Shown piece after piece: positions 1 through 64,000 of a stretch of DNA of 64,000 bases. Position 1 is the first letter of the stretch; each line of letters opens with the position of its first letter. Source of the DNA: Gammaproteobacteria bacterium (lineage in GTDB: Bacteria > Pseudomonadota > Gammaproteobacteria > JAJPIJ01); NCBI GenBank assembly GCA_022071965.1, contig JAJVIQ010000005.1:62001-126000 (forward strand), read 5' to 3'. The notes under the pieces are model-generated. The model was not told where the DNA came from and made no database searches. It was given only the letters and a program-made list of their open reading frames with translations. Position numbers and translations under genes: made by a program.

Positions 1-1
1 C

Positions 2-550
2 GCCTATCTCGAACTCCTGTGCAAGTGGAACCGCGTCTTCAACCTGACCGCCATCCGCGACGCGGAGCAGGTGATGACGCACCATCTGCTCGACAGCCTG
101 GCCGTGGCACCCCATGTCCGTGGTGCGCGAGTACTGGACGTGGGCAGCGGCGCCGGCCTGCCCGGGCTGGTCATCGCGATCGCGCGTCCCGAGCTCTATT
201 GCACGCTGCTGGACAGCAACGGCAAGAAGACGCGCTTTCTCACCCAGGCGTGCATCGACCTGCGGGTCGCCAATGTCGAGGTCGTCCGCTGCCGAATCGA
301 GGACTTCCATCCCGCCACCGCCTTCGACTGCATCGTCTCCCGCGCCTTCACTGCGCTCGGAACCTTCATCGCGGTGGCCGGGCCGCTGCTGGCCGGCGAC
401 GGAGAACTGCTCGCCATGAAATCCGTGCGCAGCGCGGAGGAGATGACGTCCGTGCCCGCGGGCTGGGAGGCCCGGTCCCTGGAGCTCGCGGTGCCCGGCC
501 TGCACGCCGTGCGGCGCCTGGTGGTGGCGCGCCGTGCGGCCACGTCATGA
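2..550 (+). CDS. rsmG: 16S rRNA (guanine527-N7)-methyltransferase RsmG, 5'-truncated by window edge
   Basis: RsmG (GidB) methylates N7 of G527 in 16S rRNA using SAM. The reading frame is already open at base 2, and 182 codons are visible. The family is usually about 205-215 residues, so roughly the first 25 lie outside the window. Visible signatures are KWNRVFNLTAIRD near the edge, the SAM-binding VLDVGSGAGLPG loop and the LLDSNGKKTRFL segment. It is followed by parA and parB, the arrangement common near the origin in proteobacteria (mnmG-rsmG-parA-parB). Identification is firm; only the start is missing. Confidence 0.95.
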   Translation, partial: AYLELLCKWNRVFNLTAIRDAEQVMTHHLLDSLAVAPHVRGARVLDVGSGAGLPGLVIAIARPELYCTLLDSNGKKTRFLTQACIDLRVANVEVVRCRIEDFHPATAFDCIVSRAFTALGTFIAVAGPLLAGDGELLAMKSVRSAEEMTSVPAGWEARSLELAVPGLHAVRRLVVARRAATS

Positions 551-849
551 GCAGCGGAATCCGGCGGCACCTCCGGGCCGCTCGTTGCGCGGATCCTCCT
601 CCCCTACTGTAAACCGGCGGTGAATACTCGGGCGGATTAGGCAGATAGACGCCGGAACAGCCAGTCCGCCGGAGCATCGCCGGCCAACCATCGGTGGCTG
701 CATCGTTTTCCCCGGGGCGGAGCGCGATGGCGCGCCGGCGATGAGGGCATCGTGCCGGCGTGCGCGCCGTCGCTTGAGAGCTGTGCCATAATCTTGCCCC
801 GCTCGACGCGGTCTGTGCGAGCGGTGGTCCCGGAGACTACAGGCGCGTC
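551..849. other. Intergenic region upstream of parA
   Basis: No convincing gene is seen in these 299 bases. The only signal is an extended -10 near the parA end (listed separately). No parS-like 16-bp palindrome was noticed here. Confidence 0.5.
784..792 (+). promoter_or_regulatory. Possible extended -10 promoter of parA
   Basis: TGC followed by CATAAT matches the extended -10 pattern (TGn plus a TATAAT-like hexamer). It would start transcription near 799, about 50 bases before parA. No -35 hexamer sits at the right distance, so the call rests on the extended -10 alone. Confidence 0.3.
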
Positions 850-1632
850 ATGGCCAGGATTTTCGCAATCGCCAATCAGAAGGGTGGGGTGGGGAAAACC
901 ACCACCAGCGTCAACCTGGCCGCCTCGCTCGCCGCCACGAAACGCCGTGTGCTTCTCGTCGACATCGATCCCCAGGGCAATGCAACCATGGGCAGCGGCA
1001 TCGACAAGCGCGAGTTACGGCGCTCGACCTTCGACCTGCTGATGAACGACGCGCCGGTGTCGGAGGTGGCGCTCTCGTTGCCCGCGGTCGGATACGAGCT
1101 GGTGCCCGCCAACAGCGATCTCACGGGCGCCGAGGTCGGGCTGCTGGAGGAACTCGGGCGCGAGCTCAAGCTGCGGGTCGCGCTCAGCGCGGTGGTGGAT
1201 GATTACGACTACATACTCGTCGACTGCCCGCCGTCGCTCAACATGCTGACCGTGAACGCGCTGGTGGCCGCCGATTCCGTGATCATCCCGATCCAATGCG
1301 AGTACTACGCGCTGGAGGGACTCTCGGCACTGGTCGAGACGATCGAGAAGATCCGTAAGGTATTGAACCCAAAGCTCAAAATCGAAGGCCTCTTGCGCAC
1401 CATGTACGACCCGCGCAACAACCTGGCCACCCAGGTCTCGGCGCAATTGCTGAAGTACTTCGGCGACAAGGTCTATACGACGGTCATTCCGCGCAACGTG
1501 CGCCTGGCGGAGGCCCCGAGTCATGGCCTGCCGGTCATACTCTATGATCGGCAATCGAGCGGTTCACTTGCATATCTGGCACTTGCCGGCGAGATGCTGC
1601 GCAAGGACAACAATTACGAACGTCTGAATTGA
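850..1632 (+). CDS. parA: Chromosome partitioning ATPase ParA (Soj)
   Basis: A 260-residue ParA/MinD-type ATPase that, with ParB, segregates the origin region and forms dynamic gradients on the nucleoid. The deviant Walker A KGGVGKTT is at residues 11-18, with the signature lysine K11. The A' region DIDPQGNAT follows at about residue 38, and Walker B is ILVDCPPSL. Length and order match chromosomal Soj proteins, which lack the extra N-terminal DNA-binding domain of plasmid ParA. parB starts 56 bases downstream, presumably on the same transcript. Confidence 0.97.
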   Translation: MARIFAIANQKGGVGKTTTSVNLAASLAATKRRVLLVDIDPQGNATMGSGIDKRELRRSTFDLLMNDAPVSEVALSLPAVGYELVPANSDLTGAEVGLLEELGRELKLRVALSAVVDDYDYILVDCPPSLNMLTVNALVAADSVIIPIQCEYYALEGLSALVETIEKIRKVLNPKLKIEGLLRTMYDPRNNLATQVSAQLLKYFGDKVYTTVIPRNVRLAEAPSHGLPVILYDRQSSGSLAYLALAGEMLRKDNNYERLN

Positions 1633-1688
1633 CCGCGGCGGCGGTGGGGGAACTGCACGCCCGCGCGCCGCGCTCCGGAGAGCGAACA

Positions 1689-2570
1689 ATGTCATCCGCC
1701 AACAAGCGTGGCCTGGGCCGCGGGCTGGACGCGTTGCTCGGCATCGGCCCCGAAACGGCTACACCGATGCCGGAGTCCGCGGCGCCGGATCTCGGTCTGC
1801 GCTCCATGCCGGTGGACCTTGTCCAGCGCGGCCGCTATCAACCGCGCAGCGATTTCGAGCAGGAGTCGCTGCAGGAACTGGCCGACTCCATCCGGGCCCA
1901 GGGGATTGTCCAGCCCATCGTCGTGCGGCGTCTGCCCGGCCAGGATCGCTACGAGATCATCGCCGGCGAGCGGCGCTGGCGTGCCGCGCAGATCGCGGGT
2001 CTGCACGAGGTGCCCGTGCTGGTCCGCAACGTCGATGACCGTACCGCAATGAGCGTGGCGCTGATCGAGAATATCCAGCGCCAGGACCTGAACGCCATCG
2101 AAGAGGCCACCGCGCTGCATCGGCTGGTCAACGAGTTCGGGCTGACGCACGAAAAGGTCGCCGAGGCGGTCGGCCGGTCGCGCGCCGCGGTCAGCAACCT
2201 GCTGCGCCTCCTGGAACTCGCCGAGCCGGTGCGTCTCATGGTCGCGAAGCACGAGTTGGATATGGGGCACGCCCGCGCGCTGCTCGCGCTGCCCCTCGAG
2301 CAGCAGCCCGCTGCGGCGCGCCACGTCGCCGCCCGTTCGATGTCGGTGCGACAGGCCGAACAGTACGTCAAGGCTCTGCTGGCGCCGCGGCCCAAGGCCG
2401 CGAGCGGCGCCCGCCAGGTCGATCCGGACGTGCGACGGCTCGAGCAGGAACTCGGAGAGCGACTGGGCGCGCGCGTGGTCCTGGCCCACCGCAGCAAGGG
2501 TGGCGGCACGGTCACCATTCACTACCACTCCCTCGACGAGCTGGACGGAATCCTTTCGCACCTCCGGTGA
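1689..2570 (+). CDS. parB: Chromosome partitioning protein ParB (Spo0J), CTPase clamp
   Basis: A 293-residue ParB that binds parS sites, loads as a CTP-dependent sliding clamp and stimulates ParA. It starts with the usual KRGLGRGLDALLG. The ParB/Srx-like N-terminal domain contains GERRWRA and ENIQRQDLN, motifs tied to CTP binding. A helix-turn-helix region around THEKVAEAVGRSRAAVSNLL and a dimerisation tail follow. The frame is open back to 1629, but the ATG at 1689 (upstream GGAGAGCG) gives the canonical N terminus. The family's target parS was not noticed in the window. Confidence 0.95.
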   Translation: MSSANKRGLGRGLDALLGIGPETATPMPESAAPDLGLRSMPVDLVQRGRYQPRSDFEQESLQELADSIRAQGIVQPIVVRRLPGQDRYEIIAGERRWRAAQIAGLHEVPVLVRNVDDRTAMSVALIENIQRQDLNAIEEATALHRLVNEFGLTHEKVAEAVGRSRAAVSNLLRLLELAEPVRLMVAKHELDMGHARALLALPLEQQPAAARHVAARSMSVRQAEQYVKALLAPRPKAASGARQVDPDVRRLEQELGERLGARVVLAHRSKGGGTVTIHYHSLDELDGILSHLR

Positions 2571-2597
2571 CCCCACGCAGACCCCCGTTGATGACGA

Positions 2598-2627
2598 TTG
2601 ACGCGCCTGCGGGGATAAATTTACAAT
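2598..2627 (+). promoter_or_regulatory. Sigma70-type promoter of the atp operon
   Basis: TTGACG (2598-2603), an 18-base spacer and TACAAT (2622-2627) lie just upstream of atpI and downstream of the parB stop. The predicted transcript would start near 2634, leaving a leader of about 20 bases before the GTG of atpI. Confidence 0.5.
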
Positions 2628-2652
2628 CCGCCGCCTTTGCAGTTCGACGCCG

Positions 2653-3054
2653 GTGAGCGGAGACGTTGCCGGGCACGGGGCCGACGCCGGCTGGTGGCCG
2701 GTGGTCAGCAGGACCATAGTCCTGCAATGGGCGGTGATCCTGATGCTGGCTGCGGTAGCGTGGCCGCTGAGCGGCATCGCGGGGGCTGTGTCGCTGGTGC
2801 TGGGGGGGGCTGCCGTAGCCTTCCCGAACACGCTGCTCGCCTTATGGCTGACCATCAGAGTGCGCCGCCTCGGAGCGTTGAGCGCGACCGCGTTACTTTT
2901 TGGGGAACTTCTCAAGCTCGGCCTGACGTTGGCTCTGCTGGCGCTTTTCGTCGCGAAATTCGGGCACGCCGTGGTGTGGCTGGCGCTGATCATCGGCGTG
3001 GTCGGCGCGCTCAAGGCGCAATGGCTGGCACTGTGGGTGACGCGGAACGGTTGA
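2653..3054 (+). CDS. atpI: ATP synthase subunit I (AtpI), accessory assembly protein
   Basis: A 133-residue integral membrane protein at the head of the atp operon. Four hydrophobic segments are visible (about residues 22-40, 43-66, 79-101 and 104-124). AtpI proteins assist c-ring assembly and are not part of the finished enzyme. The start is a GTG at 2653; no ATG gives a sensible N terminus. Sequence similarity within the family is low, so position before atpB is the main support, together with the typical NTLLALWLT and [10 protein letters not shown] segments. Confidence 0.85.
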
Positions 3055-3118
3055 GGGCGGTACTCCGAGCAGCCGGGTCCCAGGATCAAGGTTCCGTTAC
3101 TTTAAAGAAGCAGCACGA

Positions 3119-4295
<1,177 letters not shown>

Positions 4296-4335
4296 GGAAC
4301 ATCCCCGGGTCCCCGACCCGGGATAGGGGGCGGCA

Positions 4336-4806
4336 ATGAACATCAATTTCACCCTGATCGCCCAGGCGATCACGTTCGCCATATTCATCTGGTTCACCGC
4401 CAGGTTCATATGGCCCCCGCTGATGCGCGCCGTCGAACGGCGGCAGAAGACGATCGCCGATGGACTGGCGGCGGCCGAGCAGGGCAACCGCAGCCTGAAG
4501 GAGGCCGAGGTGCGCGTGCAGACGATCGAGCGCGAGGCCCGCGCCAAGGCGCAGGCAATCATGGTGGACACCGAAAAGCGGGCCGCGGCGATGATCGAGG
4601 AGGCCAAGGTCCAGGCCAAGACCGAGGGTGGGCGGCTGCTCGCCGCGGCCAAGGCCGAGGTCGGGCAGGAGATCGAGCGGGCCAAGGCGAGCCTGCGGGA
4701 ACAGGTGGCCAATCTCGCCGTGATGGGCGCGGAGCAGATCCTGAAGCGCGAGGTGAATTCGGGTGCACACGCCGACATGCTCAGCCGCCTGAAGGCGCAA
4801 CTCTGA
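4336..4806 (+). CDS. atpF: F1Fo ATP synthase subunit b
   Basis: A 156-residue peripheral stalk subunit. It has one N-terminal membrane helix (about residues 6-25, ending at RFIWPPLM), then a long charged helix rich in Ala, Glu, Lys and Arg that dimerises. Length is exactly that of typical gammaproteobacterial subunit b. It lies 40 bases after atpE, with a GGGGGCGG ribosome binding site before the ATG, and 17 bases before atpH. Confidence 0.96.
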
Positions 4807-4823
4807 GAGGACGGAATCCAGCC

Positions 4824-5360
4824 ATGGCCGAACTCTCGACATTCGCGCGTCCCTATGCGGAGGCGGTGTTCCGCATCGCCCGCGACGGCAACGCACTGGG
4901 CGAGTGGTCCGCGTTGCTGGGGGACATGGCGAGCATCGCCGCAAATCCGGACATGGCGGCGCTGATGTCGGATCCCACGGTGGCGGCCACGCAGCTCTAC
5001 GACATATTCGCGGCGGCAACGAAACGCAGCCTTTCCCCGGAGGCGCAGAATCTGCTGCGTGCCTTGATCGACAACGATCGCCTGGGCGTGCTGCCTTTCA
5101 TCGCCAGCCAGTTCAACGAGCTCAAGAACGCGCACGAGGGCGCCGCCGACGCGGAAGTCGTCTCCGCGTTCCCGCTGGACGACGCGCAGTTGAAGGAACT
5201 CGTCGCCGTCATGGAGAAGAAATTCGGCGTTCGTCTCAAGCCGCACGTCAAGGTCGATGACAGCCTGATCGGCGGGGTGCGCGTGTCCGTCGGCGACCGC
5301 ACGCTCGATGCCTCGGTGCGGGCACAGCTCGAACGCATGCAGGCGGCGCTGTCCGCATAA
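4824..5360 (+). CDS. atpH: F1Fo ATP synthase subunit delta
   Basis: The 178-residue delta subunit joins the F1 head to the b stalk. It begins [19 protein letters not shown], the usual N terminus, and ends with the conserved [19 protein letters not shown] region. The frame stays open far upstream inside atpF, but the ATG at 4824, preceded by GAGAGGACGG, is the natural start. Confidence 0.96.
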
Positions 5361-5386
5361 CGAAAAGGTTTCCAGGAGCAGACTTT

Positions 5387-6931
<1,545 letters not shown>

Positions 6932-6976
6932 GGCTTGCAGGCACCCTGGCCTTTCAGCTGCTGACGGAAGATACCC

Positions 6977-9303
<2,327 letters not shown>

Positions 9304-9406
9304 GACGGGGATTCGTGAACGACGGTCGGAGAACCCCGGGGCGGCCGATCACGAACTGCGATATCCGAGTCACCGATCGCGGGTCACCAGAGACGGACAA
9401 ACAGCA

Positions 9407-9826
9407 ATGGCGAACAAGATGCTTGTCGATGTGGTGAGTGCCGAGGAGTCGATCTTCTCCGGAGAAGCGACGTTCGTCGTGCTGCCGGGCGAAGCCGGCG
9501 AGCTGGGCATACTGCCGCGGCACACCCCGCTCATCACCCGCATCCGGCCGGGCGCCGTGGAGATTACGCGTGCCGACAACGACGAGAAGGAACTCGTGTT
9601 CGTCGCCGGCGGCATTCTGGAAGTGCAGCCGAACCACGTCACCGTACTGGCCGATACCGCGATACGCGGGCGGGATCTCGACGAGGCCAAGGCCCAGCAG
9701 GCCATCAAGGCGGCCGAGGATGCCAAGCGCAATGCCAAGGACCAGGTGGAAGTCGCCTCGGTCGAGGCGGAACTGGCCACGCTCGCGGCCCAGCTCGCGG
9801 CCATACGGCGTCTGCGCCGCCGTTAG
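9407..9826 (+). CDS. atpC: F1Fo ATP synthase subunit epsilon
   Basis: A 139-residue subunit that couples rotation and inhibits ATP hydrolysis. The beta-sandwich N domain has [19 protein letters not shown], and a two-helix C domain rich in Ala and Lys follows. It ends the atp operon in the usual position, 103 bases after atpD. Confidence 0.96.
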
Positions 9827-9898
9827 CAGATCCGTCACGCGGCCGGGCATCTCGGGCGCGTCGCAATTCACATCCCGGTTCTCGCGCCGCCCTTCGGC

Positions 9899-9918
9899 GC
9901 TGCCGCGGGAGCGGCAGC
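9899..9918 (+). terminator. Hairpin after atpC, possible operon terminator
   Basis: A perfect 8-bp stem (GCTGCCGC / GCGGCAGC) with a GGGA loop lies in the 149-base gap between atpC and glmU. There is no real T run after it, so it may terminate weakly, need Rho, or only protect the 3' end. Confidence 0.4.
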
Positions 9919-9975
9919 TTCGGTATCATCTGATCGCTTTCGTTTCCCCTAACCGCCGAACCGCAGGGAAAATCC

Positions 9976-11340
9976 ATGGCATTGAGCGTCGTCATCCTCG
10001 CCGCGGGACAGGGCACCCGCATGAAGTCGCAGCTCCCCAAGGTGCTGCATCCACTGGCCGGCCGTCCCTTGCTGGAGCACGTTTACGCGGCGACCGGACC
10101 GTTCCCCGCCAGGGATGTCCTCATCGTCTACGGACACGGCGGCGAACGGGTACGCGATGCACTGAGCCATCTGAAGGCAAGATGGGTGGAGCAGGCGCGC
10201 CAGCTCGGCACCGGTCACGCGGTGATGCAGGCGATGCCGCTGGTCAAGCCCGCAAGCACGGTCTTGATACTGTATGGCGACGTGCCGCTCATCACGCACG
10301 CAACGCTGCAGCGGCTCGTCGACGCGGCCGGGCGCAAGGGTCTGGCGCTGCTGACCGTCCGGCTGGAGAATCCCGCCGGCTACGGCCGCATCGTGCGCGA
10401 CAGCCACGGCAACGTGCTGCGCATCGTCGAGCAGAAGGATGCCAGCGAGTCCGAGCAGGCCATCCACGAGGTCAATACCGGCATGATGGCGGTGAACGCG
10501 AAGCTGCTGCGCGGATGGGTCGGCCGGCTGAGCAACAGGAATGCACAGAAAGAGTACTACCTGACCGACGTCATCGAGTTGGCGGTCGGGGAGAGGGTGC
10601 GCATCAACACGGTGTCTCCGGAGTCGCCGTTCGAAGTGATGGGCGTGAACGACCGCGCGCAGCTGTCCGAGCTGGAACGCCACTATCAGTTCGTTCAGGC
10701 GCAGCGCCTGATGAGGCTGGGCGTCACGCTGCATGACCCCTCGCGATTCGACCTGCGCGGGGAGTTGGAGGCCGGCAAGGACGTCAGTATCGACGTCAAC
10801 GTCGTCATCGAGGGGCGGGTGAAACTCGGCAACCGCGTGACCGTCGGACCGAACAACGTGCTGCGGAACGTCTCGATAGGCGATGATGTCGCGATCCTCG
10901 CCAATTGCGTCATCGAGGATGCCGCCGTTGGCAACGGAGCCCGCCTCGGGCCATTCGCCCGCATTCGTCCCGAGACCGTGCTGGGAGCGGATGTGCACGT
11001 CGGGAACTTCGTCGAGGTCAAGAAATCGGTGGTCGCGAAGGGGAGCAAGCTCAATCACCTTAGCTACATCGGCGATGCCGAGATAGGTAGCAACACGAAT
11101 ATCGGGGCGGGCACGATAACCTGCAACTACGACGGCGCCCACAAGCACAAGACCGTCATCGGCAATGACGTCTTCATCGGCTCGGATTGTCAGCTCGTGG
11201 CGCCGGTGACGGTAGGCGATGGCGCGACGCTCGGCGCGGGCACGACGCTGGCCAAGGATGCCCCCGCCGGCAGGCTCACCATCAGCAGGGTGCGCCAGGA
11301 GGTCATCGAAAACTGGCAACGACCGAGGAAGAGGAAGTAA
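9976..11340 (+). CDS. glmU: Bifunctional UDP-GlcNAc pyrophosphorylase / GlcN-1-P N-acetyltransferase
   Basis: GlmU makes UDP-N-acetylglucosamine for peptidoglycan and LPS. The N-terminal pyrophosphorylase has LAAGQGTRMKSQLPKVLHPL. The C-terminal left-handed beta-helix acetyltransferase has repeated hexapeptides, LNHLSYIGDAEIG and NYDGAHKHKTVIG. Its 454 residues match the family. glmS, often the neighbour in other gammaproteobacteria, is not downstream; a nitrilase-fold gene follows instead. Confidence 0.98.
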   Translation: MALSVVILAAGQGTRMKSQLPKVLHPLAGRPLLEHVYAATGPFPARDVLIVYGHGGERVRDALSHLKARWVEQARQLGTGHAVMQAMPLVKPASTVLILYGDVPLITHATLQRLVDAAGRKGLALLTVRLENPAGYGRIVRDSHGNVLRIVEQKDASESEQAIHEVNTGMMAVNAKLLRGWVGRLSNRNAQKEYYLTDVIELAVGERVRINTVSPESPFEVMGVNDRAQLSELERHYQFVQAQRLMRLGVTLHDPSRFDLRGELEAGKDVSIDVNVVIEGRVKLGNRVTVGPNNVLRNVSIGDDVAILANCVIEDAAVGNGARLGPFARIRPETVLGADVHVGNFVEVKKSVVAKGSKLNHLSYIGDAEIGSNTNIGAGTITCNYDGAHKHKTVIGNDVFIGSDCQLVAPVTVGDGATLGAGTTLAKDAPAGRLTISRVRQEVIENWQRPRKRK

Positions 11341-11384
11341 GGGCCTGAGGCCGCACCGCCATTGGTGCGCAGACGGGGGGAGGC

Positions 11385-12185
11385 GTGATCCGAGTCGGTT
11401 ATTTCCAGTTTCGTCCGCTGTTCGGCAAGGTCGAGCGCAATCTCAGCCGCGCGCTCGCCGCCCTCGCCGACGTGCACGCCGACATCGTCGTCCTGCCTGA
11501 GCTGCCGTTCACCGGCTACCACTTCGCCGGTCGCGGCGAGGTGATGGCGCTGGCGGAGGATCCTGCACGTTCGCGGACCGTGGATGCGTTGGTGCGGTTG
11601 TGCCGGCACCGCGATCTCTACATGGTCACCGGCTTCGCCGAGCGCAAGCGCGACAAGGCGTACAACAGTGCGCTGCTCATCGGCCCGCAGGGCCTGGTGC
11701 ACACCTATCGCAAGATGCATCTGTTCAACACCGAGAAGGACTATTTCGACAGCGGCGATACTCCGCTGTCGGTGCAGGAGCTGCGCGGCGTGAAGATCGG
11801 GATGATGGTGTGCTTCGACTGGGCGTTCCCGGAGGTGGCGCGGGCGCTTGCCTTGCAGCGCGCCGACATACTTTGTCATCCCGCAAACCTGGTGCTCGGA
11901 TTTTGCCAGCGGAGCATGCTTACGCGCTGCCTGGAGAACCAGGTCTACGCGATCACCGCGAACCGTCACGGATCGGACCTGCGCCCGCACGGCGAGCTGA
12001 AGTTCACCGGCCGCAGCCAGGTCGTCGCCCCCGGTGGACGGCTGTTGCAGAGGGCGCCGGCACAGCGCGAACTTCTGTACGTCGTCGAGATCGACCCGAC
12101 GCTGGCCCGCGACAAGGCGATTACGGCGCGCAATGATCTCATCGCCGATCGCCGTCCACAGTTCTATGGCGAACTCGCGCGTTAG
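11385..12185 (+). CDS. Carbon-nitrogen hydrolase (nitrilase superfamily)
   Basis: A 266-residue amidase/nitrilase-fold enzyme that should hydrolyse a C-N bond in a small amide through a Glu-Lys-Cys triad. The triad is visible: E39 in LPELPFTGY, K110 in YRKMHLF and C143 in MVCFDWAFPE. The start is GTG at 11385 after a GGGGGGAGG site. The substrate cannot be read from sequence. It lies 44 bases after glmU and 39 bases before an RraA-like gene, so the three may be co-transcribed. Confidence 0.85.
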   Translation: MIRVGYFQFRPLFGKVERNLSRALAALADVHADIVVLPELPFTGYHFAGRGEVMALAEDPARSRTVDALVRLCRHRDLYMVTGFAERKRDKAYNSALLIGPQGLVHTYRKMHLFNTEKDYFDSGDTPLSVQELRGVKIGMMVCFDWAFPEVARALALQRADILCHPANLVLGFCQRSMLTRCLENQVYAITANRHGSDLRPHGELKFTGRSQVVAPGGRLLQRAPAQRELLYVVEIDPTLARDKAITARNDLIADRRPQFYGELAR

Positions 12186-12224
12186 CGCGGGACGGGCGGC
12201 GGGACTCAACGAAAGGAGAACCTC

Positions 12225-12704
12225 ATGAGCTTCACTACGCCAGACCTGTATGACGCGCACGAGAAGGATGTGCAGGTGGCCGAGCCACTGTTCCGGAATT
12301 ACGGAGGTGCGGGGCGCTTCTCCGGATCGATCGCGACGCTGAGACTGCACGAGGACAATTCGCTGGTTCGAACCGCCCTGGAGGCGCCCGGCAACGGCCG
12401 TGTCCTGGTGATAGACGGCGGGGGTTCTCTTCGCTGTGCCCTGGTCGGAGATCAGCTCGCGGTGCTGGCGGCAAAGAACGGCTGGGCCGGCATCGTTGTC
12501 AACGGCTGCATACGGGACTCGGTGGAGATCGGCAGGATGGACATAGGCATCAAGGCGCTCAACACCAATCCCAGGAAGAGCGTGAAGAACGGCGCCGGCG
12601 ATCGCGATGTTCCGGTCACTTTCGCCGGGGTGACGTTCCGCCCTGGCGAGTTCGTCTATGCGGACGAGGATGGTCTCCTGGTCTGCGCCCGGCGCCTGGA
12701 CTGA
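12225..12704 (+). CDS. rraA: RraA-like protein (RNase E regulator / HMG-aldolase fold)
   Basis: A 159-residue protein of the RraA family. E. coli RraA binds and inhibits RNase E; close relatives are class II 4-hydroxy-4-methyl-2-oxoglutarate/4-carboxy-4-hydroxy-2-oxoadipate aldolases or oxaloacetate decarboxylases. Conserved GDQL (75-78) and NGCIRDS, with R97 and D98 of the pyruvate/metal site, are present, so enzymatic activity is possible. Length fits short RraA. The start ATG has a strong AAAGGAGAA site. Which of the two roles applies is unknown. Confidence 0.85.
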
Positions 12705-13066
12705 CAACGCCGCCGCTGCAGACCCGGCCACAGGGTCGACGCGGCGGTCTGGCCACGGACCCCGACCCCATGCTCGCCGGGCATGCGCACTCCCGGGTCG
12801 CCGCGGTCCGTTTCGATGACGATCGTCACGTGCGGCTCATGTCCGCTGCGCCGTGGCCCCGCGACGGCATGGCAGGGCCCCGGCACGCCGAGCGGCGGCG
12901 CCGTGGCGATGTGCGTGATCGCCTTGACGTGGAGGGCCGGCGGGCGCCGTGGCCCGCGGCGGGGCAGCATGGCGCGCCGAATGGGCCCGCGGCCGCGCGC
13001 TCGTGCCCGGGGCCCGCATCCCTGAAAGGCTGGTGGCAGGGCGGCGGCTCCATATAGAATCCGGAG
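12705..13066. other. Non-coding gap between rraA and the second nitrilase gene
   Basis: 362 GC-rich bases. Short open frames here have no recognisable protein features. A TATAGAAT-like box lies at 13053-13060, immediately before the next gene. Confidence 0.4.
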
Positions 13067-13894
13067 ATGGCCGAGACATTCAAAGTCGCCTGCATCCAGA
13101 ACTGTGCGGAAAACGATCTGGAGCGTAATCTCGAGGAAACCACGAAACTGACCCGCGCTGCGGAGAACGCCGGGGCGCAACTCATCTGTCTGCCGGAATA
13201 CTTCGCCTTCATGGCGCCCAGCGATCAGGAACTGCTGCGCGTGGCGCCGACCGAGGATGCGCACCCGGCCCTGTCGGTGTTCAAGGACCTCGCCCGCGAG
13301 TTGCATGTCTGGATACTGCTGGGATCGCTGGCCATACGCGTTCCGTCCGGCCGGGTGAACAACCGCTCGTATCTGATCGACAGCGACGGCCGCGTCGCGG
13401 CGGGCTATAACAAGATCCATCTCTTCGACGTGACCCTGAAGGGCGGGGAGAGCTATTCGGAGTCCTCGGCGGTGGAGCCCGGTTCGCAGGCGGTGGTGGC
13501 ACAGACGCCGTGGGGGAAACTGGGCATGAGCATCTGCTACGACGTCCGGTTTGCCTACCTGTATCGCCTCCTGGCCCAGTCTGGCGCGTCCTTTCTGACG
13601 GTGCCGGCGGCATTCACCCGTACCACCGGGCAGGCGCACTGGCACGTGCTCGTCCGCGCGCGCGCGATCGAAACCGGGAGTTTCGTCTTTGCACCCGCGC
13701 AGTGCGGCCGCCGGTCCTGGGGGCGTGCTACCTTCGGGCATTCGCTCATCGTGGATCCCTGGGGGACCATACTCGCCGAGGGCGCGGAGTCCCCGGGGTT
13801 CATCGTGGCGGACATCGACCCGTCGCGCGTGGAGGACGCCCGTCAGATGATCCCTGCGCTGAACCACGATCGGCCATTGCGTTCCCCCGGCTGA
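13067..13894 (+). CDS. Nit1/Nit2-like carbon-nitrogen hydrolase, possible deaminated glutathione amidase
   Basis: A 275-residue nitrilase-superfamily amidase. The triad is E44 (CLPEYFAF), K116 (YNKIHLFDV) and C157 (SICYDVRF). The sequence around them resembles the Nit1 branch, whose characterised members are deaminated glutathione amidases (metabolite repair) and omega-amidases. It is distinct from the hydrolase at 11385. GGAG sits directly against the ATG, too close for an ideal Shine-Dalgarno, and a TATAGAAT-like box lies only about 6 bases upstream, so translation initiation here may be atypical. Confidence 0.85.
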   Translation: MAETFKVACIQNCAENDLERNLEETTKLTRAAENAGAQLICLPEYFAFMAPSDQELLRVAPTEDAHPALSVFKDLARELHVWILLGSLAIRVPSGRVNNRSYLIDSDGRVAAGYNKIHLFDVTLKGGESYSESSAVEPGSQAVVAQTPWGKLGMSICYDVRFAYLYRLLAQSGASFLTVPAAFTRTTGQAHWHVLVRARAIETGSFVFAPAQCGRRSWGRATFGHSLIVDPWGTILAEGAESPGFIVADIDPSRVEDARQMIPALNHDRPLRSPG

Positions 13895-14111
13895 GGGGCG
13901 CTCGCCCGCCCAGCCGACCCGTTGGTCTGGCTGCTGGCGCTCCCTCGCCCCTGCAGCGCTCCGCAATGCGCACCGCGATGTGGCCGTGGAGGCGGAATGG
14001 CGCCGCCCCCTGCCGGCGCGCGTATTGCCGACAGCTCAAGCGGGGCGCATGATGGGGGAGGTTTAAGTGCTTGATCAGGAAATGATCCTGGACCGCGATG
14101 CCAGCCAGGCG

Positions 14112-14150
14112 TTCAGGATTCAGTCTTTATTCAGGGCTGGCTGTTAGCAT
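14112..14150 (+). promoter_or_regulatory. PhoP-box-like direct repeat plus extended -10
   Basis: Two exact ATTCAG hexamers (14118-14123 and 14129-14134) are separated by 5 bases, an 11-bp period typical of OmpR/PhoB-family operators. A third TTCAG lies at 14112-14116. Ten bases further is TGTTAGCAT, an extended -10 (TG at 14142, TAGCAT 14145-14150). This is the layout of PhoP-activated promoters, with the operator in place of a -35. The regulator gene is two genes downstream, suggesting autoregulation. Confidence 0.5.
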
Positions 14151-14158
14151 CCGGCGCG

Positions 14159-14428
14159 ATGATCTCCGAACTCCTGCTCCTGGCCGGCCTGCAGGCTCAT
14201 GCTGCGGCCGTGGACGCCTTTGACCACCCGTTCACCCGACCGCCTCTGGTGGTCGCGCAGGCGGCAGTCAGCCCTGACCAGGCCGCCGCCATGGCCCGGA
14301 AGCAGACCGGCGGGCGCGTGCTTGGCGTCGACTGGGGCGACAACGGCGGACAGCCGGTCTACATGGTGAGGGTGTTGATGCCTGACGGCAGCATCCGCGT
14401 GGTCGCCATTCCCGCCAGCGGCAAGTAA
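14159..14428 (+). CDS. Small exported PepSY-domain protein
   Basis: An 89-residue protein with a short hydrophobic N terminus (MISELLLLAGLQAHA) that looks like a signal peptide. One PepSY-like unit follows: QAAAMARKQTGGRVLGVDW, then YMVRVLMPDGSIRVVAI. Small periplasmic PepSY proteins often precede PhoP/PhoQ-type two-component genes and may modulate the sensor or a protease. The ATG lies only about 9 bases after the predicted -10, so the mRNA is probably leaderless or nearly so. The next gene starts 24 bases after its stop. Confidence 0.75.
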   Translation: MISELLLLAGLQAHAAAVDAFDHPFTRPPLVVAQAAVSPDQAAAMARKQTGGRVLGVDWGDNGGQPVYMVRVLMPDGSIRVVAIPASGK

Positions 14429-14452
14429 CCGAGGAAAGCGAGCCCGAGAATC

Positions 14453-15130
14453 ATGCGCGTACTGCTGATTGAGGATGAGGCGCCATTGCGCGAGCAGGTC
14501 GCGGCCCACCTGCGCGAGCAGAAATATGCGGTCGACACGGCGGCGAGCGGTAATGACGGCCTTCACTTCGGCAAGGAATACCCGGTCGATGTGGCGATCG
14601 TGGACCTCGGACTCCCCGACATATCGGGCATGGACGTGATCCGGAAGTGGCGCGAGGCCGGTCGATCCTTTCCGGTACTGATCCTGACCGCTCGCAGCAG
14701 CTGGCAGGACAAGGTGCAGGGCCTGGAGACCGGCGCCGACGACTACCTCGTCAAGCCGTTCCACATGGAGGAGCTGACTGCCCGCGTACGCGCGCTGGTG
14801 CGCCGCGCGAGCGGCTGGTCGGAGTCCGTGCTGCACTGCGGCGCGATCGCGCTCGACACTGCCTCGCAGCAGGTCACGGTCAACGGGCGGGAGGTGAATC
14901 TCACCGCGTTCGAATACAAGGTCCTCGAGCACCTGATGCTGCATGCCGGCGAGGTGATCTCGAAGTCCGAGCTCTCCGAGCACATGTACGAGGAGGATAT
15001 GGACCGCGACTCCAACGTGCTGGAGGTCATCATCGGTCGATTGCGCAGGAAGCTCGACCCGGACAAGGCGCTCAATCCCATCGAGACGCTGCGCGGCCGC
15101 GGCTACCTGCTGAGGCTCGAACAGGCCTAG
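14453..15130 (+). CDS. OmpR/PhoB-family response regulator (PhoP-like)
   Basis: A 225-residue DNA-binding response regulator. The receiver domain (1-115) has the acidic pair near E7/D8, phospho-acceptor D51 (VDLGLPD) and K101 (LVKPF). The winged-helix effector domain is in 130-222, with VNLTAFEYKVLEHLML and VIIGRLRRKLDP. The pairing with a PhoQ-type kinase and the direct-repeat operator upstream support a PhoP-like role. The actual stimulus and regulon are unknown. Confidence 0.93.
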   Translation: MRVLLIEDEAPLREQVAAHLREQKYAVDTAASGNDGLHFGKEYPVDVAIVDLGLPDISGMDVIRKWREAGRSFPVLILTARSSWQDKVQGLETGADDYLVKPFHMEELTARVRALVRRASGWSESVLHCGAIALDTASQQVTVNGREVNLTAFEYKVLEHLMLHAGEVISKSELSEHMYEEDMDRDSNVLEVIIGRLRRKLDPDKALNPIETLRGRGYLLRLEQA

Positions 15131-15153
15131 GACATCGGCTATAAAGGCGGGCA

Positions 15154-16521
15154 ATGCGCTCGCTCAACGCCCGCCTTCTCCTCGCCGCAACACTGACGCT
15201 GGCGGCCTTCCTCGGGCTGACAGGCTTCACTCTCGACCAGGCATTTCAGCGCTCGGCCCTCTCGGCCACGCAGGACCGCCTGCAGGGCCAGGTGTACATG
15301 CTGCTTTCGGCGGCCCAGTTCGAGGCCCCGGAGAAGCGCATGATGCCGACATCGCTGCCGGACCCGCGGCTGTCCACCCCCAGCTCCGGGCTTTACGCCC
15401 AATTGACGCGCGAGGATGGCACCTCCGTCTGGCGGTCGCTGTCGATGCTCGGACTGAGCATCCCCGTGGAACGGCCCACCCGCATGGGCGTCCCCATCCT
15501 CGGCACCGCGGATGCATCCGACGGCACGCCGCTGTTCACCCTGGCCTTCAGCGTGCGCTGGGAGGGGAAGCGCCGCAACGACGAGCGGGTCTACACGGTG
15601 CAGGTGGCCGAAAGCCGCCAGGAGTACGACAACCAGGTCCGCGCCTTTCGCCGCAGCCTGAGCACCTGGCTGGCCGCATCGGCGATCGTGCTGCTCGCCG
15701 TACAGGCGCTCATCCTGCACTGGGGGCTGCGTCCGCTGCGGCGTGTCGCCGAGGAGGTGCGGGAGGTCGAATCGGGGCGCAAGGAATCGCTGATCGGCGA
15801 CTACCCCATGGAGCTGCAAAGGCTGGTCGTCAACCTCAACGCCCTCATCCGCAACAGCAAGGCGAACCTCGATCGCTACCGCCGCGCCCTCGGCGATCTC
15901 GCCCACAGCTTCAAGACGCCGCTGGCCGTGATGCGCAGCGCCGCCGACACGGGCGGCCGGGTGGAGGACCTGCGGGAGACCGTGCGCGAGCAGGTCAGCC
16001 GGCTGGACAACACCGTCCAGTACCAGCTCCAGCGCGCGGCGGCCTCGGGTCGCAGCGCGCTCGCGACACCCATTCCCGTGGAGCCGGTGGTGGGCAAGGT
16101 CGTGCAGTCGCTGGCCAAGGTCTATGCGGAGCGCAGGCTGCAGTTCGAGGTAACCGTCGAACGCGGCGCGGAGTTCTTCGGCGACGAGGGGGACCTGCTG
16201 GAGATCGTCGGGAACCTCGGGGAGAACGCCAGCAAGTGGGCGACGCGGCGGGTGCGCATGCGTGCCAGCGTGGGCGCCGGTGCGGACAGGTCGCGACGGC
16301 CGCTGGAATTGTGTATCGAGGACGACGGTCCCGGCATCCCGCCGGATGAATGCGGGACCATCTTCGAGCGCGGCTATCGCGCCGACACCGCGGTGCCGGG
16401 ACACGGCATCGGTCTGGCGATCGTGCGCGACCTCGTCTACGAGGTCTACCATGGCGAGCTGACGGCGGATCGCAGCGAGGATCTGGGCGGCGCGCGGGTC
16501 CGCGCGCGCATCACGTTCTGA
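15154..16521 (+). CDS. PhoQ-like sensor histidine kinase
   Basis: A 455-residue membrane kinase. TM1 is at about residues 5-24, a periplasmic sensor at about 25-168, TM2 at about 170-190, and a HAMP-like linker follows. The H-box is DLAHSFKTPLAV with H251, the N-box GNLGENASKWA, and the G-boxes EDDGPGIP and GHGIGLAIV. The H-box form is that of the PhoQ group. The periplasmic part lacks the obvious acidic cluster of enterobacterial PhoQ, so it may not sense divalent cations in that way. It starts 23 bases after the regulator. Confidence 0.92.
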   Translation: MRSLNARLLLAATLTLAAFLGLTGFTLDQAFQRSALSATQDRLQGQVYMLLSAAQFEAPEKRMMPTSLPDPRLSTPSSGLYAQLTREDGTSVWRSLSMLGLSIPVERPTRMGVPILGTADASDGTPLFTLAFSVRWEGKRRNDERVYTVQVAESRQEYDNQVRAFRRSLSTWLAASAIVLLAVQALILHWGLRPLRRVAEEVREVESGRKESLIGDYPMELQRLVVNLNALIRNSKANLDRYRRALGDLAHSFKTPLAVMRSAADTGGRVEDLRETVREQVSRLDNTVQYQLQRAAASGRSALATPIPVEPVVGKVVQSLAKVYAERRLQFEVTVERGAEFFGDEGDLLEIVGNLGENASKWATRRVRMRASVGAGADRSRRPLELCIEDDGPGIPPDECGTIFERGYRADTAVPGHGIGLAIVRDLVYEVYHGELTADRSEDLGGARVRARITF

Positions 16522-16629
16522 GCCGCATCCGCGCCTTCCCGACTCCACTCCGCCTCCCGCCGCGGCGGCTCTCGGGCGAGGCCGTGGCGTTCCCGGCGGG
16601 GCGCGGATCCGGGCGGCAACGACGAAGCG

Positions 16630-17343
16630 CTATCGCTTTCGCGCGGACTCCACGACCGCGTCGAACAGGCGTTGCTGAACCGGATCGCTCGCCGCGGTCA
16701 GCTCCGGATGCCACTGCACGGCGATGAGCCACGGGTGATCCGGGATCTCCACCGCCTCAATCGTCCCGTCCGGGGCGTGCGCGACCACCGAGAATCGATC
16801 CGCGACCTTCTTCAGGGCCTGGTGATGCCAGGAGGCCACCTCGAAATCGACGCTGCCCGCGATCTGCGCCAGCCTCGAGTCCGGCCGCACGCTGACGCGA
16901 TGGGGAATGGGCTCACGCGGCGGCGCGCGATGCAGCACCGCCTCCCCGACCTCGTCGGGCAGATGCTCGATCAGCGTTCCACCCATCACGATGTTCAGGA
17001 TCTGCGCGCCTCGGCAGATTGCCAGGGTCGGCAGCCCTTCATCGAGGATGCGCCGGGCCAGACATATCTCCGATGCATCGCGTTCGCCATCCACGGCATA
17101 GTTCAGGGGGTGCCCCTTGCCGCCATAGCGGGAAGGCTCGATGTCGCCGCCGCCCGTCAGTATGAGCGCATCGAGGGTGGCGAGCGTCACGTCCATGTGC
17201 TCCTCGCCGGGGGCGAGCAAGACGGGCACACCACCGGCTCGCCGCACTGCATCAACGTATTCCGCGGGAATCGTGTAGCGGTTGTCGGCGTTGCGGCCGT
17301 AGGTGGTCAGTCCGATTATCGGATGGCTGCGCCCGGGGTGCAT
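16630..17343 (-). CDS. puuD: Class I glutamine amidotransferase-like gamma-glutamyl hydrolase (PuuD type)
   Basis: A 237-residue hydrolase of the PuuD family, which removes the gamma-glutamyl group from gamma-Glu-GABA and related amides. The nucleophile is C110 (LAICRGAQILN), and H212/E214 (VQWHPE) complete the triad. LILTGGGDIEP is the family signature. The frame extends to 17529, but the ATG at 17343, preceded by AAGAGGATC, gives the canonical N terminus HPIIGLTTYGRN. It is divergent from the GS-like gene at 17691 that would build the amide bond it cleaves. Confidence 0.9.
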   Translation of the reverse strand: MHPGRSHPIIGLTTYGRNADNRYTIPAEYVDAVRRAGGVPVLLAPGEEHMDVTLATLDALILTGGGDIEPSRYGGKGHPLNYAVDGERDASEICLARRILDEGLPTLAICRGAQILNIVMGGTLIEHLPDEVGEAVLHRAPPREPIPHRVSVRPDSRLAQIAGSVDFEVASWHHQALKKVADRFSVVAHAPDGTIEAVEIPDHPWLIAVQWHPELTAASDPVQQRLFDAVVESARKR

Positions 17344-17690
17344 GATCCTCTTTTCACTTGTTGCCGGCAGAAGTGCCATTCTAAGCGCATGAAACGCCGC
17401 AATGGCAACCGCAGATGGAAGGGAGCGGCCGCCCGCGGCGGCCAGTTGCCGCGCCCGGGGATATCCACCATACTGAGCCGGTCTGCGCCGCAAACCCCGC
17501 CACGCCCGACATCGACGAAAGACCATCATGTAACGAGAACCGTTTGCCCGGGCCTGTCGATTGCGAGAGCCGTGCCTCCCGGAGTTGAATCGCTCCGGTA
17601 TCAGCGCCCGTCGATGACACAGCCCATGCAGAATGCAAAATAATAACGAGGCGTGATCTGCGCGCCTCGACAGACCTCGGGGAGATCTGC
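17344..17690. other. Divergent control region between puuD-type and GS-like genes
   Basis: 347 bases separating two divergently transcribed genes of the same pathway. Open frames here look non-coding. It should hold both promoters, but I could not single out a convincing -35/-10 pair or palindromic operator by eye. No regulator gene lies beside it. Confidence 0.4.
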
Positions 17691-19058
17691 ATGAAACCCA
17701 GCGACGTGAAGACCGTTGCCGACGCCAAGGAGATCGTCGACGAACGCAAGCTCACGCACGTCAAGGTGGGGGTATTCGACGTCGACGGCATCATGCGCGG
17801 CAAATACATGTCGCGCGACAAATTTTTCGGTGCGCTCGACAAGGGATTCGGATTCTGCGACGTGGTGCTGGCGTGGGATTCCGCGGATCAGCTTTACGAC
17901 AACGTGAGCTATTCCGGCTGGCACACCGGATACCCGGATGCGCCGGTCCGCCTGCTTCCACAGACCTGTCGCGACGTCCCCTTCGAGGGTGACATGCTGC
18001 TGTTTCTCGGCGAGTTCATCGAGGCGGCCGGGTCCCTTTGTCCGCGCGGCATGTTGCGCCGCGTCGTCGACCGCGCCCGTGACATGGGATACGAGCCTCA
18101 TGCCGGGCTGGAGTACGAGTATTTCGTCTTCGACGAATCGCCGGAGTCCGTGCGCGAGAAGCATTACCGCAACCTCAAGCCGATGGCGCCCGGCTTCTTC
18201 GGCTATTCCGTCATCCGCAATTCCGTGCATTCGGAGTATTACCTCGAGACCCTCGATCTCTGCGAGAAGATGCGGTTCCCGCTGGAGGGCCTGCACGAGG
18301 AGACCGGTCCCGGGGTGATGGAGGCGGCAATCGCGGTGGACGACGCGATGAACGCCGCCGACAAGGCGGCGCTGTTCAAGACCTTCACGAAAATCCACGC
18401 CCAACGTCGGGGCCGCATGGCGACCTTCATGGCCAAGTGGTCCAAGGACTGGCCGGGCCAGAGCGGCCATATCCACGTCTCGCTGAAGGACAGGGCGGGC
18501 AAGCCGGTGTTTCACGACCCGAAGGGCGCGCACGGGATGAGCGCGCTGATGCGGCATTTCGTCGCCGGTCAGCAGGCGCTGATGCCGGAACTGCTGTGCA
18601 TGGTGGCACCGACCGTGAATTCCTTCTCGCGGCTGATCCCGGGTTTCTGGGCGCCGACCGAGGCGACGTGGGGAGTCGAGAACCGCACCTGCGCGCTTCG
18701 CGTCATTCCGGGCACGGAGAAGTCCCAGCGCGTGGAGTACCGCATCGCCGCGGCGGATGCCAATCCCTACATCGCGCTGGCCGCCGCGCTGCTCTCCGGA
18801 CTGTGGGGTATCGAGACCAAGGCGGAACTGGGCAAACCCGTCCAGGGCAACGCCTACGAGCAGAAGCTGCCGAAGAGGCTGTCGCTGCCGCCGACGCTAT
18901 GGGACGCGGCGCAGCGGCTCAAGGCTTCGGCGCCGGCGCGCGCCTGGCTGGGCGATGCGTTCGTGGAACACTTCGCGGCATCGCGCGAATGGGAGGAACG
19001 CCAGTTCAGGAAGGCGATCACGGATTGGGAGCTGGAGCGCTACTTCGAAATCATCTGA
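17691..19058 (+). CDS. Glutamine synthetase-like gamma-glutamyl-amine ligase (PuuA/GlnT group)
   Basis: A 455-residue GS-fold ligase expected to join glutamate to an amine with ATP. Active-site segments are GLEYEYFVF (E141, E143), EETGPGVMEAAI (E204, E211), GQSGHIHVSL (H262) and the arginine-rich NRTCALRVIPG...RVEYRIAAADANPY. The N terminus is shortened in the way seen in PuuA/GlnA-like proteins, and the GQSGHIH form replaces the NGSGMH of true GlnA. Neighbours are a gamma-glutamyl hydrolase, ALDH and ADH, so catabolic use is likely. The amine substrate is unknown. Confidence 0.9.
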   Translation: MKPSDVKTVADAKEIVDERKLTHVKVGVFDVDGIMRGKYMSRDKFFGALDKGFGFCDVVLAWDSADQLYDNVSYSGWHTGYPDAPVRLLPQTCRDVPFEGDMLLFLGEFIEAAGSLCPRGMLRRVVDRARDMGYEPHAGLEYEYFVFDESPESVREKHYRNLKPMAPGFFGYSVIRNSVHSEYYLETLDLCEKMRFPLEGLHEETGPGVMEAAIAVDDAMNAADKAALFKTFTKIHAQRRGRMATFMAKWSKDWPGQSGHIHVSLKDRAGKPVFHDPKGAHGMSALMRHFVAGQQALMPELLCMVAPTVNSFSRLIPGFWAPTEATWGVENRTCALRVIPGTEKSQRVEYRIAAADANPYIALAAALLSGLWGIETKAELGKPVQGNAYEQKLPKRLSLPPTLWDAAQRLKASAPARAWLGDAFVEHFAASREWEERQFRKAITDWELERYFEII

Positions 19059-19089
19059 CCGCACGCACATCACGACGACCGAGGACTCC

Positions 19090-20481
19090 ATGAGCGAGAC
19101 ACAGAAGACCATTACACCGGTGGACGGCAGCGTCTACGTGGAGCGGCAGTTCGCCACGGACGCGGAGATCGGAGCGGCGCTGGAACGCGCGGGCAAGGCG
19201 CAGGCTGCGTGGCGTCACGTCGCGCTGGCCGATCGCGCCGCCGTCTGCACGCGTTTCGTGGACGCCTTCGTGGCGCGCAAGCAGGCGATCGCCGAGGAGA
19301 TCACGCGGCAGATGGGGCGACCGGTCAGCCAGTCGCCCGGCGAGGTGCGCGGGTTCGAGGAGCGGTCGCGGCACATGATCGCCATAGCCCCGGGCACCCT
19401 CGCGGACATCGACGCCGGACCGAAGGAAGGCTTTCGCCGATTCGTGCGACGCGAGCCCCTCGGCGTCGTCCTGGTGCTGGCGCCGTGGAACTATCCGTAC
19501 CTCACCTCGGTAAACTCCGTGGTGCCGGCGATCATGGCGGGCAATGCCGTGATACTCAAGCACTCCAGCCAGACTCCGCTGTGCGCCGAGCGCTTCGCCG
19601 AATGCTTCGCCGAGGCCGGCCTGCCGGACGGCGTGTTCCAGTTCCTGCACTGCACGCACGAACAGGCGGCGGCGATGATCGCCTCGCCGATGGTCGACTT
19701 CGTCGCCTTCACGGGGTCGGTCGAGGGAGGGCATGCGGTGCAGAAGGCGGCCGCGGGCCGTTTCATCGGTACCGGATTGGAACTGGGCGGCAAGGATCCC
19801 GCCTATGTCCGCCCGGACTGCGATCTGACCCATGCCGTGGAAAACCTTGTCGATGGCGCGTTCTTCAATTCCGGCCAGTCGTGCTGCGGTATCGAGCGGA
19901 TCTACGTTCATGAGAAGGTATACGACAGGTTCGTCGACGGTTTCGTGGCGCTGACGCATCAGTACCGCCTGGGCAATCCGCTGGATCCCAACGTAAACCT
20001 CGGGCCCATGGTGCGCACGCGCGCCGCGGAGTTCGCGCGCGGCCAGGTGCGCGAGGCCATCGCCGCGGGCGCACGATCGCTCGTCGATCCGAAGGATTTC
20101 CCCGCCGACGGGGAGGGCACGCCCTACATGGCGCCGCGGGTGCTGGTCGACGTGGATCACCGCATGCGGATCATGCGCGAGGAGAGTTTCGCGCCGGTCA
20201 TCGGCATCATGAAAGTCCGGAACGACGACGAGGCCGTCGCGCTGATGAACGACAGCGATTTCGGGCTCACCGCGGCAATCTGGACGATGGATCCGGAGGC
20301 GGCATTGCGGATCGGCGATGCGGTGGAGACCGGCACGTGGTTCATGAACCGCTGCGATTATCTCGATCCGGCCCTTGCCTGGACAGGTGTCAAGGATTCC
20401 GGCCGCGGCTGCACGTTGTCCCGCGTCGGCTACGAGCAGCTGACACGGCCGAAGTCCTACCATTTGCGCATTGCGATTTGA
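19090..20481 (+). CDS. NAD(P)-dependent aldehyde dehydrogenase
   Basis: A 463-residue ALDH. The cofactor/oxyanion segment APWNYPY is at 131-137, the general base is E231 in LELGGKDPAYV, and the nucleophile is C265 in NSGQSCCGIERIYV. It starts 31 bases after the GS-like gene; its stop lies 10 bases before the ATG of the iron ADH. It presumably oxidises the aldehyde made by that ADH, perhaps as a gamma-glutamyl adduct. The frame is open back into the GS gene, but the ATG at 19090 (GAGGACTCC upstream) is the natural start. Confidence 0.92.
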   Translation: MSETQKTITPVDGSVYVERQFATDAEIGAALERAGKAQAAWRHVALADRAAVCTRFVDAFVARKQAIAEEITRQMGRPVSQSPGEVRGFEERSRHMIAIAPGTLADIDAGPKEGFRRFVRREPLGVVLVLAPWNYPYLTSVNSVVPAIMAGNAVILKHSSQTPLCAERFAECFAEAGLPDGVFQFLHCTHEQAAAMIASPMVDFVAFTGSVEGGHAVQKAAAGRFIGTGLELGGKDPAYVRPDCDLTHAVENLVDGAFFNSGQSCCGIERIYVHEKVYDRFVDGFVALTHQYRLGNPLDPNVNLGPMVRTRAAEFARGQVREAIAAGARSLVDPKDFPADGEGTPYMAPRVLVDVDHRMRIMREESFAPVIGIMKVRNDDEAVALMNDSDFGLTAAIWTMDPEAALRIGDAVETGTWFMNRCDYLDPALAWTGVKDSGRGCTLSRVGYEQLTRPKSYHLRIAI

Positions 20482-20491
20482 GAGAGCAAGC

Positions 20492-21670
20492 ATGACCATC
20501 GACCCCAAGAACCTGACACGCAACTGGAACTATCCGACGGCTGTCCGTTTCGGGCCCGGGCGTATCGCCGAGCTGCCCGCCGCATGCAGGGAACTCGGCA
20601 TGAGGCGGCCGCTGCTGGTCACCGATCCCGCGCTGCGCAAGCTGCCGATGATCGACGGCGCGCTGGCCTCGCTGAAGTCCGCGGCGCTCGGCGACTGCGT
20701 GTTCTGCGATATCCAGGCCAACCCGGTCGGCCGGAACGTGGACGAGGGAGTGGCCTTCTACCGGCAGCAGGGCTGCGATGGCGTGATCGCCTTCGGCGGC
20801 GGCAGTGCCCTGGATGTCGGCAAGGCGATTGCCCTGATGGCCGGTCAGAAGCGGCCGCTCTGGGATTTCGAGGATCGCGAGGACTGGTACACGCGCGTGG
20901 ACCCCGCGGGCGTGGCACAGACGATCTCCGTGCCGACCACGGCCGGCACCGGCTCGGAGGTGGGACGCGCGTCGGTGATCCTCGACGAGGCGACGCACAT
21001 CAAGAAGATCATCTTTCACCCGAAGATGATGCCGGCGATCGTGATCGCTGATCCCGAGCTCACCGTGGGCCTGCCCGCGCGAATCACCGCCGCCACCGGC
21101 ATGGACGCGCTGGCGCACAACCTGGAGGCCTATTGCGCCCCCGGGTTCCATCCGCTGGCCGATGGCATCGCCGTGGAGGCGATGCGGATGATCAAGGAGT
21201 GGCTGCCGATGGCCGTGAAGGACGGCAGGAACATCGCCGCACGCGCGCATATGCTGGCGGCCGCGAGCATGGGCGCGACGGCCTTCCAGAAGGGGCTGGG
21301 CGCCATCCATTCGCTCAGCCATCCGGTCGGCGCGATGTACAACACCCATCACGGTGAGACCAACGGTGTGGTGATGCCTTATGTGCTGGCGTTCAACCGT
21401 CCCGCCATCGAGGAGAAGCTCACGCGCCTGGCGCGCTATCTCAATCTCGCCAGCCCGGGATTCGATGCCGTGCAGCAATGGGTGTTGGCGCTGCGCAAGG
21501 AGATCGGCATTCCACATACGCTCGCGGAACTGGGCGTGCGGGAGGCCGATCTCGACGTACTGACACCGATGGCGGTCGGCGACCCGTCAACGGGAGGCAA
21601 CCCGCGGCCGGCGGGACTGGCGGAGATGCGTCAGATGTTCGAGAAAGCGATCCGCGGTGAGTTGCCTTGA
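20492..21670 (+). CDS. Iron-containing (group III) alcohol dehydrogenase
   Basis: A 392-residue Fe-ADH. The NAD-binding turn is AFGGGSALDVGKA (100-112). The metal ligands are D205 and H209 (GMDALAHNLEAY), H273 (IHSLSHP) and H287 (THHGET), at the spacing of the FucO family. An in-frame TTG at 20471 overlaps the ALDH end, but the ATG at 20492, after AGAGAGCAAG, is better. It is the third gene of the GS-ALDH-ADH operon. It suggests that an alcohol group on the substrate is oxidised, which is not a step of putrescine catabolism. Confidence 0.93.
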   Translation: MTIDPKNLTRNWNYPTAVRFGPGRIAELPAACRELGMRRPLLVTDPALRKLPMIDGALASLKSAALGDCVFCDIQANPVGRNVDEGVAFYRQQGCDGVIAFGGGSALDVGKAIALMAGQKRPLWDFEDREDWYTRVDPAGVAQTISVPTTAGTGSEVGRASVILDEATHIKKIIFHPKMMPAIVIADPELTVGLPARITAATGMDALAHNLEAYCAPGFHPLADGIAVEAMRMIKEWLPMAVKDGRNIAARAHMLAAASMGATAFQKGLGAIHSLSHPVGAMYNTHHGETNGVVMPYVLAFNRPAIEEKLTRLARYLNLASPGFDAVQQWVLALRKEIGIPHTLAELGVREADLDVLTPMAVGDPSTGGNPRPAGLAEMRQMFEKAIRGELP

Positions 21671-22402
21671 GGGCGCAACGTCCTGTCGCGGCTTCAGGGC
21701 GGTATGCCGACGGGACGAGCACGACGCGGAGGAACCGCGTGCGGGATTGCCCATGGAGGCGTGTCCGGAAGGAGGTGCGGACGAGGCTGTTCGCTGAATC
21801 GACGCACCGTTGCTCCTGCTGTGCAAATAATCGATACTGGAAATGCACGGCGATGGGGCTCAATTGCGTGTTGCGACACGCAGGGCGCGTCGAGCTTCGC
21901 ATTGCGGCACTGCGGAACCGGCGGGGATCGCCGGTTCACGGATGCGAAGGACGGCATTGAGCCCGGTCATGGAAGGAATTGGTTGTCGACGGATTCGATC
22001 ACATAACAAGCGCTGGGAGACGCCAACAGTTCATGAGGCCGACGCCGGTCAATCCGCGTAGGGGGAGCCTTTGCAGTCTCGGGCCGCCATCGAGCGGCCC
22101 GGATCCCGCGATTGCGCAACGGTATTGCTGCGGCCCGCCATGCGCCAGTGCTGGCGGAACCGGCGCCGACGGCCGGGACTCACGGCCCCGCGCGTCCAGG
22201 TGGGGCGATTTCCGTGTCGTGGCATTCGGGGGCTGCTCCTGCTCTCCTTGCGCTCCGGCGGAGGGATCGCCCGCGTGCGGTTCGAGGCGTCCGGCGGGAA
22301 CGACGCTACCTCTCGGGGCGTCGACGCGATCCCCCTCTCCAGGCCGATGGCCGGCTCTCCTGAAGCGCCCGAGGATTCACCGCTCGAACAGGGGAATATA
22401 AC
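21671..22402. other. 732-base non-coding region before the TRAP transporter genes
   Basis: This is the longest gene-free stretch of the window. Open frames on both strands are Arg/Pro/Ser-rich shadows with no recognisable motif. It should contain the promoter of the TRAP genes. A weak inverted repeat (GTGCA 21821-21825 / TGCAC 21844-21848) is the only operator-like element seen. Why it is so long is unexplained. Confidence 0.4.
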
Positions 22403-22915
22403 GTGCCACGAGCGATCAAACTCTACGTTCGCTACGTCGACGCCTTCAACCGGCGGGTGGGCCGTGCCGCGATGTATCTGGTGTACGTGATGCTCGGTCT
22501 GCTCCTGTACATGTCCGTGTCCAGATCGGTGTTCAATACGCCACTGAACTGGGGTGTCGAGATGGCGCAGTTTATCATGGCGTCGTACTACCTGCTGGGC
22601 GGGGCATACTCGATGCAGATCGATGCCCACGTCCGGATGGACGTCTTCTACTCCCGATGGTCACCGAAGACACGCGCTCTGGCTGATGTGCTGACGGCGT
22701 TCTGCCTGATCTTCTACCTCGTGGTGCTGCTCGTCGGCGGCTACTACAGTACCGAGTATGCCGTGATTCACGGCCAGAAGAACTATTCGTCATGGGCGCC
22801 ACCGCTGGCGCCCATCAAGATCATCATGACCTTCGGGATCCTGCTCATGCTGTTGCAGGCGCTCTCCATGTTCTTCAAGGACGTGGCCACGCTACGCGGG
22901 GAGACGCTGCAATGA
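22403..22915 (+). CDS. dctQ: TRAP transporter small permease DctQ
   Basis: A 170-residue small membrane subunit of a tripartite ATP-independent periplasmic transporter. Four hydrophobic helices are visible (about residues 24-42, 56-72, 92-115 and 132-152), with the family motif AHVRMDVFYSRWS between the second and third. The start is GTG at 22403 after AGGGGAA. Its stop overlaps the ATG of dctM (ATGA), so translation is coupled. Confidence 0.9.
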   Translation: MPRAIKLYVRYVDAFNRRVGRAAMYLVYVMLGLLLYMSVSRSVFNTPLNWGVEMAQFIMASYYLLGGAYSMQIDAHVRMDVFYSRWSPKTRALADVLTAFCLIFYLVVLLVGGYYSTEYAVIHGQKNYSSWAPPLAPIKIIMTFGILLMLLQALSMFFKDVATLRGETLQ

Positions 22916-24243
22916 GCTACGAGATGATCGCGTTGTTCATGTTCTCGACGATGATGCTCATGCTGCTCACCGGGCAGCGGGTCTTCGGGGCCATAGGTTT
23001 CGTCGCTTCGGTGGCGGCACTGGCGCTCTGGGGCGAGGGCACGCGGGGCTTCGGCATGCCCTTCGACGCCGCCTTCAAGCTGCTGAACTGGTATCCGCTG
23101 CTGACCCTCCCCATCTTCATCTTCATGGGCTACGTCTTCTCCGAGTCGGGGATCGCGAGCGACCTCTACCGGATGTTCCACGTCTGGTCCGGGAGATTGC
23201 CCGGGGGGCTCGCCGTGGGCACCGTCGGCCTGATGGTGATCATCGCGGCGATGAACGGGCTGAGCGTGGCCGGCATGGCGATCGGGTGCACGATCGCGCT
23301 GCCGGAGATGCTGAAACGCGGATATGACAAGCAGATGGTCAGTGGCGTCATACAGGCCGGAAGTTCGCTCGGCATACTCATTCCGCCGAGCGTGGTGCTC
23401 GTGCTTTACGGGATGATCGCGCGTCAGCCCGTCGGCCAGCTGTGGCTGGCGGGCGTGTTTCCGGGGATCCTCCTGGCCGCGCTCTTCATCGGCTACATCG
23501 TCATACGCTGCAGGCTGCAACCGCACCTCGGGCCGTCGCTGCCCCCCGAAGAGCTCGCGCAGGTGAGTCTTGGCGAGAAGATACGCCTCCTGCGGGCCGG
23601 CATCTGGCCGCTCGTCATCTTCTTCATGATGACCGGTCTGTTCCTCATGGGGGTCACCAGCCTGGTCGAGAGCTCCGCGGTGGGCGCCGCCATGACGCTG
23701 CTGGTCGCGCTCGTCAAGGGCCGCATCAACAGGAAGATGATGGAGGAGGTGATACGCCAGACGCTCAGCGTGAGCTGCATGTTCATGTGGATCATCCTGG
23801 CAGCGCTCTGCTTCGGCGCGGTGTTCGACGGTCTCGGGGCGGTGAATTCCATCAAATGGCTGTTTCTCGAGCAGTGGCACCTGAACCCCTGGGTGGTCCT
23901 CATCATGATGCAGGCCTCCTTCGTCGTCATGGGCATGTTTCTCGACGACACGGCGATGCTCGTCATCGTCGCCCCGCTCTACATCCCGCTCGTGATAGCG
24001 CTCGGATTCAGTCCCATCTGGTACGGCGTGCTGTACACCATCACCTGCCAGATGGCGTACATGACGCCGCCATTCGGATACAACCTCTTTCTGATGCGCG
24101 CCCTGGCGCCGAAGGACTACACTCTGGGGGAGATCTATCGTTCGATCATCCCCTTCGTGGCGATCATGATCCTGGGTCTGGGCGTCATCATGGCGTTCCC
24201 GCAGATCGCCTTGTGGCTGCCGGAGTGGTACTACAGCCGATGA
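22912..24243 (+). CDS. dctM: TRAP transporter large permease DctM
   Basis: The 443-residue transport channel of the TRAP system, with about 12 transmembrane helices. It uses an ion gradient to take up the solute delivered by the binding protein. Typical segments are GLSVAGMAIGCTIALPEM, SLGILIPPSVVLVLYG and TPPFGYNLFLMR. The start ATG at 22912 overlaps the DctQ stop. The frame extends upstream in DctQ but that part is not DctM-like. Confidence 0.94.
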   Translation: MSYEMIALFMFSTMMLMLLTGQRVFGAIGFVASVAALALWGEGTRGFGMPFDAAFKLLNWYPLLTLPIFIFMGYVFSESGIASDLYRMFHVWSGRLPGGLAVGTVGLMVIIAAMNGLSVAGMAIGCTIALPEMLKRGYDKQMVSGVIQAGSSLGILIPPSVVLVLYGMIARQPVGQLWLAGVFPGILLAALFIGYIVIRCRLQPHLGPSLPPEELAQVSLGEKIRLLRAGIWPLVIFFMMTGLFLMGVTSLVESSAVGAAMTLLVALVKGRINRKMMEEVIRQTLSVSCMFMWIILAALCFGAVFDGLGAVNSIKWLFLEQWHLNPWVVLIMMQASFVVMGMFLDDTAMLVIVAPLYIPLVIALGFSPIWYGVLYTITCQMAYMTPPFGYNLFLMRALAPKDYTLGEIYRSIIPFVAIMILGLGVIMAFPQIALWLPEWYYSR

Positions 24244-24443
24244 GTTCGACACGGGTGAGCGCCGGGTCCGGCTTGCCCGATGAGCGCGGGCGCTCGCGGC
24301 GCTTGCGCGCATGCAGTGCCGCCGCGGGCGGAAAACTGGACATGGCAGTTCAGAACGCATATCCATCCAGGGAATAGACGCAAGAAGGAGGCAGAGCCGC
24401 AGTAATACGAGAGTTCAATCCACGACGTAGGGAGAACATCGAA

Positions 24444-25502
24444 ATGACCAAACGACGCGAGTTTCTCAAGAGCGCAGGAGCGGCGACAGCCGCCGCAGTT
24501 GGTGCTGCCACCCTGTCGGCACCGTATGTCCATGCCCAGTCGAAGACCGCAATCAAGTGGCGGCTGCAGACCTATGCGGGTCCCGCGTTGGCCGAGCACG
24601 TCATCAAGCCGTCGATCGACGCCTTCAACAAGGCGGCGAATGGCGAGATGGTGATCGAACTCTACAACGCCGACCAGCTGGTGCCCCAGGGCGAGCTGTT
24701 CCGTGCGGTGCAGGACGGCACGGTGGACGCGGCCCAGAGCGACGACGACTCCATCGCCGCGCCCGTCGACGTGGCCGTGTTCGGGGCGTATTTTCCGCTC
24801 GCCTCGCGCTACTCCCTGGACGTGCCGGCCCTGTGGCACTGGTACGGCCTGAGGGAGATCTGGGAGGAGGCCTACAAGGAGGTGCAGGGCGTGACGTGGC
24901 TCAGCACCGGTGCATGGGATCCCTGCAACATCGGCAGCACGAAGCCTGTCCGGAGCCTGGAGGACATGAAGGGGCTCCGGCTCTACACCTTCCCCACCGG
25001 CGGACAGTTCCTCGGCCGCTTCGGCGTCGTGCCGGTGACGCTGCCCTACTCGGATGTCGAGGTGGCGATACAGACCGGCGAACTCGACGGCGTATGCTGG
25101 TGCGGCATCACCGAGATGTACACCGTCGGCTGGGCGAATGTCCTCAAGTATTACCTCACCAACAACGTCTCCGGAGCGTGGGCCGGTTCCTACTTCGCGA
25201 ATACCGAGCGCTGGAATGCCCTGCCCGAGCACCTGAAGAGCCTGTTCACCGTCTGCATGGACAGCTCGCACTACTACCGTCAGCATTGGTACTGGTGGGG
25301 CGAGGCGCACTACCGTACCAAGGGCGGCAAGCTCGAACTGACCACCATCCCGCAGGAAGAGTGGAACAAGGTCGAGGACGAGGCGCTGAAGTTCTGGGAC
25401 GAGATCGCCACCCGGAGCCCCAGGTGCGCCAAGGTCGTGCAGATTCTGAAGGACTACGCGGATACGATGAAGAAGGCCGGACCTCCGTACCGTTACGCCT
25501 GA
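24444..25502 (+). CDS. dctP: TRAP transporter substrate-binding protein DctP, Tat-exported
   Basis: A 352-residue periplasmic binding protein. The N terminus carries a twin-arginine signal (KRREFLKSAG, hydrophobic stretch, cleavage after about VHAQ at 28-31). The DctP fold is recognisable from NADQLVPQGELFRAVQDGTVD and PVTLPYSDVEVAIQTGELDG. Where most DctP proteins have the carboxylate-binding arginine (GLKIR), this one reads GLRLY with Y181, so a non-carboxylate ligand is possible. It lies 200 bases after dctM and 9 kb from the pathway head. The Shine-Dalgarno is GGGAG. Confidence 0.92.
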   Translation: MTKRREFLKSAGAATAAAVGAATLSAPYVHAQSKTAIKWRLQTYAGPALAEHVIKPSIDAFNKAANGEMVIELYNADQLVPQGELFRAVQDGTVDAAQSDDDSIAAPVDVAVFGAYFPLASRYSLDVPALWHWYGLREIWEEAYKEVQGVTWLSTGAWDPCNIGSTKPVRSLEDMKGLRLYTFPTGGQFLGRFGVVPVTLPYSDVEVAIQTGELDGVCWCGITEMYTVGWANVLKYYLTNNVSGAWAGSYFANTERWNALPEHLKSLFTVCMDSSHYYRQHWYWWGEAHYRTKGGKLELTTIPQEEWNKVEDEALKFWDEIATRSPRCAKVVQILKDYADTMKKAGPPYRYA

Positions 25503-25576
25503 TCCAGGCGCCTGTCTGTTGCCGGGGGCCGGGGACGCGTCTCATGCCGCCGGGCCCTTCGGGCCGAAATGCCATA

Positions 25577-25605
25577 CTGCCTTCGGGGGCCGCCCCCGAA
25601 GGCAG
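25577..25605. terminator. Strong hairpin between convergent genes, probable bidirectional terminator
   Basis: A 14-bp perfect inverted repeat (CTGCCTTCGGGGGC / GCCCCCGAAGGCAG) is separated by one base. It sits between the end of dctP (+) and the end of the unknown gene at 25626 (-). A smaller UUCG-type hairpin, GGCCC TTC GGGCC, lies about 20 bases before it. No U tract follows on either strand. Confidence 0.5.
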
Positions 25606-25625
25606 GTGGATCCAGCTGTGCGGGA

Positions 25626-26309
25626 TCAGCCCACCCGACGCTCTATGTGCCTGACCTTTTCCGTCTGCGGCAGGCGATAGAAAGAATAAAGCTCGTCGTA
25701 GAGCCGCGCCCTGTCGTGGGCGCCGGCGTGAAAACTCGCCTGCAGATACCGGCAGTATTTTCCCGCATACCGGTTGGCGTCGGCATAGCGCCGCACGTTC
25801 GTCGCGTCCAGGCCGGGCCGCAGCGTCATCGCCTCGAACAGGCAATGATGAACGCGCGCCCTCAACGCCATGTCATCGAACACGTGCAGTCCGCTCAGCA
25901 CCAGGAACTTGTCCACCTCGGCCTGCAGTTCCATCTCGAAGGGTGTGGTCTGCCGGAAACCCCGGGCGCGCGTGATGACGTAGAGGAAATGGCTGACTCC
26001 TTCGAGCGCCATGCACAGATCGTTGAGATCGAGGGTGCCCGCGTGGGTGTCCGATTCCGCTGCGGCCAGCCGCTCGAGGATCTGGGCGTCGAGATATACG
26101 CTCAGACCGAGGTCATCGTCTTCGCAACGCACGAACACGCTTTCCCCGATCGCGCGACCGGATTCTCCGAGCAACGCATACGCCCAGGCCGCGTCGGTCG
26201 TGACGAATTCGGCAACGTCGACGGATTCCGGGAGTCGGTACAACCCCTCCAGCGTGCGCTGCATGGCGCGGAGCGGGGCGAGGCGCAGCGCGTCCACCGG
26301 CGGAGTCAT
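25626..26309 (-). CDS. Protein of unknown function, second gene of a two-gene operon
   Basis: A 227-residue soluble protein that I do not recognise. It is predicted mostly helical, acidic in the first half, with no signal peptide or membrane segment. Striking conserved-looking stretches are LDLNDLCMALEGVSHFLYVI (about 93-112) and MELQAEVDKFLVLSGLHVFD. Its ATG overlaps the stop of the upstream gene (ATGA), so the two are translationally coupled and probably act together. It converges with dctP. Function unknown; a chaperone or stress link is only suggested by groESL next door. Confidence 0.75.
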   Translation of the reverse strand: MTPPVDALRLAPLRAMQRTLEGLYRLPESVDVAEFVTTDAAWAYALLGESGRAIGESVFVRCEDDDLGLSVYLDAQILERLAAAESDTHAGTLDLNDLCMALEGVSHFLYVITRARGFRQTTPFEMELQAEVDKFLVLSGLHVFDDMALRARVHHCLFEAMTLRPGLDATNVRRYADANRYAGKYCRYLQASFHAGAHDRARLYDELYSFYRLPQTEKVRHIERRVG

Positions 26310-26941
26310 TGCGGTCTTTGGTCACCCGGGGCCCATATCGGCTGCAGCCCCTGTTCCAACAGCCGGCGCCGGGCACGTCTGCTGCCGGTCTTCAGCCACA
26401 GCTCGTAGGTGCGCATGACATCGGTCTCGGAGTTCAGATGCGCGCGCTCGCTCACCTCGTTCAGCACGTCGACGAAGCGCTGGAACTTTCCCGAGAGCTC
26501 CTCGAACACCGGCGAGAGCGCGCGACCGCCCGCCCACCGCGACGGATTGTCAGCCAGGTAGCCATAGGCGCTGCCACCCATGGCGATGTAGTAATTCACG
26601 TCGACCGTCTTGCGCTGCAGGCTGTCGCTGAACAGGCCGCTGATGAACAGGGCCACATCGGCGAGCCGGCGCAGCATCAGATTCCGCTGCTCCGTGTTGC
26701 ATGCGGCCAGGGCGTCGCCGTACATCTCGGCGAGCGGCTTCAGCGCCTTGCCTTCCTCGGTGTGCTCGTAGAGCCGATCGGAATGAGCGAACGAAGTCAG
26801 GAGATTCAGCACGTAGCAGGTCGCGTCAGCACTCGCCTTCAGATGCTGCTTGTCGATCGCGTGCCTGAGCTCATCGTGGAAGTATTCGCGCACGTCCATG
26901 TGGCTGATGAGCGGTCGACGATGATCGTCTTGACTCGACAT
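26306..26941 (-). CDS. Protein of unknown function, first gene of a two-gene operon
   Basis: A 211-residue soluble, largely helical protein with no recognised domain. The N-terminal half has VREYFHDELRHAIDKQHLK, and the centre has RLADVALFISGLFSDSLQRK and VDVNYYIAMGGSAYGYLADN. The latter looks like a tightly conserved core. The C terminus is basic (SRRARRRLLEQG). It starts with a very strong GGAGGT site 6 bases before the ATG. It overlaps the next gene by 4 bases and lies 195 bases beyond the groEL terminator on the same strand. Confidence 0.75.
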   Translation of the reverse strand: MSSQDDHRRPLISHMDVREYFHDELRHAIDKQHLKASADATCYVLNLLTSFAHSDRLYEHTEEGKALKPLAEMYGDALAACNTEQRNLMLRRLADVALFISGLFSDSLQRKTVDVNYYIAMGGSAYGYLADNPSRWAGGRALSPVFEELSGKFQRFVDVLNEVSERAHLNSETDVMRTYELWLKTGSRRARRRLLEQGLQPIWAPGDQRPQ

Positions 26942-27135
26942 GATGCACCTCCGATCCGGTCGGGAGTACGGACATGGTCAGCCGATACAACTTTCGTGCC
27001 CACCACGCAGCTGCGGCAGTCTGCCGATGGTGATCAGCGGCTTGCGGGCTGCAACGTCAGATGCAGGCGAAACACGCCGCAGGAAAAATTAGCAGAAGGC
27101 GTCCGGCTGCGGCAACATCGTGCCGGTCTCGAGCG

Positions 27136-27165
27136 AAAAAAAACCCCGCCTCGCGGCGGGGTTTT
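27136..27165 (-). terminator. Rho-independent terminator of groESL
   Basis: An 11-bp stem AAAACCCCGCC / GGCGGGGTTTT with a 4-base loop, followed on the minus strand by a run of eight T residues. It begins about 28 bases after the groEL stop, with textbook structure. Confidence 0.93.
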
Positions 27166-27192
27166 CGTACTGCGTTACGTCGTGACGGGCCG

Positions 27193-28875
<1,683 letters not shown>

Positions 28876-29163
28876 CTACTCGAGTACCGCCATGACGTCG
28901 TCTTCACGCATCACCAGATACTCGGTGCCGTCGAGCTTGACCTCGGTCCCGGAATACTTGCCGAACAGGATCTTGTCGCCGGCCTTGACGGCGACCGCGC
29001 GGACCTGCCCGTTGTCGAGGATCTTGCCGTTGCCGATGGCCACGACCTCGCCCTGGACGGGCTTTTCCTTGGCGTTGTCAGGGATGATGATCCCGCCTGC
29101 GGACTTGGTGTCTTCCTCCAGGCGCCGCACCAGGATGCGGTCATGCAAGGGTTTGATCTTCAT
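28876..29163 (-). CDS. groES: Co-chaperonin GroES (10 kDa)
   Basis: A 95-residue lid of the GroEL chamber. It begins [18 protein letters not shown], has the mobile loop [16 protein letters not shown], and ends with [12 protein letters not shown]. It is the first gene of the groESL operon, 48 bases downstream of a CIRCE operator. Confidence 0.99.
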
Positions 29164-29211
29164 AGGATTAGCTCCGTTTCCGTTGTTGAAAGGGACAACC
29201 CGGCGGGGTGA

Positions 29212-29238
29212 TTAGCACTCGCCGGTCGAGAGTGCTGG
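29212..29238 (-). promoter_or_regulatory. CIRCE operator (HrcA binding site) of groESL
   Basis: TTAGCACTC, a 9-base spacer, then GAGTGCTGG. The left arm matches the CIRCE consensus fully and the right arm in 7 of 9 positions. It lies just downstream of the -10, where HrcA binding blocks transcription. No hrcA gene is in the window. Confidence 0.9.
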
Positions 29239-29240
29239 CA

Positions 29241-29269
29241 ATGATAAAACCGGTTCATTCGTCGATCAA
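29241..29269 (-). promoter_or_regulatory. Sigma70-type promoter of groESL
   Basis: On the minus strand, TTGATC (29269-29264), a 17-base spacer, then TATCAT (29246-29241). The predicted start falls inside the CIRCE element. It does not resemble the sigma32 consensus, so heat induction here is probably by HrcA derepression. Confidence 0.75.
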
Positions 29270-29467
29270 GGCGGCCCCGTCGGGACGGATCGGCAAGACA
29301 CGAAGGCCGCGCGGGGACGAGAGAGCCCCTCGTAAGGAGGCGACCGGGCCGGGGCCCTGGGGTCGGGACCGTCCGTAGCGGCGAGTGTGCGATGCGGGAT
29401 GGCGGGCCGGCGGCGCGCGGCGCCGGCAGCGCCGGGGGCTGGCCGATCTTCGCGGGGTCCCACGCTT

Positions 29468-31015
29468 CTAGTTGGCAGCGGAGAAATCGAAGATGCTGTA
29501 CCGGTTGCGGCCACCCTGCTTGGCGCGGTACATGGCCTCGTCGGCACGGACGATCAGCGTGTCGGCATCCTGCCCGTGATCGGGGAAATAGCTGATGCCC
29601 ATGCTGGCGCTGGGACGGATCTCCAGTGTGTTGATCCGCACCGGCTCGGCCAGCACCCGCAGCATGCGGCGGGCGACCTGCTCGACCTCGCTGCGATCAC
29701 TGACGGAGTCCACGCATACAAGGAACTCATCGCCGCCGAAGCGTGCCACGATGTCATTGCTGCGGGCGCAGTTCTGCAGCCGTTCGGCGATGACCTGCAG
29801 GAAGCGATCGCCGATCTCGTGGCCGTGGTTGTCGTTGATCGCCTTGAACAGGTCGAGGTCCGCGTAGAGCACGCCGACACCGGCACCGGCGCCACCGGCG
29901 GACTGGAGCTGTTTGCCGAGCCGGTCCCTGAAGACGCGGCGATTGGCCAGGCCCGTCAGCGGATCGGAGTTGGCCAGGCGCAGCAATTCGGTCTGCAGCT
30001 GCCGTCGTTCCGTATTCTCGCGCTCCAGTTCGCGGCGTTGCATCAGGTGATCGCGCAGCAGACGGGATATGCCGCTGAATTCGGTGTGGGCCGCCTCGAT
30101 CCGGGCCAGCGACCGCTCGTCGCCGGACTCGAGGCTGCGCGACAGCGCCTGCAGCGGCCGCTCGACCCATCGCGTCAGGGCCAGCCTCAACAGTATGAGC
30201 ATGACCGTGCACGTCACCGCATAGGCTATGAGCTGCTGCCGCAACTGCGACTGCCAGATGGAGGTTGCCACGGAGTTTCCATAGACGCCGAGCCTTGCCA
30301 CAGGCGCGCCATTCCATCCGGGCAGGCTCAGGTTCAAGCGCAATCGCCCGCGGCCCGCACCGTCCGCGGCCGGCCCGTCCGTCGCGGCCGTGGCGGATTC
30401 CAGCACGACCTGCGAATCCGCCGATTGCCCGATACTCGCCAGGTGGCTGGCGTCCCAGCGCCTGGCGGCCACCAGGTACCCGCGTGGCTCCGTCACGCGC
30501 GCGCTGTCGGCACTCGGCTGGATCGGCGCGGTGCGAACCTCGAGCAGCCCGACGGGCGAGCTGGCGTAGAAATGCGCGAATGGCTGATGGCGGAGGAGGT
30601 CGCGCAGCACGGCGGTCGCGAGCGGGGGTGCCAGGGGTTTGTCCGCGCCGTTTTCCACGTCGGTGCCGTACACGAGCGCGAGCCCGGGATCGAACACCCA
30701 GGCCGCGTGGGCGATGGCCTGGGGGAGCGCTGCATCGATGTTTATGGCGGCCCAGCCGCGGTCGCCGCTGCCCACGAATGTCACCATCTCGTCCCAATAG
30801 GAGTACTCGAAGGTGAAGGCGGCGAGCGTGGCACTGTGCAGCGTGAGCAGGCGGTCGAACTGGCCGCGGAACTCCTGATCCCGGGCGGCCTGCACGGCGC
30901 CGATCTGCCGCTGCTGAAGCAGGTGCAGGGCGAGCAGCCCGACGATCGACAGTGCGGCGACGGCCGCGAGCAGCAACAGCAGGCGCGTGTGTATGGTCTT
31001 CCCGGGAGACTTCAT
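29468..31015 (-). CDS. Membrane-bound diguanylate cyclase with CHASE4-like sensor
   Basis: A 515-residue c-di-GMP synthase. TM1 is at 11-32, a periplasmic CHASE4-like domain at about 45-190 (FTFEYSYWDEMVTFV is typical) and TM2 at 261-280. A HAMP-like linker and coiled coil precede the GGDEF domain at about 345-510. The active site GGDEF is intact at 427-431, and the RxxD inhibitory site (RSND) starts at 418, so feedback inhibition by c-di-GMP is likely. The frame is open to 31222; I chose the ATG at 31015 because the membrane helix follows directly. It is divergent from fabA. Confidence 0.88.
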   Translation of the reverse strand: MKSPGKTIHTRLLLLLAAVAALSIVGLLALHLLQQRQIGAVQAARDQEFRGQFDRLLTLHSATLAAFTFEYSYWDEMVTFVGSGDRGWAAINIDAALPQAIAHAAWVFDPGLALVYGTDVENGADKPLAPPLATAVLRDLLRHQPFAHFYASSPVGLLEVRTAPIQPSADSARVTEPRGYLVAARRWDASHLASIGQSADSQVVLESATAATDGPAADGAGRGRLRLNLSLPGWNGAPVARLGVYGNSVATSIWQSQLRQQLIAYAVTCTVMLILLRLALTRWVERPLQALSRSLESGDERSLARIEAAHTEFSGISRLLRDHLMQRRELERENTERRQLQTELLRLANSDPLTGLANRRVFRDRLGKQLQSAGGAGAGVGVLYADLDLFKAINDNHGHEIGDRFLQVIAERLQNCARSNDIVARFGGDEFLVCVDSVSDRSEVEQVARRMLRVLAEPVRINTLEIRPSASMGISYFPDHGQDADTLIVRADEAMYRAKQGGRNRYSIFDFSAAN

Positions 31016-31220
31016 CCCGTTGCCTTCATGGTCACCGATGATCGGATTCGGCATATTGAGGCAGATATTGGGCCAACTTGCCCTGGCGGCAGGCGGGCAG
31101 CACCCCTGCGGAACATGGGGCCGCCGCCCCCGTGATCTCGGGGTGTTCATCGCGGCCGGCCTTGCCCCCGGCGGTCCTGAGGTTGCCTTCGCAGGAGTGC
31201 TCCCGTAGGCTTGCGGCCCC

Positions 31221-31754
31221 ATGAACGCTCGGCCCAGGTTTGTCAGGCAATCTTCCTACACGCACGAAGAACTGCTCGCCTGTGGACGCGGCGAGATGTT
31301 CGGTCCCGGCAACGCGCAGCTGCCGCTGCCGCCCATGCTGATGGCCGACCGGATCCCCCTCATCTCGGCGGACGGTGGGAGGTACGGCAAGGGGCAGATG
31401 GTCGCGGAGTTGGACATCCGTCCGGATCTCTGGTTTTTCGACTGCCACTTCACCGGTGATCCGGTCATGCCCGGCTGCCTCGGCCTGGACGCGATGTGGC
31501 AACTCATCGGCTTTTTCCTTGCCTGGCAGGGCGGTCCGGGCCACGGCCGGGCGCTGGGTTGCGGCGAAGTCCAGTTCACCGGCCAGGTCACACCGATGGC
31601 CAGGCTCCTGACCTACCGCGTGGACATGAAGCGGGTCATCCTGCGCAAGCTGGTGATGGGCATCGCCGACGCCGAGATGGAGGTCGACGGCCGGATCATC
31701 TATATCGGCAAAGACCTGCGGGTCGGGCTGTTCACGTCGACCGAGGGATTCTGA
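31221..31754 (+). CDS. fabA: 3-hydroxydecanoyl-ACP dehydratase/isomerase FabA
   Basis: FabA dehydrates 3-hydroxyacyl-ACP and isomerises the C10 intermediate, starting unsaturated fatty acid synthesis. Its 177 residues include the active site [19 protein letters not shown] (H76) and GLDAMWQ (D90). The C terminus with [15 protein letters not shown] also fits. fabB, often the partner, is not adjacent. It supports gammaproteobacterial origin. Confidence 0.98.
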
Positions 31755-31780
31755 GCCGAGCGGCGGGCAGCGCTGTCCGC

Positions 31781-32341
31781 CTAGCCGTCAAGGCCGTTGC
31801 GGCGGCGTATCTCGATCCGCTGCCGCAGCGTGTCCGCGTAGACCCGTGCGGTGCTCAGCCAGGGGTGCACGTCGAGAGCCTCCTCGAAGGCGCTGAGCGC
31901 CTCGTCCGGATCCCGCAGCCCCAGGTAGCACATTCCCCGGCCGGCCAACGCGCCGAAGTGCCGCGGCTCGCGCTTCAGGGTCTCCTCCACGTCCGCGAGC
32001 GAGGCGTCGAAGTATCCGACCTTGTAGTAGATGATCGCCCGCTGATTCCAGGCCTCCGCGAAATCAGGTGCGATCTCGATGACGCGGTTGATGACCTCCA
32101 GGGCCTCGTCCAGGTCACCGGTGTCCTTCGCCGCCACCGCCTCCTGCAGCAGCCGGGCGACATCGGCGTCGCGGTACTCGAACCAGATCTTCCAGATCTC
32201 GTTGGCGGTGCCAACCGCATCTTTCTCCTCCCTGGCCTCCTCGAGCTGGTCGAACAGCGGGATCAGGCGCGGGTCGGTCTGATCGGCGGCCGTGGCCGGC
32301 GCGGCGAGTGCAAGAAACAGAGCGATCAGCAAATGGCGCAT
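31781..32341 (-). CDS. Exported TPR-repeat protein
   Basis: A 186-residue periplasmic protein. A signal peptide (about 1-19, cleaved after ATA) is followed by a helical region. Three TPR motifs span about 71-175, for example DLDEALEVINRVIEIAPDFAEA and DPDEALSAFEEALDVHP. TPRs mediate protein contacts; the partner is unknown. It ends 26 bases from the fabA end (convergent) and lies just downstream of hemL on the same strand, 19 bases apart, so it may be co-transcribed with it. Confidence 0.85.
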   Translation of the reverse strand: MRHLLIALFLALAAPATAADQTDPRLIPLFDQLEEAREEKDAVGTANEIWKIWFEYRDADVARLLQEAVAAKDTGDLDEALEVINRVIEIAPDFAEAWNQRAIIYYKVGYFDASLADVEETLKREPRHFGALAGRGMCYLGLRDPDEALSAFEEALDVHPWLSTARVYADTLRQRIEIRRRNGLDG

Positions 32342-32360
32342 CCGATCTCCCCGTACGGTC

Positions 32361-33644
32361 CTATCCGAGGGATGCCAGGACCTCCCCGGCGGCAGCGAGC
32401 GTACGCTCGATCTCGGCCTCGGAATGCGCGATCGACACGAATCCGGCCTCGAAGGCCGAAGGCGCGAGATACACGCCCCTGCTCAGCATGCCGTGGAAGA
32501 AGCGCTTGAACCGCTCGATGTCGCAGTCCATCACGTGTGAGAACCTGGAAACGGAATTCCGTTCCGTGAAGAAGATGCCGAACATGCCCGCCGCACAGGC
32601 CGTGCGCAACGGTATGCCGGCGATCCGCGCCCGCTCCGCGAGTCCACGCATCAGCGCCTCGGTGGTCGCGAGCAGGCGCTGGTGGAAGCCGGGTTGCGCC
32701 ACCAGGTTCAGCGTGGCGAGGCCCGCCGCCATCGCCACCGGATTGCCGGAGAGGGTGCCCGCCTGGTAGACCGGGCCCATCGGCGCCAGCATCTCCATGA
32801 TCTCGCGCCGGCCGCCGAATGCGCCGACCGGCATGCCCCCGCCGATCACCTTGCCGAGAACCGTGAGGTCCGGCTTGACGTCGTAGAGCGATTGCGCGCC
32901 GCCCGCCGCCACGCGGAAACCCGTCATCACCTCGTCGATGATGAGCAGTGCGCCGTATCGATCGCACGCCGAGCGCAGGCCTTCCAGGAAGCCCGGCTCC
33001 GGCGCGATGAAGTTCATGTTGCCGGCGATGGGCTCGACGATCACCGCGGCGATCCCGGCGCCGTAGCGCGCGAAGGCCTCGCGCACCTGCCCGATGTCGT
33101 TGAAGGAGAGAGTCAGCGTCATCTCCGCCAGCGCGGCCGGCACGCCGGGAGAGGTGGGAACGCCGAGGGTGAGGGCGCCGGAACCGGCCTTCACGAGCAG
33201 CGAGTCGGCGTGCCCGTGGTAGCAGCCCTCGAACTTCACGATCCGGTCCCGCCCTGTGTAACCGCGCGCGAGGCGGATGGCGCTCATCGCCGCCTCGGTG
33301 CCCGAGCTCACGAAGCGCAGGCGCTCGACGCTGGGCATCAGCTCGCACACCCTGCGCGCGAGTTCCGTCTCGATGGCCGTCGGCGCGCCGAAGCTCAGTC
33401 CATCACGGGCCACGCGCGTGACGGCGGCGATGACCTCCGGATGCGCGTGTCCGAGGATGAGCGGTCCCCAGGAGCCAACGTAGTCGATATAGCGGCGATC
33501 GTCCTCGTCGAGGAGATAGGGGCCTTCGCCGCGCTTGAAATAGACCGGCTCGCCGCCGACGTGCCTGAACGCCCGCACGGGCGAATTCACGCCGCCGACG
33601 ATGTAGCGCTGGGCTTCTGCAAAGAGCTGTGAGGAGCGTGTCAT
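32361..33644 (-). CDS. hemL: Glutamate-1-semialdehyde 2,1-aminomutase
   Basis: A PLP enzyme making 5-aminolevulinate from glutamate-1-semialdehyde for haem. Its 427 residues carry [41 protein letters not shown] and the PLP lysine in [17 protein letters not shown]. Another haem gene, hemJ, lies 2.1 kb away on the same strand, but they are separated by thi genes. Confidence 0.98.
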
Positions 33645-33721
33645 GATGTCCTTCGTTCTTCCGTTCTTCAGTATGCGCCCGGGACGACGGGGTTTCGGGC
33701 CGAAACTGCGCGGGCGGGGCG

Positions 33722-34357
33722 TCAGCGGAACAGGGTTGCATAGCGACGGGCGGCGTCCTCCGGGTCCCCGCCGCCGAACAGGCCGTCGATGACCGCCAGC
33801 AGACCGGCGCCCGCCTCGAGCAGGGCGCCGCCATTCTCGGGCGTGATGCCGCCTATCGCAACGATCGGGACTTTCAGCACGTCAGCGGCCCGGCGCAGGA
33901 GTCCGATGCTGGCGCGCACGGCGCCGGGCTTCGTCCGCGAAGGGTAGAAGCCGCCGAAGGCGACGTAGCTCGCGCCGTCCCGCTCCGCCTCGATGGCGCG
34001 CTGCAATTCGTCGTAGCAGGACACCCCGACTGTCGCGCGATCACCCAGCAACACGCGGGCGGCCGCAATGCCCATGTCGTCGCGTCCCAGGTGCACGCCG
34101 GCCGCATCGATGTCGCGAGCCAGGGCGGCGTCATCGTTGACGATCAACGGCACGCCGTGCTCGCCGCACATCTGCTTCAGCGCCAGGGCCTGCGCGCGCT
34201 GCGCGTTGCGCTTGGCGCGGTACTGCACCAGGACCGCGCCGCCGCGTATTGCGGCCTCCACCGCCTGCAGCAGTATTCGGGTGTCGCTGCAATGCGCCGG
34301 CGTGATCGCATACAGGCCGCGAGCCGGCAGTCGTACCGCTCCGTTGCGGGCCGTCAT
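33722..34357 (-). CDS. thiE: Thiamine-phosphate synthase
   Basis: ThiE couples HMP-PP and thiazole phosphate to thiamine phosphate. It has 211 residues in a TIM-barrel fold. Visible motifs are [19 protein letters not shown] (LVQYRxK), [17 protein letters not shown] and [13 protein letters not shown]. The frame extends upstream to 34753 within thiD, but the ATG at 34357 overlaps the thiD stop (ATGA). The thiD-thiE pair supplies the pyrimidine branch and the coupling step. Confidence 0.95.
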
Positions 34358-35151
34358 GAGATCGCGATGCGAAGCCGGCCGGGATGGCGCTGGCCTTGCC
34401 CGAGCATCAGGCTGTCGCGCAGCGACCGCCACGTGTATTCCTGCGCCAGCGCCGCCGCGCTGTCGATGTCCGCGCCGCGGGCGAGCCAGGTGGCCAGCGC
34501 CGCGGCCAGGGTGCATCCGGATCCGTGATAGACGTGCGGCAGCCTGGGCCACCGCCAGCGCCTGCAGGAGGTCGGACTGTAGAGCGCGTTGATCACCGCG
34601 TCGGTCGCCGCATGCGTTCCGGTCAGCAGCACGAACCGTGCGCCGCGCCGGAGCAGGCCGCGCGCCGCCTCCTCGGGGTCTCGCGCCGCCCCGAGCGCGC
34701 ATGCCTCGTGAACATTGGGCGTGATGATTGTCGTCAGTGGCAGCAGGCCACACAGGGTGTCGATCATATCAGCGCCGAGGATGCGCTGGCCGGCGCCCGC
34801 TGCCATGACCGGGTCGAGCACGATCGGCAGGCTCCCGGCCTTCTCGAGCAGACCGGCGAGCGCCTCGCCCACGCTCCGGTCGGGGATCAGGCCCACCTTG
34901 ATCGCCTTCGGGGCCATGTCCTCCGCCAACAGCGCGGCTTGCCGCGTGAGAGCGCTGGCGTCGACGCCGAGGCACTCGGTGAACCTGCTGGTGTTCTGCG
35001 CGGTCAACGCCGTAACAAGGGTCGCCGGGAAGCCGCCGTTGGCGTGTATGGCCTCGATGTCGGCCTGGATCCCGGCGCCCCCGCACGGATCGTGGCCTCC
35101 CGCGGCGAGCACGATGGGCGGATTAAGGGTGAGTTCAGCCACGAGGCGCAT
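34354..35151 (-). CDS. thiD: Hydroxymethylpyrimidine/phosphomethylpyrimidine kinase
   Basis: ThiD phosphorylates HMP twice to HMP-PP. Its 265 residues are of the ribokinase-like fold. Key segments are AGGHDPCGGAGIQADIEAI, KVGLIPD, VLDPVMAAGAGQ and the anion hole HGSGCTLAAALA near the C terminus. No TPP riboswitch was recognised in the 167 bases upstream. Confidence 0.96.
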   Translation of the reverse strand: MRLVAELTLNPPIVLAAGGHDPCGGAGIQADIEAIHANGGFPATLVTALTAQNTSRFTECLGVDASALTRQAALLAEDMAPKAIKVGLIPDRSVGEALAGLLEKAGSLPIVLDPVMAAGAGQRILGADMIDTLCGLLPLTTIITPNVHEACALGAARDPEEAARGLLRRGARFVLLTGTHAATDAVINALYSPTSCRRWRWPRLPHVYHGSGCTLAAALATWLARGADIDSAAALAQEYTWRSLRDSLMLGQGQRHPGRLRIAIS

Positions 35152-35318
35152 CCTTCATGCCGTGCGTCGCGATGCGCGCCGCAGTCTCGGGCATCTTATT
35201 TCGAAGACGGGCCGCATGGGAGTGTAACCTTCCCGATCGGCCGGGCAACCAACGGTCGGATCCTGGCCAATCGGCAAGACCCCGCATCCCCCGAATCCCA
35301 ACCATGGAGAGAACACCG

Positions 35319-35576
35319 ATGAGCGTATCGTCGAAGAAGCTGACCGGCGCCAGCCTGGCGACCACTGCGGCCATGCTGTTTGCCTTCACCCCGGCAGCCA
35401 CCGTGCATGCCGAGGAGGGCGCGGTTTCCTGCCTCGGCATCAATGCCTGCAAGGGGCAGGGCTCGTGCAAGACCGCGGAGAACGCCTGTGCCGGACAAAA
35501 CGCCTGCAAGGGCCATGGCGTCAGCCTGGTCAGTGCGGCGGAGTGCTCCGAGAAGGGCGGCACTATCGCGAAGTAG
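35319..35576 (+). CDS. Bufferin-like (BufA2-type) Cys-rich exported peptide precursor
   Basis: An 85-residue precursor with a signal peptide (about 1-31, ending TVHA). The Cys-rich part has six cysteines in repeats such as CLGINACKGQGSCKTAENAC and CAGQNACKGHG. This pattern matches the BufA2-type bufferins, periplasmic copper-binding RiPP-like peptides in which cysteines are modified by a DUF692 (MNIO) enzyme with a DUF2063 partner. No such enzyme lies beside it, so it is an orphan or uses partners elsewhere. The ATG at 35319 follows GGAGAGAAC; the longer frame from 35157 lacks a signal peptide. Confidence 0.75.
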   Translation: MSVSSKKLTGASLATTAAMLFAFTPAATVHAEEGAVSCLGINACKGQGSCKTAENACAGQNACKGHGVSLVSAAECSEKGGTIAK

Positions 35577-35776
35577 ACCTCGCGGAAGGCGTCGCCGGCG
35601 CCCGGACGGCGCCGGTGTGCCCGGAGACCACGCCCCGCCCACCGGCAGGTACCGGCGAGCGGGGCGTCCGGTCTTCGGACGCCTGCGCCGCGGTGCTTCG
35701 GCGGATCGGGAACAGTGGCTCCCCGCTGTCAGGGAGTCGCCGGCACGGGGAACCGCGTGAGACCGCATGACGGCGC

Positions 35777-36202
35777 TCAGCCGGGCTGGAGCTCGACCAG
35801 AAGCGTGACCGCGACGAGTACGAGCACCGGGAATTCGTTCAGCCAGCGGTAGAACACGTGGCCGTGCCTGTTCCGATCGCTCCCGAAGTCGGCGAGGATC
35901 TTGCCGAGATATAGGTGATACCCCACCAGTACGGCGACCAGCGCGAGCTTCCAGTGCATCCACGACGCGCCGGCGTATCGCGCCCAGCCGTTGCCGAGGA
36001 GCAACCACAGGCCAAGGAGTATCGTCAGCACGCCCCCGGGGGTCGTTATGCCGTAGTAGAGCTTGCGCTCCATCACCTTGAAGCGCTCGATGCTGACGGT
36101 GTCGCTGCTCAGCGCGTGATACACGAACAGCCGCGGCAGGTAGAACAGTCCCGCGAACCAGGTCACCATGAAGATGATGTGAAAGGCGCGCACCCAGAGC
36201 AT
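35777..36202 (-). CDS. hemJ: Protoporphyrinogen IX oxidase HemJ
   Basis: A 141-residue membrane protein of the HemJ/UPF0093 family that oxidises protoporphyrinogen IX in haem synthesis, probably with a bound b-haem. The N terminus MLWVRAFHIIFMVTWFAGLFYLPRLFVYH holds the conserved His and Arg. Three further helices and a C-terminal RWLNEFPVLVLVAVTLLV follow. The frame is open to 36412, but the ATG at 36202 gives the family start. Confidence 0.93.
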   Translation of the reverse strand: MLWVRAFHIIFMVTWFAGLFYLPRLFVYHALSSDTVSIERFKVMERKLYYGITTPGGVLTILLGLWLLLGNGWARYAGASWMHWKLALVAVLVGYHLYLGKILADFGSDRNRHGHVFYRWLNEFPVLVLVAVTLLVELQPG

Positions 36203-36218
36203 GGTGACCGTGTCCCGC

Positions 36219-36461
36219 TCAGGAGCCGATGCATGCGGCGATCGGTGCGCGCGCGTGGTCCACCTCGATGCCCGCGACGATGCTGCCGTGCGGTGCGTTG
36301 AGAGGGCTCGTCGGTATCGCCGCCACGCCGCCAAAGGCGCCGGCGGCCTGGCGGATGAGGTCGAGGGCGGCCGGAAAGTTGAACTGCAGGCCGCGCGCGA
36401 CGCGCCGCACATTGGTTGGCGGACCGGGTGGCCGCACAGCGGCAGTCTTGGCCTTGTTCAT
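36219..36461 (-). CDS. Small protein of unknown function
   Basis: An 80-codon frame with third-position G/C around 85 percent, like neighbouring genes. It fits exactly between the DUF4126 gene (18-base gap) and hemJ (16-base gap). I recognise no domain; the second half contains AAIPTSPLNAPHGSIVAGIE. No strong Shine-Dalgarno is seen, so expression is uncertain. It could be a short conserved accessory protein or a fortuitous frame. Confidence 0.45.
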   Translation of the reverse strand: MNKAKTAAVRPPGPPTNVRRVARGLQFNFPAALDLIRQAAGAFGGVAAIPTSPLNAPHGSIVAGIEVDHARAPIAACIGS

Positions 36462-36479
36462 CGACGACGCCGTCGGCTC

Positions 36480-37145
36480 TCAGGGCTCGGGAAGCGCAGC
36501 CGTACCCCGCGATGGCGATGTGGTCGCGCTCACCGCACCCGCAGCGCCGCCACTACCGTTGAGCAGCCTCGCGAGGCCGAGGAAGACCGCCCTGACGCCG
36601 CGCCAGATCCTCGGCAGCAGCCAGACGGCGAGCGCGGTTGCCGCGAGGAGCACGACCAGGAAGGCCAGGGGGTAGTGCAATGCCGCCCACAGGCCGGCCA
36701 GGACGGCGAGATCTTCCCCGATGGAGGCCGCCCAGTTGCTGAAAGGCTCCGGCGAGGTGTTCAGGAGCACGCGCGTTCCCGCCTTCGTGAGGTGGCTGAT
36801 CCCGGCGAGCGAGCCGCCGACCATGAAGGCGGCCAGCTCGGCGGCCTGATTGACGTCGCCGATCGCCTTCATGGCGAGGATTGCACCGGCCGGGATGCGT
36901 ATGAACGTGTGCAGTGTGTCCCAGCCGGTGTCCACGCCCGGGGCCTTGTCGGCAAAGAACTCCACGCAGTACATCAGTGCGGCGATCGTCAGCACCATCG
37001 GATCGGCGAGAAAGGCCAGATCCGGCGGCAGAGCGACATAGCCGTTCATCCCCATGAATCCGAGCATGAACACCGCCGCATACAGGTTGATGCCGCTGGC
37101 CCAGCCCACACCCATGCTCAGCGCAATCTTGTCCACTGCGTCCAT
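36480..37145 (-). CDS. DUF4126-family membrane protein
   Basis: A 221-residue inner-membrane protein with about five hydrophobic segments. It starts MDAVDKIALSMGVGWASGIN and includes YCVEFFADKAPGVDTGWD and GIGEDLAVLAGL-like (SIGEDLAVLAGLW) regions typical of DUF4126. Function is unknown. The ATG at 37145 is preceded by AGAGGAGACC. Much longer frames upstream are shadows of argC. It may be co-transcribed with the small ORF and hemJ. Confidence 0.8.
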   Translation of the reverse strand: MDAVDKIALSMGVGWASGINLYAAVFMLGFMGMNGYVALPPDLAFLADPMVLTIAALMYCVEFFADKAPGVDTGWDTLHTFIRIPAGAILAMKAIGDVNQAAELAAFMVGGSLAGISHLTKAGTRVLLNTSPEPFSNWAASIGEDLAVLAGLWAALHYPLAFLVVLLAATALAVWLLPRIWRGVRAVFLGLARLLNGSGGAAGAVSATTSPSRGTAALPEP

Positions 37146-37436
37146 AGCCGGTCTCCTCTCTGGTTCCCCGCGCCTCCCGCCCGTGAGACGCGCGGTCCGC
37201 CACCGCCACTTTGGTTGACACCTCTTGAACGTGAACTTAATCTCCGGCCTCCGCCGGAGCGCGTGCACGGCCGCATCCGTCGCGGTCGTGCCGCCGGTGC
37301 GGCGATGATATGTGGGGAATGATAATCGACGACACCACCCGGTGGCTGCCCGGGATCCCCGGGCCGGCATCGAATCGCGTCCCCCTTCGTCCGGCGGCGG
37401 GCCGACCCGGCGCCGCGTGAAAGCAGGTCCACGCTC

Positions 37437-38468
37437 ATGATTCAGGTAGGCATCGTAGGCGGCACTGGCTACACCGGCGTGGAGCTGCTGCGCCTGCTCA
37501 GCGTGCACCCCGAGGTCGACCTCCAGGTCATCACCTCGCGTACGGAGGCCGGAATGGCCGTCGCGGACATGTTTCCCAACCTGCGCGGCCACGTGCGGCT
37601 GGGCTTTTCGGCGCCGGACACCGCGGCGCTGAAGCGTTGCGATCTGGTCTTCTTTGCCACGCCCAACGGGACCGCGATGACGATGGTCCCGGAGCTGCTG
37701 GACGCCGGTGTGAAGGTCATCGATCTCGCCGCCGACTTCCGCCTGCGCGACCCGGCGGAATGGGAGCGCTGGTATGGCAAGCCCCACGCGTGCCCGGAAT
37801 TGCTGGCGGAGGCGGTCTACGGCCTGCCGGAAATGCACCGTGAGGCGATCCGGTCGGCACGGCTGGTCGCCAACCCCGGCTGTTACGTGACCGCCGTGAC
37901 GCTCGGTCTCCTGCCGCTGGTCGAACGGGAACACGTGGACGCCGGCCGCCTCATCGCCGATGCCAAATCGGGTGTCAGCGGAGCGGGGCGGGGGGCCGAA
38001 GTGCGCAACCTGTACGCCGAGGCCGGCGACAACCTGCGGGCTTACGCGGTCCCCGGGCATCGCCATCTGCCGGAGATCACGCAGAATCTGCGGGCGGCCG
38101 GCGCCCGCGATGCGTCGCTGATCTTCGTGCCGCATCTCGCGCCCATGATACGCGGCATCCATGCGACCTTGTATGCGCGGCTCCGCGACCCCGCCCTCGA
38201 TGTCCAGGGGGTTTACGAACGGCGCTACGCCGGGGAGGCATTCGTGGACGTGATGCCGGCGGGCTCGCATCCGGAGACACGCACCGTGCGCGGTTCGAAC
38301 CTGTGCCGCATCGCCGTGCATCGGCCCGGTGGCGGCGAGTGCGTGGTGGTGCTGTCGGTCATCGACAATCTGGTCAAGGGCGCCGCCGGGCAGGCCGTGC
38401 AGAACATGAATCTGATGTTCGCGCTCGGCGAGTCCACCGCGCTGGACGCGCCGGCCCTTCTGCCCTGA
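37437..38468 (+). CDS. argC: N-acetyl-gamma-glutamyl-phosphate reductase
   Basis: ArgC performs the NADPH-dependent reduction in arginine synthesis. Its 343 residues include the dinucleotide site [17 protein letters not shown] (5-21), the catalytic C149 in NPGCYVTA and [12 protein letters not shown]. Upstream is a 291-base gap divergent from the DUF4126 gene; downstream, 34 bases away, is the DUF6776 gene. This matches the argC-erpA-anmK-tyrS neighbourhood of other gammaproteobacteria. Confidence 0.97.
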
Positions 38469-38502
38469 CGCCGCGCCCCGGCGCGACGGCTCACCCCCCC
38501 CG

Positions 38503-39249
38503 ATGGCGATCAAGACCACCCGCCTCATCGTCAAGCCGCACCGTCCGGGGCGGCAGCTGTTGCTGGCGATACTCGGGGCGGGTGTACTGGGCGTGGCGGC
38601 CTGGATGGCGTTTGAATACGGGCAGTGGCAGAAGCTGTATGCGCGAATGGCGGCGCTTGCGCGCTCCAACAGCACGGAGGCGGCGGCAGCGTCGCTCGAC
38701 AGATTGAAGGCGGAAAACACCGATCTGCTGCAGCGTATCACCATTCTCGAGCGCGCGGCGCAGATAGACAAGGAGGCCGACTTGAGGCTGCAGGCCCATA
38801 TCCGCGGGCTGCAGGACGAGACCTATGAGCTGAAGGAGGAGCTGGAGTTCTATCGCAAGGTAGTTGCCGCGGCCAAGGAGGAAAGCGGCCTGCGGATCCA
38901 GGGTCTGCGGGTCGAGCCTCTCAGCGAGTCCCGTCGATTTCGTTACGAGCTGGTGTTAACCAACCTGGGCAAAGATGATAAGGTGACTTCGGGCGACGCC
39001 ACCATCGAGGTGGCCGGCCGACGCCAGGGCAGCCCGCAGAAGTTTCAGATCACCGCCTCCAGGGATGGCTCGCGCACCACCACGCTTGCCTTCAGCTTCG
39101 TGCATTTCCACCGCCTGGAAGGCGACTTCACGGTCCCGGAAGGTTTCGAACCGGAGAGCGTCCGGGTGGTGATCCGCCAGGAGCCGGCGAGGGAACCACG
39201 GCAGGACGCCAGCTACGAATGGGGCGAGTTGGTTCAAGCAAAGGGGTGA
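38503..39249 (+). CDS. DUF6776-type membrane-anchored coiled-coil protein
   Basis: A 248-residue protein with one N-terminal membrane helix (about 17-38), then a coiled coil (about 55-125: LDRLKAENTDLLQRITILER and similar heptads). A beta-rich C-terminal domain follows (YELVLTNLGKDDKV, TTTLAFSFVHFHRLEGDF). This architecture fits the DUF6776 family found upstream of bactofilin genes. Function unknown; a link to bactofilin or envelope organisation is inferred only from the 5-base spacing to the next gene. Confidence 0.75.
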   Translation: MAIKTTRLIVKPHRPGRQLLLAILGAGVLGVAAWMAFEYGQWQKLYARMAALARSNSTEAAAASLDRLKAENTDLLQRITILERAAQIDKEADLRLQAHIRGLQDETYELKEELEFYRKVVAAAKEESGLRIQGLRVEPLSESRRFRYELVLTNLGKDDKVTSGDATIEVAGRRQGSPQKFQITASRDGSRTTTLAFSFVHFHRLEGDFTVPEGFEPESVRVVIRQEPAREPRQDASYEWGELVQAKG

Positions 39250-39254
39250 CACCT

Positions 39255-39674
39255 ATGTTTTTCGGGAAAAAGAGCAAGCGCAAGGCAACCAGCCTCGATA
39301 CATTGATCGGGCAGAATTCCCAGGTCCAGGGCGACCTGCGATTCAGCGGCGGTCTGCACGTTGATGGCGTCGTGCGCGGCTCCGTGAGCGCCGAGGACGA
39401 GGAGGTGTCGGTACTGACCTTGAGCGATCGCGGGACGATCGAGGGCGACGTGCGAGTCCCCTACGCGGTCATCAACGGCGTGGTTGTCGGCGACGTGCAT
39501 GCCCGCCAGCACATTGAACTCGCCGCCAATGCGCGCGTCGAAGGCAACGTGTACTACAATCTGATCGAGATGGCCATGGGCGCGGAGGTGAACGGCCAGC
39601 TCGTGCATACGGCCGAGAGCAGCCGCGAGCCCCTCGCACTCAGCCACAAGCCGGCGTCGAGATCGGAAGACTAG
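39255..39674 (+). CDS. Bactofilin-family polymer-forming cytoskeletal protein
   Basis: A 139-residue bactofilin. A short basic N-terminal tail ([10 protein letters not shown]) precedes a right-handed beta-helix core (about 15-115) with regular hydrophobic periodicity: [25 protein letters not shown]-like GVVRGSV and VEGNVYYN. Bactofilins self-assemble into nucleotide-independent filaments that localise cell-wall enzymes. An M23 endopeptidase is encoded 1.6 kb away, a pairing also seen in other bacteria. The ATG at 39255 was chosen over an upstream one inside the previous gene. Confidence 0.88.
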
Positions 39675-39720
39675 CCGCCGTGGAAGCCACACCGGGATAC
39701 GGAAACAGAGGTACGCAGAC

Positions 39721-40074
39721 GTGACAGAAGCCGCCGAAACGATGGAGAGTCCGCTCAATTTCACCGATGCCGCCGCCGCCAAGGTTCGGCAGCTCATCGA
39801 CGAGGAGGGCGATGCGAGCCTGATGTTGCGGGTCTTCGTCCAGGGCGGCGGGTGCTCCGGTTTTCAGTACGGCTTCACTTTCGAGCAGAGCCTGGGTGAC
39901 GGCGACACCGTTGTCGAGAAGGGCGGTGTGAGGCTCCTCATCGATCCCATGAGCTACCAGTACCTCGTGGGCGCGGAGATCGATTTCAGCGAAGGGCTGG
40001 AAGGCGCACAGTTCGTCATCCGCAATCCGAATGCCAGCACCACCTGCGGGTGCGGTTCATCATTTTCAGCATGA
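39721..40074 (+). CDS. erpA: Iron-sulfur cluster insertion protein ErpA
   Basis: An A-type Fe-S carrier that delivers clusters to apoproteins, including those of isoprenoid synthesis. In its 117 residues, the three ligand cysteines are C45 ([11 protein letters not shown]) and C109/C111 (TTCGCGSSF). The start is GTG at 39721. It is typical of gammaproteobacteria in both sequence and its place next to anmK. Confidence 0.96.
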
Positions 40075-40128
40075 TTTGAAGGGGCCGGCCTGCATGCCGG
40101 CGCCGACGGACCGTGCGGCCCTCGGCGT

Positions 40129-41247
40129 TCATGGCGGAGGCAGGTACAGTCCGCCCAGCACCGCCGATCGCGCGGCCCCGGTAACCGCCGGCAGGTTGCC
40201 GTGCAGGCCCTCGATGCGGCGATGGGCCAGCCACGCAAAAGCCACGGCCTCCACGGCATTCGGCGCGATGCCGAGAGCCGCAGTCGTCGCCACCTGCCGT
40301 CCGTCCAGGGCGCCCGCGATGGCGCGCATCAGCGCGGCGTTGTAGGCTCCTCCTCCGCAGACGTACACCTCCGCGGCCGCGGATGCGTATTCTTCGATCG
40401 CGCGCGCGATCGTCCGCGCCGTCAGCTGCAGCAGCGTCGCCTGCACCACGGCCGGCTCGCGGCGGACCGGCATTTCATCGAGATGGCGTGCAAGCCATCC
40501 GGCATTGAAGTACTCGCGGCCGGTACTCTTCGGCGGCCGGCGCGCGAAGTAGGGATCGGCTGACAGCGCGGCGAGCAGGGTCGTGTCCGGCGCGGCGCTC
40601 CCGGCCCAGCGGCCGTCGGCGTCGTAGACCTCGCCGCGGTGCGCGCGCGTCCACTCGTCCATCAGCGCGTTGCCGGGTCCGGTGTCGAAACCGGTGACCG
40701 CCGTGTTGCCCGGGTCGAGCAGGGTGACGTTGGCGATGCCGCCGATGTTCACTATTGCGCGGCATCGCGCCGGATCGCGCAATGCGTGGGCATGGAACGC
40801 CGGCGCCAACGGCGCGCCCTCGCCACCCACAGCCATGTCCATGCGGCGCAGATCCGCCACGGTCACGATGCCCGTCCTGGCCGCGATGACGTTGGGGTCG
40901 CCCACCTGCACGGTGTAGCGCGCGGCAGGATGCGGATGATGACAGAGGGTCTGGCCGTGGCTGCCGATGGCGCGGATCGCCGCCGAGTCCACGCCGGCAT
41001 CGTGCAACAGACTGAGCGCGCTGGCCGCGAACGCCTCGGCGACGCGGAGATCGAGTCGGTACAACTGATCGAGCGGGAGAGTCTCGGCCTGCCGGCGCGC
41101 CACGTGCAGATCCGTGGCGAGGGCGGGGGGGTAGGGAAACTCCGCGTAGCGATCCAGCCGGACGTGGCCGGCACCGTCGATCTCCACCAGGGCTGCATCG
41201 ATCGCGTCTATGCTGGTGCCGGACATCAGTCCGAGGTAACGGCTCAT
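40129..41247 (-). CDS. anmK: Anhydro-N-acetylmuramic acid kinase
   Basis: AnmK phosphorylates and opens anhydroMurNAc recovered from peptidoglycan turnover. Its 372 residues include the N terminus LGLMSGTSIDAIDAALVEID, GSHGQTLCHHP, NIGGIANVTLL and TGFDTGPGNALMD. It lies downstream of the M23 endopeptidase on the same strand (45 bases), so two cell-wall functions are together. Confidence 0.97.
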   Translation of the reverse strand: MSRYLGLMSGTSIDAIDAALVEIDGAGHVRLDRYAEFPYPPALATDLHVARRQAETLPLDQLYRLDLRVAEAFAASALSLLHDAGVDSAAIRAIGSHGQTLCHHPHPAARYTVQVGDPNVIAARTGIVTVADLRRMDMAVGGEGAPLAPAFHAHALRDPARCRAIVNIGGIANVTLLDPGNTAVTGFDTGPGNALMDEWTRAHRGEVYDADGRWAGSAAPDTTLLAALSADPYFARRPPKSTGREYFNAGWLARHLDEMPVRREPAVVQATLLQLTARTIARAIEEYASAAAEVYVCGGGAYNAALMRAIAGALDGRQVATTAALGIAPNAVEAVAFAWLAHRRIEGLHGNLPAVTGAARSAVLGGLYLPPP

Positions 41248-41292
41248 GCCTGCGCCGGGCGCACTGCAGGTCGTTCCGGGTTTGCGGCGGCG

Positions 41293-42948
41293 TCAGGGAC
41301 GTGCGCTGGCCACGACGGCAGGCGCATCGGTGCCGGTGGTACGCGGCGGTGCACCGCCATTGGCGGCAAGCGTGCTGGCCTGCTCCAGCAAGGCGACGGC
41401 CTGATGCGTCTGCGCCTTGAAATCAGCCAGGCGCTCGTGCGCGATCGGGACGGCCTTCGGCAGCTTCGCGGTCAGCGGGTCACGATGCACCCCGTTGATC
41501 CGGAACTCGTAGTGGAGGTGCGGACCCGTGGCCAATCCGGACTGCCCGACGTAGCCGATGATTTCGCCGATCCGCACCCCACGGCCGGCCTTGACACCGT
41601 TGGCGAAGCGGGCGAGGTGGCCGTACACGGTCGTGTAGCCGCCCGGATGATCGAGTATGACCACCCGGCCGTAACCGCCCTGCCAGCCGGCATACTTGAC
41701 CTTGGCGTTGCCGGTGGCCTTCACCGGCGTGCCGCTGGGCGCCGCGTAATCGACCCCCTTGTGGGCGCGTATCCGGTTCAGCACGGGATGCTTGCGGGCC
41801 AGGCTGAATCTCGAACTGATGCGCGTGAACGCCAGCGGCGTGCGGATGAAGGCCCGGCGGAGGCTCTGCCCATCAGGGCGGAAGTACTCAGCGACGCCAT
41901 CCCTGCCGACGTAGCGAACGGCGCGATACGCCTTTCCCTGATTCACGAATTCCGCGGCGAGGATGTTGCCGTCCTTCACCTTCTTGCCATCCTTGAATAT
42001 CTCCTCGTACACGACCGTGAAGCGATCGCCCTCGCGAATGTCCAGCACGAGGTCGATGTCGAATCCGAAGATCTCGGCGAGATTCATGATGGCGGCATCG
42101 GACAGGCCGGCGTCCTGGCCGGCCTCGAAGAGCGAACTCGTGATCCGGCCACTGGCGCTCACGGTCCGCGACTGCAGGTCCTCCCTGACGGTCTCCGCGG
42201 AGAAGGCGCCGTCGTTGTTGCGAACATGCAGGGTGCGGGCGAGGTCGATCTCGTGCACCATCTCCGACAGCGTTCCGTCGCTGATGCGGAAGTGTAGATT
42301 GTCCCGCGGGCGCAAAGCCTTCAGGGTCGCGGTATCGCCGCCCAGGCCGAGGATACGGTCGAGGTCGTTGCCGCTCAGCCCGAGGCGTTCGAAGATGATC
42401 GAGAGGTTGTCGCCCTGGCTGACCGTGACGGTCTGCCAGCCTTCGGCACCCGCGAACTCCTCGTCCGGGATGGTCTCGGGCCCCTGGTCGCCGCCGCGCC
42501 GCCGCGCCATGCTGTTCGTGGGCTCGCCCGTCAGCCCCGGAAACGCGGGGGCTGGAGCAATGAGGTGGCGGGGGGCGAAGGGGTCGCTGACGGGTTGCAG
42601 GTCCGCCAGCACGGCCAGGTAGGCCGACGGCGGTTCGGAGGCAACCGGGATGGGCAGGATGCGCTCGGCCGTGGGCGGGTCGCGCTCGAAAAGCCCCTCC
42701 CAGGGCGGCAGATGAAACTCGTGCTTGCTCAGCTGATGGGAGGCCATGCCGCCCAGCAGGGCCACGGCAACCGGGGCGATCATTGCCAGCGCAAGCCGAA
42801 GGCGACGGGCGCGCTGACGCTCCCTCCCCCATGCGATGCGTATTTTGTAGTCGTAGAGTATTTCCCGGGTCTGGAACACGCAGCCAGCCTCGCTTGTTGT
42901 CGGCGGAACGATAGCGACGTTCGGCGCGCCCGTCAATGAATTGTTCAC
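41293..42948 (-). CDS. M23 peptidoglycan DD-endopeptidase with OapA/LysM-like domain (MepM-like)
   Basis: A 551-residue envelope protein. It has a cytoplasmic tail, one membrane anchor at about 50-69, a proline-rich linker, and an OapA/LysM-like domain (VTVSQGDNLSIIFERLGLSG). A second beta domain and a LytM/M23 zinc peptidase near the C terminus follow. Zinc and catalytic residues are visible in HKGVDYAAPSGTPV, YGHLARFANG and GPHLHYEFRING. It probably cleaves peptide crosslinks to permit wall growth. It is divergent from tyrS. Confidence 0.93.
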   Translation of the reverse strand: MNNSLTGAPNVAIVPPTTSEAGCVFQTREILYDYKIRIAWGRERQRARRLRLALAMIAPVAVALLGGMASHQLSKHEFHLPPWEGLFERDPPTAERILPIPVASEPPSAYLAVLADLQPVSDPFAPRHLIAPAPAFPGLTGEPTNSMARRRGGDQGPETIPDEEFAGAEGWQTVTVSQGDNLSIIFERLGLSGNDLDRILGLGGDTATLKALRPRDNLHFRISDGTLSEMVHEIDLARTLHVRNNDGAFSAETVREDLQSRTVSASGRITSSLFEAGQDAGLSDAAIMNLAEIFGFDIDLVLDIREGDRFTVVYEEIFKDGKKVKDGNILAAEFVNQGKAYRAVRYVGRDGVAEYFRPDGQSLRRAFIRTPLAFTRISSRFSLARKHPVLNRIRAHKGVDYAAPSGTPVKATGNAKVKYAGWQGGYGRVVILDHPGGYTTVYGHLARFANGVKAGRGVRIGEIIGYVGQSGLATGPHLHYEFRINGVHRDPLTAKLPKAVPIAHERLADFKAQTHQAVALLEQASTLAANGGAPPRTTGTDAPAVVASARP

Positions 42949-43037
42949 CCGTGGTCACGGCCGGCTTGTGACCGCCGGACCGCATGTTAAGCTTCGAACT
43001 TGAACGCGATTGTCAACATCATTGTCCGGATCCATCC

Positions 43038-44231
43038 ATGAGTGAGGACGCCTGCGCGGAGCTGCGTCGCGGCGCCGTCGAGGTGCTGCTCGAGAAAGAC
43101 CTCAGCGCCAAGCTCGCGCGCGGCCGCCCGCTGCGGGTGAAGGCGGGCTTCGATCCCACGGCCCCGGACCTGCACCTCGGCCACACCGTGCTCATCAACA
43201 AGTTGCGCCAGTTCCAGGAACTCGGCCATCACGTCATGTTCCTGATCGGCGATTTCACGGGGATGATCGGCGACCCGACCGGCAAGAACGTCACCCGAAG
43301 GCCCCTCACGCGCGCAGAGGTCGACGCGAACGCGCGCACCTACCAGGAACAGATCTTCAGGATCCTGGACGCGCAGCGTACCGAGATCGTCTTCAACTCC
43401 GCCTGGATGGATCGGATGAGCGCGGCCGGTCTCATCGGTCTTGCCGCCAGACAGACGGTGGCGCGCATGCTGGAGCGGGACGACTTCCACAGGCGCTACA
43501 CGGGCGGCCAGCCGATCGCCATACACGAGTTCCTCTACCCGCTGGTGCAGGGCTACGATTCCGTGGCGATGAGGGCCGACGTCGAGCTCGGCGGCACGGA
43601 CCAGAAGTTCAACCTGCTGATGGGGCGCCAGCTGCAGGAGGAATACGGGCAGGAGCCGCAGGTGGTCATCACCATGCCGCTGCTGGAGGGCCTCGACGGT
43701 GTGCAGAAGATGTCGAAGTCGCTCGGCAATTATATCGGCATCACCGAACCGCCCGGGGAGATGTTCGGCAAGGTCATGTCCGTCAGCGACACCCTGATGT
43801 GGCGCTACTACGAGCTCCTGAGCTTCCGGTCGCTGGCCGATATCGATGGCTTGAAGCAGGCCGTCGGCGAGGGGGCCAACCCGCGCGACGCGAAGATCGA
43901 GCTGGCCCTCGAGCTGGTGGCCCGTTTTCACGGTGGGGCCGCGGGCAGGCAAGCGAAGGCGGAGTTCCTGCGCCGCTTCCGCGACGGCGGGCTGCCCGAT
44001 CAGATAGAAGAGATCACCGTGGCTGCGCGGGACGGCCGGGCCCAGATCGCCTACGTGCTGAAGGAGGCGGGACTTGTGCCCAGCACCTCGGAGGCCGTCC
44101 GCCAGCTGGCCCAGAACGCGGTACGGGTCGACGGTGAGCGCGTCTGCGACAGATCGGCGAGCCTCGCGGTCGGCAGGACCTACCTGTTGCAGGTGGGCCG
44201 GCGCCGTGTGGCGAGGGTGACCATCGCGTAG
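43038..44231 (+). CDS. tyrS: Tyrosyl-tRNA synthetase
   Basis: A class I aminoacyl-tRNA synthetase of 397 residues. The HIGH-type motif reads HLGH in [18 protein letters not shown] is intact in [12 protein letters not shown], and an S4 RNA-binding domain ends the protein. The first in-frame ATG is at 42984, but the ATG at 43038 gives the usual start ([16 protein letters not shown]). It is conserved next to the M23 and anmK genes. Confidence 0.97.
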
Positions 44232-44368
44232 CGCGGCTGGTCGCCGCCCGCGGCGGCCATCCCCGGGCCGGGTTCCGCGCGCACGCGGAACGGGGCCATT
44301 GATCCGCCTCCCTCCGCGGCCGGGGCGGCGGTGGCCTCCCGCACCGGCGGCCGCCGCATGGCCTTCGC

Positions 44369-44397
44369 TTGACCTCGTTCCGGAACCCCTGTAGTTT
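44369..44397 (+). promoter_or_regulatory. Sigma70-type promoter of ilvB
   Basis: TTGACC (44369-44374), a 17-base spacer, then TAGTTT (44392-44397). Transcription would start near 44404, about 48 bases before the GTG of ilvB. No attenuator-like leader peptide rich in Ile/Val/Leu was found in that short leader. Confidence 0.5.
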
Positions 44398-44451
44398 TCT
44401 CGGTCCTTTCGATGTTTTCGACGGTTTTACCAGAACTTAGGGGCGGGACCA

Positions 44452-46191
44452 GTGAGCAAGCGCATGCGCGGTGCGGAAATCTTCGTCCAGGCACTGAAGG
44501 ACGAGGGAGTCGAATACCTCTTCGGCTACCCCGGCGGCGCGGTTCTGCACATCTATGACGAGTTGTTCAAACAGGATGCCGTCAGGCACATTCTGGTCCG
44601 CCACGAGCAGGGCGCCACGCACGCGGCCGACGGTTATGCGCGCGCCACCGGCAAGCCGGGCGTGGTGCTGGTGACCTCCGGGCCGGGCGCGACCAACTGC
44701 GTCACCGGCATCGCCACCGCCTACATGGATTCCATCCCGATGGTGGTGTTCACCGGCCAGGTGCCCACGCATCTCATCGGCAACGACGCCTTCCAGGAGG
44801 TCGACGCCATCGGCATCACGCGTCCCTGCGTGAAGCACAACTTCCTCGTGGAGAAGGTCGAGGATCTGGCACCGACGATCAGGAAGGCCTTTTACATCGC
44901 GGCGAGCGGCCGGCCGGGTCCGGTGGTGGTGGACATCCCCAAGGACGTGACCGCCGACAGTTGCGAGTACTACTACCCGAAGAACATCGAGATCCGCTCC
45001 TACAAGCCCACGGGCAAGGGCCACCCCGGCCAGATCCGCAAGGCGATCCAGCTCATCTTCGAGGCCAAGAAGCCGATGGTCTACACTGGCGGCGGCATCG
45101 TGCTCGATGACGCGGCCGAGGATCTGAAGGAGTTCGGGCACCTGACCGGGTTCCCGATCACCAACACCCTGATGGGGCTGGGCGGCTACCCGGCCACTGA
45201 CCCGCAGTTCGTCGGCATGCTGGGCATGCACGGCACCTACGAGGCCAACATGGCCATGCATCACTGCGACGTGCTGATCGCCATCGGCGCGCGCTTCGAC
45301 GACCGCGTCACGGGCAATCTCGAAAAGTTCTGCCCGTACGCCAAGATCGTGCACGTGGACGTCGATCCCTCCTCGATCTCCAAGAACGTGCCCGTGGACG
45401 TGCCGATCGTCGGTTCCGCACGCGAGGTGCTGCGCGAGATGAATCAGCTGCTGCGCGAGGCGGACTTCAAGCCGCGTGACAAGTCCAACCCCTGGTGGCG
45501 GCAGATCACGGAATGGTCGGCGCTCGATTGCCTGCGCTACGATCGCACGACCGACGTCATCAAGCCGCAGTACGTCATCGAGGAGCTGTACGCCGTCACC
45601 AGGGGCGACGCGTACATCACCTCCGACGTCGGCCAGCACCAGATGTGGGCGGCGCAGTACTACAAGTTCGACAAGCCGCGGCGCTGGATCAACTCCGGCG
45701 GGCTCGGCACCATGGGCTTCGGCCTGCCGGCGGCGCTGGGCGTGCAGCTCGGGTTCCCCGACAGCATCGTGTGCTGCGTCACCGGCGAGGCGAGCCTCGT
45801 GATGTGCATCCAGGAGCTGTCCACCGCGCTGCAGTACAACCTGCCGGTCAAGATCATCAATCTCAACAACCGCTACATGGGCATGGTCCGGCAGTGGCAG
45901 GAGTTCTTCTATGATCGCCGCTATTCGCACTCGTACATGGACGCGCTGCCCGACTTCGTGAAGCTGGCCGAGGCGTTCGGCCACGTCGGCATGCGCATCG
46001 AGCACGCCAGGGACGTGCAGCCGGCGCTGAAAGAGGCCACGGGCATGAAGGATCGGCTGGTGATGATGGACTTCCTCACTGATCAGACCGAGAACGTCTA
46101 TCCGATGATCGCCTCCGGCAAGGGCCATCACGAGATGCATCTGGCGCCGGGCAATCCGCAGCCCCAGCCCAGCGATCGCGAGCTGGCCTGA
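44452..46191 (+). CDS. ilvB: Acetolactate synthase large subunit
   Basis: The TPP/FAD-dependent catalytic subunit of acetohydroxyacid synthase makes acetolactate or acetohydroxybutyrate for Val, Leu and Ile. It has 579 residues. The catalytic glutamate is E52 in VRHEQGATHAADG. The TPP metal motif reads TGEASLVMCIQELSTAL...NLNN, with Glu instead of the commoner Asp, a form also known in related proteobacterial enzymes. The start is GTG at 44452. The small subunit starts 26 bases downstream. Confidence 0.97.
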   Translation: MSKRMRGAEIFVQALKDEGVEYLFGYPGGAVLHIYDELFKQDAVRHILVRHEQGATHAADGYARATGKPGVVLVTSGPGATNCVTGIATAYMDSIPMVVFTGQVPTHLIGNDAFQEVDAIGITRPCVKHNFLVEKVEDLAPTIRKAFYIAASGRPGPVVVDIPKDVTADSCEYYYPKNIEIRSYKPTGKGHPGQIRKAIQLIFEAKKPMVYTGGGIVLDDAAEDLKEFGHLTGFPITNTLMGLGGYPATDPQFVGMLGMHGTYEANMAMHHCDVLIAIGARFDDRVTGNLEKFCPYAKIVHVDVDPSSISKNVPVDVPIVGSAREVLREMNQLLREADFKPRDKSNPWWRQITEWSALDCLRYDRTTDVIKPQYVIEELYAVTRGDAYITSDVGQHQMWAAQYYKFDKPRRWINSGGLGTMGFGLPAALGVQLGFPDSIVCCVTGEASLVMCIQELSTALQYNLPVKIINLNNRYMGMVRQWQEFFYDRRYSHSYMDALPDFVKLAEAFGHVGMRIEHARDVQPALKEATGMKDRLVMMDFLTDQTENVYPMIASGKGHHEMHLAPGNPQPQPSDRELA

Positions 46192-46217
46192 CCCTGAGCC
46201 TTCGAGACGCCCGAACC

Positions 46218-46802
46218 ATGCGCCACATACTGTCCATTCTCCTGGAAAACCACGCCGGCGCGTTATCGCGCGTCGCCGGGCTGTTCTCCGCGCGCGCCTT
46301 CAATATCGAGTCCCTGACCGTTGCGCCGACGGAGGATCCGACCGTCTCGCGCATGACGCTGGTGACCAGCGGCTCGGACGAGATCGTCGAGCAGATCGTC
46401 AAGCAGCTCAACAAGCTCATCGACGTCATCAAACTCATCGACCTGAATGATGGCCCTCACATCGAGCGGGAGCTGATGCTCGTGAAAGTGCTTGCGCGCG
46501 ACGGCGGGCGCGAGGAGGTCAAACGCCTGGTGGACATCTTCCGGGGAAGGATCATCGACGTCACCGACACGACGTACATCGTCGAGCTGACCGGCGCCAG
46601 TCGCAAGCTCGACGCATTCATCGAGGCGGTGAACGGGGAACTCATCATGGAGGTGGTGCGAACCGGCGTGTCCGGTATCGCCCGCGGCACGCGCGCGCTC
46701 AACGTCGGCACGCCCACGGCCGCGCCGCGTACCCCGACCAAGGCCGCGAAATCGGCCGACCGCGCCGCGCGCGGCGCGGCCAATCCGGCGCACCTGCTCT
46801 AG
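46218..46802 (+). CDS. ilvH: Acetolactate synthase small (regulatory) subunit
   Basis: An ACT-domain subunit giving valine feedback and full activity to IlvB. Its 194 residues include the N-terminal ACT domain ILSILLENHAGALSRVAGLF, and FNIESLTVAPTEDPTVSRM and ELMLVKVLARDG are typical. The C-terminal tail after about residue 160 is an Ala/Pro/Lys-rich extension (TPTAAPRTPTKAAKSADRA) beyond the usual 163 residues; it is probably disordered. Confidence 0.96.
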   Translation: MRHILSILLENHAGALSRVAGLFSARAFNIESLTVAPTEDPTVSRMTLVTSGSDEIVEQIVKQLNKLIDVIKLIDLNDGPHIERELMLVKVLARDGGREEVKRLVDIFRGRIIDVTDTTYIVELTGASRKLDAFIEAVNGELIMEVVRTGVSGIARGTRALNVGTPTAAPRTPTKAAKSADRAARGAANPAHLL

Positions 46803-46863
46803 GCACCCGCGAGCGGATCCGGGCGCGATTCCCATGCTTGCAGGCGCGACGTCCCCTGATTGA

Positions 46864-47934
<1,071 letters not shown>

Positions 47935-47948
47935 GTGTGGGCGGTGCG

Positions 47949-47971
47949 CCCCTGCCGGCCGCCGGCGGGGG
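47949..47971 (+). terminator. GC-rich hairpin between ilvC and pssA
   Basis: A 10-bp stem (CCCCTGCCGG / CCGGCGGGGG, one T-G wobble) with a 3-base loop, 15 bases after the ilvC stop. No U tract follows, so it is at best a weak or Rho-assisted terminator or an mRNA 3'-end stabiliser. Confidence 0.35.
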
Positions 47972-48079
47972 TATGGCTGCCTGGCCATCGTGTCGGCCGC
48001 CCGGCCCGGGCATTACGCGCCGGGAGTGCCCGGCGCAATCCGGCCATGATCCGGGACGCGGGCGGGCCTCGGAGGTGTC

Positions 48080-48871
48080 ATGGCTGATGAACCAGTGTTG
48101 ACGCAGAGGCGGCGACGCGGCATCTATCTGCTGCCGAATCTCTTCACCACCGCGGCCATGTTCGCCGGCTTCTACGGCATCGTGGCGGCAATCAACGAAC
48201 GGTTCGAAACGGCGGCCATTTCGATCTTCGCCGCCATGGTGCTCGACGGCATGGATGGCCGTATCGCCCGCCTCACCAATACGCAAAGCGCCTTTGGCGC
48301 GGAGTACGACAGCCTCTCGGACATGGTGTCCTTCGGGCTGGCGCCCGCGTTGATCTCCTACCTGTGGGCGCTGCACTCCTTCGGCAAGACCGGCTGGGTG
48401 GTCGCCTTCCTCTTCGCGACCATGGCGGCGCTGCGTCTGGCGCGTTTCAACACCCAGGTCGGCAAGGCGGACAAGCGCTACTTTCAGGGCCTGCCCAGCC
48501 CGTCGGCCGCAGCGCTGGTGGCGGGGATCGTGTGGGTCGGAACGGTCGGCGACCTGCGCGACTCGGCGGCCATGGCGACCATCACCATGGCGCTGACGGC
48601 GGCTGCGGGCCTGTTGATGGTCAGCAATATCCGTTATCACAGTTTCAAGGAGCTGGATCTGCACGGCCGCGTGCCGTTCTTCATCGTACTGCTGATCGTG
48701 TTGGCGTTCGCGTTCATCTCCGTCAATCCGCCGCTGCACATCTTCCTGGGGTTCCTCGTCTACGCGGCCTCCGGTCCCATCCTGACGCTGATCTTCATGC
48801 GCAGGCGCCGGGCGGCCCGCCGCGCGCAGGCTGCCGGCGGATCGCCGGGTGCGCCTCCCCCGGGCGCCTGA
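48080..48871 (+). CDS. pssA: CDP-diacylglycerol-serine O-phosphatidyltransferase
   Basis: An integral membrane enzyme making phosphatidylserine. In its 263 residues, the CDP-alcohol phosphotransferase motif is complete as LDGMDGRIARLTNTQSAFG...EYDSLSD, and about seven helices are predicted. This is the membrane (Bacillus-type) PssA rather than the soluble E. coli type. Location between ilvC and leuA is a known arrangement in beta- and some gammaproteobacteria. psd is not in the window. Confidence 0.95.
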   Translation: MADEPVLTQRRRRGIYLLPNLFTTAAMFAGFYGIVAAINERFETAAISIFAAMVLDGMDGRIARLTNTQSAFGAEYDSLSDMVSFGLAPALISYLWALHSFGKTGWVVAFLFATMAALRLARFNTQVGKADKRYFQGLPSPSAAALVAGIVWVGTVGDLRDSAAMATITMALTAAAGLLMVSNIRYHSFKELDLHGRVPFFIVLLIVLAFAFISVNPPLHIFLGFLVYAASGPILTLIFMRRRRAARRAQAAGGSPGAPPPGA

Positions 48872-49161
48872 GGACAACTGCTTCAGGCAGCGAGCCGGTC
48901 GCACTCACCGGTACATTTCTCGCGGGCGTCCTTGCGGGCCCCGTGCCTCGCGGCGTGCATTGATGCACACCTGCGCGGTGTTCGCGCACTGGCTGGCCGC
49001 CGCCACCATCAGGTGATGCCCGGAGATGCCGCCAAGGCATGACCGGGGCGCCCGCCGCGATCCGCCAGCTCCACGCGGGCAGTCAACTGTTGGTGCCGGT
49101 CGATGGGATTCCGCTATCGGGCCGATAGAAACAAATGCTCCCGCGTGGGCCGGCCGGCGCA
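48872..49161. other. Gap between pssA and the leuA promoter
   Basis: 290 bases. The frame at 48963-49016 (MHTCAVFAHWLAAATIR) is too generic to call. A short CTGC/GCAG hairpin just after pssA is the only structure noticed. Confidence 0.4.
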
Positions 49162-49190
49162 TTGTAAAAGCGGATACCGGCCGCTATATT
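49162..49190 (+). promoter_or_regulatory. Sigma70-type promoter of the leuA leader
   Basis: TTGTAA (49162-49167), a 17-base spacer, then TATATT (49185-49190). It is one of the best -35/-10 pairs in the window. It would start RNA near 49197, giving a leader of about 235 bases before leuA. Confidence 0.7.
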
Positions 49191-49224
49191 GCCCTTGGCG
49201 GCACACGCCACACCGATATCATCC

Positions 49225-49326
49225 ATGACGATCATGCGCGACGACGATTCACAGGCACGGGCATCCGCCGCCCGGGTGCCGTCGCGCCCGCAACCCGGCC
49301 TGCCCGCACTGCTGCTCCTGCCCTGA
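49225..49326 (+). CDS. Candidate leucine-rich leader peptide controlling leuA
   Basis: A 33-codon frame beginning about 28 bases after the predicted transcription start. Its last nine sense codons include five leucines (sequence LPALLLLP, codons CTG CCC GCA CTG CTG CTC CTG CCC), ending in TGA at 49324. A Leu run directly before the stop, in the leader of a leucine biosynthetic gene, is the hallmark of attenuation by ribosome stalling. A TGCCC/GGGCA hairpin spans the stop. The Shine-Dalgarno is weak, and a second ATG lies at 49234. No clear U-tract terminator follows, so the mechanism is open. Confidence 0.55.
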   Translation: MTIMRDDDSQARASAARVPSRPQPGLPALLLLP

Positions 49327-49394
49327 CGGGCAACCACCTGCATACCACCCCGGCGGGGGCAAACGCGAAAACCCAGGAGACCTGATTCCGACGA

Positions 49395-49420
49395 ACCGGT
49401 AGCATAATGCTGCTGCCGGT
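49395..49420 (+). promoter_or_regulatory. Stable hairpin abutting the leuA ribosome binding site
   Basis: Stem ACCGGTAGCA / TGCTGCCGGT (9 Watson-Crick pairs plus one wobble), loop TAATGC. GGAG follows immediately at 49421 and the leuA ATG is at 49433. Without a U run it is not an intrinsic terminator. It may be part of a leader switch acting on translation of leuA. Confidence 0.5.
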
Positions 49421-49432
49421 GGAGAGCATGTC

Positions 49433-50980
49433 ATGAAGGACAGACTGATCATATTCGACACGACGCTGCGAGATGGCGAACAAAGCCCCGGGGCGTCCAT
49501 GACCCAGGACGAAAAGGTCCGTATCGCACGGGCGTTGGAACGCCTCAAGGTGGACGTGATCGAGGCCGGATTTCCGGTCGCGAGCCCTGGGGATTTCGAG
49601 GCCGTCAAGGCGGTTGCCGAGGCCGTCACGGAGAGCACGGTGTGCGGTCTGGCGCGAGCGCTGGACAAGGACATCGACCGCGCGGCAGAGGCGTTGAAGC
49701 CGGCCAGGCGCGCGCGCATACACACGTTCATCGCGACCTCGCCCATACACATGGCGAAGAAGCTGAAGATGACCCCGGACCAGGTCGTCGAGGAGGCGAT
49801 ACACGCGGTCAGGCGGGCGCGCCGGTACACTGACGACGTGGAGTTCTCGGCCGAGGACGCGGTGCGGTCCGAGGTCGATTTCCTCTGCCGCGTCTTCGAG
49901 GCGGCCATCGATGCCGGGGCGCGAACCATCAACGTTCCGGACACCGTCGGCTACAGCATCCCGTCGGTGTGGTTCGAGCGCATACATACGCTCATCTCGC
50001 GCGTGCCGAATGCCGACAAGGTCGTGTGGTCGACCCACTGCCACAACGATCTCGGCATGGCGGTGGCCAATTCGCTCGCCGCGGTGCAGGCGGGCGTGCG
50101 CCAGGTCGAATGCACCATCAACGGCCTGGGCGAGCGCGCAGGCAACGCGTCGCTGGAGGAGATCGTGATGGCGGTGAAGACGCGCCGTGACGTCTTCGGA
50201 GTGACCTGTGATATCGACACGACGCAGATCGTGCCGACCTCCAAGCTCGTGGCCACGATCACCGGCTATCCGGTCCAGCCCAACAAGGCCATCGTCGGCG
50301 CCAATGCCTTCGCGCACGAGTCCGGAATACACCAGGACGGGGTACTGAAGCACCGCGAGACCTACGAGATCATGCGCGCCGAGGACGTGGGCTGGAACGC
50401 CAACCGCATGGTGCTCGGCAAGCATTCCGGCAGGAATGCGTTCAGGGCGCGCCTCACCGATCTGGGGATCGAGTTCAAGCGCGAGGAGGACCTCAACGAG
50501 GCCTTCATGCGCTTCAAGGAACTGGCGGACAAGAAGCACGACATCTACGACGAGGACCTGCAGGCGTTGGTCACCGAGACCAACCTCGCCGCCATGCACG
50601 AGCGGGTGAAACTGATCTCGCTGAAGGTGCAGTCGGAGACCGGCGAGACGCCCAAGGCCGACATCACCCTGTCGGTGGATGGCGGCGAGCGCGAGGGTGC
50701 GGCCACGGGCGGCGGGCCGGTGGACGCGACCTTCCGCGCCATCGAGTCGATCGTGCACAGCGGCTGCAATCTGCAGTTGTTCTCGGTGAACAACATCACC
50801 ACCGGAACGGACGCGCAGGGCGAGGTAACGGTGCGGCTCGACAAGGGCGGCCGCATCGCCAACGGTCAGGGGGCGGACACCGACATCCTGGTCGCCTCGG
50901 CGAAGGCGTACATCAATGCACTGAACAAGCTGAGCGTGACGACGGAGCGGGCACACCCGCAGGTCGCCGACCATATTTGA
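49433..50980 (+). CDS. leuA: 2-isopropylmalate synthase
   Basis: The first committed enzyme of leucine synthesis condenses 2-ketoisovalerate with acetyl-CoA. It has 515 residues. The catalytic TIM barrel has [17 protein letters not shown] and the metal HxH in [29 protein letters not shown] follows, and the C-terminal regulatory LeuA domain (about 390-505) binds leucine. Full length implies allosteric inhibition. It is transcribed from its own promoter with a candidate leucine-sensing leader. Confidence 0.97.
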
Positions 50981-50990
50981 TTCCGCCGCG

Positions 50991-51018
50991 CCATCGCCGG
51001 ACCGCTCGGCGATGGTTT
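50991..51018 (+). terminator. Intrinsic-type terminator after leuA
   Basis: A perfect 9-bp stem CCATCGCCG / CGGCGATGG with a 7-base loop, followed by TTT, 10 bases after the leuA stop. The short T run makes it moderate in strength. Confidence 0.65.
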
Positions 51019-51058
51019 CGGGTATGGGGCGCCGGGGCAGTATCGGGGAGACATCGGT

Positions 51059-51811
51059 TTGGACGCGCGACGCAAGAGGTATCTGGCGGAGATGGGCATC
51101 GACGTGTGGGAGCGACGCGACCCTGCCGCACGGCCTGACGCCGCACCGGCGATCGACCCGGCTGCGCCGGTATCCGGACTCGACCGCGAGAAGAGCGTGA
51201 TCGACGCGGGAGGTGTCGCCCGGGGCAGCGAACACGCCCGTCGCGTGGCAGCCATGAACTGGGAGGACCTTGCGCGTACGGTGCGGACCTGCACCCGCTG
51301 CCCACTGCACGAGACCCGCACCCAGGCGGTGTTCGGCGTGGGCAACCGCGAGGCCGAGTGGCTGGTGATCGGCGAGGCCCCGGGCGCGGAGGAGGACAGG
51401 CAGGGCGAACCCTTCGTCGGGCGGGCCGGGCAACTGCTCAATTCCATGCTGCTGGCGATCGGTTTGCGCCGCGAGCAGGTCTACATCGCGAACATACTCA
51501 AGTGCAGGCCACCCAATAACAGGGACCCGAAGCCGGAGGAGGAAACGGCCTGCCGGGACTACCTCGAGCGCCAGATCCGGCTCATCCGTCCCAAGATCAT
51601 CCTTGCGGTCGGGCGGATCGCCGCCCAGAATCTGATGAAGGTCGACACGCCGATAGGCAAGATGCGCGGACGCACGTACAGTTACCAGGACACCGGCATC
51701 CCGGTCGTGATCACGTATCACCCCGCGTATCTGCTTCGCTCTCCACTGGAGAAGCGAAAGGCCTGGCAGGACCTGCTCTACGCCAAGCGGGTTTTCGCCG
51801 GCCACGCATGA
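51059..51811 (+). CDS. Family 4 (UDGa-type) uracil-DNA glycosylase with Fe-S cluster
   Basis: A 250-residue DNA repair enzyme removing uracil. The [4Fe-4S] cysteines are C78 and C81 ([11 protein letters not shown]), C149 and C165. The uracil pocket motif is [20 protein letters not shown], and the second motif is [11 protein letters not shown] disordered Pro/Ala stretch (about 20-60) joins the N-terminal helix to the domain, as in DNA polymerase-related UDG fusions. The start is TTG at 51059, supported by GGGGAG 9-14 bases upstream; no ATG is available before the conserved helix. It overlaps rimI by ATGA. Confidence 0.92.
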
Positions 51812-52281
51812 GCGCAGTCGTCAGACTCCCGGAGTTCCAGCTTCGCCCCATGGGCGAGACGGACCTTCCGGAGATCATGCTGATCGAAGAGGCGGCCTAC
51901 GAATTTCCCTGGACACCGGGGATATTCCACGACTGCCTGCGCGTCGGCTACCCGTGCTGGGTTCTCGAGGGAGAGGGGCGCATCGATGGCTACGGCGTCA
52001 TGATGGTGGGCGCGGGCGAGGCGCATATACTCAACATCTGCGTTCGCGGGTCGGAGCGCCGCAAGGGCCACGGTCGCGCGCTCCTGCGTCACCTGCTCAC
52101 CGAGGCGCTGCTCCACAACGCCAGTTCCGCCTACCTGGAAGTCAGGCCGTCGAATCACGGTGCCATCCGCCTCTATCAGCTTGCCGGCTTCGCGGAGGTG
52201 GGTTATCGGCGGAACTACTATCCTGCCCGTGTCGGTCGCGAGGATGCCCTGATACTCGCGCGGTCGATCAGCTCGGGCTGA
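51808..52281 (+). CDS. rimI: Ribosomal protein bS18-alanine N-acetyltransferase
   Basis: A GNAT acetyltransferase of 157 residues. The acetyl-CoA loop is RRKGHGRALLRHLL, and the substrate region is FPWTPGIFHDCL with C-terminal NYYPARVGREDALILAR, both typical of RimI. It is translationally coupled to the UDG gene, a linkage common in this group. Confidence 0.93.
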   Translation: MSAVVRLPEFQLRPMGETDLPEIMLIEEAAYEFPWTPGIFHDCLRVGYPCWVLEGEGRIDGYGVMMVGAGEAHILNICVRGSERRKGHGRALLRHLLTEALLHNASSAYLEVRPSNHGAIRLYQLAGFAEVGYRRNYYPARVGREDALILARSISSG

Positions 52282-52448
52282 AGCACCACCGATGCCTTTC
52301 GGTTCGGCGGCGCGCCTTCCCCGGTGCGCGGCGTGCGGGCCGGAGCCGCCTGATCATTCGCAATGATCGCGCTGGCGGGTTGCCGATTCTGTGCGCCCCG
52401 GCCGCTGTGCCGGGCCTATTCGGCGCGGGCGTGGGTTATCATCGCCCG

Positions 52449-53351
52449 ATGTCCTTCCCCGCGCTCGAAGTTTTTGTCGGCAATACGCCCCTCGTACGTC
52501 TGCAGCGCCTCCCCGCGGAGTCGGGGGTGCATGCCAGCAACTCCGTGCTCGCCAAGCTGGAGGGCAACAACCCTGCCGGGTCGGTCAAGGATCGGCCCGC
52601 TCTGTCGATGATCCGGCGCGCGCAGGAGCGCGGAGACATCCGGCCCGGCGACACGCTCATCGAGGCCACCAGCGGCAACACGGGCATCGCGCTGGCGATG
52701 GCGGCCACGATCATGGGCTACCGCATGGTGCTCGTCATGCCCGAGCACCTCTCGATCGAGCGTCGCCAGACCATGCGCGCCTTCGGCGCCGAGTTGATCC
52801 TGACGCCCCAGAAGGGCGGCATGGAGGCGGCACGCGACCTCTCGGAGAAGATGCGCGATGAAGGCGAAGGCGTCATCCTCGACCAGTTCGCGAACCCGGA
52901 CAATCCGCGCGCACACTACGAGGGCACCGGCCCGGAGATATGGCGCGACACGGAGGGGCGCGTCACCCACTTCGTCTCGTCGATGGGCACCACCGGAACG
53001 ATCATGGGTGTCTCGCGTTTCCTGAAGGAGAAGAACCCGGCCATCCGGATCATCGGCTGCCATCCCGCGGAGGGATCGCAGATACCCGGAATCCGCAAGT
53101 GGCCGGAGGCCTATCTGCCGAGGATATTCGACCGCACGCGCGTGGACCGGATCGAGGAGGTGTGCCAGGCTGATGCGGAGGACATGACCCGGCGGCTGGC
53201 GCGCGACGAGGGGATCTTCGCCGGCATCTCCTCCGGCGGCGCGGCGGCGGTGGCACTGCGCATCGCGCGCGAGCTTCGGGATGCCGTCGTCGTGACAATC
53301 ATCTGCGACCGCGGCGATCGCTATCTTTCCACGGGTGTGTTTCCTGCCTGA
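52449..53351 (+). CDS. cysM: Cysteine synthase B
   Basis: A PLP enzyme forming cysteine from O-acetylserine and sulfide or thiosulfate. It has 300 residues. The PLP lysine is in NPAGSVKDRPALSM, the phosphate loop in TSGNTGIALAMAA, and SSMGTTGTIMGVSRFL and GISSGGAA follow. The N terminus with NTPLVRLQRLP matches CysM rather than CysK. The frame is open upstream through rimI; the ATG at 52449 is the natural start. Confidence 0.95.
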   Translation: MSFPALEVFVGNTPLVRLQRLPAESGVHASNSVLAKLEGNNPAGSVKDRPALSMIRRAQERGDIRPGDTLIEATSGNTGIALAMAATIMGYRMVLVMPEHLSIERRQTMRAFGAELILTPQKGGMEAARDLSEKMRDEGEGVILDQFANPDNPRAHYEGTGPEIWRDTEGRVTHFVSSMGTTGTIMGVSRFLKEKNPAIRIIGCHPAEGSQIPGIRKWPEAYLPRIFDRTRVDRIEEVCQADAEDMTRRLARDEGIFAGISSGGAAAVALRIARELRDAVVVTIICDRGDRYLSTGVFPA

Positions 53352-53366
53352 CGACCCGTCCGGGCC

Positions 53367-55469
53367 ATGTCGACGCGCACGGCGGCAATGTTCGTGTTGC
53401 TGTACGGCATCTCGGCGGCGGCCAACGGAGCGGAGGCGACGCTGGAGCTGGGCAAGGTCGAGCTCCCTGGTGGCGTGGCCAGCAAGGTCCACGCACGGAT
53501 CCGGTGGGACAGCGCCGATCGCATGCAACTGACGCTGAATCTCGGCGAGGTCCGTGTCGGTGAAAGGCGGCTGCAGGATCTGCGCGTCGCCTGCGAAGAG
53601 GCGCTGTGGACGGGGGCCGAGTTGAGCTGCACCGGCGGCCGGCTGAGTCTTGCCGGGACGCCGTCGCTGACGGTGATCGACGGCATTGACATACGGTACC
53701 GCACCGCCGACGGTGCGCTGCGCGTGGAATCACGGGCGACGCGCATCGGCGGCGGCATGGCCGATATCGACATTACCGGTGTCGCCGGCCATTGGCGTGG
53801 CCGCGTGCAGACACGCGCGACGGACCTCGCGATGCTCGAGCCGCTGCTGGATCGCCTGCAGATGATGCCCGAGGGCTATACCGATCTCGCGGGCAAGGTC
53901 GACGTGCGCGGCGAGTTCCAGGCCGCCGCCGGGCGCCTCGTGAGCGCCGGCATCCTGATCGACGGAAAGGCCCTGAGCTTTGCCGGCCGCCACATTGCCG
54001 ATCACGCCGATCTGCATCTGGAGTCTCGACTTGCGCAGCGGGGCGGGACCGCGGTGGTGACGGGAAGCGCCGAGCTGCGCTCCGGGGCGATATACATCGA
54101 GCCCGGATGGAGCACGGGCGAGTACACGCCGGGGATCACCCTGGAGACCACGGCCGAGCCCGTCACCGCGCACTGGGCACTGCGCCGCGACGGGCAGTCC
54201 GGCACGCTTCGGATCGACGGTTTCGAGCTCGCGCAGCCGGGCGTGGCCACCCTTGCTATCGATGGCGGCATCGCCCTCGCCCCGGATACCCCGTCACCGG
54301 CGCTGCACCTTCGGTTGTACGCGGCGGACATGCGCCAGCTCTACGAGCAGCACGTCAAATCACACTGCGCGCATATCCCCGCGCTCTGCGGCATGGAATT
54401 CCAGGGCGGCGTCGATCTTGCCGTGACCTGGGGCGGTGAGGGCATCACCGACATGGACCTGCGGTTTCACGACGTCTATGCGGACGACGATCGCCAGCGA
54501 TTCCGGATCGCCGCGTTGAACGGCGATCTCGTGCTCGACAGCGGCGAAAACACGATCGCCTCGACCCTGAAATGGGCGAGCGCCGGCTGGCAGCGTCTGG
54601 ATTTCGGTCCCGGCAGCGTCGGCATGATCTCCTCGCACCGCTCGATTAGGGTCACGCGATGGAGCGACGTGGAGATACTCGGCGGCACCTTCAAGGTGGA
54701 CAGGCTGGAGATCGCCGACGTCGGCACCGGCAATTTCGGGGTCGACGTAGGGGGTGTGCTCACCCCCATACCGATGCAGGAATTCTCCCAGGCGATGGGT
54801 TGGCCGATCATGAACGGTACCCTCTCCGGCGTCATTCCCGGGCTGAAGTACCGTCGCGGTCTGCTCACGCTCGAGGGCGACCTGCTGGTGCGTGTCTTCG
54901 ACGGCAGAGTCGTGGTACGGGGCCTGAGGATCGAGGATCCGTTCGGTCCGTCCCCCGTGCTCATGACGGACATGGACGTGAAGGGCATCGATCTGGAACA
55001 ACTCACCGGCGCGTTCTCGTTTGGCAGGATCCAGGGCACGCTGGAGGGGGAGGTGCGGGGCCTGCGCCTCGAGAACTGGCAGCCGACGGCCTTCGACGGC
55101 TACCTGCAGAATCCCGCCGCGGACGACAGGCGGCATCGCATCAGTCAAAAGGCCGTCGACAATCTGAGCGCAATCGGCGGAGGAGGCATCGGGGGTGCCT
55201 TGTCGCGCGGCTTCCTGAGCATCTTCAAGGATTATTCCTACGACCGGCTGGGCCTGCACTGCCGGTTGAGCAACGGCGTCTGCGCCATGAAGGGCGTTGC
55301 GCCGGCGGAAAACGGCTTTTACATTGTCACGCGCGGGGGGCTGCTGCCGCCGTGGATAGATGTGAAGGGCTCGGGCGACGTGCTCGGAGACGGCCGTTAC
55401 GGGGTGGCGTGGAGTGACATACTGCTGGGATTTAAACGCATCAACAGCGGTCAAATGCGACTGCACTAG
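53367..55469 (+). CDS. YdbH-like large exported protein (AsmA-like superfamily)
   Basis: A 700-residue envelope protein with a signal peptide/anchor (about 1-22) and then almost entirely beta structure. YdbH/TamB/YhdP-like proteins bridge the periplasm and are implicated in phospholipid transport to the outer membrane. Supporting features are repeated two-strand units, the MNGTLSGVIPGLKYRRGLLT segment, ISQKAVDNLSAIGGGG and the C-terminal FYIVTRGGLLPPWIDVKG. The next gene encodes a YdbL (DUF1318) protein, as in the E. coli ydbH-ynbE-ydbL cluster. It is shorter than E. coli YdbH (about 880). It starts 15 bases after cysM. Confidence 0.65.
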   Translation: MSTRTAAMFVLLYGISAAANGAEATLELGKVELPGGVASKVHARIRWDSADRMQLTLNLGEVRVGERRLQDLRVACEEALWTGAELSCTGGRLSLAGTPSLTVIDGIDIRYRTADGALRVESRATRIGGGMADIDITGVAGHWRGRVQTRATDLAMLEPLLDRLQMMPEGYTDLAGKVDVRGEFQAAAGRLVSAGILIDGKALSFAGRHIADHADLHLESRLAQRGGTAVVTGSAELRSGAIYIEPGWSTGEYTPGITLETTAEPVTAHWALRRDGQSGTLRIDGFELAQPGVATLAIDGGIALAPDTPSPALHLRLYAADMRQLYEQHVKSHCAHIPALCGMEFQGGVDLAVTWGGEGITDMDLRFHDVYADDDRQRFRIAALNGDLVLDSGENTIASTLKWASAGWQRLDFGPGSVGMISSHRSIRVTRWSDVEILGGTFKVDRLEIADVGTGNFGVDVGGVLTPIPMQEFSQAMGWPIMNGTLSGVIPGLKYRRGLLTLEGDLLVRVFDGRVVVRGLRIEDPFGPSPVLMTDMDVKGIDLEQLTGAFSFGRIQGTLEGEVRGLRLENWQPTAFDGYLQNPAADDRRHRISQKAVDNLSAIGGGGIGGALSRGFLSIFKDYSYDRLGLHCRLSNGVCAMKGVAPAENGFYIVTRGGLLPPWIDVKGSGDVLGDGRYGVAWSDILLGFKRINSGQMRLH

Positions 55470-55553
55470 TCGATATGCGGGCGCGGGTTAAGCGAACGTT
55501 CAGCGGGCGGGTAGGCCGGAGCGGAATACACAGGTAGCGGAGGTCGCGTAAAG

Positions 55554-56180
55554 ATGAAAATACTCTTGCGTGGTGCGGTGCTGGTACTGGGCGGGTTTCT
55601 GTTCGCCTGCGTAACCGTCAACGTCTATTTCCCCGCGGCTGCCGTCGAGCAGGCCGCCGATCGCATCGTCAAGGAGGTCTATGGCGAGAAGGTCAAGAAC
55701 ATGCAGGAGAACGGCAAGTCTCCCGAGACCGCGCCGCCCGAGGGCAACGAGCAATCCGGGACTCTCGCGCCGATGGCGGCCGTGGCCTACGTGCTGGAGG
55801 CGCTGGTAGCGCCGGCCTACGCGCAGCAGCCGGATATCAACATCGATTCGCCGGCGATCAACAGGCTCAAGGCGGGCATGCAGGCACGCCACGCCAGGCT
55901 GATCCCGTTCTACAACGCCGGTGCGATCGGCCTGGGCTCCACCGGGCTGCTGGTGGTGCGCGACGCCAAGGCGATCTCGCTGAAGGACCGCGGCGCCGTG
56001 CAGGCGCTGGTGGCCGAGGAGAACAAGGATCGCAACGCGCTGTACAGCGAGATAGCGGGCGAGAACGGGCATCCGGAGTGGGAACCACAGATCCGGACGA
56101 TCTTCGACAAACGCTGGGTGGCGAACGCGCCGTCGGGCTGGTGGTTCCAGAACGCCGACGGTCGGTGGGTGCAGAAGTGA
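55554..56180 (+). CDS. YdbL-type DUF1318 lipoprotein
   Basis: A 208-residue envelope protein. A hydrophobic signal ends in LFAC with C19 as a plausible lipidation site. CVTVNVYFPAAAVEQAADRI is the DUF1318 start. A low-complexity linker (about 55-95) is followed by DINIDSPAINRLKAGMQARH and a C-terminal PSGWWFQNADGRWVQK. In E. coli, YnbE (lipoprotein) and YdbL act with YdbH; here no separate ynbE is present and this protein itself carries the lipobox. GGAGGT precedes the ATG. Confidence 0.82.
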   Translation: MKILLRGAVLVLGGFLFACVTVNVYFPAAAVEQAADRIVKEVYGEKVKNMQENGKSPETAPPEGNEQSGTLAPMAAVAYVLEALVAPAYAQQPDINIDSPAINRLKAGMQARHARLIPFYNAGAIGLGSTGLLVVRDAKAISLKDRGAVQALVAEENKDRNALYSEIAGENGHPEWEPQIRTIFDKRWVANAPSGWWFQNADGRWVQK

Positions 56181-56315
56181 CGGGCGATCGAAGGCTCGCC
56201 ACGAGCGATCCGGCGTGACGCCGGGCCGATACTGACGGCGGTCGCGTGTCCGCGCGCGGCTCCGCGGGGTCCGCGCAGCATCCGCCGGCCCCGCGGATCG
56301 CGTAAGATCCCGCGC

Positions 56316-57092
56316 GTGAACATCCTCGTCTTCGATATCGAGACCGTGCCGGATGTCGAGGCAGGGCGCCGGCAGTACCGCCTGGAGGGATTGAGCGACA
56401 CGGACGTGGCGAACACGATGTTCGCCAGGCGCCGGCAGGAGACCGGCGGCACCTCGGACTTCCTGCGGCATCATCTGCACCGCATCGTCGCCATATCCGC
56501 CGTCCTGCGCACCGGCGATCGGCTCAACGTCTGGTCGCTCGGCGATATCGGGGCGCCCGAGCAGGAGATCATCAGCCGTTTCTTCGAAGGCATCGAGCGC
56601 TACACGCCGACGCTGGTGTCATGGAACGGTGGCGCCTTTGATCTCCCCGTGCTGCATTACCGCGCCCTCCTGCACGGCGTGGCCGCGGCACGCTACTGGG
56701 AGACCGGGGAGGACGACACGAGTTTTCGCTACAACAACTATCTCAGCCGTTACCACTGGCGGCACCTCGATCTGATGGACGTGATCGCCGGCTACCAGAC
56801 CCGTGCCGTCGCCCCGCTCGACGAGGTCGCCACCCTGCTCGGACTGCCCGGCAAGCTCGGCATGCACGGCAGCCGTGTGTGGGAGCAATTCCAGCGCGGC
56901 GATCTGCAGGGGATACGCGACTATTGCGAGACCGACGTCATCAACACGTATCTCATCTATCTGCGCTTCGAATTGATGCGCGCGCGCTTGAGCCGCGATG
57001 CCCATGAGCGCGAATGCGGGCGCATGCGCGAGTATCTTCGCAGCGAGCAGCGGCCGCACTTCCGGGCGTACCTCGATGCCTGGCGGGAGTAG
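56316..57092 (+). CDS. PolB-like 3'-5' exonuclease (DEDD superfamily)
   Basis: A 258-residue stand-alone exonuclease of the predicted PolB-like 3'-5' exonuclease family. Exo I is VFDIETVPD (D7, E9), Exo II SWNGGAFDLPVLHYRA, and Exo III DYCETDVINTYLI. It probably degrades DNA or RNA ends in repair. The start is GTG at 56316. It lies 7 bases upstream of rlmD. Confidence 0.87.
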   Translation: MNILVFDIETVPDVEAGRRQYRLEGLSDTDVANTMFARRRQETGGTSDFLRHHLHRIVAISAVLRTGDRLNVWSLGDIGAPEQEIISRFFEGIERYTPTLVSWNGGAFDLPVLHYRALLHGVAAARYWETGEDDTSFRYNNYLSRYHWRHLDLMDVIAGYQTRAVAPLDEVATLLGLPGKLGMHGSRVWEQFQRGDLQGIRDYCETDVINTYLIYLRFELMRARLSRDAHERECGRMREYLRSEQRPHFRAYLDAWRE

Positions 57093-57099
57093 CCCGCCC

Positions 57100-58413
57100 G
57101 TGTCCGGACGATCGGTGCCGCGGCCGCGGTCCGGGCCGGTCGACCTCGACATCGAGTCCCTGTCGCACGAGGGACGCGGCGTCGCGCGCCACGACGGCAA
57201 GACGGTGTTCGTCGACAACGCGCTGCCGGGCGAGCTGGTCTCCGCGCGGATCGTGCGCCGGCACGGCCGATACGATGAGGCGATCGCCGAGCACATCCTG
57301 CGGCCATCGCCCGAACGCGCGATTCCAGGCTGCGAGCACTTCGGCGTGTGCGGAGGCTGCAGCCTGCAGCACATGACTCCGGCCGCGCAGCTCGAGCACA
57401 AGCAGCGGATGCTGCTCGAACAGTTGCAGCACCTGGGCCGGGTCGCACCCTCGAAGGTGCTGCCGCCGGTCACCGGGCCGGCGTGGGGTTATCGTCGTCG
57501 TGCACGCCTCGGGCTGCGGCTGGTGCCGAAGAAAGGGGGCGTGCTGGTGGGATTCCGCGAGAAGAGCGGGCGCTACATCGCCGATATCCGACGCTGTCCC
57601 GTGCTGCGGCCCGAGATCGGGGACAATCTGCTCGTCATACGCGACCTCATCGGTGCATTGAGCTGTGCCGATCAGGTTCCGCAGATCGAGGTGGGCGTCG
57701 ATGACGCCGGTCCCGTGCTCACCATCCGCCATCTCCGTCCATTGACAGAGGCGGACGTCGGCCGCCTCGGCGATGCCTCGCGGGAATACGGCTGGCGCAT
57801 CTATCTGCAGCCCGGGGGCGTCGACAGCGTGCGACCCCTCAGCGCCGGGCAGCAGCCCCTGTCTTTCGCAGCGCCCCGCCACGATGTGCGCCTGCAGCAC
57901 GAACCGCTCGACTTCATACAGATCAATGGTGCCGTCAATCTCGCCGTCATCGATGCCGTCGTGGCGCTGCTCGAGTTGCGTCCCGATGACAGGGTGCTGG
58001 ATCTGTTCTGCGGACTCGGCAACTTCACCCTGCCGATTGCGCGCCGGATCGCCTGGGCGATCGGCGTGGAGGGGGAGGCCGGACTGGTCACCCGGGCACG
58101 GGCGAATGCGGAGCGCAACGGCATCCATAATGCGGAGTTTCTCGCGGCCGATCTGACCACGGCACGGCCGCCGCAGCGCGCATACAACAAGGTGGTGCTG
58201 GACCCGCCGCGTACCGGCGCCATCGAGATCCTGCGCCGCATGGAAACGCGCGAGGTGGCGATCGTGGTCTATGTCTCCTGCAGTCCCGCCACCCTGGCTC
58301 GCGATGCAGGGGTGCTGGTTCGGGAACACGGCTTCCGGCTGGCAAAGGCGGGTGTCATGGACATGTTTCCGCATACGGCCCACGTCGAATCGCTGGCGCT
58401 GTTCGTGCGCTGA
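57100..58413 (+). CDS. rlmD: 23S rRNA (uracil1939-C5)-methyltransferase
   Basis: RlmD methylates U1939 of 23S rRNA with SAM. It has a TRAM domain (LDIESLSHEGRGVARHDGKT), a [4Fe-4S] site (CEHFGVCGGC plus a later RRCPVL), SAM loop VLDLFCGLGNFTLPIAR and a catalytic Cys in YVSCSPATLARD. From the GTG at 57100 the protein is 437 residues, which matches the family; a longer ATG start at 57076 would overlap the upstream gene by 17 bases and cannot be excluded. Confidence 0.94.
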   Translation: MSGRSVPRPRSGPVDLDIESLSHEGRGVARHDGKTVFVDNALPGELVSARIVRRHGRYDEAIAEHILRPSPERAIPGCEHFGVCGGCSLQHMTPAAQLEHKQRMLLEQLQHLGRVAPSKVLPPVTGPAWGYRRRARLGLRLVPKKGGVLVGFREKSGRYIADIRRCPVLRPEIGDNLLVIRDLIGALSCADQVPQIEVGVDDAGPVLTIRHLRPLTEADVGRLGDASREYGWRIYLQPGGVDSVRPLSAGQQPLSFAAPRHDVRLQHEPLDFIQINGAVNLAVIDAVVALLELRPDDRVLDLFCGLGNFTLPIARRIAWAIGVEGEAGLVTRARANAERNGIHNAEFLAADLTTARPPQRAYNKVVLDPPRTGAIEILRRMETREVAIVVYVSCSPATLARDAGVLVREHGFRLAKAGVMDMFPHTAHVESLALFVR

Positions 58414-58585
58414 GAGGCGTCCCGGGGCCGGTGCCAAGGCCTCGATCCGGCAGCAGAAGAGCGGGCGAACTGCCCGGATCTCACGAACATCTCCTGGCCC
58501 GCGGGCATCCTGCCGATGCTCGCTCGGTCTCCGTTCCGTTCAGCTATGGCGCCTCGACCGTGGTGGTCCATCATTTGCAGGCTGA

Positions 58586-61366
58586 ATGGCTTCAGACGCC
58601 ACCTCGCCCATGACAGAATCCACTCCCAGACCCGCCGCCATCACCACGAGCGCGGCACCGCCGGCCTCGACCGAGGGCAGCTGGATGCGCCTTGTCGTGG
58701 GCGCGGTGCTCGCCTGGATCGGCATCCGCCTGTTTCTCATGCTGGCGCCCATCGGGAACGAGTTCATCGCCAAATGGATAGGATGGTACGACTTCCCGCT
58801 CGGCCCGCTCGTCGTATTCCTCTGCTACCGCGTCTGCAGATCGCCGAACATCGACGTCCGGTCGCGGCGCGGATGGCTGATAATCGGACTGTCCTACCTC
58901 ACGTACTGGCTGGGCAACTGCACCTGGAATACCTTCGAGGTGATCCTCGAGATCGAGCCCTTCCCCTCGATCGCCGACGTCTTCTTCCTGTCGATGTACC
59001 CGCTCATGTTCATCGGGCTGCTCATGCTATCCGAGCCCCTGAACAGCCGCCGGGAGAAAATAAAGTTCTCGCTGGACATCGCGACCATCATGGTGGCCGC
59101 GAGCGCCTTCATGATGTATTTCATAGTCGCGCGCGTCGAGCACGACCCGGAGACCGCGCTGTGGGAGACCGCCATCCTGATGGCCTATCCGGTGGGCGAT
59201 ATCCTGATTGCCTTCGGTGTCGTCTCCGTGCTGCTCCGCCGCCGTTCCTCCGGGGCGATGAATCCGGTCTCCCTGCTGCTGGTGTCGCAGGCCGCGATGT
59301 TCGCCGCGGACATGTTCTTCTTCGTGCAATCGCTCGATGGTACCTACCAGACCGGAGGCATACCCGACCTGTGCTTCCTGCTCTCCTGGGCGCTGATGAT
59401 CCTCGCCTGTTATCTGCAGGTCCTGCATGGCGCGCAGGCTGCGCAACGACCGGATTCGGAGCGGCCTTACCCGTACAGGTTGTCGCCCTACATTGCGGTC
59501 ATCGCCGGCTACGGTCTGCTGGTGTTCGATCACATCACCCACAACGAGCGCGTCGGCAGCATTCCGCTGCCCACCGCGCTGCTGCTCACCTCGCTGGTGA
59601 TCATCCGGCAGGTATTCGCGGCCCGCGAACTGGCGCAACTGCACGCCTCGCAGGCCGAGCGCAAGGCGGAGCAGCGTTTCGCCTCGCTGGTGAAGCACGC
59701 CTCGGACGTGGTGCTGGTGACGGACGTGGAGGGCACGATACGGTTCGCCACGCGCTCCATCGAGCGCATGCTCGGTTGGCCGGCCGAGACGATGCCGGGC
59801 TGCAATCTCGCCGTGCTGATGCACCACGAGGACATCCCGACGATGCAGCGCTTCCTGCGGGAGGTCAGCGCCCACAGCGACATCAGCGAACCCATCGAGT
59901 GGCGGGTGCGCAACCGCGACGATGGCTGGCAGTACGTCGAGGTCATCGCCTCGAATCTGGCCAGTGATCCGAACATCGGCGGCCTGGTCCTCAACTGCCG
60001 CGACGTCACCGACAGGCGCGGACTGGAGGATCGTCTGCGGCACATGGCGTTCCATGATCCGCTGACGCTCCTGCCCAATCGCAATCTGTTCAATGACCGG
60101 GTGCAGCAGGCGCTCGACCGCAGCGCGCGTCACAGCGCGAGCGTCGCGGTCATGTTCGTCGACCTCGACAATTTCAAGAACATCAACGACAGCCTCGGCC
60201 ACGAGATGGGCGACAATCTTCTGGTCGCTGTCGCGGAGCGGTTGCGGCGCGTGGTGCGCCCGAGCGACACGGTGGCGCGGCTGGGCGGCGACGAGTTCGC
60301 CGTGCTGCTGGAGGACTTCAAGACCGCCCAGGACCTCTCGGCGCTCGCCGTGCGCATGATCGACTCTCTCAACGTGCCGGTATTCCTGGCGAGCAAGCAC
60401 GTCACGGTTACCGGCAGCATAGGCATCGCGATCGCGGCGGAAGGCGACAAGACCCAGGACATCATGCGCAACGCAGACGTGGCGATGTACCGCGCGAAGG
60501 CGCGCGGCAAGGCGAACTACGAGTTCTTTGAAGCCACCATGCACGCGCAGATCCTCGAGCACATGGAAATGGAGATGGATCTCCGCCGCGCGCTCCAGGC
60601 CGGCGAGTTCGTCGTCCACTACCAGCCGGTCGTGAATCTGCAGAACAACGTGATCGTCGGCGTCGAGGCACTGGTCCGCTGGAATCACCCGCACCGCGGC
60701 CTGGTGTATCCGGGTACGTTCATTGGCGTCGCGGAGGGCAGCGATCTGATCGTCAACCTGGGGCGTTGGGTCCTGTTCGAGGCGTGTGCGCAGGGCAGGC
60801 GATGGCAGGACACTTTCCCATCGGACGTGCTGCAGCACATCTCGGTGAATATCTCGGCCCGCCAGCTGCAGCATGAGGGGTTCGTCGGCGAGATGAAGAC
60901 CATCCTCGCACAGACGGGCGTCCGCCCCGAGTCGGTCGTGCTCGAGATCACCGAAAGCGTGCTGATGCAGAACGTGGAATGGACACGGGAGCGGCTGCGC
61001 GCGCTCAAGGACCTCGGGGTGCGGCTGGCCCTGGACGATTTCGGCACCGGTTACTCGGCCCTGAGCTACCTCCATCAGTTCCCGTTCGACGTCCTCAAGA
61101 TCGATCGTTCCTTCGTGAGCAAGATCAACGACGAGGCCACCAACGACGCACTGGTGCGAACCATCGTTGCGATGGGCTACTCGCTGGGACTGAGCACCGT
61201 GGCCGAGGGCATTGAGAATCTGGGTCAGCTCGCAGAGCTGCGTCGCGTCGGATGTAATGCGGGACAGGGTTTCCTCTTCTCCCAGGCGGCGCCCGCGGAG
61301 GTCATCGGTCGTTTTCTGGCGACGCTGCGGGTAGGGCCGCAACTGACGGTGATCAGCAGCAACTAG
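58586..61366 (+). CDS. Membrane PAS-GGDEF-EAL c-di-GMP protein
   Basis: A 926-residue protein with both c-di-GMP synthesis and degradation domains. About eight N-terminal membrane helices (about 33-345) form an integral sensor. A PAS domain (about 365-485) follows, then GGDEF with intact GGDEF at 567-571 and an RxxD I-site starting at R558, and EAL (about 675-915) with EAL at 694-696, DDFGTGYS and AEGIEN. Both catalytic cores look intact, so it could be a true bifunctional enzyme. The start may be the ATG at 58586 or at 58610. Confidence 0.92.
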   Translation: MASDATSPMTESTPRPAAITTSAAPPASTEGSWMRLVVGAVLAWIGIRLFLMLAPIGNEFIAKWIGWYDFPLGPLVVFLCYRVCRSPNIDVRSRRGWLIIGLSYLTYWLGNCTWNTFEVILEIEPFPSIADVFFLSMYPLMFIGLLMLSEPLNSRREKIKFSLDIATIMVAASAFMMYFIVARVEHDPETALWETAILMAYPVGDILIAFGVVSVLLRRRSSGAMNPVSLLLVSQAAMFAADMFFFVQSLDGTYQTGGIPDLCFLLSWALMILACYLQVLHGAQAAQRPDSERPYPYRLSPYIAVIAGYGLLVFDHITHNERVGSIPLPTALLLTSLVIIRQVFAARELAQLHASQAERKAEQRFASLVKHASDVVLVTDVEGTIRFATRSIERMLGWPAETMPGCNLAVLMHHEDIPTMQRFLREVSAHSDISEPIEWRVRNRDDGWQYVEVIASNLASDPNIGGLVLNCRDVTDRRGLEDRLRHMAFHDPLTLLPNRNLFNDRVQQALDRSARHSASVAVMFVDLDNFKNINDSLGHEMGDNLLVAVAERLRRVVRPSDTVARLGGDEFAVLLEDFKTAQDLSALAVRMIDSLNVPVFLASKHVTVTGSIGIAIAAEGDKTQDIMRNADVAMYRAKARGKANYEFFEATMHAQILEHMEMEMDLRRALQAGEFVVHYQPVVNLQNNVIVGVEALVRWNHPHRGLVYPGTFIGVAEGSDLIVNLGRWVLFEACAQGRRWQDTFPSDVLQHISVNISARQLQHEGFVGEMKTILAQTGVRPESVVLEITESVLMQNVEWTRERLRALKDLGVRLALDDFGTGYSALSYLHQFPFDVLKIDRSFVSKINDEATNDALVRTIVAMGYSLGLSTVAEGIENLGQLAELRRVGCNAGQGFLFSQAAPAEVIGRFLATLRVGPQLTVISSN

Positions 61367-61385
61367 CGCCGACGAGCATGCGCGG

Positions 61386-62222
61386 CTACGCGATGGACCG
61401 GATGTGCGGCCGTCGCGGGAGCATGCCCCTGATCTTGCTCCGCAGCCGGCCGGGGTAGTTCAGCCAGTACTCATCGCCTTCGACGTCCACCTCCTCGATG
61501 CGCGCCACCAGCGGTTTCACGCGGAACGCCGAGATGATGTCCTTCATGGCCGGGATGAATATCTCCTGCGTGAACTGCAGCTCCTTTCCCGACATCTCGA
61601 AGGTTTCCAGCAGGATTGCATGCCGGATGAGCTGCATGGTGAATGCCTTGTAGTAATGCCGGGCGCGGCCGCCGTGCCGCTCGAGCCAGGACGTGGCATC
61701 GAACAGGCCGCCCTGCGCGATCTCCGGGAACTCCTCCAGCAGGAGTTCGTGATGGAATTCGACCAGAGGTTGACCCCACAAGGTGCACACCTCGCCCAGG
61801 GGTTGACCGTCGACACGGGGGAAATCGACGATGTTCAGGTAATCCATGCGGCGGCCGCCGTTGCGCCCGATGCCGCTGAAGAAGCCCATGCGCCCGAGCG
61901 CGCGTTTGCAGTGATTCAATGACACGAACTGGTCGGCGTGGTACTCCCAGATAATCAGGTTCAGGTCGAACTGCCGTGCCAGCGACATGGCCAGATGCAT
62001 CTCGTGATTGGGTGTCGCGACCTGGCGGAACAGGATCGCCGCGCGCTTCTGCCGCATGATCGGCGGCACATCGAGCACTCCGTCGCGATCGAGATCGGGA
62101 AACATCGACATCGCCTGACGCTCTTCGAGCAGGCGCACCGCCTCGTCCAGGGGCGTGTAGATGAAGTCGCGTAGCGCCTGCGGGTCGTTCAGCCTGCCAG
62201 GCGCGGATGTTCGCGTTGTCAT
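61386..62222 (-). CDS. Protein of unknown function, second gene of an unknown operon
   Basis: A 278-residue soluble protein I do not recognise. It has no signal peptide. Notable segments are FPDLDRDGVLDVPP, which looks like a calcium-binding-type acidic loop; LNLIIWEYHADQFVSLNHCK; and a Met/Phe-rich helical C-terminal half (FTMQLIRHAILLETFEM). It starts 9 bases after the membrane protein gene at 62232 and is convergent with the GGDEF-EAL gene (19 bases). The two-gene unit suggests a membrane protein plus cytosolic partner. Confidence 0.72.
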   Translation of the reverse strand: MTTRTSAPGRLNDPQALRDFIYTPLDEAVRLLEERQAMSMFPDLDRDGVLDVPPIMRQKRAAILFRQVATPNHEMHLAMSLARQFDLNLIIWEYHADQFVSLNHCKRALGRMGFFSGIGRNGGRRMDYLNIVDFPRVDGQPLGEVCTLWGQPLVEFHHELLLEEFPEIAQGGLFDATSWLERHGGRARHYYKAFTMQLIRHAILLETFEMSGKELQFTQEIFIPAMKDIISAFRVKPLVARIEEVDVEGDEYWLNYPGRLRSKIRGMLPRRPHIRSIA

Positions 62223-62231
62223 GGTTTCGAG

Positions 62232-62828
62232 CTACCCGATCAGACCGGTGATCCACTGCCAGGACGCGACGACGATGCGCGCAATCAGGTCCGCGACGAA
62301 TATCCAGTAGAGATTGCAGGCGAGGACGCTGGCGAAAAACAGTCGCCAATCGCGGGCGCGCAGGCCACCGAAACTGCCGCGCCTGAAGAAGGCAGTCACG
62401 ATGAACGGATCGGTGACCGCGCAGAGAACCAGGAAGGTCAGCGCCTGGTTGCGGTTCGTCACCCAGACCACCAGGCGATCGAGCCAGGAAGGCTGCGGCT
62501 TGCCGGCGATGTCCGCCAGCAGACCGCTGCCGACCCAGTCCACGCCCATGCGCTCGTAGACAACGAGCAGCAGTGCGCATTGCAGCAGCGAGAACAGGGT
62601 CATCAGGGCGCCGCCGAGGATCACGCCCTGCGTGTAGACTACATAAGGATAGATGACGAAATCGAAGAAGTGGTTGAAGGACCCATACAGGGCGTGGCCG
62701 GTGCCGATCTGGGCAAGGCGCAACCAGAGCCGGCGCGCCCCGGCATTGCCGCCGTTGGCGATCGCCGGTGGTGCCGATATTCCATCATCTGCGGTGACTG
62801 CGGCTGTGGAGGGCGAAGAGTAGCTCAT
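62232..62828 (-). CDS. Membrane protein of unknown function, first gene of an unknown operon
   Basis: A 198-residue protein with a Ser/Ala-rich cytoplasmic or disordered N terminus (about 1-35). Three or four hydrophobic helices follow, clearest at about 68-90, 128-146 and 163-192. The segments GHALYGSFNHFFDFVIYPYV and NRNQALTFLVLCAVTDPFIV are distinctive, but I know no family for them. It is the first gene of the pair with 61386. Confidence 0.72.
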   Translation of the reverse strand: MSYSSPSTAAVTADDGISAPPAIANGGNAGARRLWLRLAQIGTGHALYGSFNHFFDFVIYPYVVYTQGVILGGALMTLFSLLQCALLLVVYERMGVDWVGSGLLADIAGKPQPSWLDRLVVWVTNRNQALTFLVLCAVTDPFIVTAFFRRGSFGGLRARDWRLFFASVLACNLYWIFVADLIARIVVASWQWITGLIG

Positions 62829-63206
62829 TGCGGCGAGACGCTGCCCCTGTTGTTATCGGTTCATTCCTGCCGCCCCTCGTTGGGTACACCGGCGGCTGTC
62901 CCGTTATCGCAAAAACCCACCCTGCTGGCAGATCCCGGTTCGCTTTCCTGGCGGACCGTAGGATCGCCGGCGTCGGCTTTCCGGCAATCGAGGCCTTTAT
63001 CTGTACTATTTCGGCCTAGGGTAGCAGCAAAATGGCGTCGAGATCATGACGCATAGCGGGATTAGTTCTCTAGGAGTCGGTTTTTTGACGCACTTAACAA
63101 TAGCCGGAACGCGGTGTGTGACCTGGCACGGCGGGACCCTGGCGGCCCACGGCCCCGGCGCCCCTATCGCGAACCTGCGCCAGTCCGCGTCGGGGGGACG
63201 GGTGCC
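62829..63206. other. Divergent non-coding region before the serine hydrolase gene
   Basis: 378 bases between divergent genes. A part around 62990-63115 is less GC-rich than its surroundings and contains TTGACG (63085) and TTAACAAT, but no correctly spaced promoter pair could be fixed. Confidence 0.35.
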
Positions 63207-64000
63207 ATGAAGCCCCGGATACGGTTCGTGCTCGCCTGCGGGCTGGCCGCCGCGGCGATGGCAGCGGCCGCTGCCCTGCCGGTGAGCGGACCTGACGCGG
63301 TGCAGATGGACCCGGCGCGACTCGTGCTCATCGACGCGGTCGTGGCGCGCGGCATCCGTCGCGGCGACTATCCCGGTGCCGTCGTCCTCATCGGCCGTCA
63401 TGGCCAGGTGGCCTTTCAGCGCGCCTATGGGGACCGGACCCGCATACCGCGGCGCGAGTCGATGCAGCTGGACACGGTTTTCGACGTCGCGTCGCTGACC
63501 AAGGTGCTGGTCACCGCGCCGGCCGTGATGCAGCTCCGCGAGGCCGGCCGGCTGTCGCTGGAGGAGCGCCTCGGCGACCTCGTCCCGGCCTGCAGTTCTC
63601 CGGAGCGGCGCGACATACGGGTACGCCAGCTGCTGGCGCACGAGTCCGGCCTGCGCGGCGTATTCACCGCGCCGTTGCTGCGCCAGATCGGCAACTACCA
63701 GGACGGGGTGGCGATGGCATGCGTGGAGGAGATGTCCGGCCTTCCCGGCGCCCAGTTGCGCTACAGCGACCTGAATTACATCCTGCTGGGCGAGATCGTG
63801 CGCCGCGCGAGCGGAGAGGATCTCGACCAGTACGCCTACCGTCACATCCTGCGGCCGCTGGGGATGAAGGAGACGTACTTCAACCCGCCCGCGGCACTGC
63901 ATGCGCGACTGGCGGGGGAGGATGTCATGACCGGGGAGGTGGAAAACGGTGTGGCCACCCGGATGGGCGGAGTATCCGGTCATTCCGGCCTGTACAGCAC
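63207..64000 (+). CDS. Exported serine hydrolase, class C beta-lactamase fold, 3'-truncated by window edge
   Basis: The first 264 codons of a beta-lactamase-family (pfam Beta-lactamase) hydrolase. The signal peptide is about 1-25 (VLACGLAAAAMAAAAA). The nucleophile motif SxxK is SLTK in FDVASLTKVLV, and the Tyr motif is YSDLNYILLG. Such proteins are often esterases, D-amino peptidases or peptidoglycan-related enzymes rather than true beta-lactamases. The ATG at 63207 has a GGGGGGACGG site. The frame runs off the window without a stop. Confidence 0.88.
   Translation, partial: MKPRIRFVLACGLAAAAMAAAAALPVSGPDAVQMDPARLVLIDAVVARGIRRGDYPGAVVLIGRHGQVAFQRAYGDRTRIPRRESMQLDTVFDVASLTKVLVTAPAVMQLREAGRLSLEERLGDLVPACSSPERRDIRVRQLLAHESGLRGVFTAPLLRQIGNYQDGVAMACVEEMSGLPGAQLRYSDLNYILLGEIVRRASGEDLDQYAYRHILRPLGMKETYFNPPAALHARLAGEDVMTGEVENGVATRMGGVSGHSGLYS

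Follow-up and report, generated by a model that had tools for sequence, protein, structure and literature searches.

A stand-alone BufA2 bufferin precursor and its candidate MNIO-DUF2063 enzyme pair at separate loci of a gammaproteobacterial genome

The window analysed here, a stretch of 64,000 nucleotides on contig C9 of a Gammaproteobacteria genome (G000), contains a small cysteine-rich gene at 35319..35576 on the plus strand, encoding 85 amino acids followed by a stop codon. Its translation matched the NCBIfam profile NF050166 (Cu_RiPP_BufA2) with 82.5 bits (E-value 1.8e-23; cut-off 60), bearing out the original prediction of a BufA2-type bufferin precursor. The sole Pfam match was DUF7640, at 23.8 bits and below the cut-off of 28.1, and the same scan returned no match to PF10048 (DUF2282), the family of Buf1 precursors. 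The product has six cysteines with the spacing C-x5-C-x5-C-x6-C-x5-C-x12-C and contains the motif NACKG twice. The six cysteine columns are conserved at 99-100% across 139 aligned BufA2-class sequences, and the window protein has a cysteine in every one of them.

By inspection, residues 1 to about 31 (35319..35411, plus strand) form a Sec-type signal peptide, with cleavage after VHA. This segment keeps the N-terminal pattern K..TG..LA..AA.LF of BufA2, which, judged from sequence, exceeds an ordinary Sec signal in specificity. In the 139-row alignment, and with residues numbered from a 90-aa reading of bufA2, the conserved positions are A19 (96%), A22 (97%), A23 (93%), F26 (82%) and G15 (75%); A19, A22, A23 and F26 are also kept in the window protein. 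We prefer the start at 35319 because the genus-mate G001 has ACG in place of the in-frame ATG found at 35304. The GGAGAGA that precedes the preferred start resembles, by inspection, a ribosome-binding site.

Both neighbouring genes are outside any bufferin system. A thiD-like kinase gene (34354..35151, minus strand; PF08543, 210.8 bits) is divergent from bufA2, and a hemJ-like gene of the UPF0093 family (35777..36202, minus strand) is convergent with it, the PF03653 score of the latter (144.5 bits) being obtained on the longer ORF 35777-36412. The two assignments are above the Pfam cut-offs, while the corresponding NCBIfam equivalogs score just below theirs. The intergenic region between thiD and bufA2 (35152..35318) is the presumed site of the bufA2 promoter; a promoter scan found no sigma-70 consensus in it. 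Strong GC-rich hairpins are predicted on the plus strand 3' of the bufA2 stop (35577..35690; folding energy -78.7 kcal/mol, z -4.15), but they lack a T-run, and a search for an intrinsic terminator after bufA2 gave 0 terminator-like sites.

The same gene order, thiE-thiD/bufA2/hemJ, is found in G001, whose bufA2 is 81% identical to that of the window. Comparison of the two genus members gave a dN/dS of approximately 0.5 for bufA2, a value based on only 85 codons, whereas hemL, hemJ, argC and the MNIO gene show stronger constraint, at 0.11-0.17. This weaker constraint on bufA2, like its lack of linkage to modification enzymes, fits the possibility that BufA2 remains unmodified, acting as a thiol-based periplasmic sink for metals or oxidants, or that its function has been lost; unmodified action and loss of function are both among the options named in PMC12452194. 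We consider this explanation unlikely, given that all six cysteines are kept in both genus members, as are the two NACKG motifs and the BufA2 pattern at the N-terminus.

The source genome, in 39 contigs and 98.7% complete, carries two MNIO genes (DUF692, PF05114) and two DUF2063 genes (PF09836), none of them on C9. The original prediction was, therefore, right that bufB and bufC are missing beside bufA2, where the neighbours are thiD and hemJ and all MNIO and DUF2063 matches fall on other contigs. Its description of the precursor as being without its modification enzymes does not extend to the whole genome: a genome-wide absence of MNIO enzymes, which, together with a lack of metal binding, it had named as evidence against its proposal, was looked for, and two MNIO-DUF2063 pairs were found instead.

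Each MNIO gene has a DUF2063 gene directly after it, one pair being located on contig C3 and the other on contig C8. The C3 pair belongs to a complete Buf1 operon, consisting of a DUF2282 precursor (81.1 bits against PF10048), MNIO, DUF2063 and DoxX. The C8 pair (G000:C8:119465-120560, minus strand) is preceded by a DUF1631 gene and an HDOD gene, and followed by SPFH and NfeD genes. No precursor was found with the BufA1 and BufA2 HMMs in the 12 kb surrounding the C8 MNIO. Across the genome, only the window gene scored above the cut-off of the BufA2 model, the other match being the Buf1 precursor, below the cut-off. The DNA pattern encoding CKGxxxCK occurs once in the genome, within bufA2, and its reversed control 0 times. 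The canonical bufA-bufB-bufC order is thus not present, the precursor lying on C9 and the enzyme pair on C8. That this separation is an artefact of assembly or binning, with the enzymes truly adjacent to bufA2, is hardly credible. The source genome is indeed fragmented and the genus-mate corresponds to a MAG record, but both loci lie inside large contigs (175,022 bases in the case of C8), the genus-mate has the same two separate places, and contamination is 0.53%.

Genome contigs were scanned using four C8-type MNIOs as queries, which yielded 471 confirmed relatives; the 80 best-matching ones were retained. In 72 of these best 80 of 471 loci, a BufA2-class precursor is encoded no more than 700 bp upstream, irrespective of strand, and 69 of the 72 precursors contain N.CKG. 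The other three (L118, L124 and L158, from Legionellaceae) have CKS repeats instead. Eight of the best 80 have no precursor: two (L096 and L111) are again the orphan pairs of the order to which the window's genome belongs, four have at most 212 bp of upstream sequence, and the remaining two are L119 and L122. In a FastTree phylogeny of 173 MNIO rows, from which rows shorter than 220 residues were excluded and in which C8 relatives are enriched and many inner supports are low, the C8 enzyme clustered among BufA2-linked MNIOs and the C3 enzyme among BufA1-linked ones. The BufA1 and BufA2 HMMs drifted together, and precursor type was assigned by the higher score plus the presence of N.CKG.

The residue following the invariant aspartate, hereafter the specificity column, was matched to the published BufB2-Asp251 site by motif rather than by alignment with FonB or BufB2. 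It is Asp in 91 out of 97 BufA2-linked MNIOs, with six lacking it, and in 1 out of 23 MNIOs labelled as BufA1-linked; the latter exception arises because an N.CKG precursor (L210/L230) was mislabelled as BufA1. The C8 enzyme has Asp in this column (IERDDHIP), whereas the C3 enzyme has Thr (IEWDTALP), and Asp was also present in all six further orphan MNIO pairs that were inspected. Because the residue follows the tree, this column does not provide evidence independent of the phylogeny. At the near-invariant columns of BufA2-linked MNIOs, the C8 enzyme keeps 69 out of 70 residues and the C3 enzyme 57 out of 70. MNIOs acting on Cys-Lys motifs have been reported to carry Asp at the specificity site, and FonBC, a Lys-Cys enzyme, left NACKG unprocessed (PMC13097082). 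In the same work, the F250D substitution by itself left FonB able to form 5TO, and the specificity residue is therefore no simple switch. On these sequence grounds, the C8 pair is assigned to the Cys-Lys kind, Buf2. Since C8-type loci are linked to BufA2 and CKGxxxCK occurs once in the genome, the genome contains a single orphan precursor and a single orphan enzyme pair whose specificities match.

The C3 pair offers a second candidate, in which a promiscuous MNIO of the Buf1 operon would modify BufA2 in trans, leaving C8 to serve another substrate. Its operon is complete, tandem precursors sharing one MNIO have been reported (PMC12452194), and in another genome of the order, G002, a second bufA2 lies before a Buf1-type operon whose MNIO has Ser in the specificity column, suggesting that a Buf1-type enzyme may handle BufA2 there. 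We nevertheless regard this alternative as very unlikely for the window's precursor: it is C8, not C3, that falls among the BufA2-linked MNIOs in the tree, C3 has Thr in the specificity column, and neither the family search nor the CKGxxxCK pattern retrieved another Cys-Lys precursor in the genome for C8.

The reading we favour, with a probability of roughly 75%, is that the C8 enzymes, which form the genome's sole Cys-Lys-type MNIO-DUF2063 pair, would modify BufA2 in trans. The original prediction had left modification in trans and action of the unmodified peptide as alternatives; the existence of an orphan Cys-Lys pair favours the former and disfavours the latter. BufA2 would be produced from its own single-gene unit and, before export, the C8 MNIO and DUF2063 proteins would bind the precursor, probably via its conserved signal peptide. 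The MNIO would then oxidise cysteines within the Cys-Lys motifs, the Asp beside the catalytic base reading the lysine, and the peptide would exit by the Sec route, be cleaved and chelate copper in the periplasm. Modification, signal-peptide recognition and copper binding are predictions for this BufA2. Copper chelation has been reported for Caulobacter Buf1 (PMC12452194), and by extrapolation from Buf1 the copper binding of a Buf2 peptide may depend on modification. The bufferin system looks split between loci rather than broken. Should modification in trans be borne out, the number of precursors in a genome could differ from its number of operons, and the matching of enzymes to substrates would be predictable from the Asp/Lys rule and not from gene order.

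An unlinked bufA2 together with a precursor-less MNIO-DUF2063 pair of the C8 kind was present in each of the four examined members of the order, with Asp in the specificity column in 4/4. The retention of this pair alongside bufA2 in all four argues against an unmodified BufA2. The locations differ by genus. In the window's genus (n=2 genomes), thiD and hemJ flank bufA2. In the sister genus (n=2), bufA2 lies between a DUF1631 gene and a phasin-like gene, the enzyme pair is beside dapB, and the thiD-hemJ junction lacks bufA2 in both examined genomes. The second bufA2 of G002 (L043 4459-5896, minus strand) directly precedes a BufA1-MNIO-DUF2063-DoxX operon. Outside the order, the pair of G115 (L119) adjoins a cystathionine-synthase-like gene and shows no precursor in the 740 bp covered; the single BufA2 of this genome is encoded elsewhere, adjoining DoxX and carbonic anhydrase genes. 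In G151, also outside the order, a pilin-like gene precedes the only BufA2 gene, and a different contig carries the pair, without a precursor in 1.4 kb, next to a gene for an enoyl-CoA hydratase. An orphan pair (L122) is present in G114, a MAG in which no BufA2 was found.

The two genera of the order share a frame of genes, MgtE, BrkB/YihY, DUF1631, a variable slot, the phasin-like gene and MscS (mechanosensitive channel), the common members being 32-82% identical between genera; the phasin family match falls just short of the cut-off in one of the genera and is missing from the other. In the window's genus, the enzyme pair occupies the slot flanked by DUF1631 and the phasin-like gene; in the sister genus, bufA2 does. 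This could reflect a reciprocal relocation, in which an ancestral bufA2-MNIO-DUF2063 set stood in the frame and each genus moved a different half, a scenario that we put forward tentatively and regard as doubtful. If true, bufferin enzymes would genuinely act in trans, the match between Cys-Lys motif and Asp would pair them with dispersed precursors, and they would be expressed with the SPFH-NfeD membrane genes and not with the precursor. A reciprocal split by vertical descent was rejected as the main reading: a tree of MNIO plus DUF2063 built from 36 chosen rows rejects the four pairs of the order as one clade (AU p 0.0097, lnL 40 lower), while this clade is not rejected with MNIO alone (AU p 0.177). 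It is equally possible that one pair was replaced through transfer, or that break-up happened twice, separately.

To place the locus in a wider frame, BufA2 was counted at an E-value of at most 1e-15 in a class sample of 370 genomes, for which a completeness of at least 90% was asked. It was detected in 69 out of 370 genomes, with 97 matches, 74 of them within 2 kb of an MNIO gene and 23 not; the MNIO inventory behind these figures was searched again individually in 12 genomes and judged complete from match counts in the remainder. Contig ends account for six of the 23 unlinked BufA2 genes (G288, two; G160, G031, G130 and G374, one each), so that 17 remain. A linked BufA2 is lacking altogether in seven genomes: G000, G001, G003 and G151 combine a mid-contig BufA2 with an orphan Cys-Lys pair, the unlinked copies of G160 and G288 are contig-end cases, and the seventh is G130. 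Another 13 genomes, including G002, have linked and unlinked copies together.

In G130, a MAG of 470 contigs, two BufA2 genes were detected (L226 5190-5483 and L227 166-462, both on the minus strand), one of them mid-contig and one at a contig end, and no MNIO was found by search. This genome speaks against a universal rule, and an enzyme-less or unmodified BufA2 may, in general, exist. It thus adds to what speaks for an unmodified peptide in the window's genome; against this stands the tally of 864 fully assembled genomes with Buf2 in PMC12452194 (Table 3), of which 0 lacked an MNIO and one lacked the partner gene.

The window gene shares with Buf2/BufA2 (NF050166; BUF_6/12Cys of PMC12452194; the Cys-Lys captophorins of PMC13097082) the family model, a signal-peptide-like N-terminus, six cysteines, Cys-Lys motifs and size. 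It differs in having no adjacent MNIO, DUF2063 or DoxX gene, its candidate enzymes being on another contig. Stand-alone BufA2 is already known: sizeable proportions of Buf2 precursors are, like the one described here, unlinked to MNIO genes, and the authors propose that they are modified from another locus, or not at all (PMC12452194). What distinguishes the present case from those precursors is the candidate mate, a precursor-less Cys-Lys MNIO-DUF2063 pair in the same genome that recurs in others. We found no mention of such a matched orphan pair in the accessible parts of PMC12452194 and PMC13097082, or in a literature search covering the main texts of largely open-access papers. Since precursor and enzyme pair are each present as a single Cys-Lys orphan, this genome provides a natural case for the question about stand-alone precursors raised by PMC12452194.

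The Buf1 operon on C3 follows the same logic of export and of an MNIO-DUF2063 pair, but its DUF2282-type precursors have four conserved cysteines and other motifs, its enzymes are linked, and its MNIO belongs to another clade, with Thr. The oxazolin/fontiphorin (EGKCG) captophorins, for which 5-thiooxazoles and copper binding have been reported, likewise rely on an MNIO and a DUF2063 partner; they differ in their Lys-Cys motif, in the Phe at the MNIO specificity column and in the inactivity of FonBC on NACKG (PMC13097082).

Some loci showed arrangements or precursor types of their own. The MNIO genes of L101, L112, L128, L133, L135, L146 and L161 have bufA2 upstream of them in the opposite orientation, unlike the usual bufABC order; this divergent organisation is an intermediate arrangement. 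The Legionellaceae loci L118, L124 and L158 have long, cysteine-rich CKS-repeat ORFs without N.CKG before an MNIO with ERDDH (~9300-9880), possibly an extended type of Cys-Lys precursor. A subtype of BufA2 matches was found in open frames of ~240-250 aa in L050, L051, L239 and L242, that of L051 being 1.5 kb from an MNIO gene. Finally, in G303 (L228 6263-7071, plus strand), the MNIO beside BufA2 is split over two frames, as if frameshifted.
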